DNA from: Embleya scabrispora DSM 41855
Lineage (GTDB): Bacteria > Actinomycetota > Actinomycetes > Streptomycetales > Streptomycetaceae
Length of the DNA stretch: 64,000 nucleotides
Assembly (NCBI RefSeq): GCF_000372745.1
Contig: NZ_KB889675.1
Location: 18,388-82,387 of the forward strand
Direction of reading: 5' to 3'
The notes under the pieces were generated by a model. That model ran no database searches and was not told where the DNA came from. It saw nothing but the letters and a program-made list of their open reading frames with translations. Of the stretch, positions 1 to 64,000 are shown piece by piece. The position numbers were made by a program, and so were the translations under genes. The stretch's first letter is position 1. Every line of letters starts with the position of its first letter.

Positions 1-2629
1 CCTCGTCGATGGGGATCGACTCGCGCACGCCCGTCCTGAACGCGAACAGGCCGCGCAGGGTCATCAGCCGCTTGGACTGCTCGTCCACGCGCGAGGTGTA
101 CTTCTTGAAGATGTCGTAGCGGCGGGTTCGGGTGGAGTGCTGGAGCCGGAAGACCGTCTCCGGGTCGAACAGGTGCGGCTCACCCTCACGGCGCCACTGG
201 TACTCGCCCCCTATCTCCAGCCGGCGGTGCGAGGGCGCGATGCCGGTGGGCGGGTAGGCCTTGGCGTGCCGGCGGGCGACCTCCTCGGCGACGACGTCCA
301 GGCCGATGCCGCCGAGCTTGCTGGTGGTGCCGGTGAAGTATTCGGCGACGAAGTCCTCGGCGAGGCCGACGGCTTCGAAGACCTGGGCGCCGCGGTAGGA
401 GGCGACGGTGGAGATGCCCATCTTGGACATCACCTTCAGTACGCCCTTGCCCAGTGCCTTGATCAGGTTGCGGATGGCCTGTTCGGGCGCGATGTCGGCG
501 AGGAAGACGCCGTCGCGGACCAGGTCCTCGACGGATTCCATCGCGAGGTAGGGGTTGACGGCGGCGGCGCCGTAGCCGATCAGGAGCGCGACGTGGTGCA
601 CCTCGCGCACGTCGCCGGCCTCGACGATCAGGCCGACCTGGGTGCGGGTCTTGGTCCGGATCAGGTGGTGGTGCACGGCGGAGGTGAGCAGCAGCGAGGG
701 GATCGGCGCGTGCTCGGCGTCCGAATGGCGGTCGGACAGGACCACGATGCGGGCGCCGTCGGCGATCGCGCCGGTGGTTTCGGCGCGGATCTCCTCGAGC
801 CGCTTGGCCAGCGCGGCGCCGCCGCCGTCGACCGGGTAGAGGCCGGAGATGGTGACGGCCTTCAGGCCCGGCTGGTCGCCGTCGAGGTTGATGTGGATCA
901 GCTTGGCGAGCTCGTCGTTGTCCAGCACCGGGAAGGGCAGCACGACGTTGCGGCAGTCGGCGGGCTGGGCGTCGAGCAGGTTGCCCTCGGGGCCGACGAA
1001 GCTGCCGAGCGAGGTGACCAGTTCTTCCCGGATCGCGTCCAGCGGCGGGTTGGTGACCTGCGCGAAGAGCTGGACGAAGTAGTCGAAGAGCAGTCGGGGC
1101 TTGGTCGAGAGCGCGGCGATCGGGCTGTCGGTGCCCATCGAGCCGAGCGGTTCGCCGCCGGCCCGGGCCATCGGCGCCAGGATGACGCGCAGTTCTTCCT
1201 CGGTGTAGCCGAAGGTCTGCTGGCGGCGCGAGACGGAGGCGTGGGTGTGCACGACGTGCTCGCGCTCGGGCAGGTCCTCCAGGTTGATCAGGCCGCCATG
1301 CAGCCATTCCTGGTAGGGGTGCTCGGCGGCGAGCGCGGTCTTGATCTCGTCGTCCTCGACGATCCGCCGGGCCTGTGTGTCCACCAGGAACATCCGGCCG
1401 GGCTGGAGCCGGCCCTTGCGCACGATCCTGGCGGGGTCGATGTCCAGGACGCCGACCTCGGAGGAGAGCACGACCAGGCCGTCGTCGGTGACCCAGTAGC
1501 GCGAGGGCCGAAGACCGTTGCGGTCCAGGACCGCGCCGATCAGGGTGCCGTCGGTGAAGGTGACGCAGGCCGGTCCGTCCCACGGCTCCATCACGGTGGC
1601 GTGGAACTTGTAGAACGCGCGTCGGGCGGCGTCCATCGTGGCGTGGTTCTCCCACGCCTCGGGGATCATCATCAGCACCGCGTGCGGCAGCGGCCGACCG
1701 CCCAGGTGAAGCAGTTCCAGGACCTCGTCGAAGGACGCCGAGTCGGAGGCTTCGGGCGTGCAGATGGGGTACAGCCGGCTCAGGTCGCCGGGGATCAGGT
1801 CGGTGGCGAGCATCGACTCGCGCGCGGCCATCCAGTTGCGGTTGCCCTTGACCGTGTTGATCTCGCCGTTGTGCGCGATGAAGCGGTACGGGTGGGCGAG
1901 CGGCCAGGCCGGGAAGGTGTTGGTGGAGAACCGCGAGTGCACGAGGCCGATCGCGGACGCCAGGCGCCGGTCGGACAGGTCCGGGAAGAACGGCTCCAGC
2001 TGCCCGGTGGTGAGCATGCCCTTGTAGACGAGGGTGCGCGCGGACAGTGAGGCGAAGTAGACCTCGACCTCGCGTTCGGCCCGCTTGCGCAGCGCGAAGG
2101 CGAGCCGGTCCAGGGTGATCCCGGTGACCGTGTCGTCGACGCCCGCGACGAACAGCTGCGCGAAGCGCGGCATCGTCTCGGCGGCCATCGAGCCGACCAG
2201 GCCGGGCGTGGTGGGCACGTCGCGCCAGCCGAGCACCCGCAGGTTCTCCTCGGCGGCGATCCGCTCGATGGAGGACTTGGCGCGGCCGGCGTGCACGTCG
2301 TCGTCGGGCAGAAAGGCGATGCCGACCGCGTAGCCGCCGGCGGCGGGCAGCTCGAAGCCGACGCTCTCGCGCAGGAAGGCGTCCGGGACCTGGATCAGGA
2401 TGCCCGCGCCGTCGCCGGTGTCGGCCTCGGCGCCGGTGGCGCCCCGGTGCTCCATGTTCCGCAGGACGGTCAGGGCCTGGTCGACGATGTCGTGGCTGGG
2501 CTCGCCGGTGAGCGTGGCCACGAATCCGACACCACAGGCGTCGTGCTCGTTACGGGGGTCGTACAACCCCTGTGCCGCGGGAAGCGCGGAGAAGAGGGGG
2601 CCCGGAGTTGCGGGCATGGCAGGAGGCAT
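1..2629 (-). CDS. gltB: Glutamate synthase large subunit, partial (3' end beyond left edge)
   Basis: Large (alpha) subunit of NADPH-dependent glutamate synthase, which makes two glutamates from glutamine and 2-oxoglutarate. About 876 of roughly 1,500 residues are visible. The N-terminal Ntn-amidotransferase domain begins after a short propeptide: the sequence [10 protein letters not shown] places the catalytic cysteine at residue 32 from the ATG at 2629 (a second ATG at 2617 is 4 codons later). The frame stays open to base 1, ending within the central region ([16 protein letters not shown]). An AGGAG-like ribosome site is not obvious. The gene stands alone after a 300-bp gap and has its own candidate promoter. 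The C-terminal FMN/Fe-S synthase half and any gltD lie outside the window. Confidence 0.95.
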
Positions 2630-2699
2630 GGGCGCTCCCGTCGTCGTCGTGGCGTGTGGTGCGCAACAGGGACGACGTTGGCCCTCTGCGATTTCGTGC

Positions 2700-2729
2700 A
2701 GGTTACACGATCGGTACGTGTATCCGGAA
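2700..2729 (-). promoter_or_regulatory. Candidate gltB promoter with a palindrome in the spacer
   Basis: On the minus strand TTCCGG (2729-2724) and TAACCT (2705-2700) are separated by 18 nt, about 70 nt before the gltB ATG. TAACCT fits the actinobacterial TANNNT -10; the -35 is a weak match. A perfect inverted repeat, TACACG-7 nt-CGTGTA (2704-2722), lies across the spacer and touches the -10, where a bound protein would block transcription. The rest of the 2630-2929 gap shows no gene. Confidence 0.4.
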
Positions 2730-2929
2730 CCCGGGACAAACCCGTCTCACCATGCGGTCACCAGGGTGAACCGGTCGGCTCGAGGACGCTGCGCCGCGCC
2801 GGTCGCCCCGGCATATCAGCTGGCTCATTCCCGACCATCCGGGTGCCGAAACTGGGTGTCCGACCCGTGGGAACGCTCGTTTCCGGGCCGGGTCGCCGTG
2901 CTACACCCGGGTTACGTATACCTCACCCG

Positions 2930-3679
2930 TCACACCTGTTGGCCGATGAGCAGACCGAGCAGGTAGGTCAGCCCGCCCGCGGCGGCGCCCAGGACCAACT
3001 GACGGGTGCCGCTGAACCACCACGGCCGGGCGGTCACCCGCGAGACCGCGGCGCCCGCGCCGAACAGGCCGAGCGCGGTCAGCACCAGGGCAGGCGCCAA
3101 GGTGGCGGCGCCCAGCAGGTAGGGCAGCAGCGCAAGCAGCGCGCCGATCGCGAAGAAGGCGAACGAGGAGCCGGCGGCGAGCCACGGCGAGGGCAGGTCG
3201 TGCGGGTCGACACCGAGTTCCTCGCGGGCGTGGATCTCCAGCGCCAGTTCGGGGTCGCGGGAGAGTTGCCGGGCCACCTCGACGGCGAGGTCCTCGTCCA
3301 GGCCGCGCGCGATGTAGAGCTCGGCGAGTTCGCGCTGCTCGGCCTCGGGGCTGCGGCACAGTTCGCGACGCTCCACCTCGACCTCGGCGCGGGCCAGCTC
3401 GGCCTGCGAGGCGACCGAGGTGTACTCCCCCGCCGCCATCGAGAAGGCGCCGCCGGCCAGTCCGGCCAGTCCGGTGACCACGACTGTCTTGGGCGTGGCG
3501 TCGCTGCCGACGACGCCGGCGATCAGCGCGAAGTTGGAGACCAGCCCGTCCATCGCACCGAACACGGCCGGGCGCAGCCAGCCGCCGCCGATGTCGCGGT
3601 GGGTGTGGTCGATGCCGTCCTGGTGCCCGAGCGCCGGGGCTGTGTCGGGGACCTCGGCGGCTATGTCGTCGGTCTTCAC
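2930..3679 (-). CDS. VIT1/CCC1 family transmembrane transporter
   Basis: A 249-residue protein of the VIT1/CCC1 family, which moves Fe2+ or Mn2+ across membranes. The N-terminal block (WLRPAVFGAMDGLVSNFALIAGV) is the typical first segment with its conserved D-G-L-V-N pattern. It is followed by a GAFSMAAGEYTSV segment and a charged, Glu-rich cytosolic loop (about residues 90-155) that binds metal in characterised members. Two or three hydrophobic segments close the protein. The start is a GTG. It lies between the lgt terminator and gltB as a single-gene unit. The metal is not predictable from sequence alone. Confidence 0.85.
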   Translation of the reverse strand: MKTDDIAAEVPDTAPALGHQDGIDHTHRDIGGGWLRPAVFGAMDGLVSNFALIAGVVGSDATPKTVVVTGLAGLAGGAFSMAAGEYTSVASQAELARAEVEVERRELCRSPEAEQRELAELYIARGLDEDLAVEVARQLSRDPELALEIHAREELGVDPHDLPSPWLAAGSSFAFFAIGALLALLPYLLGAATLAPALVLTALGLFGAGAAVSRVTARPWWFSGTRQLVLGAAAGGLTYLLGLLIGQQV

Positions 3680-3770
3680 GGTTGTTCGGCCCTCTCGTCA
3701 CGCTGGGACCTGGACGCTACCGTTCTCGCCCGCCACGCCGCCGGCCAGGAAAGGCTGTCCGAACCCCAGG

Positions 3771-3810
3771 AGGCTGCCCCGAACCCGCGCTCGGCGGGTC
3801 GGGGCAGCCT
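3771..3810 (-). terminator. Hairpin terminator downstream of lgt
   Basis: A strong stem 15 nt past the lgt stop: an 11-bp arm (AGGCTGCCCCG with its complement), a single bulged A, then about 6 further pairs around a short loop. No clear T-tract follows, as is common in actinobacteria. It separates lgt from the VIT transporter gene. Confidence 0.7.
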
Positions 3811-3824
3811 CCGGTGTGGTGGGG

Positions 3825-4907
3825 TCAGCCCTTGTCGGCGGGCTTGCGTGCGGCCGAGGGGGTGCGCTCGGCGTCGGCGTCGGGGTCCGCGATCGGCTCG
3901 TCCGCATCGCGGACCACGCCCTCGCCCTCGTCGGCGTCCGTCGAATCCTTCGCGCTCTTGACGTCCTCGGGGTCCCGCGCCGCCTCCGCGTCTTTCGCGT
4001 CCTCCGGGTCCCGCGCCGCCTCCGCGTCCTGCGCGTCCGCCTCCGCGGCCGGCTCGTCGGCGTCGTCCGACTCCGGGTCGTGGCCGCGCAGCGTGGCCGG
4101 GTCCTCGCGGCCGGGGTGCTTGCGCGCCGAGATCCACATGTACGCGATCGCGCCGGCGAACACGACGATCGCGGTCCAGTTGTTCAGCCGCATGCCCAGC
4201 ACGTGTTCGGCGTCGTCGACGCGCATGTACTCGATCCAGAACCGGCCCACCGTGTAGCCCGCGACGTAGAGCGCGAAGGCCCGGCCGTGGCCCAGCTTGA
4301 ACCGGCGGTCGGCCCAGATCACCAGGGCCGCGACGCCGATGCACCACAGCGACTCGTACAGGAACGTCGGGTGGAAGGTGCCGGCCTGACCGGGGTCGAT
4401 CACGTTGTGGTCGCCGTCGATCTTCACCGCCCACGGCACGTCGGTCTCGCGGCCGTAGAGCTCCTGGTTGAACCAGTTGCCCCAGCGGCCCACGGCCTGG
4501 GCGAGCACGATGCCCGGGGCGAGCGCGTCGGCCAGCGCGGGCAGCGGGATGCCCCGGCGCCGGCAGCCGATCCAGGCGCCCACCGCGCCGAGCGCGATCG
4601 CGCCCCAGATGCCGAGGCCGCCCTTCCAGACGGCGAACGCCTGCATGGGGTCGCCGCCGTCGCCGAAGTACGGCCCCGGCGTGGTGACGACGTGGTAGAG
4701 GCGGCCTCCGACGAGGCCGAAGGGCACCATCCACACGGCGATGTCGCCGACCGTGCCGGCGCGACCGCCCCGGGCGACCCAGCGTCGCTCGCCGAGCCAG
4801 ATCGCGAGGACGACACCGAGGATGATGCACAGCGCGTAGCCGCGCAGCGGGATCGGACCGAGGTCGATCTGTCCGCGCGAGGGGCTGGGAATGAATGCGA
4901 GGTCCAT
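3825..4907 (-). CDS. lgt: Prolipoprotein diacylglyceryl transferase
   Basis: Transfers diacylglycerol from phosphatidylglycerol to the lipobox cysteine of prelipoproteins in the cytoplasmic membrane, the first lipoprotein-maturation step (LspA acts next and is encoded further right). 360 residues from the ATG at 4907; the frame is open further upstream but similarity begins at MDLAFIPSPSRG. The Lgt signature GRWGNWFNQELYGRE is intact, and seven or so hydrophobic segments follow the family pattern. The last 80 or so residues are an acidic, Ala/Asp/Glu-rich tail containing two copies of AEAARDPED, an actinobacterial extension not needed for catalysis. It sits downstream of two DsbA-like genes, each with its own hairpin. 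Confidence 0.95.
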   Translation of the reverse strand: MDLAFIPSPSRGQIDLGPIPLRGYALCIILGVVLAIWLGERRWVARGGRAGTVGDIAVWMVPFGLVGGRLYHVVTTPGPYFGDGGDPMQAFAVWKGGLGIWGAIALGAVGAWIGCRRRGIPLPALADALAPGIVLAQAVGRWGNWFNQELYGRETDVPWAVKIDGDHNVIDPGQAGTFHPTFLYESLWCIGVAALVIWADRRFKLGHGRAFALYVAGYTVGRFWIEYMRVDDAEHVLGMRLNNWTAIVVFAGAIAYMWISARKHPGREDPATLRGHDPESDDADEPAAEADAQDAEAARDPEDAKDAEAARDPEDVKSAKDSTDADEGEGVVRDADEPIADPDADAERTPSAARKPADKG

Positions 4908-4964
4908 GGCGGGTACGACGCTACCGGGTGCGGAGGCGAACGTGTGCCGGCGGGCGTCGACGAA

Positions 4965-4999
4965 CGGGCGCGGCACCGAGGGAATCGGTGCCGCGCCCG
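4965..4999 (-). terminator. Perfect 15-bp hairpin after the DsbA-like gene
   Basis: CGGGCGCGGCACCGA pairs perfectly with its reverse complement around a 5-nt loop (4980-4984). It lies 21 nt past the stop of the DsbA-like gene at 5021 and before lgt. No T-tract. Confidence 0.75.
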
Positions 5000-5020
5000 G
5001 TGTTCCGGTGCAGCGAGTGA

Positions 5021-5833
5021 CTACTTGATCGCAGCCTGGATCTGCGCGCGCACCTCGTCGGGGGTGGCCAGGCCGCGGCCCTTGACGATCAGGTCGATGG
5101 TCTTGCCGTTGATGCCCGCGGTCGGCGTCCCGGTGACCGGGGTGTCGCCGATCTTGGCGTTCTGGAACGCGTCCTCGACCTTGTTGACCCAACCGGCGAC
5201 GCTCAGGTCGTTGACGCAGGCGTCGAAGGTGGGCGAGCGCAGGCCGTCCACCTTGCCCGCGAGGTCGAGCAGGTAGGAGCGACTGGCGAACTTGTCGTCC
5301 AACTCGTCGGGCTGGTTCGCGAAGAGCGTGTCGTGGTACTGCGCGAACTTGCCCGCGTTTTGTGCGCAGCCGGCGGCGTTGGCCGCGTACTTGGAGCCGT
5401 TGCCGCCGAGCTTGCCGTCCAGGAACGACGCGATGTGGTAGTCGATCTTGATGGTGCCGGCGTCGGCCATCTGCCGCAGGGTGGGGCCGAGCGCCTTTTC
5501 CACCTCGTGGCAGATCGGGCAGCGGAAGTCCTCGTACATGATCAGCGAGGGGGCGTTGGGGTTGCTGCCGACGGGGACGCCCAGGCCGTCCGCGGACAGG
5601 TTCGCGGGGGCGCTGAACGGCTTGGCGAGCGCGTCCTTCCAGGGGCCCTTCTTCTTGTTGGTCTTGGACATGCCGACGACCACGCCGATGATGGCGACCA
5701 CCACGAGGACGGCCACCACCGCACCGGCGATGACCATCACACGCCGGCGCTTGTCGAGCGCCTGTTGGCGCGCGCGCTCCTGGGCCATGCGCTCGCGCGC
5801 GGTGCGCTTGCCTTCGGAATTCTTCGAGCTCAC
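5021..5833 (-). CDS. Membrane-anchored DsbA-like thiol-disulfide oxidoreductase (copy 1)
   Basis: 270 residues. A charged cytosolic N-terminus (1-30) is followed by one membrane helix (about 32-54) and an extracytoplasmic thioredoxin-fold domain of the DsbA/thioredoxin_4 type. The active site is C-P-I-C in EDFRCPICHEVEK, and a TPTAG segment near the C-terminus matches the cis-proline loop. It probably forms or shuffles disulfides in exported proteins. The GTG start overlaps the stop of the MauE-like gene by 4 nt, so the two are translationally coupled. It is clearly paralogous to the protein at 6585-7397: both share the block DYHIASFLDGKLGG. Confidence 0.85.
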   Translation of the reverse strand: MSSKNSEGKRTARERMAQERARQQALDKRRRVMVIAGAVVAVLVVVAIIGVVVGMSKTNKKKGPWKDALAKPFSAPANLSADGLGVPVGSNPNAPSLIMYEDFRCPICHEVEKALGPTLRQMADAGTIKIDYHIASFLDGKLGGNGSKYAANAAGCAQNAGKFAQYHDTLFANQPDELDDKFASRSYLLDLAGKVDGLRSPTFDACVNDLSVAGWVNKVEDAFQNAKIGDTPVTGTPTAGINGKTIDLIVKGRGLATPDEVRAQIQAAIK

Positions 5834-6465
5834 GTGATCTCAGGGCCTTTCGGTTCCCGGGTTCCGGGGTTTCGGTTCGCGTCCCCGCGGTACTCGTCCT
5901 CGTCGGTCCACCGCTCGTCCTCGTCGTCCTGGTCCCGGAGGTACGGCGGCTCCTCGGGGAACAGCCAGGCGTCCGCGGACAGGCGGGTTCGCGGGAAGAG
6001 GATCAGCCAGATCGCGAGCAGCATGAAGCCGCAGTCGCGCAGGATCTCCTCGAGGTACGCGGTCTTGTCCGGCTCGACCGGACCACCGCCGCCGAAGCAG
6101 CCGCAGTCGATGGCCAGACCGCGCGCCCACGCCTGGGCGATGCCCGCGATGAACACGAGCAGGAGCAGGGCGGACAAGGACGCGACCAGTCGGGTACCGA
6201 TCCCGACCACCAGGAGCAGGGCCAGGCCCAGTTCCAGGTAGGGCAGGGCGTAGCCGACCGGCTCGACGAGACCATCGGGCAACACGTCGTAGCCCCGGAC
6301 CGCGTACGCGGCCTGATCGGGATCGAGCGCCTTCTCCCAGCCGGCGAACGCCCAGACGAAGGCAAGGCCCAGTCGGGCGGCGAGGCCGATCCAGGGGGCG
6401 ACCTTGCGCAGGCTCGTGAGCGAGCCTGCGGATGCGGTGCCGTTGGGGGTGGCCGTCGCGGTCAC
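5830..6465 (-). CDS. MauE/DoxX-like membrane protein
   Basis: 211 residues with four predicted membrane segments (about 25-45, 70-90, 92-112, 140-158). It resembles the MauE family, which supplies reducing or oxidising equivalents to exported thiol proteins. The motif DCGCFGGGG (about residues 117-125), a vicinal Cys pair at the membrane edge, is the family hallmark. The C-terminal 50 residues are hydrophilic and acidic. The start is GTG, and the gene is coupled to the following DsbA-like gene by a GTGA overlap. Inference: it is the redox partner of one or both adjacent DsbA-like proteins. Confidence 0.8.
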   Translation of the reverse strand: MTATATPNGTASAGSLTSLRKVAPWIGLAARLGLAFVWAFAGWEKALDPDQAAYAVRGYDVLPDGLVEPVGYALPYLELGLALLLVVGIGTRLVASLSALLLLVFIAGIAQAWARGLAIDCGCFGGGGPVEPDKTAYLEEILRDCGFMLLAIWLILFPRTRLSADAWLFPEEPPYLRDQDDEDERWTDEDEYRGDANRNPGTREPKGPEIT

Positions 6466-6538
6466 CGCTCGCCCACCGGCTCGATCGTCTTGCCTTCCAA
6501 GGTCTGACCTCCGTCACGACGGGTGAGGTGCGAGGACC

Positions 6539-6572
6539 CCGGTCCGGTGGTCCCCCGCACCCCCCGGACCGG
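6539..6572 (-). terminator. Hairpin downstream of second DsbA-like gene
   Basis: CCGGTCCGG pairs perfectly with CCGGACCGG across a 16-nt loop, 12 nt beyond the stop codon at 6585. It may terminate, or attenuate readthrough into the MauE-like gene. Confidence 0.5.
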
Positions 6573-6584
6573 CACATGTCCTGT

Positions 6585-7397
6585 CTAACCGGCGGAAGGC
6601 GCCTGAGGTTCCTGTCCGAGAGCCGCCTTACCACTCCCGGGGTTCTCCAGGCGCTGGTCGAGCAGTTCACGAAGGTTGTCGGGCGAACGCATGGCCGAGT
6701 TCCCGCCGTCCAGAATTTTTCCGTCCACCGCGACGCCGGGTGTGGCGGAGACTCCGGAGGTTTCGAACGCGCTCTCGGCGGCGGTCACCCACGCGGCGTG
6801 CGCGTCGGTGTTCACGCACGCGTCGAACGCCTCGCCGCGCAGGCCCGGGACCTGGCCGGCCAGGTCGAGCAGTCGGGCGGGGGTGTAGCCGTCCTCGGAT
6901 TCCTCGGGCTGGTTCTTGAACAGCACCGCGTGGTACGCGGCGAACTTGCCCGCGTCCACCGAGCAGCGCGCGGCGTTGGCCGCCTTGACCGAGCCGGTCC
7001 CACCGAGCTTGCCGTCCAGGAAGGAGGCGATGTGGTAGTCGACCCTGATCTTTCCGGATTCGGCGTAGTCCGCCAGGAGCGGGCCGAAGTCGGTCTCGAA
7101 GCGCTTGCAGAACGGGCAGCGGAAGTCCTCGAACACGGTGACCGCGACCGGCGCCGAGGAACTGCCGACCCGGATCGTGCCGTCGGCCTGGGCGACGGCG
7201 GGCAGGGTGGCCGGGTCGATGTCGCGGATGGCGGACTTGACCGTGCCGGGTGCCTTGGCGTCGCCGGAGTCGTCGTCCTTGCCGTCGTTGCCGATGGTGA
7301 ACACGAGGCCCAGGACGGCGGCCAGCACGGCGACCACGAGTACGCCGACGACGGCCAGGATGACGGGAGCTCGTTTGGTCCTGGGTTTGGTGCTCAA
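6585..7397 (-). CDS. Membrane-anchored DsbA-like thiol-disulfide oxidoreductase (copy 2)
   Basis: 270 residues from a TTG at 7397. A GGAGG ribosome site 8 nt before this TTG supports the choice. An upstream ATG at 7493 would add a low-complexity peptide and run through the trpA terminator hairpin, so it is unlikely. The layout matches copy 1: basic N-terminus, single membrane helix (about 12-35), then a thioredoxin-like domain with active site C-P-F-C (FEDFRCPFCKRFE) and an ATPGV cis-Pro loop. Identical length and shared motifs indicate an old duplication around the MauE-like gene. Confidence 0.85.
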   Translation of the reverse strand: MSTKPRTKRAPVILAVVGVLVVAVLAAVLGLVFTIGNDGKDDDSGDAKAPGTVKSAIRDIDPATLPAVAQADGTIRVGSSSAPVAVTVFEDFRCPFCKRFETDFGPLLADYAESGKIRVDYHIASFLDGKLGGTGSVKAANAARCSVDAGKFAAYHAVLFKNQPEESEDGYTPARLLDLAGQVPGLRGEAFDACVNTDAHAAWVTAAESAFETSGVSATPGVAVDGKILDGGNSAMRSPDNLRELLDQRLENPGSGKAALGQEPQAPSAG

Positions 7398-7445
7398 CGC
7401 TGGTTCCTCCGATGTGGGCGGTACGGGATGACGCGGGCATGGCAA

Positions 7446-7474
7446 CGGCCGCCGCGGGGGTGCTGCGGCGGCCG
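7446..7474 (-). terminator. Hairpin terminator downstream of trpA
   Basis: CGGCCGCCGC and GCGGCGGCCG form a perfect 10-bp stem with a 9-nt loop, about 60 nt after the trpA stop. It closes the trp gene run. Confidence 0.65.
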
Positions 7475-7534
7475 CTGATGAGCCGATGTACATTTTGGCG
7501 CGTTTTTACACGGAATGGCGGCTTGCCGCGCGCA

Positions 7535-8350
7535 TCAGCGCTTGCGGACACCCTCGGCAAGGTCCGCGGCCAGGGCACGGACGGCGTCCAGGCCGGCCTG
7601 TTCGTTCGGTGCGTCCAGCAGGGCGCGCACGAACGCGGAGCCGACGATGACGCCGTCGGCGTAGGCGGCGACCTCGGCCGCCTGGGCGGCGGTGGAGACG
7701 CCCAGGCCGACGCAGATCGGCAGGTCGGTGGTCTTGCGGGTACGCGCGACCAGGTCGCCGGCCAGCGAGCTCACCGAGGCCCGGGCTCCGGTGACGCCCA
7801 TGACGGACGCGGCGTAGACGAAGCCGCCGCAGTGGCGGGTGGTGTACCCGATGCGTTCGTCCGAGGAGGACAGCGCGACCAGGAAGATCCGGTCCAGGTG
7901 CTGCCGGTCGGTGGCGGCGATCCACTCGTGCGCCTCGTCCGGGATCAGGTCGGGGGTGATCACCCCGCTGCCGCCGGCCGCGGCCAGTTCGCTCGCGAAC
8001 CGCTCGACGCCGTAGCGCTCGATCGGGTTCCAGTACGACATCACCAGCGTCGCGGCGCCGGTCTCGGCGACGGCCCGCACGTTGTCGATCACGTGGTGGG
8101 TGTTGGTGCCGTGCGCGAGCGCGTGTTCGACGGCGCGCTGGATGACGGGGCCGTCCATCTGCGGGTCGCTGTAGGGCAGGCCGACCTCGATGATGTCGCA
8201 CCCGCCCTCGACCATCGCCCGCATCGCGGCGGCGGAGCCCTCGACGGAGGGGTAGCCCGCCGGGAGGTAGCCGACCAGCGCGGCGCGGTTCTCGGCGCGG
8301 GCGGCTGCCAGCACCTCGGTCAGCCTGGTGGTGGTGCCGGTGCCGGTCAC
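7535..8350 (-). CDS. trpA: Tryptophan synthase alpha subunit
   Basis: Cleaves indole-3-glycerol phosphate to indole and glyceraldehyde 3-phosphate, passing indole to TrpB through the inter-subunit tunnel. 271 residues, full length. The catalytic Glu lies in [13 protein letters not shown] and the catalytic Asp in QMDGPVIQ. The phosphate-binding regions CVGLGVST and GVIVGSAFV are present. The start codon overlaps the trpB stop by 4 nt (ATGA), which fits fixed stoichiometry with TrpB. It is last in the trpC-trpM-trpB-trpA run and is followed by a hairpin. Confidence 0.97.
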
Positions 8351-9567
8351 GACTGCTCCGCTTCCGCGTCGAGGAGATCGAAGTACTTGGCGGCGGTGTG
8401 CATGTCCTTGTCACCGCGCCCGGAGAGGTTCACCAGGATGGTCGCGTCCGGGCCGAGTTCGCGCCCGACCTCGATCGCGCCGGCCAGGGCGTGCGCCGAT
8501 TCGATCGCCGGGATGATGCCCTCGGTGCGGCACAGCAGCCGGAACGCCTCCATCGCGGGGGCGTCGTCGATCGGCCGGTAGATCGCCCGACCGCTTTGGT
8601 GCAACCACGCGTGCTCGGGCCCCACCGCCGGGTAGTCCAGGCCGGCCGAGATCGAGTGCGACTCCTTGGTCTGCCCGTATTCGTCCTGGAGCAGGTAGGT
8701 GCGCGCGCCGTGCAGGACGCCGATCGAGCCGCCGGTGATCGAGGCGGCGTGCCGCCCGGTCTCCACGCCGTCGCCGCCCGCCTCGAAGCCGTACAGCCGC
8801 ACGCTCTCGTCGGGGATGAACGCGTGGAAGGCGCCGATCGCGTTGGAGCCGCCGCCCACGCACGCGCAGACCGCGTCCGGCAGCTTGCCGGTCAGGTCGA
8901 GCACCTGCTGCCGGGCCTCCACGGAGATGACCTTGACGAAGTCGCGGACCATCGCCGGGAAGGGGTGCGCGCCGGCTGCGGTGCCGAGCAGGTAGTGGGT
9001 GTTGTCGACGTTGGCGACCCAGTCGCGCAACGCCTCGTTGATCGCGTCCTTGAGGGTGCGCGAGCCGATCGCCACCGGGATCACCTCGGCGCCCAGCACG
9101 CGCATCCGGGCCACGTTCAGCGCCTGGCGCTGGGTGTCGAGTTCGCCCATGTAGACGACGCAGTCGAGGCCGAGCAGCGCGCACGCGGTCGCGGTGGCCA
9201 CGCCGTGCTGGCCGGCGCCGGTCTCCGCGATCACCCGGGTCTTGCCCATGCGCTTGGTCAGGATGGCCTGGCCCAGCACGTTGTTGATCTTGTGCGAGCC
9301 GGTGTGGTTGAGATCCTCGCGCTTGAGGATGATCCGCGCGCCGCCGGCGTGCTCGGCGAAGCGGGGCGCCTCGGTGATGATGCTCGGGCGCCCGGCGTAG
9401 TCGCGCAGCAGGCCGGCGAACTCGGCCTGGAACTGCGGGTCGTTTTTGGCCTTCTCGTAGGCCGCGGTCAGTTCGTCGAGGGCGGCGATCAGCGCCTCGG
9501 GCAGGAAACGCCCGCCGAAGACGCCGAAGTGGCCGGAGGCGTCCGGCTGTTGGGCAGTGCTGGACAT
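8347..9567 (-). CDS. trpB: Tryptophan synthase beta subunit
   Basis: PLP enzyme that condenses indole with serine to give tryptophan. 406 residues from the ATG at 9567, where AAGGA lies 6 nt upstream; an upstream ATG at 9606 would add 13 residues without support. The PLP lysine is in [11 protein letters not shown], the catalytic Glu in AETGAGQHG, and the phosphate-binding loop is VGGGSNAIG. Full length and intact. It is separated from trpM by 55 nt and coupled to trpA. Confidence 0.97.
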
Positions 9568-9622
9568 GCGAGGTCCTTGTCGGTGTGGCATGCCGTCGGA
9601 CGGCACGTTGCTGACGGGTGGG

Positions 9623-9772
9623 TCAGGAAACGTGTCGGCGCCATCGGCTGCCCGGCACCTGGCCGGGCTCGCAGCCGATCACATAGCGCACCCGACGTCC
9701 CCGGGCCCGTCGGGCGGGCGCGCGGCAGCCGCGGGGCTTGCAGCCCCTGGCCAGTCGCGGGTCCATGCTCAT
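9623..9772 (-). CDS. trpM: TrpM-like small protein
   Basis: A 49-residue, very basic peptide between trpC and trpB. It starts [19 protein letters not shown] and ends GSRWRRHVS. Position, size and the [12 protein letters not shown] and RVRYVIG blocks match TrpM, described in Streptomyces coelicolor as a small protein that modulates tryptophan biosynthesis. The ATG at 9772 lies 14 nt after the trpC stop; a second ATG at 9766 is also possible. Two cysteines (C-x4-C) and 12 or more Arg/Lys suggest nucleic-acid or metal contact, but that is inference. Confidence 0.75.
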
Positions 9773-9786
9773 CGCCGCTCGCGTCC

Positions 9787-10596
9787 TCAGCCGCGCCCGT
9801 GCCGGATCGCCGGGTGGGCGCCCGCGGCGACCAGGTCGGCGACCGAGCTGCGCGGGTCGCGACCGGTGACCAGGGACTCGCCCACCAGGACGGCGTCGGC
9901 GCCGTTGTTGGCGTACGCGATCAGGTCGTGCGGACCGCGCACGCCGGACTCGGCGATGCGCACGCACGAGTTGGGGATCAACGGGGCGATCCGGGCGAAG
10001 TTGTTGCGGTCCACCTCGAGGGTCTTGAGGTTGCGCGCGTTGACGCCGATCACGGTGGCGCCGGCGTCGAGCGCGCGGGCGGTCTCCTCCTCGTCGTGGA
10101 CCTCCACGATCGTGGTGAGACCGATCGAACGGGACCGCTCGATCAACGAGACCAGCGCGTTCTGCTCCAGGGCGGCGACGATCAGCAGGGCCACGTCCGC
10201 GCCGTGGGCGCGGGCCTCCCACAGCTGATAGCTCGTCACCATGAAGTCCTTGCGCAGGACCGGGATGTCGACGGCGGCGCGAACGGCGTCGAGGTCGTCG
10301 AGCGAGCCGCCGAACCGGCGCTGCTCGGTGAGCACGCTGATCACCGAGGCGCCGCCGGACTCGTAGTCGGCGGCCAGGCCGGCGGGGTCGGCGATCGCGG
10401 CGAGCGCGCCCTTGGAGGGGCTGGAGCGCTTGACCTCGGCGATGACGGCGATGCCGTCGCCGCGCAGGATGCTCTCCGCGTCGCGGGGCGCCGGCGCCCG
10501 GGCCGCGAGTTCCTTGATCTGGTCAAGGGATACGCGGGCCTGTCGTTCGGCGAGGTCGGCGTTGACACCGTCGATGATCTCGTCGAGAACCGTCAC
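9787..10596 (-). CDS. trpC: Indole-3-glycerol phosphate synthase
   Basis: Closes the ring of CdRP to indole-3-glycerol phosphate with loss of CO2. 269 residues of a (beta/alpha)8 barrel. Visible catalytic and substrate elements are [13 protein letters not shown] (Glu and Lys), [32 protein letters not shown] and [12 protein letters not shown]. It is not fused to TrpF, and no trpF is present in the window. The GTG start lies 3 nt after a 26-codon ORF, suggesting translational coupling. Confidence 0.97.
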
Positions 10597-10599
10597 GCC

Positions 10600-10680
10600 C
10601 TACATCCCCTCGTTTGTCCGGAGAACCTGCTCCCCCGGCCCTTCGATGGTATAGGCCGATTCGAACAGACCCGTCCACAC
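10600..10680 (-). CDS. 26-codon ORF abutting trpC (possible leader peptide)
   Basis: A short GTG-started frame begins V/M-W-T-G-L-F-E-S-A-Y and ends R-T-N-E-G-M. Its TAG lies 3 nt before the trpC GTG, so the AGGGG within its last codons probably serves trpC as well. It has one Trp codon (codon 2), too few for a classical attenuator. The composition (Glu, Tyr, Asn, Gln, Phe in very GC-rich DNA) is unlike random frame shadow. I do not recognise a family. No strong ribosome site precedes it. Confidence 0.4.
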   Translation of the reverse strand: MWTGLFESAYTIEGPGEQVLRTNEGM

Positions 10681-10703
10681 CGCACCGCCGAAGAGGTGGG
10701 GGC

Positions 10704-10709
10704 AGCATA
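10704..10709 (-). promoter_or_regulatory. Possible -10 element for the trpC leader ORF
   Basis: TATGCT on the minus strand fits TANNNT and lies 24 nt before the 26-codon ORF, just after the hairpin at 10742-10763. No convincing -35 lies 16-19 nt upstream, so this is tentative. Confidence 0.3.
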
Positions 10710-10741
10710 CGGCGTCGCACGGTGGGTTCGTGCGCACGGTC

Positions 10742-10763
10742 CGGCCGGCGAAATCGCCGGCCG
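10742..10763 (-). terminator. Hairpin between DUF2752 gene and trpC
   Basis: CGGCCGGCGA pairs perfectly with TCGCCGGCCG over a 2-nt AA centre (the effective loop is larger), 10 nt past the DUF2752 stop. It separates the small membrane-protein genes from the trpC unit. Confidence 0.55.
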
Positions 10764-10773
10764 TCACTGTGCG

Positions 10774-11205
10774 TCAGGGCGCGAGCGGTGCGCCGAACGG
10801 CAGGTCGCGGACGATCCAAAAGAGCAGCACGACCGCGAGCAGAGCCCACAGCGCGCGGGGATCGGCCAGCCCCCGGCGCGGTTCGCCGCGCGCGGTTCGC
10901 ACCGCCCAGCGCAGCCACAACAGGCCGATCAGCGGGAACAGCACGAGCGCGAGCGCGTTGTAGCCGAGCGCGGCGGACAGGTCGAGGTGGGTGAGCGCGT
11001 GCACACACCGCAACCCGCCGCAGCCGGGGCAGGGCAGGCCGGTGACCACCAGGTAGGGGCACGGCGGATAGTGACCGCTCTCGCGCGGATCGACCAGCCC
11101 CACATAGGCGGTCGCGGCGGCGAGCAGGGCCAGGCTCGCGGCGGGCAGACCGAGGTTGCGCAGCCGGAAGCCGGTGCCGGACACGGGGTGGGCCGGGGTG
11201 GTCAT
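10774..11205 (-). CDS. DUF2752 membrane protein
   Basis: About 143 residues with three predicted membrane segments. The diagnostic DUF2752 block CPYLVVTGLPCPGCGGLR is present (a Cys-rich loop between the first and second helices). Function is unknown. The start at ATG 11205 is chosen because the protein then begins MTTPAHP; a GTG at 11244 would add 13 residues and overlap the CD225 gene by 11 nt. It lies with the CD225 gene upstream of trpC. Confidence 0.75.
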   Translation of the reverse strand: MTTPAHPVSGTGFRLRNLGLPAASLALLAAATAYVGLVDPRESGHYPPCPYLVVTGLPCPGCGGLRCVHALTHLDLSAALGYNALALVLFPLIGLLWLRWAVRTARGEPRRGLADPRALWALLAVVLLFWIVRDLPFGAPLAP

Positions 11206-11233
11206 CGGCCCATTGTGCCGTCGGGACGCACCG

Positions 11234-11635
11234 TCAGAGGTCACCCAGCGTGTCTTTCCAGCCCAGAAGGAAGACGCCGACCATCCAGGTGGTCCAGAAG
11301 ATCACGCCGAGCAGGACGGTGCCGATGGTCCAGTTGCGGGCCCGCAACGAGGCGAGCCGGGCGCCGGCCACATCGCCGCGGTGCCAACGCTCGTTGACGC
11401 TGGTGGCCGCGAGCAGCGCGGGCACGCCCGCGAGGAAGCAGCAGAAGACGGTCGCCACGACCGCCCACGCGAGGTAGTTGTCCGGTGGGCCGGGCGGCGG
11501 ACCGGCGGGCGGCGGCGTGGTCGGCGGCCCGTAGGGCATGGCGTGCCCGAACGGCCGGGCCGGCGCGTTCCACTCCCGCGTCCGATCCGAACGCTCCTCA
11601 CCGCCACCGGGAGCCCCCGGATAGCCGTAGGCCAC
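11234..11635 (-). CDS. CD225/dispanin family membrane protein
   Basis: 133 residues. A Pro/Gly-rich cytosolic N-terminus (1-50) precedes a two-helix CD225 domain (about 52-128). The core matches the family: NYLAWAVVATVFCCFLAGVPAL, then the basic-charged loop SVNERWHRGD and ARLASLRARNWTIG, then a second helix. In bacteria the family has no defined role; relatives in vertebrates (IFITM) act at membranes. It is followed closely by the DUF2752 gene, and a palindrome sits just upstream of its start. Confidence 0.8.
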   Translation of the reverse strand: MAYGYPGAPGGGEERSDRTREWNAPARPFGHAMPYGPPTTPPPAGPPPGPPDNYLAWAVVATVFCCFLAGVPALLAATSVNERWHRGDVAGARLASLRARNWTIGTVLLGVIFWTTWMVGVFLLGWKDTLGDL

Positions 11636-11648
11636 ATTCCCCCCTTGG

Positions 11649-11663
11649 CGTAACGCCGTTACG
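11649..11663. promoter_or_regulatory. 15-bp palindrome 14 nt upstream of the CD225 gene start
   Basis: CGTAACG-C-CGTTACG, perfect 7-bp arms about a single base, covering the expected ribosome site or early leader of the CD225 gene. Consistent with an operator; no regulator can be assigned. Confidence 0.35.
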
Positions 11664-11729
11664 GCACGCCCACCCTAGAACAGCGCCGAGCCCCCCGCCG
11701 AAAACGCCGACCGGGCGAAGCCCGAACAC

Positions 11730-11758
11730 CCGGGGCCGGCCGAACCAACCCGGCCCGG
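11730..11758 (-). terminator. Possible hairpin downstream of the HGxxPAAW gene
   Basis: CCGGGGCCGG can pair with CCGGCCCGG with one bulged G around an 10-nt loop, 27 nt past the stop at 11785. The surrounding 11636-11784 DNA is Pro/Gly-codon-like GC-rich sequence with no gene. Confidence 0.35.
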
Positions 11759-11784
11759 CCGGCGCCCGAAGCCGAAGCCGGACG

Positions 11785-11994
11785 TCAGCGACGCGCGGGG
11801 GCCGCGCCCAGACCACCCATCCGCATGCCCGCACCGGCGATGCAGCCCACCAGGACCACGGCCGCGCCGGCCCAGAACAACATCACGTTGGCCGCGATCA
11901 TCGCGACGCCGGAGATCGTGCAGCCGATCAGCGCCAGTATGGTCACGGTCCAGGCGGCGGGGGTGCTGCCGTGGTTTCCGGCTTGCGACGACAT
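11785..11994 (-). CDS. HGxxPAAW family small membrane protein
   Basis: 69 residues with the defining motif GNHGSTPAAWTV near the N-terminus and two hydrophobic helices (about 15-34 and 37-56). This actinobacterial family is regularly found next to trp genes but has no known function. It lies 113 nt after the Trp-associated membrane protein and on the same strand. Confidence 0.85.
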   Translation of the reverse strand: MSSQAGNHGSTPAAWTVTILALIGCTISGVAMIAANVMLFWAGAAVVLVGCIAGAGMRMGGLGAAPARR

Positions 11995-12107
11995 CGCTTA
12001 CTCCTTCGGCTTCACATTTCACACGCGTGGGCGCGGTTGCCGGGGCACCGTGAGGGCGCCGCGATCACAACCGCGCGATTCTTATTGTCACCCGTAGGGA
12101 GCAGTGC

Positions 12108-12851
12108 TCAGCGCGTGGGGTCCTCGCCCCGGTCCAACGCGTTCCACAGGTCGGCGTTGGTGGCCGAGCCACGCTTGGCGGCGACCGGCTTGCCGGCCGG
12201 GGCGTCGTAGCGGTTGGACATACCGGGCCAGCGCCTGCCCCGGAGCACCACGAGCAGACCCGCGAGCACGATCAGCACGCCGCCCACGAACGCGAACCAC
12301 GGCCAGATCGTATGGCTCACGTCCACCGCGCGAACCCCCTCGACGGCCGCCTTGCCCGCCGCCTCGGAATTCACCGCCGACGTGTCGCTCGCACCCCGCA
12401 CGGCCAGCACCGTGACCCCGATCCCGGCCAGGGTCACCAGTGCGCCGATCACGCTTCGGCCGATGGTGCGGGTGGCGAGCACCGCGAGGCCGCCGGCGAG
12501 CCCGAGCAGGGCCAACGCGGAAACGGCCTTGTTGATCGTGTTGCCGCTCGCGTGCACCGCGATCCGTGAGCCGTGCACCGGCGCGGTGCCCTCGGCCCAG
12601 GTGCGACCCGCCACCGAGAGCACCAGGGCCGCGCCGACCAGGGCGAGCAGGACCGCGACGGTCAACTCGCGTCGCGCGGCCTTGCGCGCGCGCAGGGCCC
12701 CGCTCTCGACCGAATCGGTCGAGGCCGATTCCGCCGCCTGCCCGGTGGTGGCGCTCGCCGCGCCGGTCGCGCTCGCCGCTTCGGAAACCGCTCGGTCGTC
12801 CGTCTCGGTGCCGGCACCCGCTGCGCCGGCCTCGGTCCTCGCGTCGCTCAT
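12108..12851 (-). CDS. Trp-biosynthesis-associated membrane protein (TIGR02234 type)
   Basis: About 247 residues from the ATG at 12851. A 60-residue hydrophilic Ala/Ser/Thr/Glu-rich N-terminus is followed by four membrane helices (about 65-85, 110-125, 135-150, 185-205) and a basic tail ending NADLWNALDRGEDPTR. Layout and position directly after trpE match the actinobacterial family annotated as tryptophan-associated transmembrane protein. It may act in tryptophan or precursor handling, but no activity is established. Confidence 0.8.
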   Translation of the reverse strand: MSDARTEAGAAGAGTETDDRAVSEAASATGAASATTGQAAESASTDSVESGALRARKAARRELTVAVLLALVGAALVLSVAGRTWAEGTAPVHGSRIAVHASGNTINKAVSALALLGLAGGLAVLATRTIGRSVIGALVTLAGIGVTVLAVRGASDTSAVNSEAAGKAAVEGVRAVDVSHTIWPWFAFVGGVLIVLAGLLVVLRGRRWPGMSNRYDAPAGKPVAAKRGSATNADLWNALDRGEDPTR

Positions 12852-12909
12852 GTCACCAGCATGACCCACGCTCCGCGGCGGCTTGACCCGGGGCGGGTGT
12901 TCGCCGGGC

Positions 12910-14463
12910 CTACCCGATCCGAACGTCGTGCGCCGGCGCGAGCGTCGCCGCGATGGCCACCGCGCGCAGCACCGCCGCCGCCTTGTTGCGGCATTCGATG
13001 TCCTCGGCCTCGGGCGAGGAGTCGGCGACCACGCCCGCGCCGGCCTGGACGTAGGCCACCCCGTCGCGGATCAACGCGGTGCGGATCGCGATCGCGGTGT
13101 CCAGGTCGCCGGCGAAGTCGACGTAGCCCACACAACCGCCGTACAGGCCGCGCCGGGTGGGCTCGAAGTTCTCGATGATCTCCATCGCACGCGGCTTGGG
13201 CGCGCCGGACAGGGTGCCCGCCGGGAAACACGCGGCGAACACGTCCAACGCGGTACGGCCCGGGGCCAACTCGCCCACCACGGTGGACACGATGTGCATC
13301 ACGTGGCTGTACCGCTCGACCGCCATGAAGTCGATCACCTCGACCGTGCCCGGCGTACAGACCCGGCCCAGGTCGTTGCGGCCCAGGTCGACCAGCATCA
13401 GGTGCTCGGCGCGTTCCTTGGGGTCGGCGAGCAACTCCTCGGCCAGGTCGGCGTCCTCGGCCGGGGTGGCGCCGCGCGGGCGGGTGCCCGCGATCGGGTG
13501 CAGCATCGCGCGCCCGTCCTCGACCTTGACCAGCGCCTCGGGGCTGGAGCCGACCACGTCGAAGCCGCCCTCGGCGCCGCCGTTCGGACCCGGCAACCGG
13601 AACAGGTACATGTACGGGCTGGGGTTGGTCGCGCGCAGGATCCGGTACACGTCCAGGGCGCCGGCCTCGGTGGGCATCTCGAAGCGCTGGGACAGCACGA
13701 TCTGGAACGCCTCGCCGGCCCGGATCTCCTCCTTGGCCGCCTCCACCGCCTTGCGATAGGCGGTCGAGCCCCACGGACCGGCCGCCTCGGCGACCGCGCC
13801 GCGCTCGAACGCCGCCGCGGCCAGGCCGGTCGGCCGGGCCAGGTCGGCGGTCATCACGTCCAGCCGGGCCACCGCCGCGTGGTACGCCTCGTCGACGCCG
13901 GACTCGCGGTTGTCGTGGTTGATCGCGTTGGCGATCAACAGCACGCTGCCGTCCACGTGGTCGAGCACCGCCAGGTCGGTGGCCAGGAACATCATCAGCT
14001 CCGGCACGTGCAGGTCGTCCACGGCCGACTCCGGCAGCCGCTCCAGCCGGCGCACCACGTCGTAGCCGAGGTAGCCGACCATCCCGCCGGTCAGCGGCGG
14101 CAGTTCCAGGCCCGGGATGCCGTGCGGGGTGTGCAGTGCGGCGACGGTGGCCCGGAGCACCTCCAGCGGATCGCCGTCCACCGGCACGCCCACCGGCGGG
14201 GTTCCCAGCCAGCGGGCCCGCCCGGCCGCCTCGGTGAGCACCGCCGCGCTGTGCACGCCCACGAACGAATAGCGCGACCACGAACGGCCGTTCTCGGCGG
14301 ATTCCAGCAGGAAGGTGCCGGGCCGCTCGGCGGCGAGCTTGCGGTACAGGCCCACGGGGGTGTCGCCGTCGGCCAGGAAGCGCCGGGTGACGGGGATGAC
14401 GCGCCGGTCGCGCGCGAGCGTCCGGAAGGTGTCGAGGTCGGGGGTGACGGTTCCGGTGGTCAT
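12910..14463 (-). CDS. trpE: Anthranilate synthase component I
   Basis: Converts chorismate to anthranilate using ammonia from a TrpG glutaminase (not in this window). 517 residues from the ATG at 14463; frame upstream is open but without similarity. The tryptophan-feedback motif LLES appears in [10 protein letters not shown]. Catalytic-site elements include [36 protein letters not shown] and the conserved [15 protein letters not shown]. It is not fused to TrpG. It is followed after 58 nt by the Trp-associated membrane protein and preceded by hisI. No leader peptide with clustered Trp codons is seen in the 70 nt upstream. Confidence 0.96.
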
Positions 14464-14533
14464 GGCGTGCGCAATCTCCCGGGCAGCGAGGTCGGGCGGA
14501 GCCGGGACCACGCGGGCCCGGGGTCGGCGATGG

Positions 14534-14911
14534 TCAGTCGGAGACGGGCAGGACGTCCGCGTCGAAGCAGGTGCGGTCGCCGGTGTGGCACGCGGCGCCG
14601 GTCTGCTCGACCCGAACGAGCACCGCGTCGCCGTCGCAGTCGAGCGCGACCGAGAGGACCTTCTGCACATGGCCGGAGGTGTCGCCCTTGACCCAGTATT
14701 CCTGCCGGCTGCGGCTCCAGTAGGTGCATCGGCCGGTGGTCAGCGTGCGATGCAGCGCCTCGTCGTCCATCCACCCGACCATCAGCACCTCGCCGGTGTC
14801 GGCGGCCTGCGCGACGGCGGCGATCAGGCCGTCGGGGTCGCGCTTGAGGCGCGCGGCGATGGTCGGGTCGAGGTCGGACGGCCGCGCGGGCGGGTGGGTG
14901 GCACCGGTCAT
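14534..14911 (-). CDS. hisI: Phosphoribosyl-AMP cyclohydrolase
   Basis: Hydrolyses the N1-C6 bond of PR-AMP in histidine synthesis. 125 residues, the single-domain form without fused HisE. All zinc and substrate motifs are visible: [38 protein letters not shown] and [13 protein letters not shown]. It is detached from the main his operon (24.8-30.7 kb) and sits before trpE, as in Streptomyces. Confidence 0.95.
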
Positions 14912-14954
14912 GCGCGCATTGTCGCAGACCCGCGCGAACCGCTCGGTCGGGTGT

Positions 14955-15605
14955 TCACAGGCCGGTACGGGCCGTACGCAGGGTGTCGATCGCGGCCTCG
15001 TCGCCCTCGATCTCGACCCGGGCCTGGTCCTTGCGGCCGAACAGATACAGGAGCAGCTCGCCCGGGTGCCCGCTCAGCGTCACCACGGGCGTGCCCTTGT
15101 GCACGATCTGCGCCGGCTCCCCGGCCGCGGTGTCGGTGCGGCGCAGCGCCACGCCCACCGGGACGCCGCGCAGCGCCATCCGCGAGGCGCCCTTGGCCCG
15201 CTTCCACAGGATCTCGGTGAGTTCGGGGGCCAGTCGGCGCGGCTCGGCGCCGCCGGGCTGGGCCCGGCGTACGTCCTCCAGGTGGATGAAGTACTCCATC
15301 GTGTTGGCCGCCGCGTCCACGCCGGGGATGCCGAACACGGACAACTTCGGCGGGCCGTCCGCGACCAGCCGCACGCTCTGTTCGTACGGCTTGGCCGCCT
15401 GCCGCAGCCGGACCTTCTCGGTGTAGCCCGCGAGCGGCGCGAGCATGATGCCCGGCGCCGAGTCGGGGCGGTGCTCGCGGACCACCAGGTGGGCGGCGAG
15501 GTCGCGGGTGGTCCAGCCCGCGCACAGGGTCGGCGCGTCCGGGCCCAGGACTCGCAGCAGTTCGGCGAGTGCGGCGCGTTCGGTGCGGGCGTGCGAAGTC
15601 GGCAT
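14955..15605 (-). CDS. TIGR03085-family protein (DinB/mycothiol maleylpyruvate isomerase-like fold)
   Basis: 216 residues. The N-terminal half ([40 protein letters not shown]) matches the actinobacterial metal-binding DinB-like family related to mycothiol-dependent maleylpyruvate isomerase; the histidines of AAHLVVREH are the likely metal ligands. The C-terminal half carries the [16 protein letters not shown] block of the TIGR03085 family. Substrate is unknown. It lies 43 nt upstream of hisI. Confidence 0.75.
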
Positions 15606-15698
15606 GTGCCGATCCTTTTGCCCGCACCGGGCGCGGTCAAGGGGATCCGGGCCCCGTCCGGCCGATCCCGGCGGACCGGACCCGGTCGTCGCCGGTGG

Positions 15699-16856
15699 TC
15701 AGGGGGAGGCGGCCACCGGTGCGGAGTCCTTGGGCTGGTCGCTCTTCTGCTGCGTGCTCAGCCAGCGCAGCGCGTCCGGCAGCACCGCCTGCCAGGTCTT
15801 GAAGTTGTGCCCACCGGTGGGCAGCAGCAGCGTGTCCACCTTGAGCGGCGGCTTGGCCAGCCGCTGGAACTCCTTGGTCTCGGGCAGGTTGGGCTCGCCG
15901 CTCTCGCTGCTGGTGAGCAGCAGACTGACCGGCGGCATCGGCATGTTCTTCAGCCGCCACATCAGGTCGTTCTGGTTGCGGTACGCCTTGCTGCCGCCGT
16001 AGAGGTCGCCGGTGTCGCCGTCCAGCGGCGCGCCGTAGTCGGCGGACAGCGCGACGGCCGCGCCGATCCGGTCCGAGTGCTGCATGGCCAGCTTGGCCGA
16101 GCAGTAGCCGCCGGTGGAGTCGCCGAGCATGGCCCAGCTGCGCGCTCCGGGCGCGACCCGGTACACCTGGCTGATCGCCTCGGGCAGGTCCTGGCTGAAG
16201 AACATGCCCACCTGCGGTCCGCCGGGCACGTCGGTGCACTCGGTGTCGCGGTCGGCGCCGACGCTCGGTTTCATCATCACGTAGATGGTGGGCTGGACCC
16301 GGCCCGCGGCTATCTCGTTCGCGGCGAACTTGGGCAGTTCCAGGCGGGTGACCAGGTTGCGCTCGTTGCCCGGGTAGCCGGTGAGCACCACCACGACCGG
16401 GAAGCGCCGGTCCTTGTACTGGGCCTGGAAGTACTGCGGCGGCAGGTACACCAGGGCCGGCGAGCCCATCCCGCTGCGGCGGCCGGCCACGTCCACCTGC
16501 ATGATCTGACCCGCGGCCTGGGGGTTCTTGCCCTGCGGGACGTCGATCGTCTCGGTCCCGTTCTCCTTGACCAGTTTGGGTACGTCGCCGGGGCCGGCGG
16601 CGCCGAAGTTCACCACCGGCTTGCCGGTGTGCCCGAGCAGGTCGTCCCAGGTCGTGTAGAAGACGAAGTAGCGGTTGCCGATCACCGCCACGGTGGCCAT
16701 CAGCAGCACCTGCGTACTCAACAGGATGCCGATCCGTCCCAGGATCGGCAGCACCCCCTGGCGGGACAGCTTGGGCCAGAAGAACACGGCGGCTGCGGCC
16801 GCCGCGAACGCGACGACGCCGAGCAGGATTATCAGTTTGAGGCTGGTGAGGCCCAC
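15699..16856 (-). CDS. Membrane-anchored alpha/beta hydrolase (esterase D/antigen 85-like)
   Basis: 385 residues. Two N-terminal hydrophobic segments (about 5-25 and 40-60) anchor an extracytoplasmic hydrolase domain of the putative esterase family. The nucleophile elbow is GDSTGGYC (serine in G-x-S-x-G), a PVVVVLTGYPG oxyanion region precedes it, and GGHNFKTW supplies the catalytic His. The start is GTG. Mycolyl- or other acyltransfer is possible by family, but no substrate can be named. Confidence 0.8.
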   Translation of the reverse strand: MGLTSLKLIILLGVVAFAAAAAAVFFWPKLSRQGVLPILGRIGILLSTQVLLMATVAVIGNRYFVFYTTWDDLLGHTGKPVVNFGAAGPGDVPKLVKENGTETIDVPQGKNPQAAGQIMQVDVAGRRSGMGSPALVYLPPQYFQAQYKDRRFPVVVVLTGYPGNERNLVTRLELPKFAANEIAAGRVQPTIYVMMKPSVGADRDTECTDVPGGPQVGMFFSQDLPEAISQVYRVAPGARSWAMLGDSTGGYCSAKLAMQHSDRIGAAVALSADYGAPLDGDTGDLYGGSKAYRNQNDLMWRLKNMPMPPVSLLLTSSESGEPNLPETKEFQRLAKPPLKVDTLLLPTGGHNFKTWQAVLPDALRWLSTQQKSDQPKDSAPVAASP

Positions 16857-17144
16857 AGCGGCGTCCTCGGTCTATGGATCATGGTCAGGTCACGCCCGTA
16901 AGACGCGACCGGCTCGGCGATTGGTTGCGGGTGCCGGGCATGCTCCGACGGAAGCCGGCGGGGGCGCCCGAAACAGGGTGACATGGCGGAAAGATTCACT
17001 CCAAGCCGCGTAGCGTCGGCCGATCCGGATGGAATCGAGGGCCCGGACGGGAATCGGGACCGTCACCGACGCCTTGTACTTTCATTGGACAACCATCCCT
17101 CGACAATCCTGTCGGACCGCCCCGTTCGCGGCGGCCGGATTCCC

Positions 17145-18977
17145 GTGAAAGTGAGCCCCGTGGCGGACAAGGTCGTGCTGCGACAAGGACTGCGCGTACT
17201 CGGCGTGGCGATCCGCGAGGAACCCAAGATCTTCGCCGCCGCGGTCGGCGCGAGCGCGGTGTACGGCGTGATGACCGTCGGCTCGGCGCTGGTGCTCGGC
17301 CGGGTCACCGACGACGTGATCATCCCGGCCTTCCGAGACGGGCGGACCACGGCCGGCGCGCTGGTCGGCGCGTTCGCGGCGGTGTTCGGGATCGCGCTGC
17401 TCAAGGCGTTCGGGGTGATCGGCCGCCGCCTGTGGGCGGGCGTGATGCAGTACCGCCTCCAGGCCACCTACCGGCGCCGGGTCACCCGGCAATACCTGCG
17501 CCTGCCGCTCGCGTGGCACCACCGCCACCCCACCGGGACGCTGCTCTCCAACGCGAACGCCGACGTCGAGGCGGCCTGGAACCCGGTCGCGCCGCTGCCG
17601 ATGGCCACCGGCGTGGTGGTCATGCTCTTCGTCGCGGCGATCTCGATGGTGCTCACCGACTGGGCGCTCGCGCTGGTCGGCTTCGTGATCTTCCCGGCGA
17701 TCGCCGTACTCAACGTGGTCTACCAGCGCAAGCAGGGGCCGCTGGCGATGCGCGCGCAGGAGTTGCGCGCCGACGTCGCCGAGATCGCGCACGAGAGCTT
17801 CGACGGCGCGCTGGTGGTCAAGACGCTGGGCCGGGAGAGCGAGGAGACCACCCGCTTCGCCGCCGCCTCGCGCGAGTTGGCCGACGCGAACATCGCGGTG
17901 GGCCGGGTCCGGGCCCTGTTCGACCCGATGCTGGAGGCGCTGCCCAGCTTCGGTGTGCTGCTGGTCCTGGTGGTCGGCACGGTCCGCGTCTCGCACGGAA
18001 ACCTGGCTCCCGGCGACCTGGTGCAGGTGGCCTACCTGTTCACCCTGTTGGCCTTCCCCGTTCGGGCGATCGGCTGGCTGCTGGGCGACATGCCGCGCTC
18101 GGTGGTCGGCTTCGACCGGGTCAAGGGGGTGCTGGACGCCGAGGGCGAGCACACCTACGGGGCGATCGAGGGCGGCGACGCCTCGGCCGGTCCGGCCCGT
18201 CTGGAGGCCCGCGCGGTGCGCTTCGGCTATACCGACGACACCGACGTGCTGCACGACGTGGCCTTCGACGTCGAGCCCGGGCGCACCATCGCGATCGTCG
18301 GCCCGACCGGCTCCGGCAAGTCCACGCTGGTCTCGCTGCTGGTGCGATTGGTCGATCCGCTCGACGGCGGGGTCCTGCTCGACGGCACCGACCTGCGCGA
18401 GTACCGGCGCGGCGGGATCGCGGCCACCGCCGCACTGGTCCCGCAGCAGGCGTTCCTGTTCGACGACAGCGTGCGCGACAACATCACCCTGGGCCTGGAC
18501 CTGGACGACGCGGCGGTGCACGAGGCGCTGCGGATCGCCCAGGCCGACTTCGTGAGCGCGCTGCCCGAGGGCCTGGACACGCAGGTGGGCGAGCGCGGGA
18601 CCACGCTGTCGGGAGGCCAGCGCCAGCGGATCGCGCTGGCCCGGGCGCTGGTGCGCCGGCCGCGCCTGCTGGTCCTGGACGACGCGACGTCGGCCGTGGA
18701 CCCGCGGGTGGAGGCGGCCATCCTGCACGGCCTGCGCGACGCGGGGCCGGCGACCGTGGTCGTGGTCGCCTACCGCAAGGCCACCATCGCGCTCGCCGAC
18801 GAGGTGATCTACATCGAGGGCGGCCGGGTGCTCGATCGCGGCCCGCACCACGAGTTGCTGGACCGCTCGGTGGGCTACCGCCGGTTGGTCAACGCCTACG
18901 AGCGGGCCGCGCGCGAGGGCGCGGACGAGGACATCGACATCGACGTCAGCGAGGCCGAGGAGGCCACGGCTTCATGA
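17145..18977 (+). CDS. ABC exporter half-transporter with degenerate nucleotide site (subunit 1)
   Basis: A fused membrane domain (six helices, about 30-310) and ATPase domain (about 355-590). Walker A GPTGSGKST (about 386) and signature LSGGQ (about 488) are canonical. However, the Walker B tail reads LLVLDDATSAVD, with Asp in place of the catalytic Glu, and the H-loop histidine is replaced by Tyr (VVVVAYRKATIA). Start chosen at GTG 17145, with GTG 17151 and 17160 as alternatives. An in-frame ATG at 16983 would add 54 residues with no similarity. Its stop overlaps the partner gene (ATGA). It is predicted to pair with the next protein. Confidence 0.88.
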   Translation: MKVSPVADKVVLRQGLRVLGVAIREEPKIFAAAVGASAVYGVMTVGSALVLGRVTDDVIIPAFRDGRTTAGALVGAFAAVFGIALLKAFGVIGRRLWAGVMQYRLQATYRRRVTRQYLRLPLAWHHRHPTGTLLSNANADVEAAWNPVAPLPMATGVVVMLFVAAISMVLTDWALALVGFVIFPAIAVLNVVYQRKQGPLAMRAQELRADVAEIAHESFDGALVVKTLGRESEETTRFAAASRELADANIAVGRVRALFDPMLEALPSFGVLLVLVVGTVRVSHGNLAPGDLVQVAYLFTLLAFPVRAIGWLLGDMPRSVVGFDRVKGVLDAEGEHTYGAIEGGDASAGPARLEARAVRFGYTDDTDVLHDVAFDVEPGRTIAIVGPTGSGKSTLVSLLVRLVDPLDGGVLLDGTDLREYRRGGIAATAALVPQQAFLFDDSVRDNITLGLDLDDAAVHEALRIAQADFVSALPEGLDTQVGERGTTLSGGQRQRIALARALVRRPRLLVLDDATSAVDPRVEAAILHGLRDAGPATVVVVAYRKATIALADEVIYIEGGRVLDRGPHHELLDRSVGYRRLVNAYERAAREGADEDIDIDVSEAEEATAS

Positions 18978-20827
18978 GTATCGCCACCGTCGTACGCAAG
19001 GTGCCCGAACCGGACCCGAAACCCGGTTCGCGGATCGGCGCCGACCCCGACTCCACGAAGCCCGCCGAGTCCGGCCCGAGTGTGTTGCGCCGCGGCCTGC
19101 GGATGACCCCGGAGTTCACCGAGGGCCTGGTCGTCACGCTGCTGCTCGCCGTGGTCGGCACGGCCGGGCGCATCGTGGTGCCGCTGGCCGTGCAGCAGAC
19201 CATCGACCGGGGGCTGCGCGCCGACGCCGGCCCCGACCTGACCGTGGTGCGCACGATGGCCGCGGTCGCGGCGCTCGCGGTGGTGGTCACGGCGGTGTCC
19301 GCGTACGCGATGAACGTGCGCCTGTACCGCACCAGCGAACGCGGCCTGTCCACCCTGCGGGTGGCCGCGTTCCGACACATCCACGACCTGTCCACGCTGC
19401 ACCAGCAGTCCGAGAAGCGCGGCTCGCTGGTCTCCCGGGTGACCGGCGACGTGGACACGATCAGCCGGTTCATCCAGTTCGGCGGCCTGCTGCTGATCGT
19501 CAGCGTCGGGCAGATCGCGCTGGTGACGGTGCTGATGTTCGTCTACTCGTGGCAGCTCACGCTGCTGGTGTGGGTGTGCTTCGCGCCGCTGTACTTCTTC
19601 ATGCGCGCGGTACAAAAGCGGATCGCCGCGGCCTACTCGCACGTACGGGTGGCCATGGGTCGCATGCTCGGCGCCATCTCGGAGCCGGTCGTGGGCGCCG
19701 CGATCGTGCGCGCGCACGGCATCGAGGAGCGCACCGCGCACCGCATCGACGAGTCGGTGAACGCGCACCGGGACGCGCAGACCCGCGCCCAGTTGTTCGT
19801 CGCGCTGACCTTCCCGATGGGCGAGTTCGTGGTCGGCCTGGCCAACGGGCTCGTGGTCGTGGTGGGTGTGTGGCTGGGCATCGACGGGCAGCTCAGCGTC
19901 GGCGAACTGGTCGCCTTCCTGTTCCTGGTCACGCTGTTCGTGGGCCCGGTACAGATGGGCGTGGAGATCCTCAACGAGGCGCAGAACGCGCTCGCGGGCT
20001 GGCGCCGGGTGCTGGAGGTGCTGGACGCGGAACCGGACATCGCGGACCCGGGCGAGGCGGGCGAGGTACTCGCGCGCGGCCCGGTCGAGGTCGCCTTCGA
20101 CCACGTCTCGTACGGCTACCCGGGCGGGCCGCGGATCCTGCACGACGTGGACGTGACGCTGGCGCCCAGGACCCGGGTCGCGGTGGTGGGCGAGACCGGT
20201 TCGGGCAAGACCACGTTCGCCAAGCTGCTGACCCGACTGGTCGACCCGGACGAGGGCCGGGTACTCCTGGACGGCGTCGAACTGCCCCGGGTGCGCTTCT
20301 CGTCGCTGCGCGCCCGGGTGGTGATGGTGCCGCAGGAGGGCTTCCTGTTCGACGCCACGCTGCGCGAGAACGTGCGGTACGGCCGGCCGGACGCGGACGA
20401 CGCGGCCATCCGCACCGCGTTCACCGACCTCGGTCTGGCCGACTGGCTGGCCGGACTGGCCGCGGGTCTGGACACCGCGGTGGGCCAGCGCGGCGAGTCG
20501 TTGTCGGCGGGCGAGCGGCAGTTGGTCGCCCTGGTTCGGGCCTACATCGCCGACCCGGACCTGCTGGTCCTGGACGAGGCGACGTCGGCCGTCGACCCGG
20601 CCACCGAGGTACGGATAGGGCGGGCCCTGGACGGACTGACCCGGGGCCGCACCGCGGTGTTCATCGCACACCGGATGTCCACGGCCGAATCGGCCGACGA
20701 GGTGCTCGTGTTCGATGCCGGAAAGCTCGTGGAACGCGGCCCGCACGCGCGCCTGGTCGGGGCCGGCGGGATCTATTCGCGGCTGCACGCCTCGTGGACG
20801 GCCCAGCAGAAGACGGCACCGCGCTGA
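18974..20827 (+). CDS. ABC exporter half-transporter (subunit 2)
   Basis: 617 residues: a Pro/Asp-rich N-terminus, six membrane helices (about 55-330) and an ATPase domain. Walker A GETGSGKTT (about 406), Walker B LLVLDEATSAVD with its catalytic Glu, and the H-loop in FIAHRMSTAE are canonical. The signature is LSAGE rather than LSGGQ. Combined with subunit 1, this yields one consensus ATP site (subunit 2 Walker A/B/H plus subunit 1 LSGGQ) and one degenerate site, the mark of a heterodimeric exporter. Substrate unknown. Confidence 0.9.
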   Translation: MSIATVVRKVPEPDPKPGSRIGADPDSTKPAESGPSVLRRGLRMTPEFTEGLVVTLLLAVVGTAGRIVVPLAVQQTIDRGLRADAGPDLTVVRTMAAVAALAVVVTAVSAYAMNVRLYRTSERGLSTLRVAAFRHIHDLSTLHQQSEKRGSLVSRVTGDVDTISRFIQFGGLLLIVSVGQIALVTVLMFVYSWQLTLLVWVCFAPLYFFMRAVQKRIAAAYSHVRVAMGRMLGAISEPVVGAAIVRAHGIEERTAHRIDESVNAHRDAQTRAQLFVALTFPMGEFVVGLANGLVVVVGVWLGIDGQLSVGELVAFLFLVTLFVGPVQMGVEILNEAQNALAGWRRVLEVLDAEPDIADPGEAGEVLARGPVEVAFDHVSYGYPGGPRILHDVDVTLAPRTRVAVVGETGSGKTTFAKLLTRLVDPDEGRVLLDGVELPRVRFSSLRARVVMVPQEGFLFDATLRENVRYGRPDADDAAIRTAFTDLGLADWLAGLAAGLDTAVGQRGESLSAGERQLVALVRAYIADPDLLVLDEATSAVDPATEVRIGRALDGLTRGRTAVFIAHRMSTAESADEVLVFDAGKLVERGPHARLVGAGGIYSRLHASWTAQQKTAPR

Positions 20828-20845
20828 ACCGGTTCGCGGCCGGTC

Positions 20846-20898
20846 GTCCGCACGCGTCGGGGCGGGCCGATTCCCGGCCCGCCCCGACGCGTGCGGAC
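20846..20898. terminator. Perfect 23-bp hairpin between convergent genes
   Basis: A perfect 23-bp inverted repeat with a 7-nt loop (20869-20875), 18 nt past the ABC subunit 2 stop and 17 nt before the 3' end of the convergent gene at 20916. It should terminate transcription from both sides. Confidence 0.85.
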
Positions 20899-20915
20899 AT
20901 CTCCCGTACCGACCG

Positions 20916-21749
20916 CTATTTCAGCGGTGCCGTCAGCTTCTTGGTCTCGTCCGTGTAGGAGACCAGGCACTGGACCTCGCGGTCGCCGCTGCTCCAGCCG
21001 GATTCCTTCGGATAGATGTACAACCAGGTCAGCTGATCGGCCTGCGGTTGCCGGGCGATCACCGGCTCGGCGATCGGCTTGCACACCGCGGACGCCTTCG
21101 TGTCCATCTCCGCGTCGCCGGGCCAGGTGCCGTCCGGCAGCGCGACGTTCTCGATGTGCTGGCCGTCGTGCGGGCTCGTGCACGCGACCTTGTCGACGTC
21201 CGTGCTGCCCGTGGCGAACATGATGCAGTCGCCCGGGCTGAGCGGGACCTTCTTGACGGCGACGCTGCCGTTGGAGTTGGTCGCCACCGGAGTGGTGGGG
21301 GGCTCGGTGCTCGGCGGTTCGGTGGAGGGCGGCTCCGGCTCGTCGGTGGTCGGTGGCGTACCGGTCGGCGGCGCGCTGGTGCGCCCGGCCGTGGTGTCCG
21401 CCGGACCGGCCTTGTCGCCCTTCTTGTCGTCCCCGCCCAGGTTCAGCACCAGGGCGATCACGCCGGCGGCGATGACCAGGGCGACGACCACCACGATCAC
21501 GACCACACGACCGCCGCCCCGGCCGCCGGACGGGCCGCCGGGGCCGGCCGGACCGTAGGGAGGGCCGCCACCGTAGGGCGGACCGCCGCCCGCGTACGGC
21601 GGGCCGCCGACCGTCGGGCCGTCGTAGGGCGGGTTCGCGGGAGGCGGGCCCGCGGGTGGCGGCCCCGCGGGTCCGCCGGGATAGCCACCCGCGCCTCCGC
21701 CGTAGCCGCCGCCTTGATTGCCGCCGGGGAATCCGCCGGGAGTGCTCAT
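20916..21749 (-). CDS. Membrane protein with C-terminal septum-formation-like domain (copy 1)
   Basis: 277 residues. A Gly/Pro/Tyr-rich cytosolic region (1-80) with PPY-type repeats is followed by a membrane helix (about 82-104), a Thr/Pro-rich linker (110-155) and an extracytoplasmic domain. The domain reads LSPGDCIMF...KVACTSPHDGQHIENV...AVCKP...QCLVSY, with four cysteines and the C-x2-P-H pattern of septum-formation domain proteins. Function unknown; a cell-surface sensor or divisome accessory role is inference. It is paralogous to its upstream neighbour. Confidence 0.7.
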   Translation of the reverse strand: MSTPGGFPGGNQGGGYGGGAGGYPGGPAGPPPAGPPPANPPYDGPTVGGPPYAGGGPPYGGGPPYGPAGPGGPSGGRGGGRVVVIVVVVALVIAAGVIALVLNLGGDDKKGDKAGPADTTAGRTSAPPTGTPPTTDEPEPPSTEPPSTEPPTTPVATNSNGSVAVKKVPLSPGDCIMFATGSTDVDKVACTSPHDGQHIENVALPDGTWPGDAEMDTKASAVCKPIAEPVIARQPQADQLTWLYIYPKESGWSSGDREVQCLVSYTDETKKLTAPLK

Positions 21750-21785
21750 CAGGTCGATCCCTCCCCCAAGGGCCGAGCGCCCGGG

Positions 21786-22658
21786 TCAGCGCAGTGGCTT
21801 GGTGAGTGTCTGCCCCGACTTGTACTTCACGATGCAGGTCACCTTGCGACGACCGATGTCCCACCCCGGCTGCTTGGGGTAGGTGTAGGTGAAGGTGAAC
21901 TGCGAGGCGTCGGAGCGGCCGCCGACCGCCGTGTTCATCGCCGGGGTGCACTTCGACTCGGTCTGATCCGTGATCGATGCCTCACCCGGGTAGGTGCTGC
22001 CGCTCAGCTCGAAGGTCATGATGACCTCGCCGTTGTGCGTGCTGGTGCAGGACTTCTTGTCGATGGTGCCGGAGACGGTGTCCAGGGTGACGCAGTCGCC
22101 CTTGGACAGGTCCACGTACTGGACCTCGGACGGCAGGTCCGGGTCCGCCGTGCTCGCCGCGCTGGTCCGGGGCGTGGTCGGGCGGGAGGTGGTCGGGCGC
22201 GTGGTGGGCGGCGCGCTCGCACTGCTCGACGGCGAGGAACTGGCCGAGCCGGTCGCGCTGTTCGTGGGCGAGGCGGTCTTGTCCTTCTTGTCGTCGCCGC
22301 CCAGCACCACCACGAGCGTGGCGATGATGCCGCCGACCACGACGATCGCGGCGATCACCACGGCGATCAGCGGGCCCTTGCCCGAGCCGCCCTGGTTGGG
22401 CCCCGGCGGCATGCCGCCGCCGTAGCCTCCGCCGCCGTAGTTGCCTGGGTACTGCGGTCCGCCGCCGGCCCCCGGGTATTGCGGGGAGCCACCGTACGGG
22501 CTCTGCGGCGGCGGGTACTGCTGGCCGCCCTGCGGGTATTGCTGGCCGCCCTGCGGGTACTGCTGCCCCGGGTACGGCTGATTGCTCGGATAACCCTGGT
22601 CTGGCTGCTGCCCATAGCCGGGGTAGCCACCCTGTCCGGGTGATGGCGGCGTCGTCAT
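21786..22658 (-). CDS. Membrane protein with C-terminal septum-formation-like domain (copy 2)
   Basis: 290 residues from the ATG at 22658. The N-terminus is built of repeats of Q-Y-P-Q-G-G-Q (prion-like Gln/Tyr/Gly/Pro). A membrane helix (about 97-120) and a Ser/Thr/Pro-rich linker follow, then the same four-Cys domain as copy 1 (LSKGDCVTL, KSCTSTHNGEV, SKCTPA, VTCIVKY). The ATG overlaps the stop of the MFS gene by 4 nt, so it is translationally coupled to an efflux gene. Confidence 0.7.
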   Translation of the reverse strand: MTTPPSPGQGGYPGYGQQPDQGYPSNQPYPGQQYPQGGQQYPQGGQQYPPPQSPYGGSPQYPGAGGGPQYPGNYGGGGYGGGMPPGPNQGGSGKGPLIAVVIAAIVVVGGIIATLVVVLGGDDKKDKTASPTNSATGSASSSPSSSASAPPTTRPTTSRPTTPRTSAASTADPDLPSEVQYVDLSKGDCVTLDTVSGTIDKKSCTSTHNGEVIMTFELSGSTYPGEASITDQTESKCTPAMNTAVGGRSDASQFTFTYTYPKQPGWDIGRRKVTCIVKYKSGQTLTKPLR

Positions 22659-24004
22659 GTGCCTAGCCTGCCTGATCGGGTGAAGCCACCGCTCGACCGG
22701 GCCCAACTACTTGACTCCGAGTCAGATGATCGTTGTGGGACCGGAATCCTTCCGTGACCCGATTTCACATCCGGCGGCTCGGGGCCCCGGCGGAACGGTC
22801 CGCTCACCACGGCCACAAGCACCCCCGCGAGTATCGCGCCGCCGCCGGCGGCGAACACCGCCGAGGGGCCGTGGGTCGAGGCGAGAAGGCCACCGACCGG
22901 ATACAGCAGCGGGATCAGACCGACCCCGACCAGCATCTGGATCGCGGTGACCCGGCCCAGCGCGCCGGGCGCGCAGCTGGTCTGCACCAGGGCGTTCCCG
23001 GAACCGCCGACCACGCCGGTGGCGATGCCCAGCACCGCCGCGCAGACCACCGCGATCCCGACCCCGGACGCGTAGCCCAGGCCGACCAGGCTCGTGGCCA
23101 TCACGAGCATGCCCACCGGCAGCAGGAGCCCGGGACGCGGCACCCGGCCCGCAACCGTCAGTCCCAGTGCGCCGATCGCCGCGCCGATCCCCCACGCACC
23201 CAGCACCAGACCCATCCCGCCCGGCCCCCAGCCCGTGTCGTCGGCGAGCAGCACGATGCCGATGTTCATCGGAATGGCGAAGCCCGCCTCCATCAGCGCG
23301 GTGACTATCAGAAGCGACCGCAGCACCCGATGCCGGGCCACATGGCGCAGCCCCGCACGCAGACCCAACTCCGGCTCCTCGGTGCCCGGTTCGGCCTCCG
23401 GGACGGGCCCCGGGCGAAGCCGCCACAGCAGCGCGAGGGAGAGTGCGAACAGCGCCGCGTTGAGCATGAAGGCCGACTCGGCGTCGCCCCACGCCAACGC
23501 CGCGCCGCCGATCGGCGCGGACACCACGGTGGCCACCCGCTGGGACAACGCGCGCATCCCCTGCACCCGGACCAGTTGGGTACGCGTGGTCAACCGCACC
23601 GGCAACGCGCCGACGGCGGGCATGAACAACGCGTCCACCGCGCCGAACACCAGCGCGATCGCCACCAGTAGCCAGATCGCCGGGCTGCTCGCCGACACGG
23701 CGATCGCGGCGACCAGCATCACCGCGCAGCGCACCAGGTCGCTGCCGATCACCACCCGACGCGGCCCGTACCGGTCCGCGATCACGCCGCCGGGCAACAT
23801 CAGCAGGACCCGGGGCAGCGAACCGGCGGCCAGCACCAGGCCGGTCCGGGTGGCGTCGCCGCCGCGGACCGCGGTCCAGGACAGCGCCAGGAACCAGATC
23901 TGATCACCGATCAGGGACGCGGTGTAGGCGCCGAGCCAGGCCAGTACGCGCGGGTCGCGATGGGCGGGCCGCGAGGTCGCGGCGGCGGTGCTCGTGACGG
24001 CCAT
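22655..24004 (-). CDS. MFS transporter
   Basis: 449 residues, about 12 membrane helices, with the MFS motif A-like GGVIADRYGPRRV between helices 2 and 3. It resembles drug/metabolite exporters of the DHA3/MdfA-type clade. The C-terminal 45 residues are hydrophilic and Ser/Arg-rich. It lies 99 nt downstream of an ArsR-family regulator gene on the same strand, implying regulator-controlled efflux. The inducer is unknown. Confidence 0.85.
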   Translation of the reverse strand: MAVTSTAAATSRPAHRDPRVLAWLGAYTASLIGDQIWFLALSWTAVRGGDATRTGLVLAAGSLPRVLLMLPGGVIADRYGPRRVVIGSDLVRCAVMLVAAIAVSASSPAIWLLVAIALVFGAVDALFMPAVGALPVRLTTRTQLVRVQGMRALSQRVATVVSAPIGGAALAWGDAESAFMLNAALFALSLALLWRLRPGPVPEAEPGTEEPELGLRAGLRHVARHRVLRSLLIVTALMEAGFAIPMNIGIVLLADDTGWGPGGMGLVLGAWGIGAAIGALGLTVAGRVPRPGLLLPVGMLVMATSLVGLGYASGVGIAVVCAAVLGIATGVVGGSGNALVQTSCAPGALGRVTAIQMLVGVGLIPLLYPVGGLLASTHGPSAVFAAGGGAILAGVLVAVVSGPFRRGPEPPDVKSGHGRIPVPQRSSDSESSSWARSSGGFTRSGRLGT

Positions 24005-24103
24005 GATCGTCCCCGTTCCGGTTCGGGCGGTTCGTGCCGATGCGTGCGGCGCCGCGGTGCGCGCGGTCGTGGCGCGCGGGAGGGGCCGGCGGCGGCAGGG
24101 CCC

Positions 24104-24670
24104 TCACAGGTGGTACGGGAAGCCGCGGTAGTAGATCTCCACGTGTTCGGCGCCGGGGCTCTCCCGGTCCCGGTAGCCGTCCACGAGCTCCTCGATGGCG
24201 CCGCTCAGTTCGCGCAGCTCGGCGGCGGTCAGGCGGAGCGTGGGCGCGCCGCTGAAGGCCGCGCCCGCCCACTCCGCGCCCCACGACTGCATCTCGTCCA
24301 GGAAGCGCCGGTAGCGGTCCTCGGACTGCGAACCCAGCACCCGCGCGATGCTCGCGGACAGGTCCCGGCCGACCCGGTCCTCGGTGAAGTCGCCGAGCGA
24401 GAAGGTGAGGTCCTCGACCACCTTCCACCAGCGCTCGCGCCCATCCTCGGCGTGCTCGAAGTCCTCGACCACGAAGCCGTGTCCGGCCAGCGTGCGCACG
24501 TGGTAGCTGACCAGCGCCGGGGTCGCGTCGACCCGCTTGGCCAGCATCGACGCGGTGGCCGGACCGCCGGCGTGCAACGTCCGCAGCAGGGTGATCCGCA
24601 GCGGGTGGGTGAACACCTTGAGGGTCTGTACGTCCTTGATCATCCGGCGCGCCGGCGGCTGCTCGCTCAT
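24104..24670 (-). CDS. ArsR-family (HTH_20 type) transcriptional regulator
   Basis: 188 residues. A winged helix-turn-helix lies at about 14-80; the recognition region is ASMLAKRVDATPALVSYHVRTL. The C-terminal 100 residues (YRRFLDEMQSWGAEW... ELRELSGAIEELVDGY) match the ligand or dimerisation part of single-domain regulators in this clade. There is no obvious metal-binding Cys pair, so a metal inducer is unlikely. It probably represses itself and the downstream MFS gene through the repeats immediately upstream. Confidence 0.85.
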   Translation of the reverse strand: MSEQPPARRMIKDVQTLKVFTHPLRITLLRTLHAGGPATASMLAKRVDATPALVSYHVRTLAGHGFVVEDFEHAEDGRERWWKVVEDLTFSLGDFTEDRVGRDLSASIARVLGSQSEDRYRRFLDEMQSWGAEWAGAAFSGAPTLRLTAAELRELSGAIEELVDGYRDRESPGAEHVEIYYRGFPYHL

Positions 24671-24686
24671 GACCCCAGCCTAGGTA

Positions 24687-24722
24687 CGAAAATATTCTTT
24701 CGCAATAAGTCTTTCGCAATAA
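24687..24722 (-). promoter_or_regulatory. AT-rich repeat operator upstream of the ArsR gene
   Basis: Within 52 nt upstream of the ArsR start is an unusually AT-rich block. It holds CGAAA-6 nt-TTTCG (24687-24702) and two direct copies of TCTTTCGCAATAA (24696-24708 and 24710-24722, period 14). The combined inverted and direct repeats are what an autoregulatory winged-helix repressor would bind, and they probably overlap the promoter. Confidence 0.5.
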
Positions 24723-24733
24723 TGCCTTCGTAT

Positions 24734-24783
24734 CCGCCGACGAAAAAGCCGACCGCGGCTGCGGTCGGCTTCCTCGTCGGCGG
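24734..24783 (-). terminator. Intrinsic terminator of the his operon
   Basis: AAGCCGACCGC pairs perfectly with GCGGTCGGCTT over a 4-nt loop (24746-24771). In the minus direction this is followed directly by TTTTT. An outer 10-bp pairing (CCGCCGACGA with TCGTCGGCGG) extends it. It lies 6 nt past the hisF stop. This is the only terminator in the window with a clear T-tract. Confidence 0.9.
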
Positions 24784-24789
24784 GGGCGC

Positions 24790-25551
24790 TCAGCGGATCG
24801 GGTGCCCCGCGGCCCGCAATACGTCCTTGACCTGCGGGATCCGCAACAAGCCGAAGTGGAACACGCTGGCCGCGAGCACCGCGTCCGCGCCCGCGTCCAC
24901 CGCGGGCGCGAAGTGCTCCGGCGCACCGGCGCCGCCGGAGGCGATCACCGGGATGCCCACCTCGGCCCGCACCAGTCGGATCAGCTCCAGGTCGTAGCCG
25001 TCCTTGGTGCCGTCCGCGTCCATCGAATTGAGCAGGATCTCGCCCGCGCCCAGTTCGGCCGCCTTCGCGGCCCACTCGACCGCGTCGATGCCGGTGCCGG
25101 TGCGCCCGCCGTGCGTGGTCACCTCGAAGCCCGGCGTACCGTCCCGGCGGCGTCGCGCGTCCACCGAGAGCACCAGCACCTGCGAACCGAACCGGTCCGC
25201 GATCTCGGCGATCAGCTCGGGACGCAGGATGGCCGCAGTGTTCACGCCCACCTTGTCCGCGCCCGCGCGCAGCAGCTTGTCCACGTCCTCCACCGCGCGC
25301 ACCCCGCCGCCGACGGTGAGCGGGATGAACACCTGCTCGGCGGTGCGCCGCACCACGTCGTAGGTGGTCTCCCGGTTGCCCGAGGACGCGGTGATGTCGA
25401 GGAAGACCAGTTCGTCCGCGCCCTCGGCGTCGTACACCCGGGCCATCTCGACCGGGTCGCCCGCGTCCCGCAGATTCTGGAAGTTGACGCCCTTGACCAC
25501 CCGGCCGGCGTCCACGTCCAGACACGGGATCACCCGCACGGCCAGCGTCAC
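24790..25551 (-). CDS. hisF: Imidazole glycerol phosphate synthase cyclase subunit
   Basis: With HisH, converts PRFAR and glutamine-derived ammonia to imidazole glycerol phosphate and AICAR. 253 residues of a (beta/alpha)8 barrel. The catalytic Asp residues are in [15 protein letters not shown] and [15 protein letters not shown]; phosphate sites are PLTVGGGVR and VIASGGAG. The GTG start overlaps the ridA stop (GTGA). Last gene of the his operon, followed by the terminator. Confidence 0.97.
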
Positions 25552-25961
25552 GAGGCCCTCCCCCGGTACGCGTCCACCTCGACCTCGACCAGCATCCGCG
25601 AGTCGATCAACCCGGCCACCACGACCATGGTCGCGGCGGGCGGTGTCTCGGCGAACAGCTCGCCGTGCGCGCGGCCCACGTCGTCCGCGTCGCGGGCGTG
25701 CGTGATGAACATCCGGGTGCGCACCACGTCCGATGTACCCAGCCCGAAGTGCTCCAGCGCGTCCAACGCGATCCGGAACGCCGCGAGGGTCTGGTGGTGC
25801 GGATCGCCCTCGTGCGCGAGGTTGCCCTCGACGATCGCGGTGCAGCCCGACACGTGTACGTACTCGCCCACCGCGACGGCGCGCGAGTAGCCGAAGGCTT
25901 CCTCCCACCGCCCGCCGGACGAATATCGCTCGATGTTGCCCGAGTTGTCGCTTCCCGTCAC
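25548..25961 (-). CDS. RidA family protein (2-iminobutanoate/2-iminopropanoate deaminase type)
   Basis: 137 residues with the RidA/YjgF fold: [28 protein letters not shown], and the C-terminal [28 protein letters not shown]. Archetypal RidA hydrolyses reactive imines and uses an Arg near residue 105; here the equivalent position reads V-V-A-G-L-I-D with Arg displaced, so activity may differ. GTG start overlaps the priA stop and its own stop overlaps the hisF start, so it is embedded in the his operon. Confidence 0.85.
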
Positions 25962-26692
25962 CGGGACACCGCCTCCAACGCCTCTTCGAGGGTGAACGCC
26001 TGGGCGTACAGCGCCTTGCCGACGATCGAGCCTTCCACACCCAGCGGTACCAGTTCGGCGATGGCGCGCAGATCCGCCAGCGAGGAGACCCCGCCCGAGG
26101 CCACCACCGGGCGATCCGTGGCCGCGCACACGTCCCGCAGCAGCTGCAGGTTCGGGCCGGTCAGGGTGCCGTCCTTGTTCACGTCGGTGACCACGTAGCG
26201 CGCGCAGCCGTCCGCGTCCAGGCGGGCCAGCGTCTCGAACAGCTCGCCGCCCTCGCGGGTCCAGCCGCGCCCGGCCAGCGTGGTGCCGCGCACGTCCAGG
26301 CCGACCGCGATCCTGTCCCCGTGCCGGGCGATCGCCGAGCGCACCCAGTCCGGCGTCTCCAGCGCGGCGGTGCCCAGGTTGACCCGCCGGCAGCCGGTGG
26401 ACAGCGCCGCCTCGAGCGAGGCGTCGTCGCGGATGCCGCCGGACAGCTCGACCTTGACGTCGAGCCGACCGACCACGTCGGCGAGCAGCTCGCGGTTGCT
26501 GCCCTTGCCGAACGCTGCGTCCAGGTCGACCAGGTGGATCCACTCGGCGCCGGCGCTCTGCCAGGCCAGCGCGGCGGCCAACGGGTCGCCGTAGGAGGTC
26601 TCCGACCCGGCCTCGCCCTTGACCAGGCGGACGGCCTGGCCGTCGGCGACGTCGACGGCGGGCAGCAGTTCGAGGCGGTGGGTCTGCGTCAT
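25958..26692 (-). CDS. priA: Bifunctional HisA/TrpF isomerase (PriA)
   Basis: 244-residue (beta/alpha)8 isomerase acting on ProFAR. In actinobacteria that lack trpF the same enzyme isomerises PRA for tryptophan synthesis; no trpF accompanies trpC here. Catalytic Asp residues are in [15 protein letters not shown] and [25 protein letters not shown] and VVASGGVSS form the phosphate sites. ATG at 26692. It ends in a GTGA overlap with ridA. Confidence 0.93.
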
Positions 26693-26790
26693 GACGGTTG
26701 CGATCCTCAACAGTTCGTAGCGGACGGTGCGTTCACGGGCACGTCGGAACGCGGCGGGGTGTAACCGGGGGCGAAACCGCCCGGGCGCGG

Positions 26791-27429
26791 CTACAGGGTC
26801 GCGAGCCAGTTGCGCAGCAGCTGCGCGCCGGCCTCGCCGGACTTCTCCGGGTGGAACTGGGTGGCGCTGAGCGCGCCGTTCTCGACGGCGGCCACGAACG
26901 GCGTGCCGTGTGTGCTCCAGGTGACGTCCGGCGGGATGTGCGGACCGTCCTGGACCACCGGCATCTCCCACGTGCGCACCGCGTAGGAGTGCACGAAGTA
27001 GTACCGCGTATCGGCGTCGGCGCCCTCGAACAGCACGCTGCCCGCGGGTGCCTCGACGGTGTTCCAGCCCATGTGCGGCACCACTGGAGCGGCCAGCCGC
27101 TCGACCGTGCCGGGCCACTGCGCGCAGCCCTCGGTGGCCACCCCGTGCTCGACGCCGCGCGCGAACAGGATCTGCATCCCGACGCAGATGCCCAGCACCG
27201 GCCGGCCGCCGGCGAGCCGCTTGTCCACGATGGTGTCGCCGCGGACGGCCTTGAGGCCCTCCATGCACGCGGCGAACGCGCCGACGCCGGGCACCAGAAG
27301 CCCGTCGGCGTTCAGCGCCGCCTTGTGATCGGCGCTGATCTCGACGTCGGCACCGGCGTGCGCGAGCGCCCGCTCGGCCGAGCGCACGTTCCCGAAGCCG
27401 TAGTCCAGGACGATGACCTTCTTGGGCAC
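26791..27429 (-). CDS. hisH: Imidazole glycerol phosphate synthase glutaminase subunit
   Basis: Class I glutamine amidotransferase that feeds ammonia to HisF. 212 residues. Catalytic triad elements are visible: the Cys in [12 protein letters not shown], and the His and Glu in [10 protein letters not shown]; the oxyanion region is [11 protein letters not shown] start. It lies 4 nt after the small membrane protein gene and 98 nt before priA. Confidence 0.96.
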
Positions 27430-27433
27430 GTGC

Positions 27434-27589
27434 CTATCCGATCTTCAGGACGCCAGCCGCGATCGAGAAGACCGCGCCGACGGCGAGCAGGGCGACCACA
27501 CTCTTGGGCAGTCCCTGCTTGACGAACGAGATGCACCCGCCGACCAGGAACAGGCCGAACACGATCAGGACCATCGCCCCGGTGCTCAC
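27434..27589 (-). CDS. Small hydrophobic membrane protein in the his operon
   Basis: 51 residues from a GTG that overlaps the hisB stop (GTGA). Two hydrophobic stretches: about 5-22 ([18 protein letters not shown]) and 30-48 ([19 protein letters not shown]). No known domain. The coupled position between hisB and hisH supports a real gene; role unknown. Confidence 0.7.
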
Positions 27590-28182
27590 AGCGCGCCCTT
27601 GGTGGAGGGGATCACGCCGGCCCGGCGCGGGTCGAGCACACACGCGTCGGACAACGCCCGGGCCAGCGCCTTGAACTGGGCCTCGACGATGTGGTGCGCG
27701 TTGCGCCCGTAGGGCACGTGCACGTGCAGGCAGATCTGCGCCTGGGCGACGAACGACTCCAGGATGTGCCGGGTCAGCGTGGTGTCGTAGTCCGGACCGA
27801 TCATCGGCGCGATACCGGCCGGCTCCGAGTGCACCAGGTACGGCCGACCGGACAGGTCCACGGTGACCTGTGCGAGCGCCTCGTCCAGCGGCACGGACGC
27901 GTCGGCGAACCGGCGGATGCCCTTCTTGTCGCCCAGCGCCTGCCGGAACGCGGCGCCGAGCGCGAGCGCGGTGTCCTCGATCGTGTGGTGCGCGTCGATG
28001 TGCAGGTCGCCGCGGGTCTTGACGGTCAGGTCGAACAGGCCGTGCTTGCCGAGCTGGTCGAGCATGTGGTCGAAGAAGCCGACGCCGGTCGCGACGTCGA
28101 CCTTCCCCGAGCCGTCCAGGTCGATCTCGACCTCGACGGACGTTTCCTTCGTGGCGCGTTCGACGCGACCGGTTCTTGCCAT
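27586..28182 (-). CDS. hisB: Imidazoleglycerol-phosphate dehydratase
   Basis: Dehydrates imidazole glycerol phosphate to imidazole acetol phosphate. 198 residues, single-domain (no phosphatase fusion). Manganese-binding His-rich motifs are intact: [47 protein letters not shown] and [19 protein letters not shown]. Starts ATG, 21 nt after hisC. Confidence 0.97.
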
Positions 28183-28203
28183 GACGGTGATTTCGACTCT
28201 CTC

Positions 28204-29316
28204 TCAGTCCTTCGGACTCGCGCTCTTCAGGACGTGACGCATCGCGTCCAGGAAGGCCGTGTTCTCGGCGTTCGTGCCGGCGGTCACCCGCAACATGCCG
28301 GGGACCCCGTTGTCGCGGACCAGAACCCCCTGTTCGAGGAGCCCCGCCCAGACCGCGTGCGGGTCCTCGAACCGGCCGAACTGGACGAAGTTGGCGTCCG
28401 AGTCGGTCACCTCGCAGCCCAGCGCGCGCAGTTCGCCGACCAGCCGGTCGCGCTGCCCCTTGAGCTCGCGGACGTAGCCGAGCAGGGTGTCCTCGAACTC
28501 CAGACAGGCCAGCGCGGTGGCCTGGTTGACGGCCGAGAGGTGGTACGGCAGGCGCACCAACTGGACGGCGTCCACCACGCCCGCGTCCGCCGCCAGGTAG
28601 CCCAGCCGCAGCCCGGCCGCGCCGAACGCCTTGGACATCGTGCGGGTCACCACCAGGTGCGGCCGGCCGGTGAGCAGCGGCAGCAGCGAGTCGGAGTGCG
28701 CGAACTCGACGTACGCCTCGTCCACGATCACCAGCGACGGCCGGGCGGTCTGCGCGGCGTCGTACACCTTCTCGACCACCTCGCGGGCCAGCGCGGTGCC
28801 GGTCGGGTTGTTCGGCGAGCACAGGAACACCACGTTGGGCCGGTGCTCGGCGATCCGCGCCAGCGCCTCGTCGAGGTCGATCCGGTAGTCCCCGTCCCGC
28901 ATGCCGGAGATCCACCCGGTGCCGGTGCCGCGCGCGATCAGCGCGTGCATCGAGTAGGACGGGTCGAAGCCGAGCGCGGTGCGGCCGGGGCCGCCGAACG
29001 CCTGGAGCAGCTGCTGGAGCACCTCGTTGGAGCCGTTGGCCGCCCACACCCGGTCCGCGGTCAGCGGGTGGCCGCCGGTCCGGGACAGGTACGCCGCCAG
29101 CGCGGTGCGCAACTCGACCGCGTCCCGATCCGGGTAGCGGTTCAGGTCGCGGGCGGCGACGGCGACCCGCTCGGCGATCCGGGCCACCAGGGCGTCCGGA
29201 AGCGGATACGGGTTCTCGTTCGTGTTCAGCCGCACCGGGACATCCAACTGCGGTGCGCCGTACGGCGACTGACCGCGCAGTTCGTCCCGGATCGGCAGGC
29301 TGTCCAGGTCGGTCAC
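28204..29316 (-). CDS. hisC: Histidinol-phosphate aminotransferase
   Basis: PLP fold-type I aminotransferase. 370 residues from a GTG that overlaps the hisD stop. Conserved elements: [48 protein letters not shown] and the PLP lysine in [17 protein letters not shown]. No truncation. Confidence 0.96.
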
Positions 29317-30668
29317 CGGTCCTCCTCCCAGGCCGCGAGACCGGCCAGCTCGCCCGCGGCGAACCGGGCCCGCACCGCCTCGCCGTGCGCGGGCAGGTCC
29401 TCCGCGTCGGCGAGCACGCTCACGTGCTCGGCGACATCGGCCAGCGCCGCGCGCGAGTAGTCCACGACGTGGATGCCGCGCAGGAAGGACTGCACGGACA
29501 GGCCCGAGGAGTGGCACGCGCAACCGCCGGTGGGCAGCACGTGGTTGGACCCGGCGCAGTAGTCGCCGAGCGAGACCGGCGCGAAGGCGCCGACGAAGAT
29601 CGCGCCCGCGTTGTGCACGCGTGCCGCGACCGCGGCCGCATCCGCGGTCTGGATCTCCAGGTGCTCGGCGCCGTAGGCGTCCACCACCCGCAGACCGTCG
29701 TCCACCGAGTCGACCAGCACGATGCCCGACTGCCGCCCGGCCAGCGCCTGGGTGACCCGCTCGCGGTGCCGGGTGGCGTCGACCCGGGTCTTGAGTTCCT
29801 CGACCACCGCGTCGGCCAGCGACGCGGAGTCGGTGACCAGGATCGACGCGGCGAGCGTGTCGTGCTCGGCCTGGCTGATCAGGTCGGCCGCGACGTGCCC
29901 GGCGTCCGCGCTGTCGTCGGCGAGCACGGCGATCTCGGTCGGGCCGGCCTCGGCGTCGATCCCGATCCGGCCCTTGAGCAGCCGCTTGGCGGCGGCGACG
30001 TAGATGTTGCCGGGACCGGTGACCAGGCGCACCGGCGCACACGAGCCCGCGCCGTAGGCGAACATCGCCACCGCCTGGGCGCCGCCGACCGCGTACACCT
30101 CGTCCACCCCGAGCAGCGCGCACGCGGCCAGGATGGTCGGGTGCGGCAGCCCGCCGAAGTCGGCCTGCGGCGGCGAGGCGATCGCCATCGAGGCGACACC
30201 GGCCTCCTGGGCGGGGACCACGTTCATGATCACCGACGACGGGTAGACGGCGTTGCCGCCCGGTACGTACAGCCCGACCCGCTCGACCGGGACCCATCGC
30301 TCGGTGACCGTGCCGCCGGGCACGACCTGCACGGTGACGTCCTGCCGGCGCTGCTCGCGGTGCACGAGCCGGGCCCGGTGGATGGACTCCTCCAGGGCCG
30401 CGCGCACCTTGGGCGCGAGCGCCTCGAGCGCCGATGCGATCGCCTCGGCGGGCACCCGGATGTCGGTCAGCCGCACACCGTCGAAGCGCTCGGTGATCTC
30501 GATCAGCGCCTCGACGCCGCGATGACGCACGTCCTCGCAGATCGGGCGCACCTTCTCCAGAGCCGCCTCGACGTCGAGTTCGGCTCGGGGCAACACGTCG
30601 CGCAGTGCGGCGGGGCTGTCCAGGACAGCCCGCGAGGCGGGACCGCGCAGGTCGATACGGGAGATCAC
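29313..30668 (-). CDS. hisD: Histidinol dehydrogenase
   Basis: Zinc enzyme oxidising histidinol to histidine in two NAD-dependent steps. 451 residues from a GTG giving [10 protein letters not shown], the usual family start. Motifs: [60 protein letters not shown], and [23 protein letters not shown]. First gene of the his operon. A TACACT -10-like element ends only 7 nt before the GTG, so the mRNA may be leaderless. Confidence 0.96.
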
Positions 30669-30675
30669 CTGCCCC

Positions 30676-30730
30676 AGTGTAGAGACGGCCCGGGCGAAGC
30701 CGTCCTTGCGTGTCGGACAGTGAGACACGC
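30676..30730. promoter_or_regulatory. Divergent regulatory region: hisD -10 and an inverted repeat
   Basis: On the minus strand TACACT (30681-30676) lies 7 nt before the hisD GTG. Between it and the divergent plus-strand gene is GCGTGTC-9 nt-GACACGC (30708-30714 and 30724-30730), a perfect 7-bp inverted repeat placed where it could act on both promoters. No convincing -35 was seen. Confidence 0.4.
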
Positions 30731-30776
30731 GATCATGGGCGGGACGCAGCAGCCTTCCAGTGTCGGGGGACCACGG

Positions 30777-32267
30777 ATGAGCACACCGCCGGGGCATCTG
30801 AGCGCGACCGAGATACGCGTGTGGGAGGCGTATCGACGGGGCGAACGACTGGATCTGAGCACGGGCGTGCCGGCGGACGACGATCCGCGGCAGGGCGCCG
30901 CCTGGGGCCCTGACCGCACGATCCGGGCCCAGGTGCTCGCGCAGGTGCTGCTCCAGCCGCCGGAGGCCGAACCCGGGCACAGCACCGCGCTGCGGATCAC
31001 CGGGGCCCGGGTGGTGGGCACGCTGGAGTTGGGCGGCGCGCGCCTGGACGTCTACTTCTCGATGATCGGCTGCCGCTTCGAGGACACGATCGTGCTGAAC
31101 GTGGCCTCGACCCGGACGATCAACCTGCGCGACTGCGTGCTCACCGCGCTGCACGGCCGCAACATGCGGGTGGACGGGGATCTGGTGCTGCGGCACTGCG
31201 AGGTGTCGGACGGCGTGCGGATCCTGGACTCGCGGGTGGACAACGACCTGCGGATGGACCACTGCGTGATCGGGCCGGACTCCCGCGGCGGCGCGCTGTA
31301 CGCCAACGGCCTCCAGGTCGGCGCGGACTCCTCGCTGGACCACAGCGTTTTCGCCGGGCAGCTGAGTCTGCACGGCGGCCGATTCGGCGGGCGGGTGACC
31401 CTGTACGGCTCGACGGTGGATCGCCCGGGGCAGTTGGCCATGGATCTCGGGCGGATCACGATCGAGCACTCGCTGCACCTGAGCGTGGGATTCACCGCGA
31501 CCGGCTCGATCCGGATGAACGACGCGCGCGTGGGCGGCGGCATCGTGCTCAGCCGGGCGGTGGTGTGCGCGAACCCGGGCGAACAGCTGACCATGTGGCG
31601 GGTGGTCGCGGACGGCCTGCACATGGCGCTGGCCCGGCCGCCGCGTGGGCGGATCGTGCTGGCCAACGCGACCATCGGCACGCTGACCGACGCGCCGGAC
31701 ACCTGGCCCGCGCCCGGTGACCTGGTGCTCGCCGGGACCCGGTACACGGTGCTGCGCTCCGAGGAGCCGATGAGCGTGCACCGGCGGATCGACTGGGTCG
31801 GGCGCGGCACCCCGGAGTACACGCCGCAGCCGTACGACCAACTCGCCGGCGCCTATCGCGCGGCCGGCGAGGACGAGCACGCCCGCACCGTGCTGCTGGC
31901 CAAGCAGCGGCGCCGGCGCGCCGGGCTGGGGCCGGCGGGTCGGCTGTGGGGCCACGTGCAGGACGTGGCGATCGGCTACGGCTACCGCCCGGCACGGGCC
32001 TTCGGGTGGTTGATCGCGCTGATCGCGGTCGGCACGGCGGTGTTCGCCGCCGACCCGCCCGCCCCGCTGAAGGCCGGCGAGGCGCCGCACTGGAATCCGT
32101 TCTGGTACACCCTCGACCTGCTGCTGCCGGTGGTGACGCTCGGTCAGGACGGCGCGTGGAAGCCGACCGGGGTGGGCCAGTGGCTCGCCTACACGCTGAT
32201 CCTGCTCGGCTGGGTGCTCGCCGGAGCCGCCGCGGCGGGCGCCGGCCGGGTGCTCAACCGTGCTTGA
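30777..32267 (+). CDS. Beta-helix-like protein with C-terminal two-helix pore-like membrane domain
   Basis: About 496 residues; ATG at 30777 with a GGGGGA ribosome site 6 nt upstream. From about 60 to 330 short strands repeat with G-L/I-x-L-x-G-A-R type turns ([46 protein letters not shown]), as in a right-handed beta-helix or bactofilin/pentapeptide-like solenoid. The last 107 residues hold a basic stretch, a helix (about 408-425), a short re-entrant-like [15 protein letters not shown] and a second helix (about 465-490), resembling a two-TM ion channel without the GYG filter. Related actinobacterial proteins are often labelled oxidoreductase without evidence; no cofactor motif is visible here. 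Confidence 0.7.
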
Positions 32268-32315
32268 GATCAATGATCGACGCGGTCCGGCGGTCAGGCC
32301 CTACTCTTGGTCACC

Positions 32316-32993
32316 GTGACCGACCGGCTTCCGCTCTTCCCGCTCAACTCGGTGCTCTACCCGGGTCTGGTGCTGCCCCTGCACATCTTCGAGGAGCGGT
32401 ACCGCGCGCTGGTCCGGGACCTGGAGGTGCTGCCCCAGGCGGAGCAGCGGTTCGGCGTGGTGGCGCTGCGCACCGGGCGTGAGGTGGGCGACATCCAGGG
32501 CGATCCGTTGGAGATCCTGCATCCGGTGGGCTGTACCGCCGAGATCGCCACGATCAAGTCGCACGAGGACGGCCGCTACGACCTGGTGGCCACCGGGGCG
32601 ACCCGGTTCCGGCTGGTGTCCGTGGACGACTCGGGTCCCTACCTGTACGCCGAGGTGGAATACCTGGAGGACCCGGTCGGCGAGCGGGCCGACGTGCTCG
32701 GCCTGGCCGCGACCCGGGCGTTCGCCGAGTATCAGCGCCGGCTGCTCTCGGCCCAGCAGCGCACCCCGATGAGCCTGCCCGAGCTGCCCGACGACCCGGT
32801 GGTGCTGTCCTACCTGGTGGCCGCCGCGGTGGTGCTGGACCCGCACGACAAGCAGCGGCTCCTGGAGGCCGAGGACGCGACCGTCCGGCTGACCGCGGAG
32901 GTCGAGCTGCTGCGCCGGGAGGCGGCGCTCCTGGACCATCTGCCGTCGTTGCCCGCCGTCGAGTTGCTGCGGCAGAGCATCGAACCCAACTGA
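32316..32993 (+). CDS. LON N-terminal (substrate-binding) domain protein
   Basis: 225 residues consisting of a stand-alone Lon N-domain: LPLFPLNSVLYPGLVLPLHIFEERYRALVRD, FGVVALRTGREVG, CTAEIATI, ATGATRFRLV. There is no ATPase or protease part, so it is a LonN-like adaptor rather than a protease. GTG at 32316 chosen (V-T-D-R-L-P-L-F-P-L); a TTG 3 codons upstream is possible. Confidence 0.85.
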   Translation: MTDRLPLFPLNSVLYPGLVLPLHIFEERYRALVRDLEVLPQAEQRFGVVALRTGREVGDIQGDPLEILHPVGCTAEIATIKSHEDGRYDLVATGATRFRLVSVDDSGPYLYAEVEYLEDPVGERADVLGLAATRAFAEYQRRLLSAQQRTPMSLPELPDDPVVLSYLVAAAVVLDPHDKQRLLEAEDATVRLTAEVELLRREAALLDHLPSLPAVELLRQSIEPN

Positions 32994-33016
32994 CCAGCGA
33001 TCGAGGGGCCGCCGAG

Positions 33017-33514
33017 ATGGCGAAGAGCAGGGCCAAGGGTGGACAGGGCACCCCGGCGACGGTCGCGCTGACCCGCGAGGGCGTCGCGTTCACGGTGCAC
33101 GCGTACCCGCACGACCCGGACGCGGCGTCCTACGGCGAGGAGGCCGTCGCGGTGCTCGGCATCCCGGCCGAGCGGGTGTTCAAGACGCTGCTGGCGGACG
33201 TGGACGGCGCGCTGACGGTGGCGGTGGTCCCGGTGGCGGGCAGGCTCGACCTGAAGGCGCTCGCGGCGGCGGTCGGCGGCAAGCGCGCGGCGATGGCGGA
33301 CCCCGCGGCGGCCGAGCGGGCCACCGGCTACGTGCTGGGCGGGATCAGCCCCCTGGGCCAAAAGCGCCGGCACCCCACGGTGGTGGACGAGAGTGCCCTC
33401 GCCCACCCGACGGTGTACGTCTCGGCCGGCCGCCGCGGCCTCGAGATCGAGCTCGCTGCGGCGGACCTGATCCGTTTGATCCAAGCGGTCACGGCGGCCG
33501 TGGGTCGTACCTGA
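33017..33514 (+). CDS. ybaK: YbaK/EbsC-family Cys-tRNA(Pro) deacylase
   Basis: 165 residues of the INS-superfamily trans-editing fold, which hydrolyses mischarged Cys-tRNA(Pro). Typical blocks: VHAYPHDPDAASYGEEAVAVLG, VFKTLLADVDG (the conserved Lys), GGKRAAMADP, GYVLGGISPLGQKRRHPTVVDES and YVSAGRRGLEIEL. It follows the LON-domain gene by 23 nt on the same strand. Confidence 0.92.
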   Translation: MAKSRAKGGQGTPATVALTREGVAFTVHAYPHDPDAASYGEEAVAVLGIPAERVFKTLLADVDGALTVAVVPVAGRLDLKALAAAVGGKRAAMADPAAAERATGYVLGGISPLGQKRRHPTVVDESALAHPTVYVSAGRRGLEIELAAADLIRLIQAVTAAVGRT

Positions 33515-33562
33515 CCATCGGCCTCGAACGCAGGCCGGGCCGAACACGATTCCGAAGGCGGC

Positions 33563-34252
33563 TCAGCCCTCGTCCCGATCCCGCTTCGTCAGGTCGACCC
33601 GCGGCGAAGCCGGCTGCGCCCACGGAAACGCCTGGCCGGGCTGCCACCCATAGGGCCCCGCCGCCGTCTGCTCCTTGTCCGCCGGAGCGAATCCCGCGGA
33701 CAGGCCGAGGAAGATCACCATCGACGCGATCGGCCACAGCAGCAGCACACCCTTGGCCTTGAGTTCGAGCGGCTGGTCGAACCGCTTGCCCAGGCCGATC
33801 CGGCGAACCTGCTCGATGATCCCGTCCGGGCCCAACCGCACGCCGATCCTGAACGCCAGGTACGACCCGGCCAGCCCGCCGACGGTCAGCGCGAGCGCGG
33901 TCGCCACACCCTGGCGGCGAAAGCGCCAGAACGCCGGAGGCGCGAGCACGATGCCGGCGGCCACACCGCAGACCGCGAACCAGCCGTCCAGCGCGATCGA
34001 GGTCTCGGTCTCGGGTGAGGTCTGGAAGACCCCCTCCTTGGTCGCCAGCAGCGGTACGCGCGGCGTCACCTGCTCCCAGATCACGCCCACGATCGCGCCC
34101 ACGACCAGGCACGCCGCGACCACGACGGCGAAGGCCACCACGTCGGTGCGGTAGCGCTGCCACAGCGTGGGAGGCGCGTCGAACCCGGGCGCGAAGCCCA
34201 CGTGCGCGCCCTCGGGCGAGGGGTAGGGGTCGATATCCCCGGCAGACGTCAT
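33563..34252 (-). CDS. DUF2567-like membrane protein
   Basis: 229 residues with about four membrane helices (about 38-58, 92-112, 122-142, 172-192) and a hydrophilic C-terminus (TKRDRDEG). The layout and the GAIVGVIWEQVTPRVPLL block resemble actinobacterial DUF2567 proteins. Function unknown. Convergent with ybaK (48-nt gap). Confidence 0.65.
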   Translation of the reverse strand: MTSAGDIDPYPSPEGAHVGFAPGFDAPPTLWQRYRTDVVAFAVVVAACLVVGAIVGVIWEQVTPRVPLLATKEGVFQTSPETETSIALDGWFAVCGVAAGIVLAPPAFWRFRRQGVATALALTVGGLAGSYLAFRIGVRLGPDGIIEQVRRIGLGKRFDQPLELKAKGVLLLWPIASMVIFLGLSAGFAPADKEQTAAGPYGWQPGQAFPWAQPASPRVDLTKRDRDEG

Positions 34253-34363
34253 CTGTTCAGCGTCCCATGTGCGGATGGAGTGTGCGGATCGAGCCGGCGG
34301 CGTGACCCCGCGCGGCGGTGTGTCTGGTGGTCGGGGCGAGACGACGGGTGCGCACGGGTGCGA

Positions 34364-35185
34364 CTACGACCGGGTGCTGCGCCGGAAGGACCACGTGGCC
34401 AACGAGAGCATCACCACGCCGACCGCCGCGCAGACCGCGAGGTTGCCGCCCACCGCCGCCCAGTCGGGATCGCCGTAACTGGCGATGAACGCGTCCACAC
34501 CGTACGAGGACGGCAGCAGGTCGCGGGCCACAACGATCAACTCGGGCATCCGGTCCTCGGGCAGCACGCCGAGCAACAGCGCGGCCGACATGCCCAGTTG
34601 GCCCAGCAGCGTGGCCAGTTCGGGGCGCGGCGCGAGCAGGCCGAAGACCGCGCCGATGCCCGCCAGGGCCGCGCCGGACAGCGGCACGACCAGCAGCAGC
34701 ACCCACAGGTTGGCCAGCGGCAGTTGGAACATCAGCGCGCCGATCACGGCCGTGGCGACCGTGCCGGGCAGCGTGAAGGACGCGTACGCGGCGGCCATGC
34801 CCAACACCACCGCGGCCGGGCGCACCGGCAGCGTCAGGTAGTAGTCGAGCGCGTTGGCCGCACGCAGGTTGCCGAAGTGCTGGGCGAGCAGGTTGAGCGC
34901 GACGAAGGCGACCACGAGCACGCTGGAGCCGGCCACCACCGCCTCGCGCGCGCTGTCGCTGCCGGTGTCCACCACGCCGCGCATCAGGATCATGATCCCG
35001 ACCGACTGGAACACCGCGACGAACAGCAGCGGCACCCGGGAGACGCGCACCCGGGAGAGCTGCGCGCGGTACACGGTCAGCAGCCCGGCGCCCAGCGACG
35101 TGGTCGGCGCGGGCGCCACCGCCTCGGCCGGGCGCGCCGGCGCGGTCTCGATGCTCGCTGCACTCACTGGGGTCGACACCCTCAT
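34364..35185 (-). CDS. ABC-2 type transporter permease
   Basis: 273 residues, six predicted membrane helices starting near residue 50. The block NLLAQHFGNLRAANALDYYLTLPVRPAAVVLG is typical of ABC-2 permeases (loop between helices 2 and 3). ATG at 35185 overlaps the ATPase stop (ATGA). Encodes the membrane half of the transporter with the next gene; substrate unknown, possibly drug or lipid export. Confidence 0.85.
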   Translation of the reverse strand: MRVSTPVSAASIETAPARPAEAVAPAPTTSLGAGLLTVYRAQLSRVRVSRVPLLFVAVFQSVGIMILMRGVVDTGSDSAREAVVAGSSVLVVAFVALNLLAQHFGNLRAANALDYYLTLPVRPAAVVLGMAAAYASFTLPGTVATAVIGALMFQLPLANLWVLLLVVPLSGAALAGIGAVFGLLAPRPELATLLGQLGMSAALLLGVLPEDRMPELIVVARDLLPSSYGVDAFIASYGDPDWAAVGGNLAVCAAVGVVMLSLATWSFRRSTRS

Positions 35186-36210
35186 CCCTTGACCAGTCCC
35201 TGGTGGCGCCCGCCGAGCGCGAGGTAGACGTCCTCCAGGCTCGGCGTGGACAGCGTGAAGTCGTCGAGCGCCTCGAACGCGGGCCCGGAGGTGACGCCGG
35301 CGAGCAGTTCGCGGGCCACTCCCGGCTCCATCCGGGTGCTCCAGCGCCGGCCGGTGCGCACCGCGGTCTGCGCGAGCATGCTCACCGCCGGATCGTCCAT
35401 CGGCGGGTCGGCCCGCCAGACCAGGTCCAGGCGGACCTCGTCGCCGACCATGGCCTTGAGTCCGCCGGGCGTGTCGCACGCGATCACCCGGCCCTCGTCG
35501 AGCACGGCGACCCGGTCCAGCACGGTCTCCGCCTCGATCACGTTGTGCGTCACCAGAAGCACGGTGGCGCCCTGCTCGGCCCGGCGGCGATCCACCGCGG
35601 CCCACACCGCGCGGCGCGCGACCGGGTCCATGCCGGTGGTCGGCTCGTCCAGGACCAGCACCGGGCGGGCGCCGACCAGTGCGGTGGCCACGCAGGCGAG
35701 CCGGCGCTGGCCGCCGGAGAGCTTCTTGAGTGGTCGGTCCGCGATCGCGCCCAGTTCGAGTTCGTCGAGCACCGCGTCCCGCTCGGCCCGGGCCCGGGTG
35801 GCGTCCAGGGCGCGCAGCCGGGCGGTGGTCTCGATCGCCAGCGCGACGGTCAACTCGTCCAGCGCGCCGGATTCCTGCCCGAGGTAGGCGACCAGGCGGG
35901 CGGCGGTCTCGGGCCGGCGCACCAGGTCGTGGCCCAGCAGGTCGATCGTGCCGGTGTCCGGCCGGAGCAGGCCGGTGAGTTGGCGCACCAGGGTGGACTT
36001 GCCCGCGCCGTTGGGGCCGAGCAGGCCGAAGATCTCGCCTCGGCGCACGTCCAGGTCGATCGCGTCGTTCGCGGTCACCACGTGCCGATCCCGGCGACGC
36101 CCGGTGCGATACGTCCTGGTCAGTTTGCGCACCGTGAAGCACGGATCGGCCGCCGTGGGCTCGCCGGGGATGGTCACGCTCCGCTCGTCCGTTCCGGGCA
36201 GCTTGTACAT
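35182..36210 (-). CDS. ABC transporter ATP-binding protein
   Basis: 342 residues. Walker A GLLGPNGAGKSTLVRQL, Q-loop LGQESGALDEL, signature KLSGGQRRLACVATAL, Walker B VLVLDEPTTGMDP and H-loop LLVTHNVIEAE are all canonical. The C-terminal 110 residues form the extension common in DrrA-like exporters. ATG at 36210. Coupled to the permease gene. Confidence 0.92.
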   Translation of the reverse strand: MYKLPGTDERSVTIPGEPTAADPCFTVRKLTRTYRTGRRRDRHVVTANDAIDLDVRRGEIFGLLGPNGAGKSTLVRQLTGLLRPDTGTIDLLGHDLVRRPETAARLVAYLGQESGALDELTVALAIETTARLRALDATRARAERDAVLDELELGAIADRPLKKLSGGQRRLACVATALVGARPVLVLDEPTTGMDPVARRAVWAAVDRRRAEQGATVLLVTHNVIEAETVLDRVAVLDEGRVIACDTPGGLKAMVGDEVRLDLVWRADPPMDDPAVSMLAQTAVRTGRRWSTRMEPGVARELLAGVTSGPAFEALDDFTLSTPSLEDVYLALGGRHQGLVKG

Positions 36211-36305
36211 CCGACCCCGCGCGTCGTCCTGAAGGTGGTGGAGATGGCGTGTGACCCGCGCCTCGCGCCAAGTGGCCGAGTGGGGTGACACACGACGGGA
36301 CGACT

Positions 36306-36944
36306 CTACGCGGTCGCGTCGTCCCCCCGGCCGCCCGCCTCCTTGGCGAGCAGGATCCGGGCCCGCTGCCATTGCTCGCGCGGGATCACCGCACGCCAGT
36401 CGATCGCGGCGAACGCGGCTTCGCGCTCGGGGTCCAACCGTCGGGTCGCCCGGGCGGCGGCCAGCTTGAGCAGGACGAGCGGCCGGGTGGGCAGGCCCAC
36501 CCGGGCGGTCTCCCGCTTGAGATTGGGCCACCACACGGTGGCCGCGTCGGTCATCTCGTTCTCCGCCGCGTCCAGCCGGTGGAACGCGGCGAGCCGGCCG
36601 ATCGTGCGCGCGATCACCCACTGCACCAGCGCGGCGAGGCCGAACACCACGAGCAGCACGATGCCCGCCGGCGGGAACAGCAGGAGCAGCGGCACGCCCG
36701 CCACGAGCAGCGGGTACTTGAGCAGGAAGATGAACTCCAACCGCCCCAGCACCACCTTGCCCACCAGATAGCGGATCAGCAGGGCGGCCTGGCGCGGGGT
36801 CAACCGGGTGTCCACGTCCGAGCCGAAGGCGGTCGCGCCGCTGTCGGCGGAACGTTCCGCCGCCGCCCGGGAGGCGCTGCGAAACCGTTGTCCGCGGCGC
36901 ACCGCGCCGAATCCGACCTTGCCGATCCTGGTCCACTTGGACAT
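36306..36944 (-). CDS. Conserved actinobacterial membrane protein, function unknown
   Basis: 212 residues; ATG at 36944 with GGAGGA 6 nt upstream. A basic N-terminus (1-30) precedes two hydrophobic segments (about 70-90 and 92-115). The C-terminal half is soluble and Arg/Leu-rich (RLDPEREAAFAAIDWRAVIPREQWQRARILL). No recognised domain. It precedes the ABC ATPase gene by 95 nt and diverges from the MscS gene. Confidence 0.7.
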   Translation of the reverse strand: MSKWTRIGKVGFGAVRRGQRFRSASRAAAERSADSGATAFGSDVDTRLTPRQAALLIRYLVGKVVLGRLEFIFLLKYPLLVAGVPLLLLFPPAGIVLLVVFGLAALVQWVIARTIGRLAAFHRLDAAENEMTDAATVWWPNLKRETARVGLPTRPLVLLKLAAARATRRLDPEREAAFAAIDWRAVIPREQWQRARILLAKEAGGRGDDATA

Positions 36945-37097
36945 CGCGCGTCCTCCGTACGGTCCGCTGCCTGACCCGCACGTTAGCGCCCCGGACGGGC
37001 TGCGGGGCGCGGCCGGCGCGGACCGGACGCGTGGGTGGGCTCGGCTTGCTCGGGTACGGTACGGGTTTGACCACAAGCCCCCTAGGAGGCTCTCGAC

Positions 37098-38348
37098 GTG
37101 GACGTGTGGCACATACTTCGCCCGTTGATCGTGCTCGTCTCGGTGATCGCCTTCACGGGTCTGGTGACCTGGGGAATGGCTCGCCTGGCCCGCGAAGTAC
37201 AGACCCGCAAGCCGCTGACAGGACCCCTCTGGTCGATGATGCGGCGCGGACGCGCCTCGATCGTGGCGACGCTCGGCGCGTCGGTCCTGTTGCTCGCCGA
37301 ACCGGCCGCCGGCCTGCCCGAACGCAGCCGCGGACTGATCCGGCACCTACTGGTGCTCGCGGTGATCGCCGCATGCTCGTGGTTGATCGTGCACGCGGTC
37401 ACCCTGCTGGTGAACACCTCCTTCGAGCGCTACGCGGCGAACGCGACCGACACCGGCCGGGTGCGCCGGATCCAGACCCAGATCGCGCTGATCCGCCGGA
37501 CCGCGGTGGCGATCGTCGGCATCATCACCTTCGCCGCGATGATCATGACCTTCCCGGGCATGAAGACCATCGGGACCAGCCTGTTGGCCTCCGCCGGTCT
37601 GCTCGGCGTGGTGGCCGGTCTGGCCGCGCAGAGCGCGCTGGCCAACCTGTTCGCGGGATTGCAGATCGCGTTCAGCGACATGGTCCGGATCGGCGACTCG
37701 GTCGTGGTCAACCAGGAGATGGGCACGATCGAGGAGATCACCCTGACCTATCTGGTGGTGAACACGTGGGACCAGCGCCGGATCGTCATGCCGGTGTCCT
37801 ACTTCACCTCCCGGCCGTTCGAGAACTGGTCGCGCACCGACACCCGGATGACCGGCACCGTCTTCCTGCACCTGGACCACTCCGCGCCGGTCGGCGAACT
37901 GCGCGACGAACTGCACCGCATCCTCAAGGACACCGGCCTGTGGGACGGCCAGGGCTGGAGTCTGTACGTCACCGACACCACCCCGACCACGATCCTGGTC
38001 CGGGCCGTGGTCACCGCGCGCGACTCCGACGACCTGTGGACGCTGCGCTGCGAGGTGCGCGAGAAGCTGCTCGACTACCTGCGCTGTGAACACCCGTACG
38101 CGCTGCCCCGGATCGCCACCGCGCCCGCGCCGCTGGGCAACGAGGCGGTGGGCCCGTACAGCGGCAACGGACGCTTCGCCAAGGCGCGCTCGGCCCCGCA
38201 GGTGCCCGTGCAGAGCGGCCCCCGCAGGTACGTGGACCTGGCCAAGAAGCCTCAGTCGTTGGCTGCCGCGGCGGCCGCGGCCGAGTCGATCTCGCTGAGG
38301 AAGTCCGAGGCGATCGCCCAGGCCCGTGAGGCGGCCTCGCGGTCGTAG
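37098..38348 (+). CDS. MscS-family mechanosensitive channel
   Basis: 416 residues; GTG at 37098 with AGGAGG 8-9 nt upstream. Three or four N-terminal helices end in the pore-lining TM3 with Ala/Gly packing (LASAGLLGVVAGLAAQSALANLFAGLQIAFSDMVRIGD). The beta domain then reads IEEITLTYLVVNTWDQRRIVMPVSYFTSRPFENWSR, the MscS hallmark. The Ala-rich C-terminus (about 395-416) is encoded in DNA shared with the convergent hydrolase gene (97-nt overlap). It releases solutes under hypo-osmotic shock by family. Confidence 0.92.
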   Translation: MDVWHILRPLIVLVSVIAFTGLVTWGMARLAREVQTRKPLTGPLWSMMRRGRASIVATLGASVLLLAEPAAGLPERSRGLIRHLLVLAVIAACSWLIVHAVTLLVNTSFERYAANATDTGRVRRIQTQIALIRRTAVAIVGIITFAAMIMTFPGMKTIGTSLLASAGLLGVVAGLAAQSALANLFAGLQIAFSDMVRIGDSVVVNQEMGTIEEITLTYLVVNTWDQRRIVMPVSYFTSRPFENWSRTDTRMTGTVFLHLDHSAPVGELRDELHRILKDTGLWDGQGWSLYVTDTTPTTILVRAVVTARDSDDLWTLRCEVREKLLDYLRCEHPYALPRIATAPAPLGNEAVGPYSGNGRFAKARSAPQVPVQSGPRRYVDLAKKPQSLAAAAAAAESISLRKSEAIAQAREAASRS

Positions 38349-38851
38349 TCCGGCAGGTCCGGGTCGGTGAACAGGTGGCCGGCGCCGCGGTAGCGGTGGA
38401 TCTCCACGTCCGCCCCGGCCCGGCGCATGCCCAGATACCAGGTGCCGAGCCAGTCCTCGGTCTCGAACGGGTCCGGCTCGGCCACGTGCAACTGCACCGG
38501 CACCTCGGTCGCGGCGTCCTCGCGCAGGTCGGAGGTGCCGTGGAACATCAGCAGCCCGGCCGCCGCGGGGTCCGCGAACACGGCGTTCTGCGCGATCGAG
38601 GCGCCGAGCGAGAAGCCCGCGTAGACCAGGCCCGGACCCAGGCCGGCGGCGACCCGCACGGCGCGCCGGATCAACTCGTCCGCGCCGATCTCGTCCTTGA
38701 TCTCCATGCCCTCCTCGATCGACTCGGTGGCGCGCCCGTCGTACAGGTCGGGCACGGTCACCTCGTGCCCGTCCGCACGCAGCCGCTCCGCCGCGGCAAA
38801 GACGGCGGGGCGCAGCCCATAGGCCGAGTGGAACAGCACGATGCGGGCCAC
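38252..38851 (-). CDS. Dienelactone hydrolase family protein
   Basis: 199 residues from a GTG with AAGGA 7-8 nt upstream. Alpha/beta hydrolase of the DLH type: IVLFHSAYGLRPAV at the N-terminus and nucleophile elbow GFSLGAS, where the Cys of classical DLH is replaced by Ser. The acid and His lie in VAEPDPFE and GAGHLFTDPDLPDYD. Its last 32 codons overlap the 3' end of the MscS gene on the opposite strand. Confidence 0.85.
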   Translation of the reverse strand: MARIVLFHSAYGLRPAVFAAAERLRADGHEVTVPDLYDGRATESIEEGMEIKDEIGADELIRRAVRVAAGLGPGLVYAGFSLGASIAQNAVFADPAAAGLLMFHGTSDLREDAATEVPVQLHVAEPDPFETEDWLGTWYLGMRRAGADVEIHRYRGAGHLFTDPDLPDYDREAASRAWAIASDFLSEIDSAAAAAAAND

Positions 38852-38905
38852 GTGGGGGTCCTTCCGGGGACGACATGCGAGCAACGATCGGACAAAGGGT
38901 CAACG

Positions 38906-38929
38906 GTACCGGGCGCCGGCGCCCGGTAC
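38906..38929 (-). terminator. 24-bp perfect palindrome downstream of the antiporter gene
   Basis: GTACCGGGCGCC followed directly by its reverse complement, 26 nt past the antiporter stop. In RNA it forms a stem with a minimal loop; probable terminator, though a dyad protein site is possible. Confidence 0.55.
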
Positions 38930-38954
38930 TGCGCGTGCCGCCCCCGCACTCGGG

Positions 38955-40544
38955 TCAGCGCATGCTGCGCAGGTCCAGGCGGCGCAGGACCCGGTCGGCG
39001 GCGGCCGGGTCCACGCCGCGCCGCCCCCGGGCCGCGATCACCTCGCGCCGCGCGGCGGCGGTCATCTCCGCCTCGATCTCGTGCAGCAGCTTGATCCGCC
39101 GGGAGCGCTCGACGACCGTGTCGGCCAACTCCTCGGTCGTGCCCTCCGGCTTGAGTTCGGCGAGCAGTGCCTTCTGCCGGGCGCGCAGCCGCTGCACCAT
39201 TTCGTCCGGGAGGTCTCGCTCCTCGTCCAACTCGCGCAGCCGGTGCAGCGCCGCCTTGGTCGCGGTGGCCACGATCCGGCGCTCCTCGCCGCTGTCCACG
39301 TCGTCCGCCTCGGAGACCCCGAGCCGACGCACCAGCCAGGGCAGGCTGACCCCCTGGAGCAGCAGGGTCACCACGATCACGCAGAACGCGATCGCGATCA
39401 GCCGCTGCCGCTCGGGGAACGCCTCGTCGGCGTCGGTGGTCAGCGGCAGCGCCAGTGCGAGCGCGATGGTCACCACGCCGCGCATCCCGGCCCACCAGAC
39501 CACGACGGTCTCGCGCGGGTCCGGAGTCTGCGTCTCGCCGGCGGTCGGCAGCCGGTTGTGCAACCGTCGGGCCAGCGCCGCGACGGGGAACAGCCACAGG
39601 CCGCGGACCACGATCAGCACCAGGACCACCGCGCCGGCCTCCCAGAACAGCCGAACCCGGTCGCCGTGCAGGTCGTGGAAGATCTCCCACATCTCCAGGC
39701 CGATCACCCCGAACGCGACGCCGGTGACCACCAGGTCCACGACCTCCCAGAACGAGCGCCCGGTGAGCCGGCCGACCACATTGTCCGCGTCCTCGGCGAC
39801 CGAGCCCAGGTAGAAGGCCGTGGTCAGCACCGCGAGCACGCCCGAGCCGTGCAGTTCGTCGGCGACCACGTAGGCCAGGAACGGCACCAGCAGGGTGAGC
39901 AGGGTCTGCAGGGTGGGCTCGTCCAACCGGCCGAGCAGCAGCCGACCGGCCAGGCCGACCGCGAAGCCGATCCCCACGCCGACCACGGCGGACAGCGCGA
40001 ACATCCCCACCGCCCGGGCCGGCGAGAACGTCCCGCTGACCGCGGCCGCGACCGCGATCTGGTAGAGCACGAGTGAGGTGACGTCGTTGAAGAGCCCCTC
40101 GCCCTGCAGAATCGACACCAATCGCCGGGGCAGCCGCAGACTCCCGGCCACCGCCGTGGCCGCCACCGGGTCCGGCGGCGCGACCAGCGCGCCCAGCGCG
40201 ACCGCGGCCGCGAGCGGCAGTCCCGGCACCATCGCGTTCGCCACCGCCGCCACCGCGGCCGTGCTGACCAGCACGAGCGCGACCGCGAGCAACAGGATCG
40301 GCCGGGCGTTGGCGGCGAACTCGCGCCAACTCGAGCGCTGCGCCGCCGCGTACAGCAGCGGGGGCAACAACAGGGGCAGCAACAGGTCCGGATCGATCCG
40401 CAGGGTCGGTACGAACGGCAGCCAGCCGAGCAGCACGCCGTACAGGGTCAGCAGTACCGGGAAGGGCAGCCGCAGGCGCCCCGCGAGCGGCACGACCACG
40501 ACCGTGCCGAACATCAACAGGAACAGCAGCGTGAGCTGGCCCAC
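38955..40544 (-). CDS. CPA1-family Na+/H+ antiporter
   Basis: 529 residues with about 12 membrane helices (1-410). The ion-binding Asn-Asp pair is in GEGLFNDVTSLVLYQ and the earlier ALGALVAPPDPVAA block is conserved; WWAGMRGVVTIALALALPL near helix 10-11 is typical of NhaP/CPA1. The cytosolic C-terminus (about 415-529) is charged and helical and probably regulatory. It exchanges Na+ or other monovalent cations for protons. Confidence 0.92.
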   Translation of the reverse strand: MGQLTLLFLLMFGTVVVVPLAGRLRLPFPVLLTLYGVLLGWLPFVPTLRIDPDLLLPLLLPPLLYAAAQRSSWREFAANARPILLLAVALVLVSTAAVAAVANAMVPGLPLAAAVALGALVAPPDPVAATAVAGSLRLPRRLVSILQGEGLFNDVTSLVLYQIAVAAAVSGTFSPARAVGMFALSAVVGVGIGFAVGLAGRLLLGRLDEPTLQTLLTLLVPFLAYVVADELHGSGVLAVLTTAFYLGSVAEDADNVVGRLTGRSFWEVVDLVVTGVAFGVIGLEMWEIFHDLHGDRVRLFWEAGAVVLVLIVVRGLWLFPVAALARRLHNRLPTAGETQTPDPRETVVVWWAGMRGVVTIALALALPLTTDADEAFPERQRLIAIAFCVIVVTLLLQGVSLPWLVRRLGVSEADDVDSGEERRIVATATKAALHRLRELDEERDLPDEMVQRLRARQKALLAELKPEGTTEELADTVVERSRRIKLLHEIEAEMTAAARREVIAARGRRGVDPAAADRVLRRLDLRSMR

Positions 40545-40567
40545 TCCACCCCCAGACCGATCGACCG

Positions 40568-40597
40568 CGATTCGATCTTGGAGCTTTCCCCGAATCG
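40568..40597 (-). terminator. Possible weak hairpin downstream of rluD
   Basis: CGATTCG pairs with CGAATCG over a 16-nt loop, 31 nt past the rluD stop and before the antiporter start. Weak evidence. Confidence 0.3.
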
Positions 40598-40628
40598 CCG
40601 CCGAATCACCGATCCGCGGGCATCGATG

Positions 40629-41573
40629 TCACCTGTCGGTGACCCGCTCCAGGGTCGCGGTCAGGTCGGCCGGATAGCCGCTCTCGTACTGCACCCACGT
40701 GCCGTCACCGGGGTGCTCGAAGGCCAGGCTCACCGCGTGCAGCCACTGCCGCTCCAGCCCCAGCCGCTTGGACAGCGTCGGGTCCGCGCCGTAGGTCAGG
40801 TCGCCCACGCACGGGTGGCGCAGGGCCGCCATGTGCACCCGGATCTGGTGGGTGCGGCCGGTCTCCAGCTTGATCGACAGCAGGCTCGCGGCGCGAAACG
40901 CCTCGATCGTGTCGTAGTGCGTGATGCTGGGCTTGCCGCCCATCACCACGGCCCACTTGTAGTCGTGGGTGGGGTGCCGGTCGATCGGCGCGTCGATGGT
41001 GCCGGTGTGCGGGTCCGGGTGGCCCTGGACCAGCGCGTGGTAGCGCTTGTCCACGGTGCGGTCGCGGAACTGCTGCTTGAGCAGCGTGTAGGCGCGCTCG
41101 GACTTGGCCACCACCATCAGCCCGGAGGTGCCCACGTCCAGGCGATGCACGACGCCCTGGCGCTCGGCCGCGCCGGAGGTGGAGATGCGGTAGCCGGCCG
41201 CCGCGAGGCCGCCGACCACGGTGGTGCCGGTCCAGCCGGGGCTGGGGTGCGCGGCGACGCCGACCGGCTTGTCGATCACCACGATGTGGTCGTCGTCGTG
41301 CACGATCCGCATGCCGGGCACGGGCTCGGCGACCAGTTGCACGGGCCTGGGCGCCCCCGGCATCTCGACCTCGATCCAGGCGCCGCCGTTCACGCGGTCG
41401 GACTTCCCCGCCGCCCGGCCGTCGAGCTGCACCTTCCCGGCGGCGGCCAGCTCGGCCGCCTTGGTGCGCGAGAAGCCGAACATCCGCGAGAGCGCGGCAT
41501 CGACCCGCTCGCCTTCGAGGCCATCGGGAACGGGAAGAGTACGGATTTCGGGCGAGCCGGGATTGACAGTCAC
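40629..41573 (-). CDS. rluD: RluA/RluD-family pseudouridine synthase
   Basis: 314 residues. An S4-like N-terminal domain ([29 protein letters not shown]) precedes the catalytic domain with the Asp in [17 protein letters not shown] and the [12 protein letters not shown] motif. Modifies uridines in 23S rRNA by family. The GTG start overlaps the lspA stop (GTGA), the usual actinobacterial lspA-rluD pairing. Confidence 0.94.
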
Positions 41574-42436
41574 GAGATACGAGTATGCCCGGCATCGGGG
41601 CCGGACTCGACGGCGTGGTCGTCGCCGGCCCGCTTCGCGGGCCGCGCCGGCTCGGTCCGGGCCGGCTCGACGACGGCCTTGGTGGCGCCGGCCGACACGG
41701 GCCCGCCGTCCCGCTCGACCGCCGTCCCGGTGCCGGCCGGGCTCTCCCCGGCCGCGGTCGCGCCGGCCGGGTGCGCCTCGGCCGCCGGCTCGTCCTCGGC
41801 CGCCTCGTCGCCGTCGTCGTCGCCCTCGCGGGTGCCGTCGGGCTGCAGGCCCAGGAAGGACAGCAGCACGATCAGACAGCCGCCGACCACGATGGCCGAG
41901 TCGGCCAGGTTGAAGATCGCGAAGTGCTTGGGCGCGATGAAGTCCACGACGTGGCCCTGGAACACACTGGGCGCTCGGAAGATCCGGTCGGTGAGGTTGC
42001 CGAACGCGCCGCCGAGCAACAGGCCCAGCGCGATCGCCCAGGGCAGGCTGTTCAGCTTGCGTGCGAGCCGCAGGATCACCACGACCACGGCGGTGGCGAT
42101 CACGGTCAGCACGATGGTCAGTCCCTGACCCATGCCGAACGCCGCGCCCGCGTTGCGGGTGGCCCGGAACTGGAGCCAGTCGCCGATGATGTCGATCGGC
42201 GCGTGGTATTCGAGCTTGGCCACCACGATCAGCTTGCTGATCAGGTCGAGGGCGTACGCGAAGGCCGCGACGCCGAGCAGGACGGCGATGTATCGGCGGG
42301 TGTGCGAACCGGCGGGCGCGGTCGGCTCTTCGCCGTCCGCCCCGCTCTCGGTCGCCTCGGGGTCCGGCTCCCCAGCGGGGGCCTGCGACTCCGCGTCATC
42401 CCGTCGTTCCGCTCCGGTGCCGATGGCTCGCTCCAG
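41570..42436 (-). CDS. lspA: Lipoprotein signal peptidase (start codon uncertain)
   Basis: Aspartic protease that removes the signal peptide from diacylglyceryl-modified lipoproteins. Catalytic Asps are in [11 protein letters not shown] and [12 protein letters not shown]. The frame upstream of the GTG at 42226 encodes the required first membrane helix ([20 protein letters not shown]), yet from the in-frame stop at 42499-42497 to 42226 there is no ATG, GTG or TTG. Possible starts are CTG 42436 (used here), ATC 42424 (GGAG 6 nt upstream) or a mutated start at GTC 42445. An acidic, Ala/Pro-rich C-terminal tail of about 80 residues is an extension. It lies after the DksA-type gene and overlaps rluD. 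Confidence 0.8.
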
Positions 42437-42467
42437 TCCTTCGACGCGCCGCCGGCCGCCTCGACGG

Positions 42468-43028
42468 TTACCGGCGTTCCTCGCGCTGTTTGCAGGTCAC
42501 ACACAGGGTCGCACGCGGGAACGCCTGCAGGCGCGCCTTGCCGATGGCCGAACCACACGACTCGCAGGCCCCGTACGTGCCGTCGGCGAGACGACGCAGC
42601 GCCTTCTCCGACTGGAGCAGCATGCCACGCGCGTTGTTGGTCAGGGACATCTCGTGCTCGCGCTCGAAGTTCTTGGTCCCGGTGTCCGCCTGATCGTCGC
42701 CCGCGCCCTCGCCCGAGTCGCGCAGCAGATCGGCGATGCCGTTCTCGGAGACGGCGATCTCGGCCCGCAATTCGTGCGCGGTCTCGATCAGCCCCTCCCG
42801 CACCTCGCGCAGCTCCGCGTCGTCCCACGGATCCTCGCCGGCTCGGACGATGTAGACCGCCGGCGCATGGAACCCGTCGGGCGGCGTGGCCAACGTCGTC
42901 GTGGTGGCGGCAGTCACGTGTGCAGGTGCCTTCACGGTGCGTCCCGTTCCTCCCCGTACCGAGGCTCGCGGCGTCGTCGTCGCGGTCGCACGACGCGTCC
43001 GCCCGCTCGCCTTCTCTGTATCCGTCAT
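42468..43028 (-). CDS. DksA/TraR-type zinc-finger protein
   Basis: About 186 residues from the ATG at 43028 (GTG 43034 also possible). A basic, Thr-rich N-terminus (1-45) precedes a coiled-coil-like region and a C-terminal zinc finger C-x2-C-17x-C-x2-C (CESCGSAIG ... ATLCVTCKQ). Members bind RNA polymerase or act as small regulators; the acidic tip residues that define E. coli DksA are not clearly present, so direct ppGpp synergy should not be assumed. Position between lspA and ileS is conserved in Streptomyces. Confidence 0.85.
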
Positions 43029-43248
43029 GGTCACGGCCCCCTTGTTTCGCTTAGGGATGGGTCGCCCCGGACAACCGGACGCGCCGTCCCGTCACTGATT
43101 GCGCCGGGGCGGCGACGTAAATCGGTTGTGCCCAGACGCAACCACGCTTATCCCTCTTCTACGTGTCCCGTTCGTTACCGGTTCCCGAGCGGATCGTTAT
43201 GCACCCGGGGGTGGGCGAACTCGGCGGCGCGCCGACCCCTTCGGGCCG

Positions 43249-43254
43249 TACAAT
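43249..43254 (+). promoter_or_regulatory. -10 element of the ileS T-box transcript
   Basis: TACAAT fits TANNNT closely and lies just before the first T-box leader structures; expected transcription start is about 43261. No clear -35 at 16-18 nt. The remaining 43029-43248 gap shows no gene and should also hold the divergent promoter of the DksA-type gene. Confidence 0.5.
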
Positions 43255-43260
43255 CCGCAG

Positions 43261-43545
43261 AGCGAGACGGTGTCGATGGGGACGAGTAGCGCCGCAGGCA
43301 GCCATCAGCGATCCGGGGACGGTGTGAGCCCGGAGGTGTGCGCGACGTGAAGATCACCCCGGAGCCGCCGGAGGAAAGGTCGATCCGATCCCGGATCGGC
43401 CCGTAGAACCGGCCCTCGCGCAGACGAGTGGGTTGTGCCCGCCCCGGCACGGTTGCCGTACCGGGCGGCGCGCGGCCAAGAAGGGTGGTACCGCGGGACC
43501 GGCGCACGGCGGTCTCGTCCCTTCGGTAGGCACGCATCACAGCCC
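43261..43545 (+). ncRNA. T-box riboswitch leader of ileS (isoleucine specifier)
   Basis: The conserved T-box core AGGGTGGTACCGCGG is at 43482-43496, and a GACGAGTAG element follows the 5' end (43281-43289). In the stem I region GTGAAGATCACC carries the Ile specifier ATC at 43353-43355. CCTTC near 43513 can pair with GAAGG of the ileS ribosome site (about 43550), so control is probably translational: uncharged tRNA-Ile binding to the T-box bulge would free the ribosome site. Translational T-boxes of this kind are known for actinobacterial ileS. Confidence 0.92.
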
Positions 43546-43560
43546 GCGGAAGGAAGCCAC

Positions 43561-46710
<3,150 letters not shown>

Positions 46711-46757
46711 ACCGGCGGGCGGGACGGCCCCTGCCGTCCCGCCCCAGGCATCCCGAG

Positions 46758-46817
46758 TCGTCGTGAATCACGACGAATCGCCCTGAATTGCCGGAAATTA
46801 TCGAGAATTGCCGGAAA
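46758..46817. repeat. Palindrome plus direct repeat downstream of ileS
   Basis: TCGTCGTGA-A-TCACGACGA (46758-46776) is a perfect 9-bp dyad around one base. It is followed by two copies of GAATTGCCGGAAA (46785-46797 and 46805-46817, period 20). The block is less GC-rich than its surroundings and precedes the bidirectional terminator. Function unknown. Confidence 0.6.
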
Positions 46818-46830
46818 CGGCCCGGAAACC

Positions 46831-46871
46831 CGAGAAGCGCCCGTCCCCCCGGAGGGGGCGGGCGCTTCTCG
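46831..46871. terminator. Bidirectional terminator between ileS and divIVA
   Basis: CGAGAAGCGCCCG pairs perfectly with CGGGCGCTTCTCG; inside, CCCCC pairs with GGGGG across a 4-5 nt loop, with a bulged T. It lies between the convergent 3' ends. Confidence 0.85.
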
Positions 46872-46899
46872 GATGTGCCGACCGACGCTCAGTGGCCGG

Positions 46900-48147
46900 T
46901 CAGTTGTCGGGGTCCTCGTCGATCAGGAACCCGCGCATCGGCGAGGGCTGCTGCATCTGCTGCGGCTGCGGAGCCTGCGGACGCACCGGCGACATCTGCT
47001 GCGTCATCGCCGGGCTCATCTGCTGCCCGATCGACGGCGTCATCGCCGGCGACATCGAGGACGGCTGCGACATCGACTGCGACATCGGTACCGGCGCGGA
47101 CGACATGGCCGGCGGCAACGAGGCCGTGGCCGGCGTACGCGGCGGCGCGAGCGAGTCGTCGGCCTGCGACTCCAGCTGACGCAGCTGGCTCTCCAGGTAC
47201 GACTTCAGGCGCGTGCGGTACTCACGCTCGAACGCACGCAGGTCGTCGACCTTGCGCTCGAGCGTGGCGCGGGCGCTCTCGAGAGAGCCCATCGCGACGC
47301 GGTGCTTCTCCTGCGCGTCCCGCTCGAGGGCGTCCGCCTTGGAACGCGCGTCGCGCTCCATGCCCTCGGCGCGGGTGCGCGCCTCGCCCACTATCTTGTT
47401 CGCCTCGGAGCGGGCCTCGGCGATCGCCTGGTCCGCCGTCTGCTGCGCCAGCGCGAGCACCCGAGCGGCGCTGTCGCCACCGGGGTTGCCCATCTGCTGC
47501 TGCGGTCCACCCGGACCGAGCTGCGGCGGGCCGCCCTGCAACTGGTGCTGCTGAAGCTGTTGTTGGTGCTGCGGCGGACCCTGGAGCTGGTGCTGCCCAC
47601 TCATCTGGGGGCCGCCCTGCATCTGGTGCTGACCGCTCTGCAGCTGGTGCTGCTGCTGACCGGGCAGCTGGTGCTGACCGCTCATGCCGGGGCCACCCTG
47701 CAGCTGGTGCTGCGGCGGGCCCTGGAGCTGGTGCTGACCGCTCATGCCGGGACCAAGCTGCTGCGGTCCCCCCATGGGATGCTGCTGCGGTCCACCGGGA
47801 CCGAGCTGCTGCGGGCCGCCCTGCATCTGATGCTGGCCGCCCTGCATTCCCTGGGGCCCACCCATCTGGGGCGGCGGAGGGACCGGGGTCGGCCCGGATA
47901 TGGCTGCCGGGACGGGTGCGTCGGGGCGCTCGCGCTCCTTGCGCTGCTGAGCCTGCTGCTGACTCTGCGCGGCGGCACGGGTCGCCGCCGCGAGTTTCGC
48001 TCGCAGGTCCTCATTTTCCCGGAGAAGTCGGGTCAGTTCGCCCTCGACCTCATCGAGGAACGCATCGACCTCGTCCTCGTCATAGCCCTCACGGAGACGG
48101 ACGGTCGTGAACTGCTTGTTACGCACGTCTTCGGGGGTCAACGGCAT
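46900..48147 (-). CDS. divIVA: Polar growth protein DivIVA
   Basis: 415 residues. The N-terminal membrane-binding DivIVA domain ([42 protein letters not shown], residues 1-60 region) is intact. A Gln/Gly/Pro/His-rich repeat linker (about 90-235) and a long second coiled coil (about 245-340; [20 protein letters not shown]...) follow, then a Met/Gln/Ser/Pro tail. In Streptomyces DivIVA marks hyphal tips and is essential for polar growth. ATG with GAGGTG 7 nt upstream. Confidence 0.95.
47440..47890 (-). repeat. Gln/Gly/Pro/His repeat tract inside divIVA
   Basis: Degenerate tandem DNA repeats encode [27 protein letters not shown] and similar modules between the two coiled coils. Several 20-30 bp units (for example those encoding [10 protein letters not shown]) recur nearly identically, so the tract is likely length-variable between strains. 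Confidence 0.8.
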
Positions 48148-48192
48148 CTCTTCACCTCAGCGTGATCGTCGGCATCGGACAGACGGTACCGC

Positions 48193-48477
48193 TTACAGCC
48201 TGCCCACGACGGAGATCAGGATGTAGACGATGATCATCAGTACGAAGAAGGACAGGTCGAGTGCTACACCCCCGAGGCGCAGCGGAGGAATGAACCTGCG
48301 CAGCAACTTCAACGGTGGATCGGTGATGGAGTACGTGGCCTCCAGCAATACCACCATGGCCCCGCGCGGCTCGTACGACCGCGCGAACTGGAACACATAG
48401 TCCATCACCAAGCGGAAGAACAACACGATCAAAAAGCAGTAGAGCACGATGCGGATGATCTCCAGCGCGATGCTCAT
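48193..48477 (-). CDS. YggT family membrane protein (YlmG)
   Basis: 94 residues with two hydrophobic hairpin segments (about 5-28 and 70-92) and the YggT block FFRLVMDYVFQFA...YSITDPPLKLLRRFIPP. Conserved neighbour of sepF and divIVA; role in division or envelope assembly is inferred from context. Confidence 0.88.
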   Translation of the reverse strand: MSIALEIIRIVLYCFLIVLFFRLVMDYVFQFARSYEPRGAMVVLLEATYSITDPPLKLLRRFIPPLRLGGVALDLSFFVLMIIVYILISVVGRL

Positions 48478-48542
48478 TTACCTGCCCCCTCGCGTGCCGT
48501 CCCTCTGGTCAGGACCGCACCTAGCCTCAGTTTTCGCACACC

Positions 48543-49187
48543 TCAGCTCTGATTGAAGAACCCGCCCTCGGCGATGCGGGCCTTGTCCTCGGCTGTCACA
48601 TCGACGTTAGCAGGCGACAGGAGGAAGACTTTTTGGGTGACCCGCTCGATGCTGCCGTGCAGGCCGAACACGAGACCCGCGGCGAAGTCCACCAGGCGCT
48701 TGGCGTCGGTGTCCTCCATTTCCGTCAGGTTCATGATGACGGGCGTGCTCTCGCGAAAGTGCTCGCCGATCGTGCGGGCTTCGTTGTAGGTACGCGGGTG
48801 CAGCGTCGTGATGCGGTAGGGCTCACGTTCGCTGACGACTTTGTGTACGGTCACCGGTGTGCTGCTCTCGGGACGGCGTTCGGGCATGGCGGACACTGTT
48901 GCGCGGTGTTCTTCAAGGCGGCCTTCGTCGCGAAGGGCCCCCGCTTCGCGAAGGGCAGTAGCTCCACGAACGAGATCCTCGCGACGTTCCCGCGATTCCC
49001 CACGCGGTTCGCGTACTTCACGTGGCTCCTCACGACGCTCGTCCCGCCGCTCCTCGCGACGATCGGTGCGCTCGACCCGGTCGCGGCCGTCCTGGCCGAT
49101 GTCGTCCTCATCGTAATCGTCATACTCGTAGACATCGTCCTCCACGAGGCCGAGGTAGACCGCCATCTTGCGCATTGCGCCGGCCAT
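48543..49187 (-). CDS. sepF: Cell division protein SepF
   Basis: FtsZ-binding membrane tether. 214 residues; ATG 49187 with GGAGGA 8 nt upstream. N-terminal amphipathic helix [14 protein letters not shown], then an Asp/Tyr-rich stretch and a long Arg/Glu-rich disordered linker (about 35-80), then the core SepF domain ([55 protein letters not shown]). Sits between ylmG and yggS homologues. Confidence 0.94.
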
Positions 49188-49260
49188 GTTCCGCTTCCTC
49201 CGGTCTCACGGTGGATCGGCTGAGGTCACCGTGGGTCGTGCGATCCACTTCACGGCGACG

Positions 49261-49986
49261 CTACCGGAGGGAAGGCCGGACTCCGAGCACCGCAGTACCG
49301 ATGCGTACATGTGTCGCCCCGGCCTCGATGGCCGCTTCGAGGTCGTTGCTCATCCCCGCGGAAACCATGTTTGCAGTCGGATGGGCTTCGCGTAGGCGGG
49401 TTGCGATTTCTCGCAATCCGGCGAACGCGCGGGCGGGTTCGACACCGAGCGGGGCCACGGCCATCACCCCGCCCAGGATCAGGTTCGGCGCACCGGCCAC
49501 CACGTCGGCGAGCTCGGCCAGATCGGCCGGGGAAACCCCACCGCGGGCGGGGTCTTCGTCCAGGCTGACCTGCAACAGCGCGGTGATCGTGCGCTGTTGC
49601 CGCTCGGCCGCGGCGGACAACGAGCGGGCGAGCCTGACCCGGTCGAGCGAGTGCACCACATCGGCGTAACCGGCCACCGATTTGGCCTTGTTGGTCTGCA
49701 GTTGGCCGACATAGTGCCAGGTGAGGTCCAGATCCTCGGTGGCCTTCGCCTTGGGCGCGGCCTCCTGGTCGCGGTTCTCGCCCACGTCGCGGACACCGAG
49801 TCCGGCGAGCAGTCGCACGTCACTCGCCGGGTACGTCTTGGTCACCACCACGAGGGTGACGTCCGTGCGCGGGCGGCCGGCGCTCGCGCACGCGGCGGCG
49901 ATCCGGTCCTGGACGGCGGCCAGGTTGGCGGCGAGTTCGACACCTCGACGGGCGCCCTCTGCGGTCGGTTGAGCGTGCGTTTCCAT
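49261..49986 (-). CDS. YggS-family PLP homeostasis protein
   Basis: 241 residues from ATG 49986. PLP-binding Lys in TLVVVTKTYPASD; GENRDQEAAPKA, WHYVGQLQTNKAK, and VSAGMSNDLEAAIEAGATHVRIGTAVLG are family-specific. It binds PLP without known catalysis. Its place between pgeF and sepF is the standard Gram-positive arrangement (YlmE). Confidence 0.93.
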   Translation of the reverse strand: METHAQPTAEGARRGVELAANLAAVQDRIAAACASAGRPRTDVTLVVVTKTYPASDVRLLAGLGVRDVGENRDQEAAPKAKATEDLDLTWHYVGQLQTNKAKSVAGYADVVHSLDRVRLARSLSAAAERQQRTITALLQVSLDEDPARGGVSPADLAELADVVAGAPNLILGGVMAVAPLGVEPARAFAGLREIATRLREAHPTANMVSAGMSNDLEAAIEAGATHVRIGTAVLGVRPSLR

Positions 49987-50029
49987 TCGCCCATCGTCGC
50001 CGACGAGAACCGGACACGCCCGGGCGGGG

Positions 50030-50761
50030 TCAGCCCTCGGCGAGCCACACGTAGCCGGCGATCCGACCCGTGGTCCGGTCCCGGCGATAGGAGAAATGGT
50101 CGCTCGACTCACGCGTGCAGATGTGCGATTTCTCACCCGACACAACCCCCTGCGCGGCGAGTTGCGCCCACACACCGGCCGGGATATCGAGCCCGGGAGT
50201 GCCCTCACGGGTGCGTGCGCGGGCCGCCGGGACAACTGCGGACACTTCCTCGCACATCGCCTCGGGGACCTCGTAGCAGGCACCACAGACGGCCGGCCCG
50301 GTCCGGGCGACGATCCGCGCCGGATCGGCACCGAGCCTGCACATCGCCTCGACGGCGGCCGGCACGACGCCCGCGGCCAGGCCCGGCCGGCCGGCGTGCG
50401 CGGCGGCCACGACGCCGGCCTGCGGATCGGCGAGCAACACCGGGGTGCAGTCGGCGACCAGGACCGCGAGCGCCAACCCCCGAGTCGCGGTGACCAGGGC
50501 ATCGGTGGCGGGCAACGGCTCGGTGGACGCGGCGTCGACGATGGTGACCGTATTGCCGTGTATCTGGTTCATCCACACCACCCGTTCGGGTGGCAGGCCC
50601 AGCGCCTCGGCGGTGCGCGCGCGGTTCGCCGCGACCACGCGCGGGTCGTCGCCCACGTGGTCGCCGAGGTTCAACTCGTCATACGGCGCGGCGCCCGTGC
50701 CGCCCCACCGGTCGGTGAAGGCGAAACGGGCGCCGCCGGAAGCGGCCCTTCGCGTGAACAC
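50030..50761 (-). CDS. pgeF: Peptidoglycan-editing/multicopper-oxidoreductase-like protein (PgeF/YfiH family)
   Basis: 243 residues from a GTG with GGAG 9 nt upstream. Conserved zinc/copper-type residues: His in WMNQIHGN, Cys in VADCTPVLL, His in AAAHAGRPGL, plus RTGPAVCGACYEV. Characterised relatives act as purine nucleoside phosphorylases or remove L-Ser-containing precursors from peptidoglycan. The position next to ftsZ (YlmD) supports the cell-wall role. Confidence 0.88.
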   Translation of the reverse strand: MFTRRAASGGARFAFTDRWGGTGAAPYDELNLGDHVGDDPRVVAANRARTAEALGLPPERVVWMNQIHGNTVTIVDAASTEPLPATDALVTATRGLALAVLVADCTPVLLADPQAGVVAAAHAGRPGLAAGVVPAAVEAMCRLGADPARIVARTGPAVCGACYEVPEAMCEEVSAVVPAARARTREGTPGLDIPAGVWAQLAAQGVVSGEKSHICTRESSDHFSYRRDRTTGRIAGYVWLAEG

Positions 50762-50826
50762 GTCGGACCACTCCTTGTGTCGATTTTCTTCGATATCGCC
50801 TTGTTCGCGGATACTGCCGCGGAATA

Positions 50827-52002
50827 CTAGGACTTCATGAACGGCGGGATGTCGAGATCCAGGTCGTCCTTGATCGGCTCCGGCACCAACGGCGCGCGCG
50901 GGCTCGGGGTGGTCGGCGCCGGGTAGGTGGTCGGCGCCGGGGTCGGCTCGTGCAGCACGCCCGGCCCCTGGTGCTGGGACGGCCGCCCCACCGGCTCCGG
51001 CCGCGATGCCTGCGTCGTGGTCGCGGGCTTGCCCAGCTCGCTCTTGGACGGCGGCTGCCCGCCGTCGAAGCCGGCCGCGATCACGGTGACCCGCACCTCG
51101 TCGCCGAGGGCGTCGTCGATGACCGCGCCGAAGATGATGTTGGCCTCGGGGTGCGCGGCCTCGCTGACCAGCTGCGCGGCCTCGTTGATCTCGAACAGGC
51201 CGAGGTCGGAGCCGCCGGAGATGGAGAGCAGCACGCCGCGGGCGCCGTCGATGGACGCCTCCAGGAGCGGGCTGGAGATGGCCATCTCGGCCGCCGCCAC
51301 CGCACGATCGTCGCCGCGCGCCGAACCGATCCCCATCAGCGCCGAACCCGCCTCGGACATCACCGACTTGACGTCGGCGAAGTCCAGGTTGATCAGGCCC
51401 GGCGTGGTGATCAGATCGGTGATGCCCTGCACACCGGACAGCAGCACCTGGTCGGCCGAGCGGAACGCGTCCAGGACGCTGACCTGCCGGTCGGAGATGG
51501 AGAGCAGTCGGTCGTTGGGGATGACGATCAGGGTGTCGACCTCGTCGCGCAGCTGCGCGATGCCGTCCTCGGCCTGGTTCGCGCGGCGCCGTCCCTCGAA
51601 GGTGAACGGGCGCGTGACCACGCCGATGGTGAGCGCGCCGAGCGAGCGGGCGATATTGGCCACCACGGGGGCGCCACCGGTGCCGGTGCCACCGCCCTCG
51701 CCCGCCGTGACGAAGACCATGTCGGCCCCCTTGAGGACCTCCTCGATCTCCTCGCGGTGGTCTTCGGCGGCCTTGCGACCGACGTCGGGGTTCGCGCCGG
51801 CGCCGAGGCCGCGGGTCAATTCCCGGCCGACGTCGAGCTTGACGTCGGCATCGCTCATGAGGAGGGCTTGGGCGTCGGTGTTGATCGCGATGAACTCGAC
51901 GCCCTTGAGACCGACCTCGATCATCCGGTTGATGGCGTTGACACCGCCACCGCCGATACCGACCACCTTGATGACTGCGAGGTAGTTCTGGGGTGCTGCC
52001 AC
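50827..52002 (-). CDS. ftsZ: Cell division GTPase FtsZ
   Basis: Forms the Z-ring. 391 residues from a GTG ([13 protein letters not shown]) with GAGAGG 7 nt upstream. GTP-binding signature [20 protein letters not shown]-terminal [16 protein letters not shown], synergy loop [22 protein letters not shown]. The conserved C-terminal peptide [10 protein letters not shown], which binds SepF and FtsW, follows a Pro/Thr-rich linker. Preceded by a 342-nt intergenic region with promoter elements. Confidence 0.98.
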
Positions 52003-52204
52003 GTCGAAGGCCTCTCGCCTCGAGTTCCGGTCGGCGTGCCGTGGTTCCGGCATGCCGACATTTGCCGACTTGGGGAGGTCGGGACGCGATTTCCGCGAGC
52101 CACCAAAACCCTCACCCTCAGGTATAGAGTTACACCCATTCGCATCGAACGCCGCCGATGCGAGCGGTGCGGATTACTGCTTTGTCAACCTGGGGGCTAG
52201 GCCG

Positions 52205-52233
52205 ACACTAGGTCCCCATCGGACACGGTTCAA
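52205..52233 (-). promoter_or_regulatory. Candidate ftsZ promoter in the ftsQ-ftsZ gap
   Basis: On the minus strand TTGAAC (52233-52228), a 17-nt spacer and TAGTGT (52210-52205), both close to consensus. This predicts a leader of about 195 nt. A second TTGACA lies at 52188-52183 without a good -10, and TATACC at about 52126-52121 is another possible -10. CTAGG occurs twice (period 11) around the main -10. The rest of 52003-52344 has no gene; it is the least GC-rich stretch of the division cluster. Confidence 0.55.
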
Positions 52234-52344
52234 CGAACACGCCGAACCTGTCCCTATTGTTTTATCGCAGTGGCGGGGTGCTTCCGCTCCCTGTCACGGC
52301 GTGGTCGGGGTCGAAACCGCCGCGGCGGGTGCGACCGAAGGCAA

Positions 52345-53118
52345 CTACCGGGCGGGCGCCGGCGGCGCGACGGAGGGAAACGGCTGGGTCCGGGTCACCG
52401 GCGCGTCGGGCGCGCTGACGTCGTAGAACCCCGCCGGTCGCGGCAACAGTGCCGCCAGTACGAGAGCCTTGCGGTCGGACGCTTCGGCCCCGCCCCACAA
52501 CACGGTCTCGCCCTTGTCGAGCACGAGCACGATGTCGTCGCGCGTCCGTGCCGTGATGTCCCGCACACGTTGGGCGACCGGCGGTGGCAGCGCCGCGACC
52601 ACCTGGACCACCCCCCGTAGCGTTTCCCCACTCACCGTGTCGGCGTCGGCCTTGACGACCGGCACCCCCACCGGTGCGGCGTCCACCGTACCGAACCGTA
52701 CGCCGTCCTTGTCGATCTCCGCGTAGCGGCCCGCGTCCGGCACGACCAACGCGGTCACCCGTTCGCGCACCGAGATCCGCACGGTGTGCGGCCAATCCCG
52801 CTCGACCCGGACCGAGGCCACGCGCGGGATCGCGGCCACCCGGGCCCGGATCGCGTCGAGGTCGATCCCGGCCAGCGGCTCGCCGACGGGCACGGCCGCG
52901 ACCTTGGCGACCTGATCCCGGGGCAGCACGCCCAGTCCGCCGATGGCCACCGTACGGGTGTCCAGAAGCGGCGAATGGTAGACGATCCCCCATCCGGTCG
53001 CCGCGAGCAGCACGAGCAGCACCAAAACGAGAAGCGGGCGCAGGTTGGTCCAGCGCTGCCGCGGACCGCGCCCGGCCCTTGCCGGACGCACCGGCGCGCG
53101 CTCCTTCGTCTGGGGCAA
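52345..53118 (-). CDS. ftsQ: Cell division protein FtsQ
   Basis: 257 residues from a TTG at 53118 with GGGAG about 6 nt upstream. Basic cytosolic N-terminus, one membrane helix (about 28-46), then the POTRA domain (SPLLDTRTVAIGGLGVLPRDQV...) and FtsQ beta domain. Bridges cytoplasmic and periplasmic divisome parts. It lies 21 nt after murG; murC, which separates them in many bacteria, is absent. Confidence 0.92.
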   Translation of the reverse strand: MPQTKERAPVRPARAGRGPRQRWTNLRPLLVLVLLVLLAATGWGIVYHSPLLDTRTVAIGGLGVLPRDQVAKVAAVPVGEPLAGIDLDAIRARVAAIPRVASVRVERDWPHTVRISVRERVTALVVPDAGRYAEIDKDGVRFGTVDAAPVGVPVVKADADTVSGETLRGVVQVVAALPPPVAQRVRDITARTRDDIVLVLDKGETVLWGGAEASDRKALVLAALLPRPAGFYDVSAPDAPVTRTQPFPSVAPPAPAR

Positions 53119-53139
53119 GAACGCTCCCTGGGCCTAAGC

Positions 53140-54243
53140 CTATTGGGGCAACCGCGCGGCGGCGATCGCCTCGTGGACCATCCGGACCAGTTCCTCGTCG
53201 GCATCGCGCCGACCGAACTCGGCCGCGGCCTTGCCCATGTCGTGCAGCTTGCGCGCGTCGGTGAGCACTGGGAGCACGGACGAGCGGATCCAGTCCGGGG
53301 TCAGGTCGGCGTCGTCGACCAGCAGGCCGCCACCCGCCTTGACCACGGGCTGCGCGTTCAGCCGCTGCTCGCCGTTGCCGATCGGCAGCGGTACGTAGGC
53401 CGCGGGCAGGCCGACCGCGGCCAGTTCGGCACAGGTCATCGCGCCCGCGCGGCACAGCACCATGTCGGCCGCCGCGTAGGCCAGGTCCATCCGGTCGAGG
53501 TAGGGCACCACGACGTAGGCCGGGCCCCCGGGCGGCGAGCTGATCTTGAGTTCGTTGTTGGGCCCGGCCGCGTGCAGCACCTGGACCCCCTCGGCGAGCA
53601 GTTGCTGGGCGGTGGCGGCCAGCGTCTCGTTCAGCCGCCGGGCGCCCTGCGAGCCGCCGAACACGAGCAGCGTGGGCCGCATCGGGTCCAGGCCGAACAT
53701 CGCGCGGGCCTCGTCGCGCAGCGCGTTGCGGTCCAGGGTGGCGATCGCCCGGCGCAGCGGGATACCGATGTAGCGGGCCCCGCGCAGCTTACTGTCCGGC
53801 GTGCTGACCGCGACGAATCGGGTGTAGCGGGCACCGATCTTGTTGGCCAGGCCCGGCCGGGCGTTGGCCTCGTGCACCACCGTGGGCACACCCTGGCGCT
53901 TGGCCGCGAGGTAGCCCGGCAGCGCGACATAGCCGCCGAAGCCGACCAGGCAGGACGCGTTGGTCCGCTCCAGGACCGCCGCCGCCTCGCGGATCGTGCC
54001 GCGCAGTCGACCGGGGACGGTCATCAGCTCGGGCGTGGGCTTGCGGGGCAGCGGCACGGCCGGGATCAACGCGAGTTCGTAGCCGCGAGCGGGAACGAGC
54101 TTGGTCTCCAGGCCCTTGGCCGTGCCCAGCGCCGTGATACCCACGCTGGGGTTCTGGCGGCGCAGCGCGTCCGCCAATGCCAGAGCGGGCTCGATGTGCC
54201 CGGCGGTTCCTCCGCCGGCAAGGACGACATGCACCTGATTCAC
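53140..54243 (-). CDS. murG: UDP-GlcNAc:lipid I GlcNAc transferase
   Basis: Converts lipid I to lipid II at the inner face of the membrane. 367 residues, GT-B fold. G-loop [19 protein letters not shown], second G-rich loop [15 protein letters not shown], and [34 protein letters not shown] are intact. GTG start overlaps the ftsW stop (GTGA). Confidence 0.96.
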
Positions 54244-55559
54244 CCATCCCTGCGCGGCAGGATCCGCGCGAACGCTCGACGAACCGCCCCGGGCCCGCGT
54301 GCGGCGAGCGCCGCCTCGGCCTTTGGCTCACCTCGGGCGAAGGACAACAGCATGCCCACGGCGAACATGGTCGGAAGCAGGGCGGAACCTCCGTAGGACA
54401 CCAATGGCAACGGCACTCCGGCGATCGGCAGCAGGCCGAGCACCGCCCCGACGTTGATCATGACCTGGGCCATGATCCACGCGGTCGCGCCACCCGCGGC
54501 GAGCCGTACGAACTGGTCTTTCGTGCGACTCGCGACGCGGATACCTGCATAGCCTAGGGCCGCGAAGAGGGTGAGTACGGACAGCGTCCCCACCAGACCC
54601 AATTCCTCGCCGATGACGGCGAAGATGAAGTCTGTATGCGCCTCGGGCAAAGTGCCCCATTTGCCATAACTCGTACCGATTCCACTGCCGAACCAGCCGC
54701 CCGTGGCGAGCGAGTAGATGCCCTGGGCGGCCTGCAGCGTGCTGCCGTTGGGATCGGAGAAGGGGTCCAGGAATCCCGCGAACCGGGCGGCCCGGTGCGG
54801 CTTGAGCACGATCAGCACGGTGGCCAGCACGGACACCACGGCGATCGCCATGGCGAACAACCGGCCCGGCGCACCGGCGATCCACAACAGCGCGAGCACC
54901 AGCACGGTGATGATCATCGCGGTGCCCATGTCGCCGCCGAGCAGCACCAGGAACAGGATCACCAGCGCGCCGGGCAGCAGCGGGACGAACATGTGCCGCC
55001 ACCGGTCGAGCAACCGGCGCTTGCGGGTGAGCACGTCGGCCCCCCACAACACCAGGCCCAGCTTGGCGAACTCGGAGGGCTGGATCTGGAACGAGCCGAA
55101 GCCGATCCAGTTCCGGTTCCCGTTCACCTCGATGCCCAGGCCGGGCACCAGGACCAGACACAGCGCACCGACGCAGCCGATCAGGAACGGATACGCCAGT
55201 CGGCGGTACCAGCGCAGCGGCAGACGTGACGCGATCCACATCAGCGGGAAGCCCAAGGCGACCGCGATCAACTGCTTGGTGAAGATCTCGTCGAAGGAGC
55301 CGTAGATCGTCCGGGAGGTGATCTGCGACGCGGACAACACCATCACCAGACCCAGCACGGTCAGCAGCAGGCCCGAGCCGAGCAGCAGGTAGTAGGCGGT
55401 GAGCGGGCTGTCCAGGGCCCGACGCAGTTCGCGGCGCGCCGATCCGGCCGGGCGCGCCGATCCGGAGCGCGGCGTGGGCAACCGCGAACCGCCCCGCGTC
55501 CGCCGCTTGTCGGCGGTGGGCGTGGGGCGTGCCTCGCGAGTCTGCGGACCGGCGGCCAT
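54240..55559 (-). CDS. ftsW: SEDS peptidoglycan glycosyltransferase FtsW
   Basis: Septal peptidoglycan polymerase partner of FtsI. 439 residues from ATG 55559; a basic, Arg/Pro/Thr-rich N-terminus (1-45) precedes ten membrane helices. SEDS motifs: [35 protein letters not shown], and the C-terminal [24 protein letters not shown]. Starts 11 nt after murD. Confidence 0.95.
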
Positions 55560-55570
55560 CGCTCGCCCGG

Positions 55571-57070
55571 TCAGCCGGCCGCTGGGTCGAGTCCGCGGAC
55601 CGCGTCGGCGAAGGCGTCGCCGCGCTTTCCGTAGTTGGCGTACATGTCCATCGACGCGCACGCGGGCGCGAGCAGCACGGTATCCCCGGGCCGCGCCAGC
55701 GCCGCCGCCTCGCCCACGACCAGTTCCATGGCCCCAGTGTCGGTCGCGGCGACCTCGACCACCGGGACATCGGGGGCGTGTCGCGCGAGCGCGTCCTTGA
55801 TCACCGCGCGGTCGGCGCCCATCAGCACCACCGCGCGCAACCGGTTCTTCGCGCCAGAGACCAGGTCGTCGAACGAGGCGCCCTTGGCCAGGCCGCCCGC
55901 GATCCACACGATGTCCCGGTAGGCGGCCAGCGAGGCCGCCGCGGCGTGCCCGTTGGTGGCCTTGGAGTCGTCCACGTAGTCGACGCCGGCCACGGTGGCC
56001 ACGTGCGCGATCCGGTGCGCGTCCGGCCGGAACGCGCGCAGCCCGTCGCGCACCGCCACCGGCGGCACGCCGTAGGCGCGGGCCAGGGCGGCGGCGGCCA
56101 GCGCGTTGGCCACGTTGTGCGGCGCGGGCGGGTTCACATCACCCACGGTGGCCAGTTCGGCCGCCGTGCTGTGCCGGTCGGGCACGAACGCCCGGTCGGC
56201 GAGCAGGTCGTCGACCACACCGAAATTCGACAGCCCCGGCGGGCCGAGCCCGAAGCCGACCGCGCGGCAGCCCTCCTCGACCTCGGCCTCGTGCACGAGC
56301 TGCTCGGTCTGTGGGTCGGCGAGGTTGTACACGCAGGCGATCTGGCAACCGCCGTAGATCCGGCCCTTGTCCGCCGCGTACGCCTCCGGCGAGCCGTGCC
56401 AGTCCAGGTGGTCCGGCGCGATGTTGAGCACCGCGGCGGCCAGCATCCGCGGCGCGCCGGCGTCGTCCTTGGGACTTTCCTCCCAGGTCGGCAGCCAGTG
56501 CAGTTGGAAGCTGGACAACTCCAACGCGAGCACGTCGTAGGCGGGTTCGCCGTCACCGTCGCGGGCGAGCACCGCGTCCACCACCGGCGTGCCCACATTG
56601 CCCGCCGCCGCGACCCGCTTGCCGGACGCCTCCAGGATCGAGGCGAGCATGCGCACGGTCGTGGTCTTGCCGTTGGTGCCGGTGATCGCCAGCCACGGCG
56701 CGGGGTTCTCCCGCGGACGCAGCCGCCACGCCAGTTCCACGTCGCCCCACACCGGCACGCCGGCCGCGCGCGCGGCGGCGAACAGCGGCTTGGTGGGCTG
56801 CAGTCCGGGCGAGGCGATCAGCACGTCCACCCGTTCCGGCAGGTTCTCGTCGTCGCCCAGGCGCACCTCGATGCCCAGCGCGCGCAACTCCTCGGCGCGC
56901 CGCCGGGCGTTGTCGTCGTCGAAGCCGTCGATCGCCACGACGCGTGCGCCCAGGCCGTGCAGCGCCCGGGCCGCGGACGCGCCGGTGACCCCGGTGCCCG
57001 CGACACAGAACGACAGCTCGGCCCACGGCGCACCGTGATGGGTGAAGGTGCTCAGGTCTTTGCTACTCAC
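55571..57070 (-). CDS. murD: UDP-N-acetylmuramoylalanine--D-glutamate ligase
   Basis: Adds D-Glu to UDP-MurNAc-L-Ala. 499 residues (slightly long for MurD). N-terminal Rossmann-like VAGTGVTGASAARAL, ATP site ITGTNGKTTTVRML, LELSSFQL, NIAPDHLDWHGS, DDSKATNGHAAAASL. GTG start with AAGAGAC just upstream. It follows mraY by 6 nt. Confidence 0.96.
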   Translation of the reverse strand: MSSKDLSTFTHHGAPWAELSFCVAGTGVTGASAARALHGLGARVVAIDGFDDDNARRRAEELRALGIEVRLGDDENLPERVDVLIASPGLQPTKPLFAAARAAGVPVWGDVELAWRLRPRENPAPWLAITGTNGKTTTVRMLASILEASGKRVAAAGNVGTPVVDAVLARDGDGEPAYDVLALELSSFQLHWLPTWEESPKDDAGAPRMLAAAVLNIAPDHLDWHGSPEAYAADKGRIYGGCQIACVYNLADPQTEQLVHEAEVEEGCRAVGFGLGPPGLSNFGVVDDLLADRAFVPDRHSTAAELATVGDVNPPAPHNVANALAAAALARAYGVPPVAVRDGLRAFRPDAHRIAHVATVAGVDYVDDSKATNGHAAAASLAAYRDIVWIAGGLAKGASFDDLVSGAKNRLRAVVLMGADRAVIKDALARHAPDVPVVEVAATDTGAMELVVGEAAALARPGDTVLLAPACASMDMYANYGKRGDAFADAVRGLDPAAG

Positions 57071-57076
57071 GTCTCT

Positions 57077-58135
57077 TTACGTTCCCGTAACCCAGCCCGC
57101 GTAGAAGATGCCGATCCCGAGAATGGCGCACAGGCCGGCGATGATCCAGAACCGAACCACGATGAGTACTTCGGTCCACCCCTTGAGTTCGAAATGGTGC
57201 TGGAGCGGCGCCATTTTGAACACCCGTTTGCCGGTCATCTTGAAGTAGCCCACCTGGATGATCACCGACAGCGAGATGATCAGGAACAGGCCGCCGATGA
57301 GCGCGGACAACAACTCGGTGCGGGTCAGGATGGCCAGCCCGGCGAGCGCGCCGCCGAGCGCGAGCGAACCGGTGTCGCCCATGAAGATCTTCGCCGGCGA
57401 CGTGTTCCACCACAGGAAGCCGAAACACGAACCCATCATCGCCGCGGACACGATCGCCAGGTCCAGCGGATCGCGCACGTCGTAGCAGCCCACGCCGGGC
57501 GCGTTCAGGCAGGACTGGCCGTACTGCCAGACCCCGATGAAGGTGTACGCGCCGAACACGATCACCGAGGCGCCGGTCGCCAGACCGTCCAGACCGTCGG
57601 TGAGGTTGACGCCGTTGGAGTGCCCGGCGATCAGGATGTAGGCCCAGATCACGAAGAACACCGGCGTCAGGTCCAGCGCGGTGTCCTGCACGAAGGACAG
57701 GTGGGTGGACGCCGGGGTGAACCCGCGCGCGTCCTTGAACTGGATCGCCAGGAGCGCGAACGAGATGCCCACGAAGGACTGTCCGGCCAGCTTGGCCTTG
57801 GCCCGCAGACCCAGACTGCGCTGCTTGACGATCTTGATGAAGTCGTCGACGAAGCCGACCAGGCCCAGGCCCGCCATCAGATACAGCACCAGCAGCGCGG
57901 ACGCGCTCGGTGCCTCCAACGTGATCGCCTTGGCACCGCCGTAGCCCGCCAGCGCCGCCAGGATGATCACCGCGCCGCCCATGGTGGGCGTACCGCGCTT
58001 GCTGTGGTGTCCGGCCGGACCGTCGTCCCGGATCAGCTGGCCGTAGCCACGCTTGACCAGGATCCGGATCGCGAGCGGCGTACCGATCAGCGACAACACC
58101 AGGGCGATGCCGCCGGCGATGAGGATGGCCCTCAC
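57077..58135 (-). CDS. mraY: Phospho-MurNAc-pentapeptide transferase
   Basis: Transfers phospho-MurNAc-pentapeptide to undecaprenyl phosphate, making lipid I. 352 residues, about ten helices. Catalytic motifs: GFVDDFIKI (DDxxK), [47 protein letters not shown] overlaps the murF stop. Confidence 0.97.
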
Positions 58136-59553
58136 CCGTGCACCTCCGCGTTGCTCACGTCGTCCCCGGCGGCGTCCGCCAACAGCGCGGCCGCGAGCCG
58201 TTCCAGGGCCACCCCTCGGGACGCCTTCACCAGTACGACGTCGCCCGGGGCCAGCTCGCCCCGGAGTAGTTCGACGGCCGCCTCTACGTCGGGCACCAGC
58301 ACCGACTCCTCACCCCACGAACCCTCGTTCTTCGCGCCCATGTCGATCCAGGCGGCCTCCCTGCCGCCCACGGCCACCAGCCGGTGGATGTTCAGGCGTA
58401 CCGCGAGTCGCCCGATCGCGTCGTGCTCGGTCAGCGACTCCTCGCCCAACTCCCGCATCTCGCCCAGCACAGCGAACGTACGATTGCCGCCCGCCATCGC
58501 GACGAGGGCCTTGAGCGCGGCTCGCATCGACTCGGGGTTGGCGTTGTACGCGTCGTTCACGACGGTCACCCCGTCGTCCCTGCGGGTCACTTCCATCCGC
58601 CAGCGGGAGATCGTACCGGCAGCGCCGAGGGCCGCCGCGATGTCCTCGACGGTCATGCCCACTTCGCGTGCCACGGCGGCACACGCGAGAGCGTTCGCCA
58701 CGTGGTGCTCACCGTACAGGCGCAAGATCACCGGCGCACTGCCCCCCGGCACGCACAGCGTGAAGGAGGCGCGGCCCTGCTCGTCGAGTGTCACGTTCTC
58801 GGCCCGTACGTCCGCCTTGGCACTCTCGCCGAAGGTGACCACGCGAGCCTTGGTGCGTTCGGCCATCGCCCGCACGAGCGGGTCGTCCTGGTTGAGCACG
58901 GCCACGCCGTCGGCCGGCAGCGCCTCGACGAGTTCGCCCTTGGCCCGGGCGATGCCCTCGCGACCGCCGAACTCGCCCATGTGCGCGGAGCCGACGTTGA
59001 GCACCAGGCCGATCCGCGGCGGGGTGATCTCGCACAGGTAGGCGATGTCGCCGACGTGGCGCGCGCCCATCTCCGCGACCAGGTATCGGGTTTCCTCGGT
59101 CACGCCGAGAACGGTCAGCGGCAGGCCGATCTCGGTGTTGAAGTTGCCGCTCGGGGCGATCGTCGGGCCCGCGTGCGCGAGCACCTGGCCGATCAGGTCC
59201 TTGGTGCTCGTCTTGCCGGAGGACCCGGTCAGCGCGATCACCGTGGTGTCGGTCAGCCGGTCGGTGATCAGGCGGGCGAGCCGGCCCAGCCCCCGGACCA
59301 CGTCGTCCACGACGATCGCCGGGGTGCCGGTGTCGTGTTCGGCCAGGACCGCGACCGCGCCGGCCTCGATCGCGGCGCGCGCGTAGTCGTGCCCGTCGAC
59401 GTTTTCGCCGCGCACGGCCGCGAACAGCGAGCCGGGGCCGACCTTGCGGGAGTCCACGACCACCTCCGCGGTGATGCGCGCGTTCGGGTCCGCGTCGCCC
59501 GCGAGCCGCCCTCCGAGAGCTTCCGCGATCTCGGCAAGAGTGGTGGAAATCAC
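58132..59553 (-). CDS. murF: UDP-MurNAc-tripeptide--D-Ala-D-Ala ligase
   Basis: Completes the muramyl pentapeptide. 473 residues. Motifs: [19 protein letters not shown] (ATP), [62 protein letters not shown] overlaps the murE stop and its own stop overlaps mraY, so murE-murF-mraY are translationally chained. Confidence 0.97.
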
Positions 59554-61223
59554 TGGTTCGTCTCCTCGGCACGAGAGGTGCCGGTCGCCGGGACGCCTGG
59601 GGTCGGGGTCTCGGACGTCGGGGTGTGCGTTGATGGTGCGGGAGTCACGATCCTCGCACCGTCGGACTGCTTCGGGGACGCGGGGCCGCCGCGCATGGTT
59701 CTGGCGATCGCGCGACGCAGCTCGACCCGGTCGTCGAAGGGGTGTTTGACCCCGTTCGCGAACTCCTGGCCCTGCTCGTGTCCCTTGCCCGCGACCACGA
59801 CCGTGTCGCCGGGGCCGGCCTGCTCCACCGCGAGCTCGATCGCCTCGGCCCGGTCCGGCTCGACCCGCACGTCGGCGTGCGGGTCGGCGAGCCCAGGGAT
59901 GCCGGCGAGCATCTCGTCCAAGATCGCCGGCGGGTCCTCCGAGCGCGGGTTGTCGCTGGTGAGCACGACGCGGTCGGCGAGCCGGGCAGCGGCGGCGGCC
60001 ATCAGCGGGCGCTTGGCCCGGTCCCGGTCGCCACCCGCGCCGAGCACGATGGTCAGCGTGCCGGCGGTCACCGGGCGCAGCGCCTCGAGCAGCGTCTGCA
60101 CCGCGTCCGGGGTGTGGGCGAAGTCGACCAGCGCCAGGAACGACTGGCCCTCGTCCACCCGTTCCATCCGCCCGGGCACGCCCGGGGTGCGGCCCACGCC
60201 CTCGACCGCGTCCGCGAGCGACACGCCGCCCGCGGTCAGCGCGACGATCGCCAGCAGCGCGTTGGACACGTTGAACGGGCCGGCCAGCCGCACGCTCGCG
60301 TCGGCCTTGTGCCCGTCCGGGCCCACCACGGTGAAGCGGCTGCCGTCCGGGCCGAGGTCGACGTTCTCGGCCCGCCAGTCGGCATCCGCGGCGCCCGCCG
60401 CCGACACGGTCAGCACCGGTACGCTCGCCATCTTCGCGAGCCGACGCCCGTAGGCGTCGTCCACGTCGATCACGCCGATCCGCGAGCGCCGCGGGGTGAA
60501 CAGTTCGGCCTTGGTCTCGAAGTACTCCTCCATGGACGCGTGGAAGTCCAGGTGGTCCTGGGACAGGTTGGTGAACAGCGCGACGTCGTACACGGTGCCG
60601 TCGACCCGGCCCAGCGCGAGCGCGTGACTGGAGACCTCCATCACCGCGGCGGTGACGCCGTTCTCCCGCATCGACGCGAGCAGCGCCTGTACGTCGGTGG
60701 CCTCGGGGGTGGTGCGCACACTGGGCACCACCTCCTCGCCGATCCGGGTCTCGACCGTGCCGATCACCCCGGTCGTGCCGCCGCCGGCGCGCAGCCCGCC
60801 GTCCAGCAGGTAGGCGGTGGTGGTCTTGCCGTTGGTGCCGGTGACGCCGAACATCACCAGGTCCTGTGCGGGCGACCCGTAGACCCAGGCGGCGATCTCA
60901 CCCAGTCGGCCGCGCGGATCGGCCACCACCAGGGTCGGAAGGCCGCTGTCGGCGGCCAGTTCGGCGCCCGCCGGGTCGGTCAGCAGGGCCACCGCGCCCG
61001 CTGCGGCGGCCTGTCCGGCGAAGGCGGCACCGTGGAAGTTCTCACCGGGCAGCCCGGCGTACAGATCCCCCGGGCGTACGGCCCGCGAGTCGTGGGTGAC
61101 GCCCGTCAGCATCGCCCCCGGGTCGCTCGGGGCCCCGGTGAGGGGGACGCGGACGAACCCGGCCAGGCCGGTCAGCGGTTGGGGGCACACCTCGGCTGGG
61201 CGGCGCAGATCACGGTTGGGCAC
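59550..61223 (-). CDS. murE: UDP-MurNAc-dipeptide--diaminopimelate ligase
   Basis: Adds diaminopimelate to the stem peptide. About 557 residues from GTG 61223 (V-P-N-R-D-L-R-R-P); the frame is open to 61316 without similarity. ATP motif GVTGTNGKTTTAYLL, EVSSHALALGRV, NLSQDHLDFHASM, and the DAP-recognition motif TSDNPRSEDP. The last 45 residues form a Thr/Pro/Ser-rich tail (IVTPAPSTHTPTSETPTPG) that is not part of the fold. No good ribosome site is visible; a stable hairpin separates it from ftsI. Confidence 0.95.
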   Translation of the reverse strand: MPNRDLRRPAEVCPQPLTGLAGFVRVPLTGAPSDPGAMLTGVTHDSRAVRPGDLYAGLPGENFHGAAFAGQAAAAGAVALLTDPAGAELAADSGLPTLVVADPRGRLGEIAAWVYGSPAQDLVMFGVTGTNGKTTTAYLLDGGLRAGGGTTGVIGTVETRIGEEVVPSVRTTPEATDVQALLASMRENGVTAAVMEVSSHALALGRVDGTVYDVALFTNLSQDHLDFHASMEEYFETKAELFTPRRSRIGVIDVDDAYGRRLAKMASVPVLTVSAAGAADADWRAENVDLGPDGSRFTVVGPDGHKADASVRLAGPFNVSNALLAIVALTAGGVSLADAVEGVGRTPGVPGRMERVDEGQSFLALVDFAHTPDAVQTLLEALRPVTAGTLTIVLGAGGDRDRAKRPLMAAAAARLADRVVLTSDNPRSEDPPAILDEMLAGIPGLADPHADVRVEPDRAEAIELAVEQAGPGDTVVVAGKGHEQGQEFANGVKHPFDDRVELRRAIARTMRGGPASPKQSDGARIVTPAPSTHTPTSETPTPGVPATGTSRAEETNQ

Positions 61224-61268
61224 GGCGGGCAGGCTACCGCGCTTTGGGCCGTCGGCTCGTCCTCGGGC

Positions 61269-61331
61269 CGGTGCCGCGACCGGTGCCGACGGGCCGATCG
61301 GGCCGGCCCGTCGCACTCGGTCGCGGCACCG
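61269..61331 (-). terminator. Stable nested hairpin between ftsI and murE
   Basis: A perfect 14-bp outer stem (CGGTGCCGCGACCG with its complement, ending 1 nt before the ftsI stop codon at 61332) encloses an inner 8-bp stem (GACGGGCC/GGCCCGTC). It could be an attenuating terminator, mRNA-processing site or stability element inside the dcw operon. Confidence 0.55.
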
Positions 61332-64000
61332 TCACCACTCGATCGGCAGGTCCAGGGGCGCGGTTCCGCTGGGGGCGATCCGGCGGCTTTGCAACGCGAA
61401 TGTCATCACCTGCTGGAACACCGGCGCGCACAGGCTGCCGCCACCGCCGTCGATGCCCGGCGCCTGGAGCGTGACGGATACCACGACCTGTGGATCGTCC
61501 GCCGGGGCGAAGCCGATGAACGAGGTCGTGTAGCCGTTGTAGCGGCCGGTCTTGGGGTCGACGCGGTTCGCGGTGCCGGTCTTGCCCGCGACCCGGTAGC
61601 CGGGGATCCGGCCGTTCTTGCCGGTGCCCCCCTCGTCGGCGACCACCGTCTCCAGCATGTCGCGCACCTGGCGGGCGGTCTCCGGGCTGACCACGACGTT
61701 CGACTTGGGCGCCGCGGCGGGCTTGAACTTCCCGTCCGGGCCGGTGCTGCCCTTGACCAGGCTCGGTTCGATCCGCACGCCGCCGTTGGCGATGGTCTGG
61801 AACACCGAGGTGGCCTGGACCGAGTTGACCGACAGGCCCTGGCCGAACGGGATCGTGTACTGCTGGGAGCCGTTCCACTTCTGCGGCTGGGCCAGGATGC
61901 CGGGCGTCTCGCCCGGGAACTTCAGCCCGGAGGGCTGTCCGACGCCGAACCGGGTCAGGTAGTCGTGCAGCTTGGCGTTGGCCTCGGCGCGATCGGGCGA
62001 GAGCTGTTCCGAGGCCAGGATCGTGCCGATGTTGCTGGACTTGGCCAGCACGCCGGCCAGGGTGAGCTGCTGGGTGGCGTGGTCGTGCTCGTCCTTGAAC
62101 AGCTGGTCGGCCCGGGCGAGCCGGTTCGGCACGGTCACGCGCGTGCCCGGGCCGGCCCGGCCCTCCTGGATGACCGCGGCCATGGTCATCACCTTGCCGG
62201 TGCTGCCCGGCTCGTATGCCTCCTCGACGGCCCGGTTGCCGAGGTTGTGCACGTCGCCGGGGCCGATGTGGTTGGGGTCGTAGCCGGGCGCGGTGGCCAT
62301 CGCCAGGATCTGGCCGGTGCGCACGTCCTGGACCACCACGGTGCCCGACTCGGATTTGGTCTCGGTGACCTTCGCGGCGATCAACTGCTCGGCGTACCAC
62401 TGCAGGTCGCGCGAGACGGTCAGCTGCACGTCGGCCCCGGGCACCGCCTCGCGCCCGGTGAGGTCGGAGGTGGGCACCCGGCGGCCGTAGACCATCTCCT
62501 GGGTGGTCCGGCCGTCCTTGCCCGCCAGTTGGCCGTCCAGGGTCATCTCCAGGCCGCCGCCGCCGTGGCCGGTGGCGTTGACGAAGCCGACCAGGTTCGC
62601 GCCGACCGGTCCGGCCGGGTAGACCCGCTTGCTGTGCTTGGTCGAGTAGATGCCGACCAGGTCGTTGCGGCGCACCTTGCCCAGGTCCTTCTGCACCTGG
62701 TGGATGTGCTCCCACACCGCGGGATCGACCTGTTGGGCGAGCACCACGTAGCGCGACTTGGGCGTGCGCAGTTTCTCCTCGATGGCCACCGGGTCGCCGT
62801 TCACGAGCGGGGCCAGCGCCAGCGCGGTGGCGTGCGGGTCGTACTTCTGCACCTGGGTGGGGTCGGCGGTGACGTCGTACGCGTCCACCGACTTGGCCAG
62901 GCTCACCCCGAAGGCGTCGGTGAGCGCGCCGCGTTCGGCCGGGACGTTGACGGTCTGGGTGCGCTTGGCGGCGGCCTGCGCGGCGTACGCGGGCGCGTCC
63001 AGGGCCTGCAACTGGAGCAGTCGGCCGGCGAACAGGGTCAGCACCACGCCGAGCGCGATCAGCCCGATCCGCAGCCGCTTGCGCGGGTCGCCCATCCGCG
63101 CGGCGGCCCGCGGCCGGCGTGCGGGTCGAGGCCGCCCGGCCGGGTGCGCGTCGTGGGTACGACCGGGCCGGGCCGCCCCCGGACGCGGTCGGGCCGGGCG
63201 GACCGGGCGAGCGCCGGCATGGTCGGCCCGAGCGGCGTCCCGCGCGCCGCGCGCGGAGCCGTCACCGGCGGCCGGGCGCAGACGCCCGGCCCGTTCCGGA
63301 CGGCCGGGCACATCGACACCCCGCACACCCGGCCGCGGGCGCGGACGTGGACCGGGACGCGGCGCATCCGCACCGTCCTCGGCCGGTGCCTCCGTCGGCC
63401 GCGGCCGCGGCCGCGGCCGCGGCCGACGCGCCGCCGCACGCTCCTCCCGAGACCGCCCGTCCTCTCCCGCCCGCCGCCCGTCCCCGGCCGCGCCCGCATC
63501 GGCCGCGATCTCCCCCGCACCCGACCGAACCGATCGCCCACCGGACACCGCGGCATCGCCACGTGGACGCACCGGGCGCCCACCGGAAGCCGCGCCACCG
63601 GCACGCGCCGGACGCCCACCCGACGCCGAGTCGCCGGCGCCGGTCGGGCGCTCACCCGAGGCGGCGGCACCCGCCCGCAGCCGGGACCAGAGCCCACCCG
63701 AGGCGCCCGCACCGGAACGCGGCCGACCGGACCGCCCGCCGGAAGCCGAATCGCCCGCGCCGGGACGCGCCGAACGCTCACCGGACGCCGAATCACCGGT
63801 ACGCGGCCGGCCCGGACGCTCGCCGGACGACGCGTCACCCGCACGCGGGCGCCCCCATCGCCCAGCGGAGCCGCCCGGGCCGGAACGCGACCGATCCGAG
63901 CCCTCGCCCCCCGACGCGACGTCGCCCGCCCGAGGTCGAGCCGGACGTCCGCCGGCAGCCGCGTCGCCGCCGCGCGACCCGGCCGGACGCTCGCCGGACG
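61332..64000 (-). CDS. ftsI: Penicillin-binding protein FtsI (PBP3) with long repetitive N-terminus, 5' end unresolved
   Basis: Septal transpeptidase. From MGDPRKRLRIG (ATG 63095) the typical protein begins: one membrane helix (GLIALGVVLTLFAGRLL), dimerisation domain, then the transpeptidase with S-T-G-K (EPGSTGKV), S-S-N (LAKSSNIGT) and K-T-G (VAGKTGTA). Upstream the frame stays open to base 64000: an Arg/Pro run, then 14-residue repeats. The only in-frame starts seen are ATG 63095 and GTG 63572, neither with a ribosome site, so the true start may be beyond the right edge. A Pro/Arg-rich cytosolic stretch is usual in Streptomyces FtsI, but not this length. Confidence 0.9.
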   Translation of the reverse strand, partial: SGERPAGSRGGDAAAGGRPARPRAGDVASGGEGSDRSRSGPGGSAGRWGRPRAGDASSGERPGRPRTGDSASGERSARPGAGDSASGGRSGRPRSGAGASGGLWSRLRAGAAASGERPTGAGDSASGGRPARAGGAASGGRPVRPRGDAAVSGGRSVRSGAGEIAADAGAAGDGRRAGEDGRSREERAAARRPRPRPRPRPTEAPAEDGADAPRPGPRPRPRPGVRGVDVPGRPERAGRLRPAAGDGSARGARDAARADHAGARPVRPARPRPGAARPGRTHDAHPAGRPRPARRPRAAARMGDPRKRLRIGLIALGVVLTLFAGRLLQLQALDAPAYAAQAAAKRTQTVNVPAERGALTDAFGVSLAKSVDAYDVTADPTQVQKYDPHATALALAPLVNGDPVAIEEKLRTPKSRYVVLAQQVDPAVWEHIHQVQKDLGKVRRNDLVGIYSTKHSKRVYPAGPVGANLVGFVNATGHGGGGLEMTLDGQLAGKDGRTTQEMVYGRRVPTSDLTGREAVPGADVQLTVSRDLQWYAEQLIAAKVTETKSESGTVVVQDVRTGQILAMATAPGYDPNHIGPGDVHNLGNRAVEEAYEPGSTGKVMTMAAVIQEGRAGPGTRVTVPNRLARADQLFKDEHDHATQQLTLAGVLAKSSNIGTILASEQLSPDRAEANAKLHDYLTRFGVGQPSGLKFPGETPGILAQPQKWNGSQQYTIPFGQGLSVNSVQATSVFQTIANGGVRIEPSLVKGSTGPDGKFKPAAAPKSNVVVSPETARQVRDMLETVVADEGGTGKNGRIPGYRVAGKTGTANRVDPKTGRYNGYTTSFIGFAPADDPQVVVSVTLQAPGIDGGGGSLCAPVFQQVMTFALQSRRIAPSGTAPLDLPIEW
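63504..64000 (-). repeat. 42-nt (14-codon) imperfect tandem repeat in frame with ftsI
   Basis: At least 12 degenerate units of about S-G-x-R-P-x-R-P-R-x-G-D-x-A read in the ftsI frame (for example SGERPGRPRTGDSA and SGERSARPGAGDSA), with spacing in whole codons and no stop. CGGACGCTCGCCGGACG recurs at 63813 and 63984. The tract runs off the right edge. Next to it, 63397-63425 is (GGCCGC)n encoding R-P repeats. Confidence 0.8.

Follow-up and report, generated by a model that had tools for sequence, protein, structure and literature searches.

The essential septal transpeptidase FtsI (PBP3) is generally depicted with hardly any protein on the cytosolic side of the membrane. The closest described system sits on a different division protein, mycobacterial FtsK, whose N-terminal extension (nFtsK) has phosphatidic acid and cardiolipin as binding partners and keeps FtsK confined to the septum, is dispensable for the septal localisation of FtsK, and bound no DNA in EMSA according to the portions of PMC13277299 available to us. 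The M. smegmatis nFtsK given there has about 121 residues with a net charge of +23, 15% arginine and 3.9% lysine (PMC13277299, same portions). In M. tuberculosis, PBP3 (PbpB) is likewise a septal transpeptidase, and it is linked to FtsZ via FtsW; as set out in the accessible part of PMC3989709, however, it is FtsW that contacts FtsZ, and the C-terminal region of PBP3, not a cytosolic tail, that contacts FtsW.

The window, by which we mean the whole stretch of 64,000 nucleotides that was analysed (C114:18388-82387 of the source assembly, G000, which comprises 11.39 Mb in 190 contigs), contains an ftsI frame on the minus strand with its stop at 61332. The frame is open up to base 64000, and of the start codons within the window GTG 63572 lies most upstream, as the first-pass annotation had stated. 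From a juxtamembrane ATG (MGDPRKRLRIGLIALG...) to the stop (61332..63095, minus strand), the frame encodes the membrane helix, PBP_dimer domain and transpeptidase domain. The whole protein (P0001) matched PF00905 (2.8e-73) and PF03717 (2.2e-15), both of which were over cut-off in each of the four FtsI proteins scanned, and the closest solved structure was PbpB, 6kgh (5.9e-81). Its translation contains STGK, SSN and KTGT, which we take to be the catalytic motifs SxxK, SxN and KTG. The curated NCBIfam FtsI model NF011685 gave 246 bits, below its cut-off of 737, and none of the 22 and 23 NCBIfam models listed for two FtsI proteins reached its own cut-off; as these models describe other lineages, the miss was not read as exclusion from FtsI. 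The gene lies between ftsL and murE in a division and cell wall cluster with the order mraZ-like, rsmH, ftsL, ftsI, murE, murF and mraY, the last three inside the window. Some of these gene names are presumed from sequence, and rsmH and ftsL were additionally identified by alignment in relatives.

Upstream of this otherwise ordinary FtsI, the repeat tract forms the middle of a predicted cytosolic N-terminal tail of 430 residues, in frame with the enzyme and beginning at a conserved start. The annotation had pointed to the DNA right of the window as the place for an in-frame start and ftsL, and both were found there: the ftsI start is a GTG at window-equivalent 64385 (G000:C114:82772, L009:3773), 385 bases outside the window, with GAAGGGA 6 bases ahead of it and ftsL upstream. 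FtsI then has 1017 residues, 430 of which precede the Met at 63095, and 301 codons plus 2 bases of those 430 fall inside the window (63096..64000, minus strand; supported by the coding signal in relatives). The window belongs to Embleya, a soil actinomycete in the family of Streptomyces, and we compared four genomes of this genus, namely G000, G004, G020 (Embleya hyalina NBRC 13850) and G031. In the first three, TDGRRDPRDPRDPDEPRSAG directly follows the start codon at an equal distance from GAAGGGA, and G031 has TTG, GAAAGGA and the same start motif, with 9- and 3-base gaps. In both G004 and G020 an in-frame stop precedes the conserved TTG by 4 codons, so the ftsI start is bounded, and none of three candidate starts upstream of the GTG in the same open frame of G000 had a ribosome-binding match. 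Because the best ribosome-binding match at Embleya ftsI starts is 4 bases and none reached the 5-base threshold of the scan, these start calls rest on conservation. The G031 contig ends 35 codons into ftsI (L090, G031:C27, 5076-5181) and the remainder of the gene was not found in its 1650-contig assembly; the repeat tract probably breaks assemblies.

The first 128 residues of the G000 tail are Arg/Pro/Asp-rich and without repeats. Residues 129-293 (64001-63507) form an array in which a degenerate unit, each copy about 14 residues long on the pattern SG-x-R-P-x-R-P-R-x-G-D-x-A, occurs twelve times, as recognised by unit scoring and autocorrelation (63507..64000 on the minus strand, with the first base of the array at 64001). 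The tract had been thought to continue beyond the window edge; instead, the array begins at the edge, and about 128 non-repeat residues lie to its right. Units start at tail residues 130, 144, 158, 173, 187, 201, 215, 229, 243, 255, 267 and 281, that is, at spacings of 14, 14, 15, 14, 14, 14, 14, 14, 12, 12 and 14, and a spacing of 12-15 takes away the earlier argument for coding from a constant unit length. When the 10 fixed positions of the unit as first read were scored against 500 shuffles, the tail held 16 matches at a score of at least 5 (10 of the 12 units plus 6 elsewhere; shuffle mean 5.2, maximum 13), 11 at a score of at least 6 (shuffle maximum 4) and 7 at a score of at least 7 (shuffle maximum 1); the 25 matches at a score of at least 4 were not above the best shuffle. 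The repeat tract noted at first reading is confirmed. Autocorrelation of the tail protein peaked at lag 14 (0.536, against a top value over all lags of 0.362 in 200 shuffles), and that of the tail DNA at lag 42. Residues 294-430 are Arg/Pro-rich and most basic beside the membrane, and their translation contains the RPRP runs noted earlier: RPRPRPRPRP (63396..63425, minus strand) and PRPRPR in an Arg/Pro-rich juxtamembrane stretch (63333..63350, minus strand). No Pfam entry fell in the tail region of the four proteins scanned, a search of the source genome with the tail returned the tail itself as sole match, and a DNA search of that genome with the tract gave, besides the tract, short matches only.

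By composition the G000 tail is 22% Arg, 19% Ala, 18% Gly, 15% Pro and 12% acidic, with no lysine and a net charge of +45, of which the final 60 residues hold +11. Across the six tails that could be read in Embleya and its sister genus, net charge was +34 to +56, a modest +0.07 to +0.12 per residue, with interspersed acidic residues making up 11-18%. Hydrophobic residues came to 2.9-9.1% in frame 0 versus 7.6-28.6% in the two other forward frames, and a charge-hydropathy plot placed all six tails among disordered proteins. The predicted structure of the window protein, made with five sequences, had a mean pLDDT of 32 in core and tail alike, which makes that prediction no evidence for tail disorder. 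The annotation's in-frame extension of over 300 residues, basic and predicted to be disordered, is upheld at 430 residues, and it is poor in hydrophobic residues. We considered the absence of lysine as a sign of selection on charge and rejected it: the other forward frames have 0-2 lysines in five of the six tails, and the counts were 6 and 2 in G018 and 4 and 2 in G029.

Comparison of relatives at the sequence level shows the tail to be translated in the FtsI frame and under purifying selection. Between G004 and G020, tail dN/dS was 0.395 (95% interval 0.27-0.57, 2000 bootstraps) and, over the part downstream of codon 40, where the two are 85% identical, stayed at 0.41 (0.27-0.61). Substitutions at codon positions 1, 2 and 3 numbered 34, 30 and 75 of 377 each (p 1.5e-6). 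An unforced DNA alignment of the same two tails had seven gaps, all multiples of three, and every one of its 1131 aligned bases stayed in frame; dN/dS in this alignment was 0.44 in frame 0, 1.19 and 1.81 in the other forward frames, and 1.79, 1.73 and 0.49 in the antisense frames, the last value being expected because the third positions of that frame coincide with those of the coding frame. At the tail ends of G000 (375 bases from the start, and 240 from the end together with 90 of the core), all 13 gaps against G004 and G020 were multiples of three, these comparisons not being independent, whereas only 5 of 13 gaps were so in the 300 bases upstream of the start across the three Embleya pairs. 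The triplet rule thus sets in at about the called start, and selection on protein at this junction may act from the ftsI start codon onward. In full-length DNA alignments of the G000 tail to the other two, the aligned bases that kept the frame numbered 764 of 1155 and 882 of 1147, and the gaps that were multiples of three numbered 9 in each, out of 15 and 16; we ascribe the out-of-frame middle of these alignments to misaligned, over-diverged repeats; protein-guided dN/dS of G000 against the others was 0.38 and 0.56, with the same doubtful alignment underneath. The G+C content of the tail is 89%, 84% and 77% at codon positions 1, 2 and 3, and third positions reach 97% in the FtsI core while the ftsL-ftsI spacer has 76% overall. 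With positions 1 and 2 high and position 3 close to the spacer, this pattern points to selection on residues and not to base bias alone. The lack of stops in frame 0 was set aside as evidence for coding, since the tails were delimited as open frames.

These data bear on whether the tract belongs to the mature protein at all. It would lie outside if translation began at an internal start (GTG 63572 or ATG 63095) or if the tail were cut off, and GTG 63572 does have a ribosome-binding match of 4 bases, equal to that of the distal start. Codon-level constraint, however, extends upstream to the distal start and ends there, and no start equivalent to GTG 63572 is listed at that site in G004 or G020, which leaves this explanation very improbable. 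A start near 63095, which the annotation had raised as the finding that would speak against the extension, is unsupported: ATG 63095 has no ribosome-binding match, and the codon is not Met in the sister genus.

Tract length and dN/dS among relatives, the comparison suggested at first reading, came to 384-430 residues in Embleya (G000 430, G004 384, G020 387) and, between the two closest tails, to 0.40. The sister genus g2 (three genomes), probably Yinghuangia by a name inferred from kinship, has tails of 714 (G029), 544 (G018) and about 330 residues (G001), which brings all six readable members of the two genera to at least 330. The Streptomyces-like genus g9 has an Arg/Pro-rich stretch at the same site before the membrane helix, but it measures 40-67 residues in all ten genomes measured, so the annotation was right that the extension is far longer than in such relatives. 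As a measure independent of start calls, the distance between the rsmH stop and the membrane segment of FtsI was 1942-2675 bases in the six clade members and 535-1419 bases in 55 other family genomes. These 61 genomes and G031, which was not measurable, make up 62 of 121 genomes, a sample that is not random but holds at least one genome per genus plus many with long open frames or high similarity. In an FtsI tree of 46 rows, midpoint-rooted and with a long-branch warning, the six long-tailed members fall on one side of a branch with support of 100/100 (200/200 bootstrap trees), for which a single origin is the simplest reading. In G001 (L056), RPRARGGAG, the conserved tail-start motif of the sister genus, directly follows ftsL but in a different frame, and the TTG start is lost, so that its tail start has either been relocated, been broken (a natural truncation) or suffered an assembly error. 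Frameshifts among relatives had been named as a finding against coding; none separates G004 from G020, but the tail start in G001 is off frame.

Elsewhere in the family, basic tails of 50-190 residues are common, and G105 (genus g6, L113) has a 305-residue repeat tail on FtsI. Like that of Embleya, it is long, low in complexity, free of lysine and placed before the same helix, but it is built of Gly/Gln/Ala/Ser units with 12.5% Arg; its different composition and its position elsewhere in the FtsI tree mark it as a separate expansion. Across the phylum, 16 of 148 matching genomes were read, eleven of them picked for long open frames; in the 15 that were usable, the stretch from the core back to the first in-frame stop ahead of it measured 8-326 residues, and none of these 15 reached the Embleya tail length. 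Open-frame length was rejected as a measure of tail length in the phylum: of the four genomes whose frames exceed 1017 residues, three carry short tails in which an in-frame stop lies 8-103 residues ahead of the core, and G145, for which no placement was obtained, was left out. Our search of titles and abstract starts in open-licence PubMed Central returned no paper on a long FtsI tail.

How the tail evolves admits two main readings. We propose, with a probability of roughly 0.45, that it is a tether, basic, disordered and quick to evolve, which keeps the septal synthase confined to the division site. The alternative is near-neutral growth, in which an ancestral short basic tail tolerates in-frame expansion of GC-rich repeats, its length has no function, and only disorder and non-toxicity are kept; we regard this as a serious rival, nearly as likely and close behind. 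Much of the sequence variation fits growth of this kind. Periodicity was above all 200 shuffles in three of the six tails, with lags of 14 (G000), 65 (G020) and 119 (G029); in G001 lag 14 passed the 95% level only, and autocorrelation found no periodicity above shuffles in G004 or G018. The 14-residue unit is thus absent from the other two Embleya tails and loses the importance first given to it. Tail dN/dS between G004 and G020 is 0.40 versus 0.14 for the core, a sign of relaxed constraint, and synonymous divergence is 2.5 times that of the core (1.7-3.8). Third positions in the tail resemble spacer DNA and look unselected for codon use, and the G105 lineage has arrived at a long tail separately. 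The adjoining ftsL-ftsI spacer (L009:3774-4181, window-equivalent 64386-64793) is enlarged too, at 408, 315, 303 and 613 bases in the four Embleya, and in G000, G004 and G020 it contains short tandem repeats, so that the whole ftsL-ftsI junction may be prone to expansion. Against near-neutral growth, dN/dS is clearly below 1 all along the tail, the first 40 residues are identical in G004 and G020, and at least 330 residues have been retained in all six clade members read. What is conserved, as far as the six tails tell, is predicted disorder, arginine richness and net positive charge, and not the repeats; we have here a low-complexity tract whose residues and frame are kept while its repeats get replaced.

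If the tail is a tether, it would be disordered and act as a flexible electrostatic link. Its positive charge, weak, spread over many sites and strongest beside the membrane, would cause FtsI, together with FtsW, to dwell at anionic septal surfaces, which may be anionic lipids where the membrane curves inward, the acidic C-terminus of FtsZ, or both. The conserved first 40 residues could be a specific docking site, and the bulk of the tail would have grown and been replaced by in-frame repeat expansion, with charge and disorder as the only filter. FtsZ, with an acidic C-terminal end in its translation, is encoded in the window (50827..52053, minus strand) and is a speculative candidate partner. 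In M. tuberculosis, C-terminal aspartates of FtsZ are required for FtsW binding, as described in the accessible part of PMC3989709. A contact between FtsI and Wag31 had been reported before, but two-hybrid assays failed to confirm it according to the part of PMC9878328 available to us, and DivIVA is therefore a weaker guess as partner. A bolder version, which we consider unlikely, treats the tail as a lysine-free, arginine-only polyampholyte that reaches from the membrane to the Z-ring and binds FtsZ C-termini and anionic lipid multivalently, perhaps with condensation, and thereby sets the timing or the confinement of septal synthesis. If that were true, there would be a direct cytosolic link between FtsI and FtsZ, specific to the lineage of Embleya and its sister genus.

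The tether reading draws on the likeness to nFtsK. Both extensions are N-terminal, cytosolic, arginine-rich, net positive and predicted to be disordered, sit on a late divisome membrane protein, occur in actinobacteria and have a lineage-specific length. They differ in that the carrier is FtsI and not FtsK, in length (330-714 residues versus up to about 150 in nFtsK) and in charge and composition (+45 in 430 residues with 22% Arg and no Lys in the G000 tail, versus +23 in about 121), and also in that the FtsI tail has a long repeat array, of which none is reported for nFtsK in the available portions of PMC13277299. Since it is carried by FtsI, the tail may work like nFtsK, but it is not nFtsK. 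With it, the kind of basic disordered extension known from mycobacterial FtsK would be represented by two cases on two different proteins, and a clade with 330-714 predicted-disordered cytosolic residues on FtsI offers a natural experiment on septal-synthase tails. The positive charge and arginine richness could instead suggest an arm that binds DNA or the nucleoid and couples septum synthesis to chromosome position, perhaps via a second chromosome, as Embleya is reported to have a 4.2 Mb second replicon in the part of PMC13152386 available to us. We consider this improbable, because nFtsK, which is more strongly charged, bound no DNA in EMSA (PMC13277299, available portions) and because acidic residues are interspersed along the tail. 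We rejected a link between the tail and the second chromosome, as G018 combines its 544-residue tail with a one-contig genome and the tail therefore does not follow that replicon.

Two minor observations concern the DNA and RNA at this junction. The enlarged ftsL-ftsI spacer could hold a separate ftsI promoter. When the tail was recoded with the codon usage of the core, predicted RNA structure strengthened to -56.1 +/- 1.1 from -51.1 kcal/mol per 90 bases, and 0 of 60 recodings had RNA structure as weak as the native tail. The T-ending codons of the tail may make translation easier, or may just reflect the absence of codon selection.
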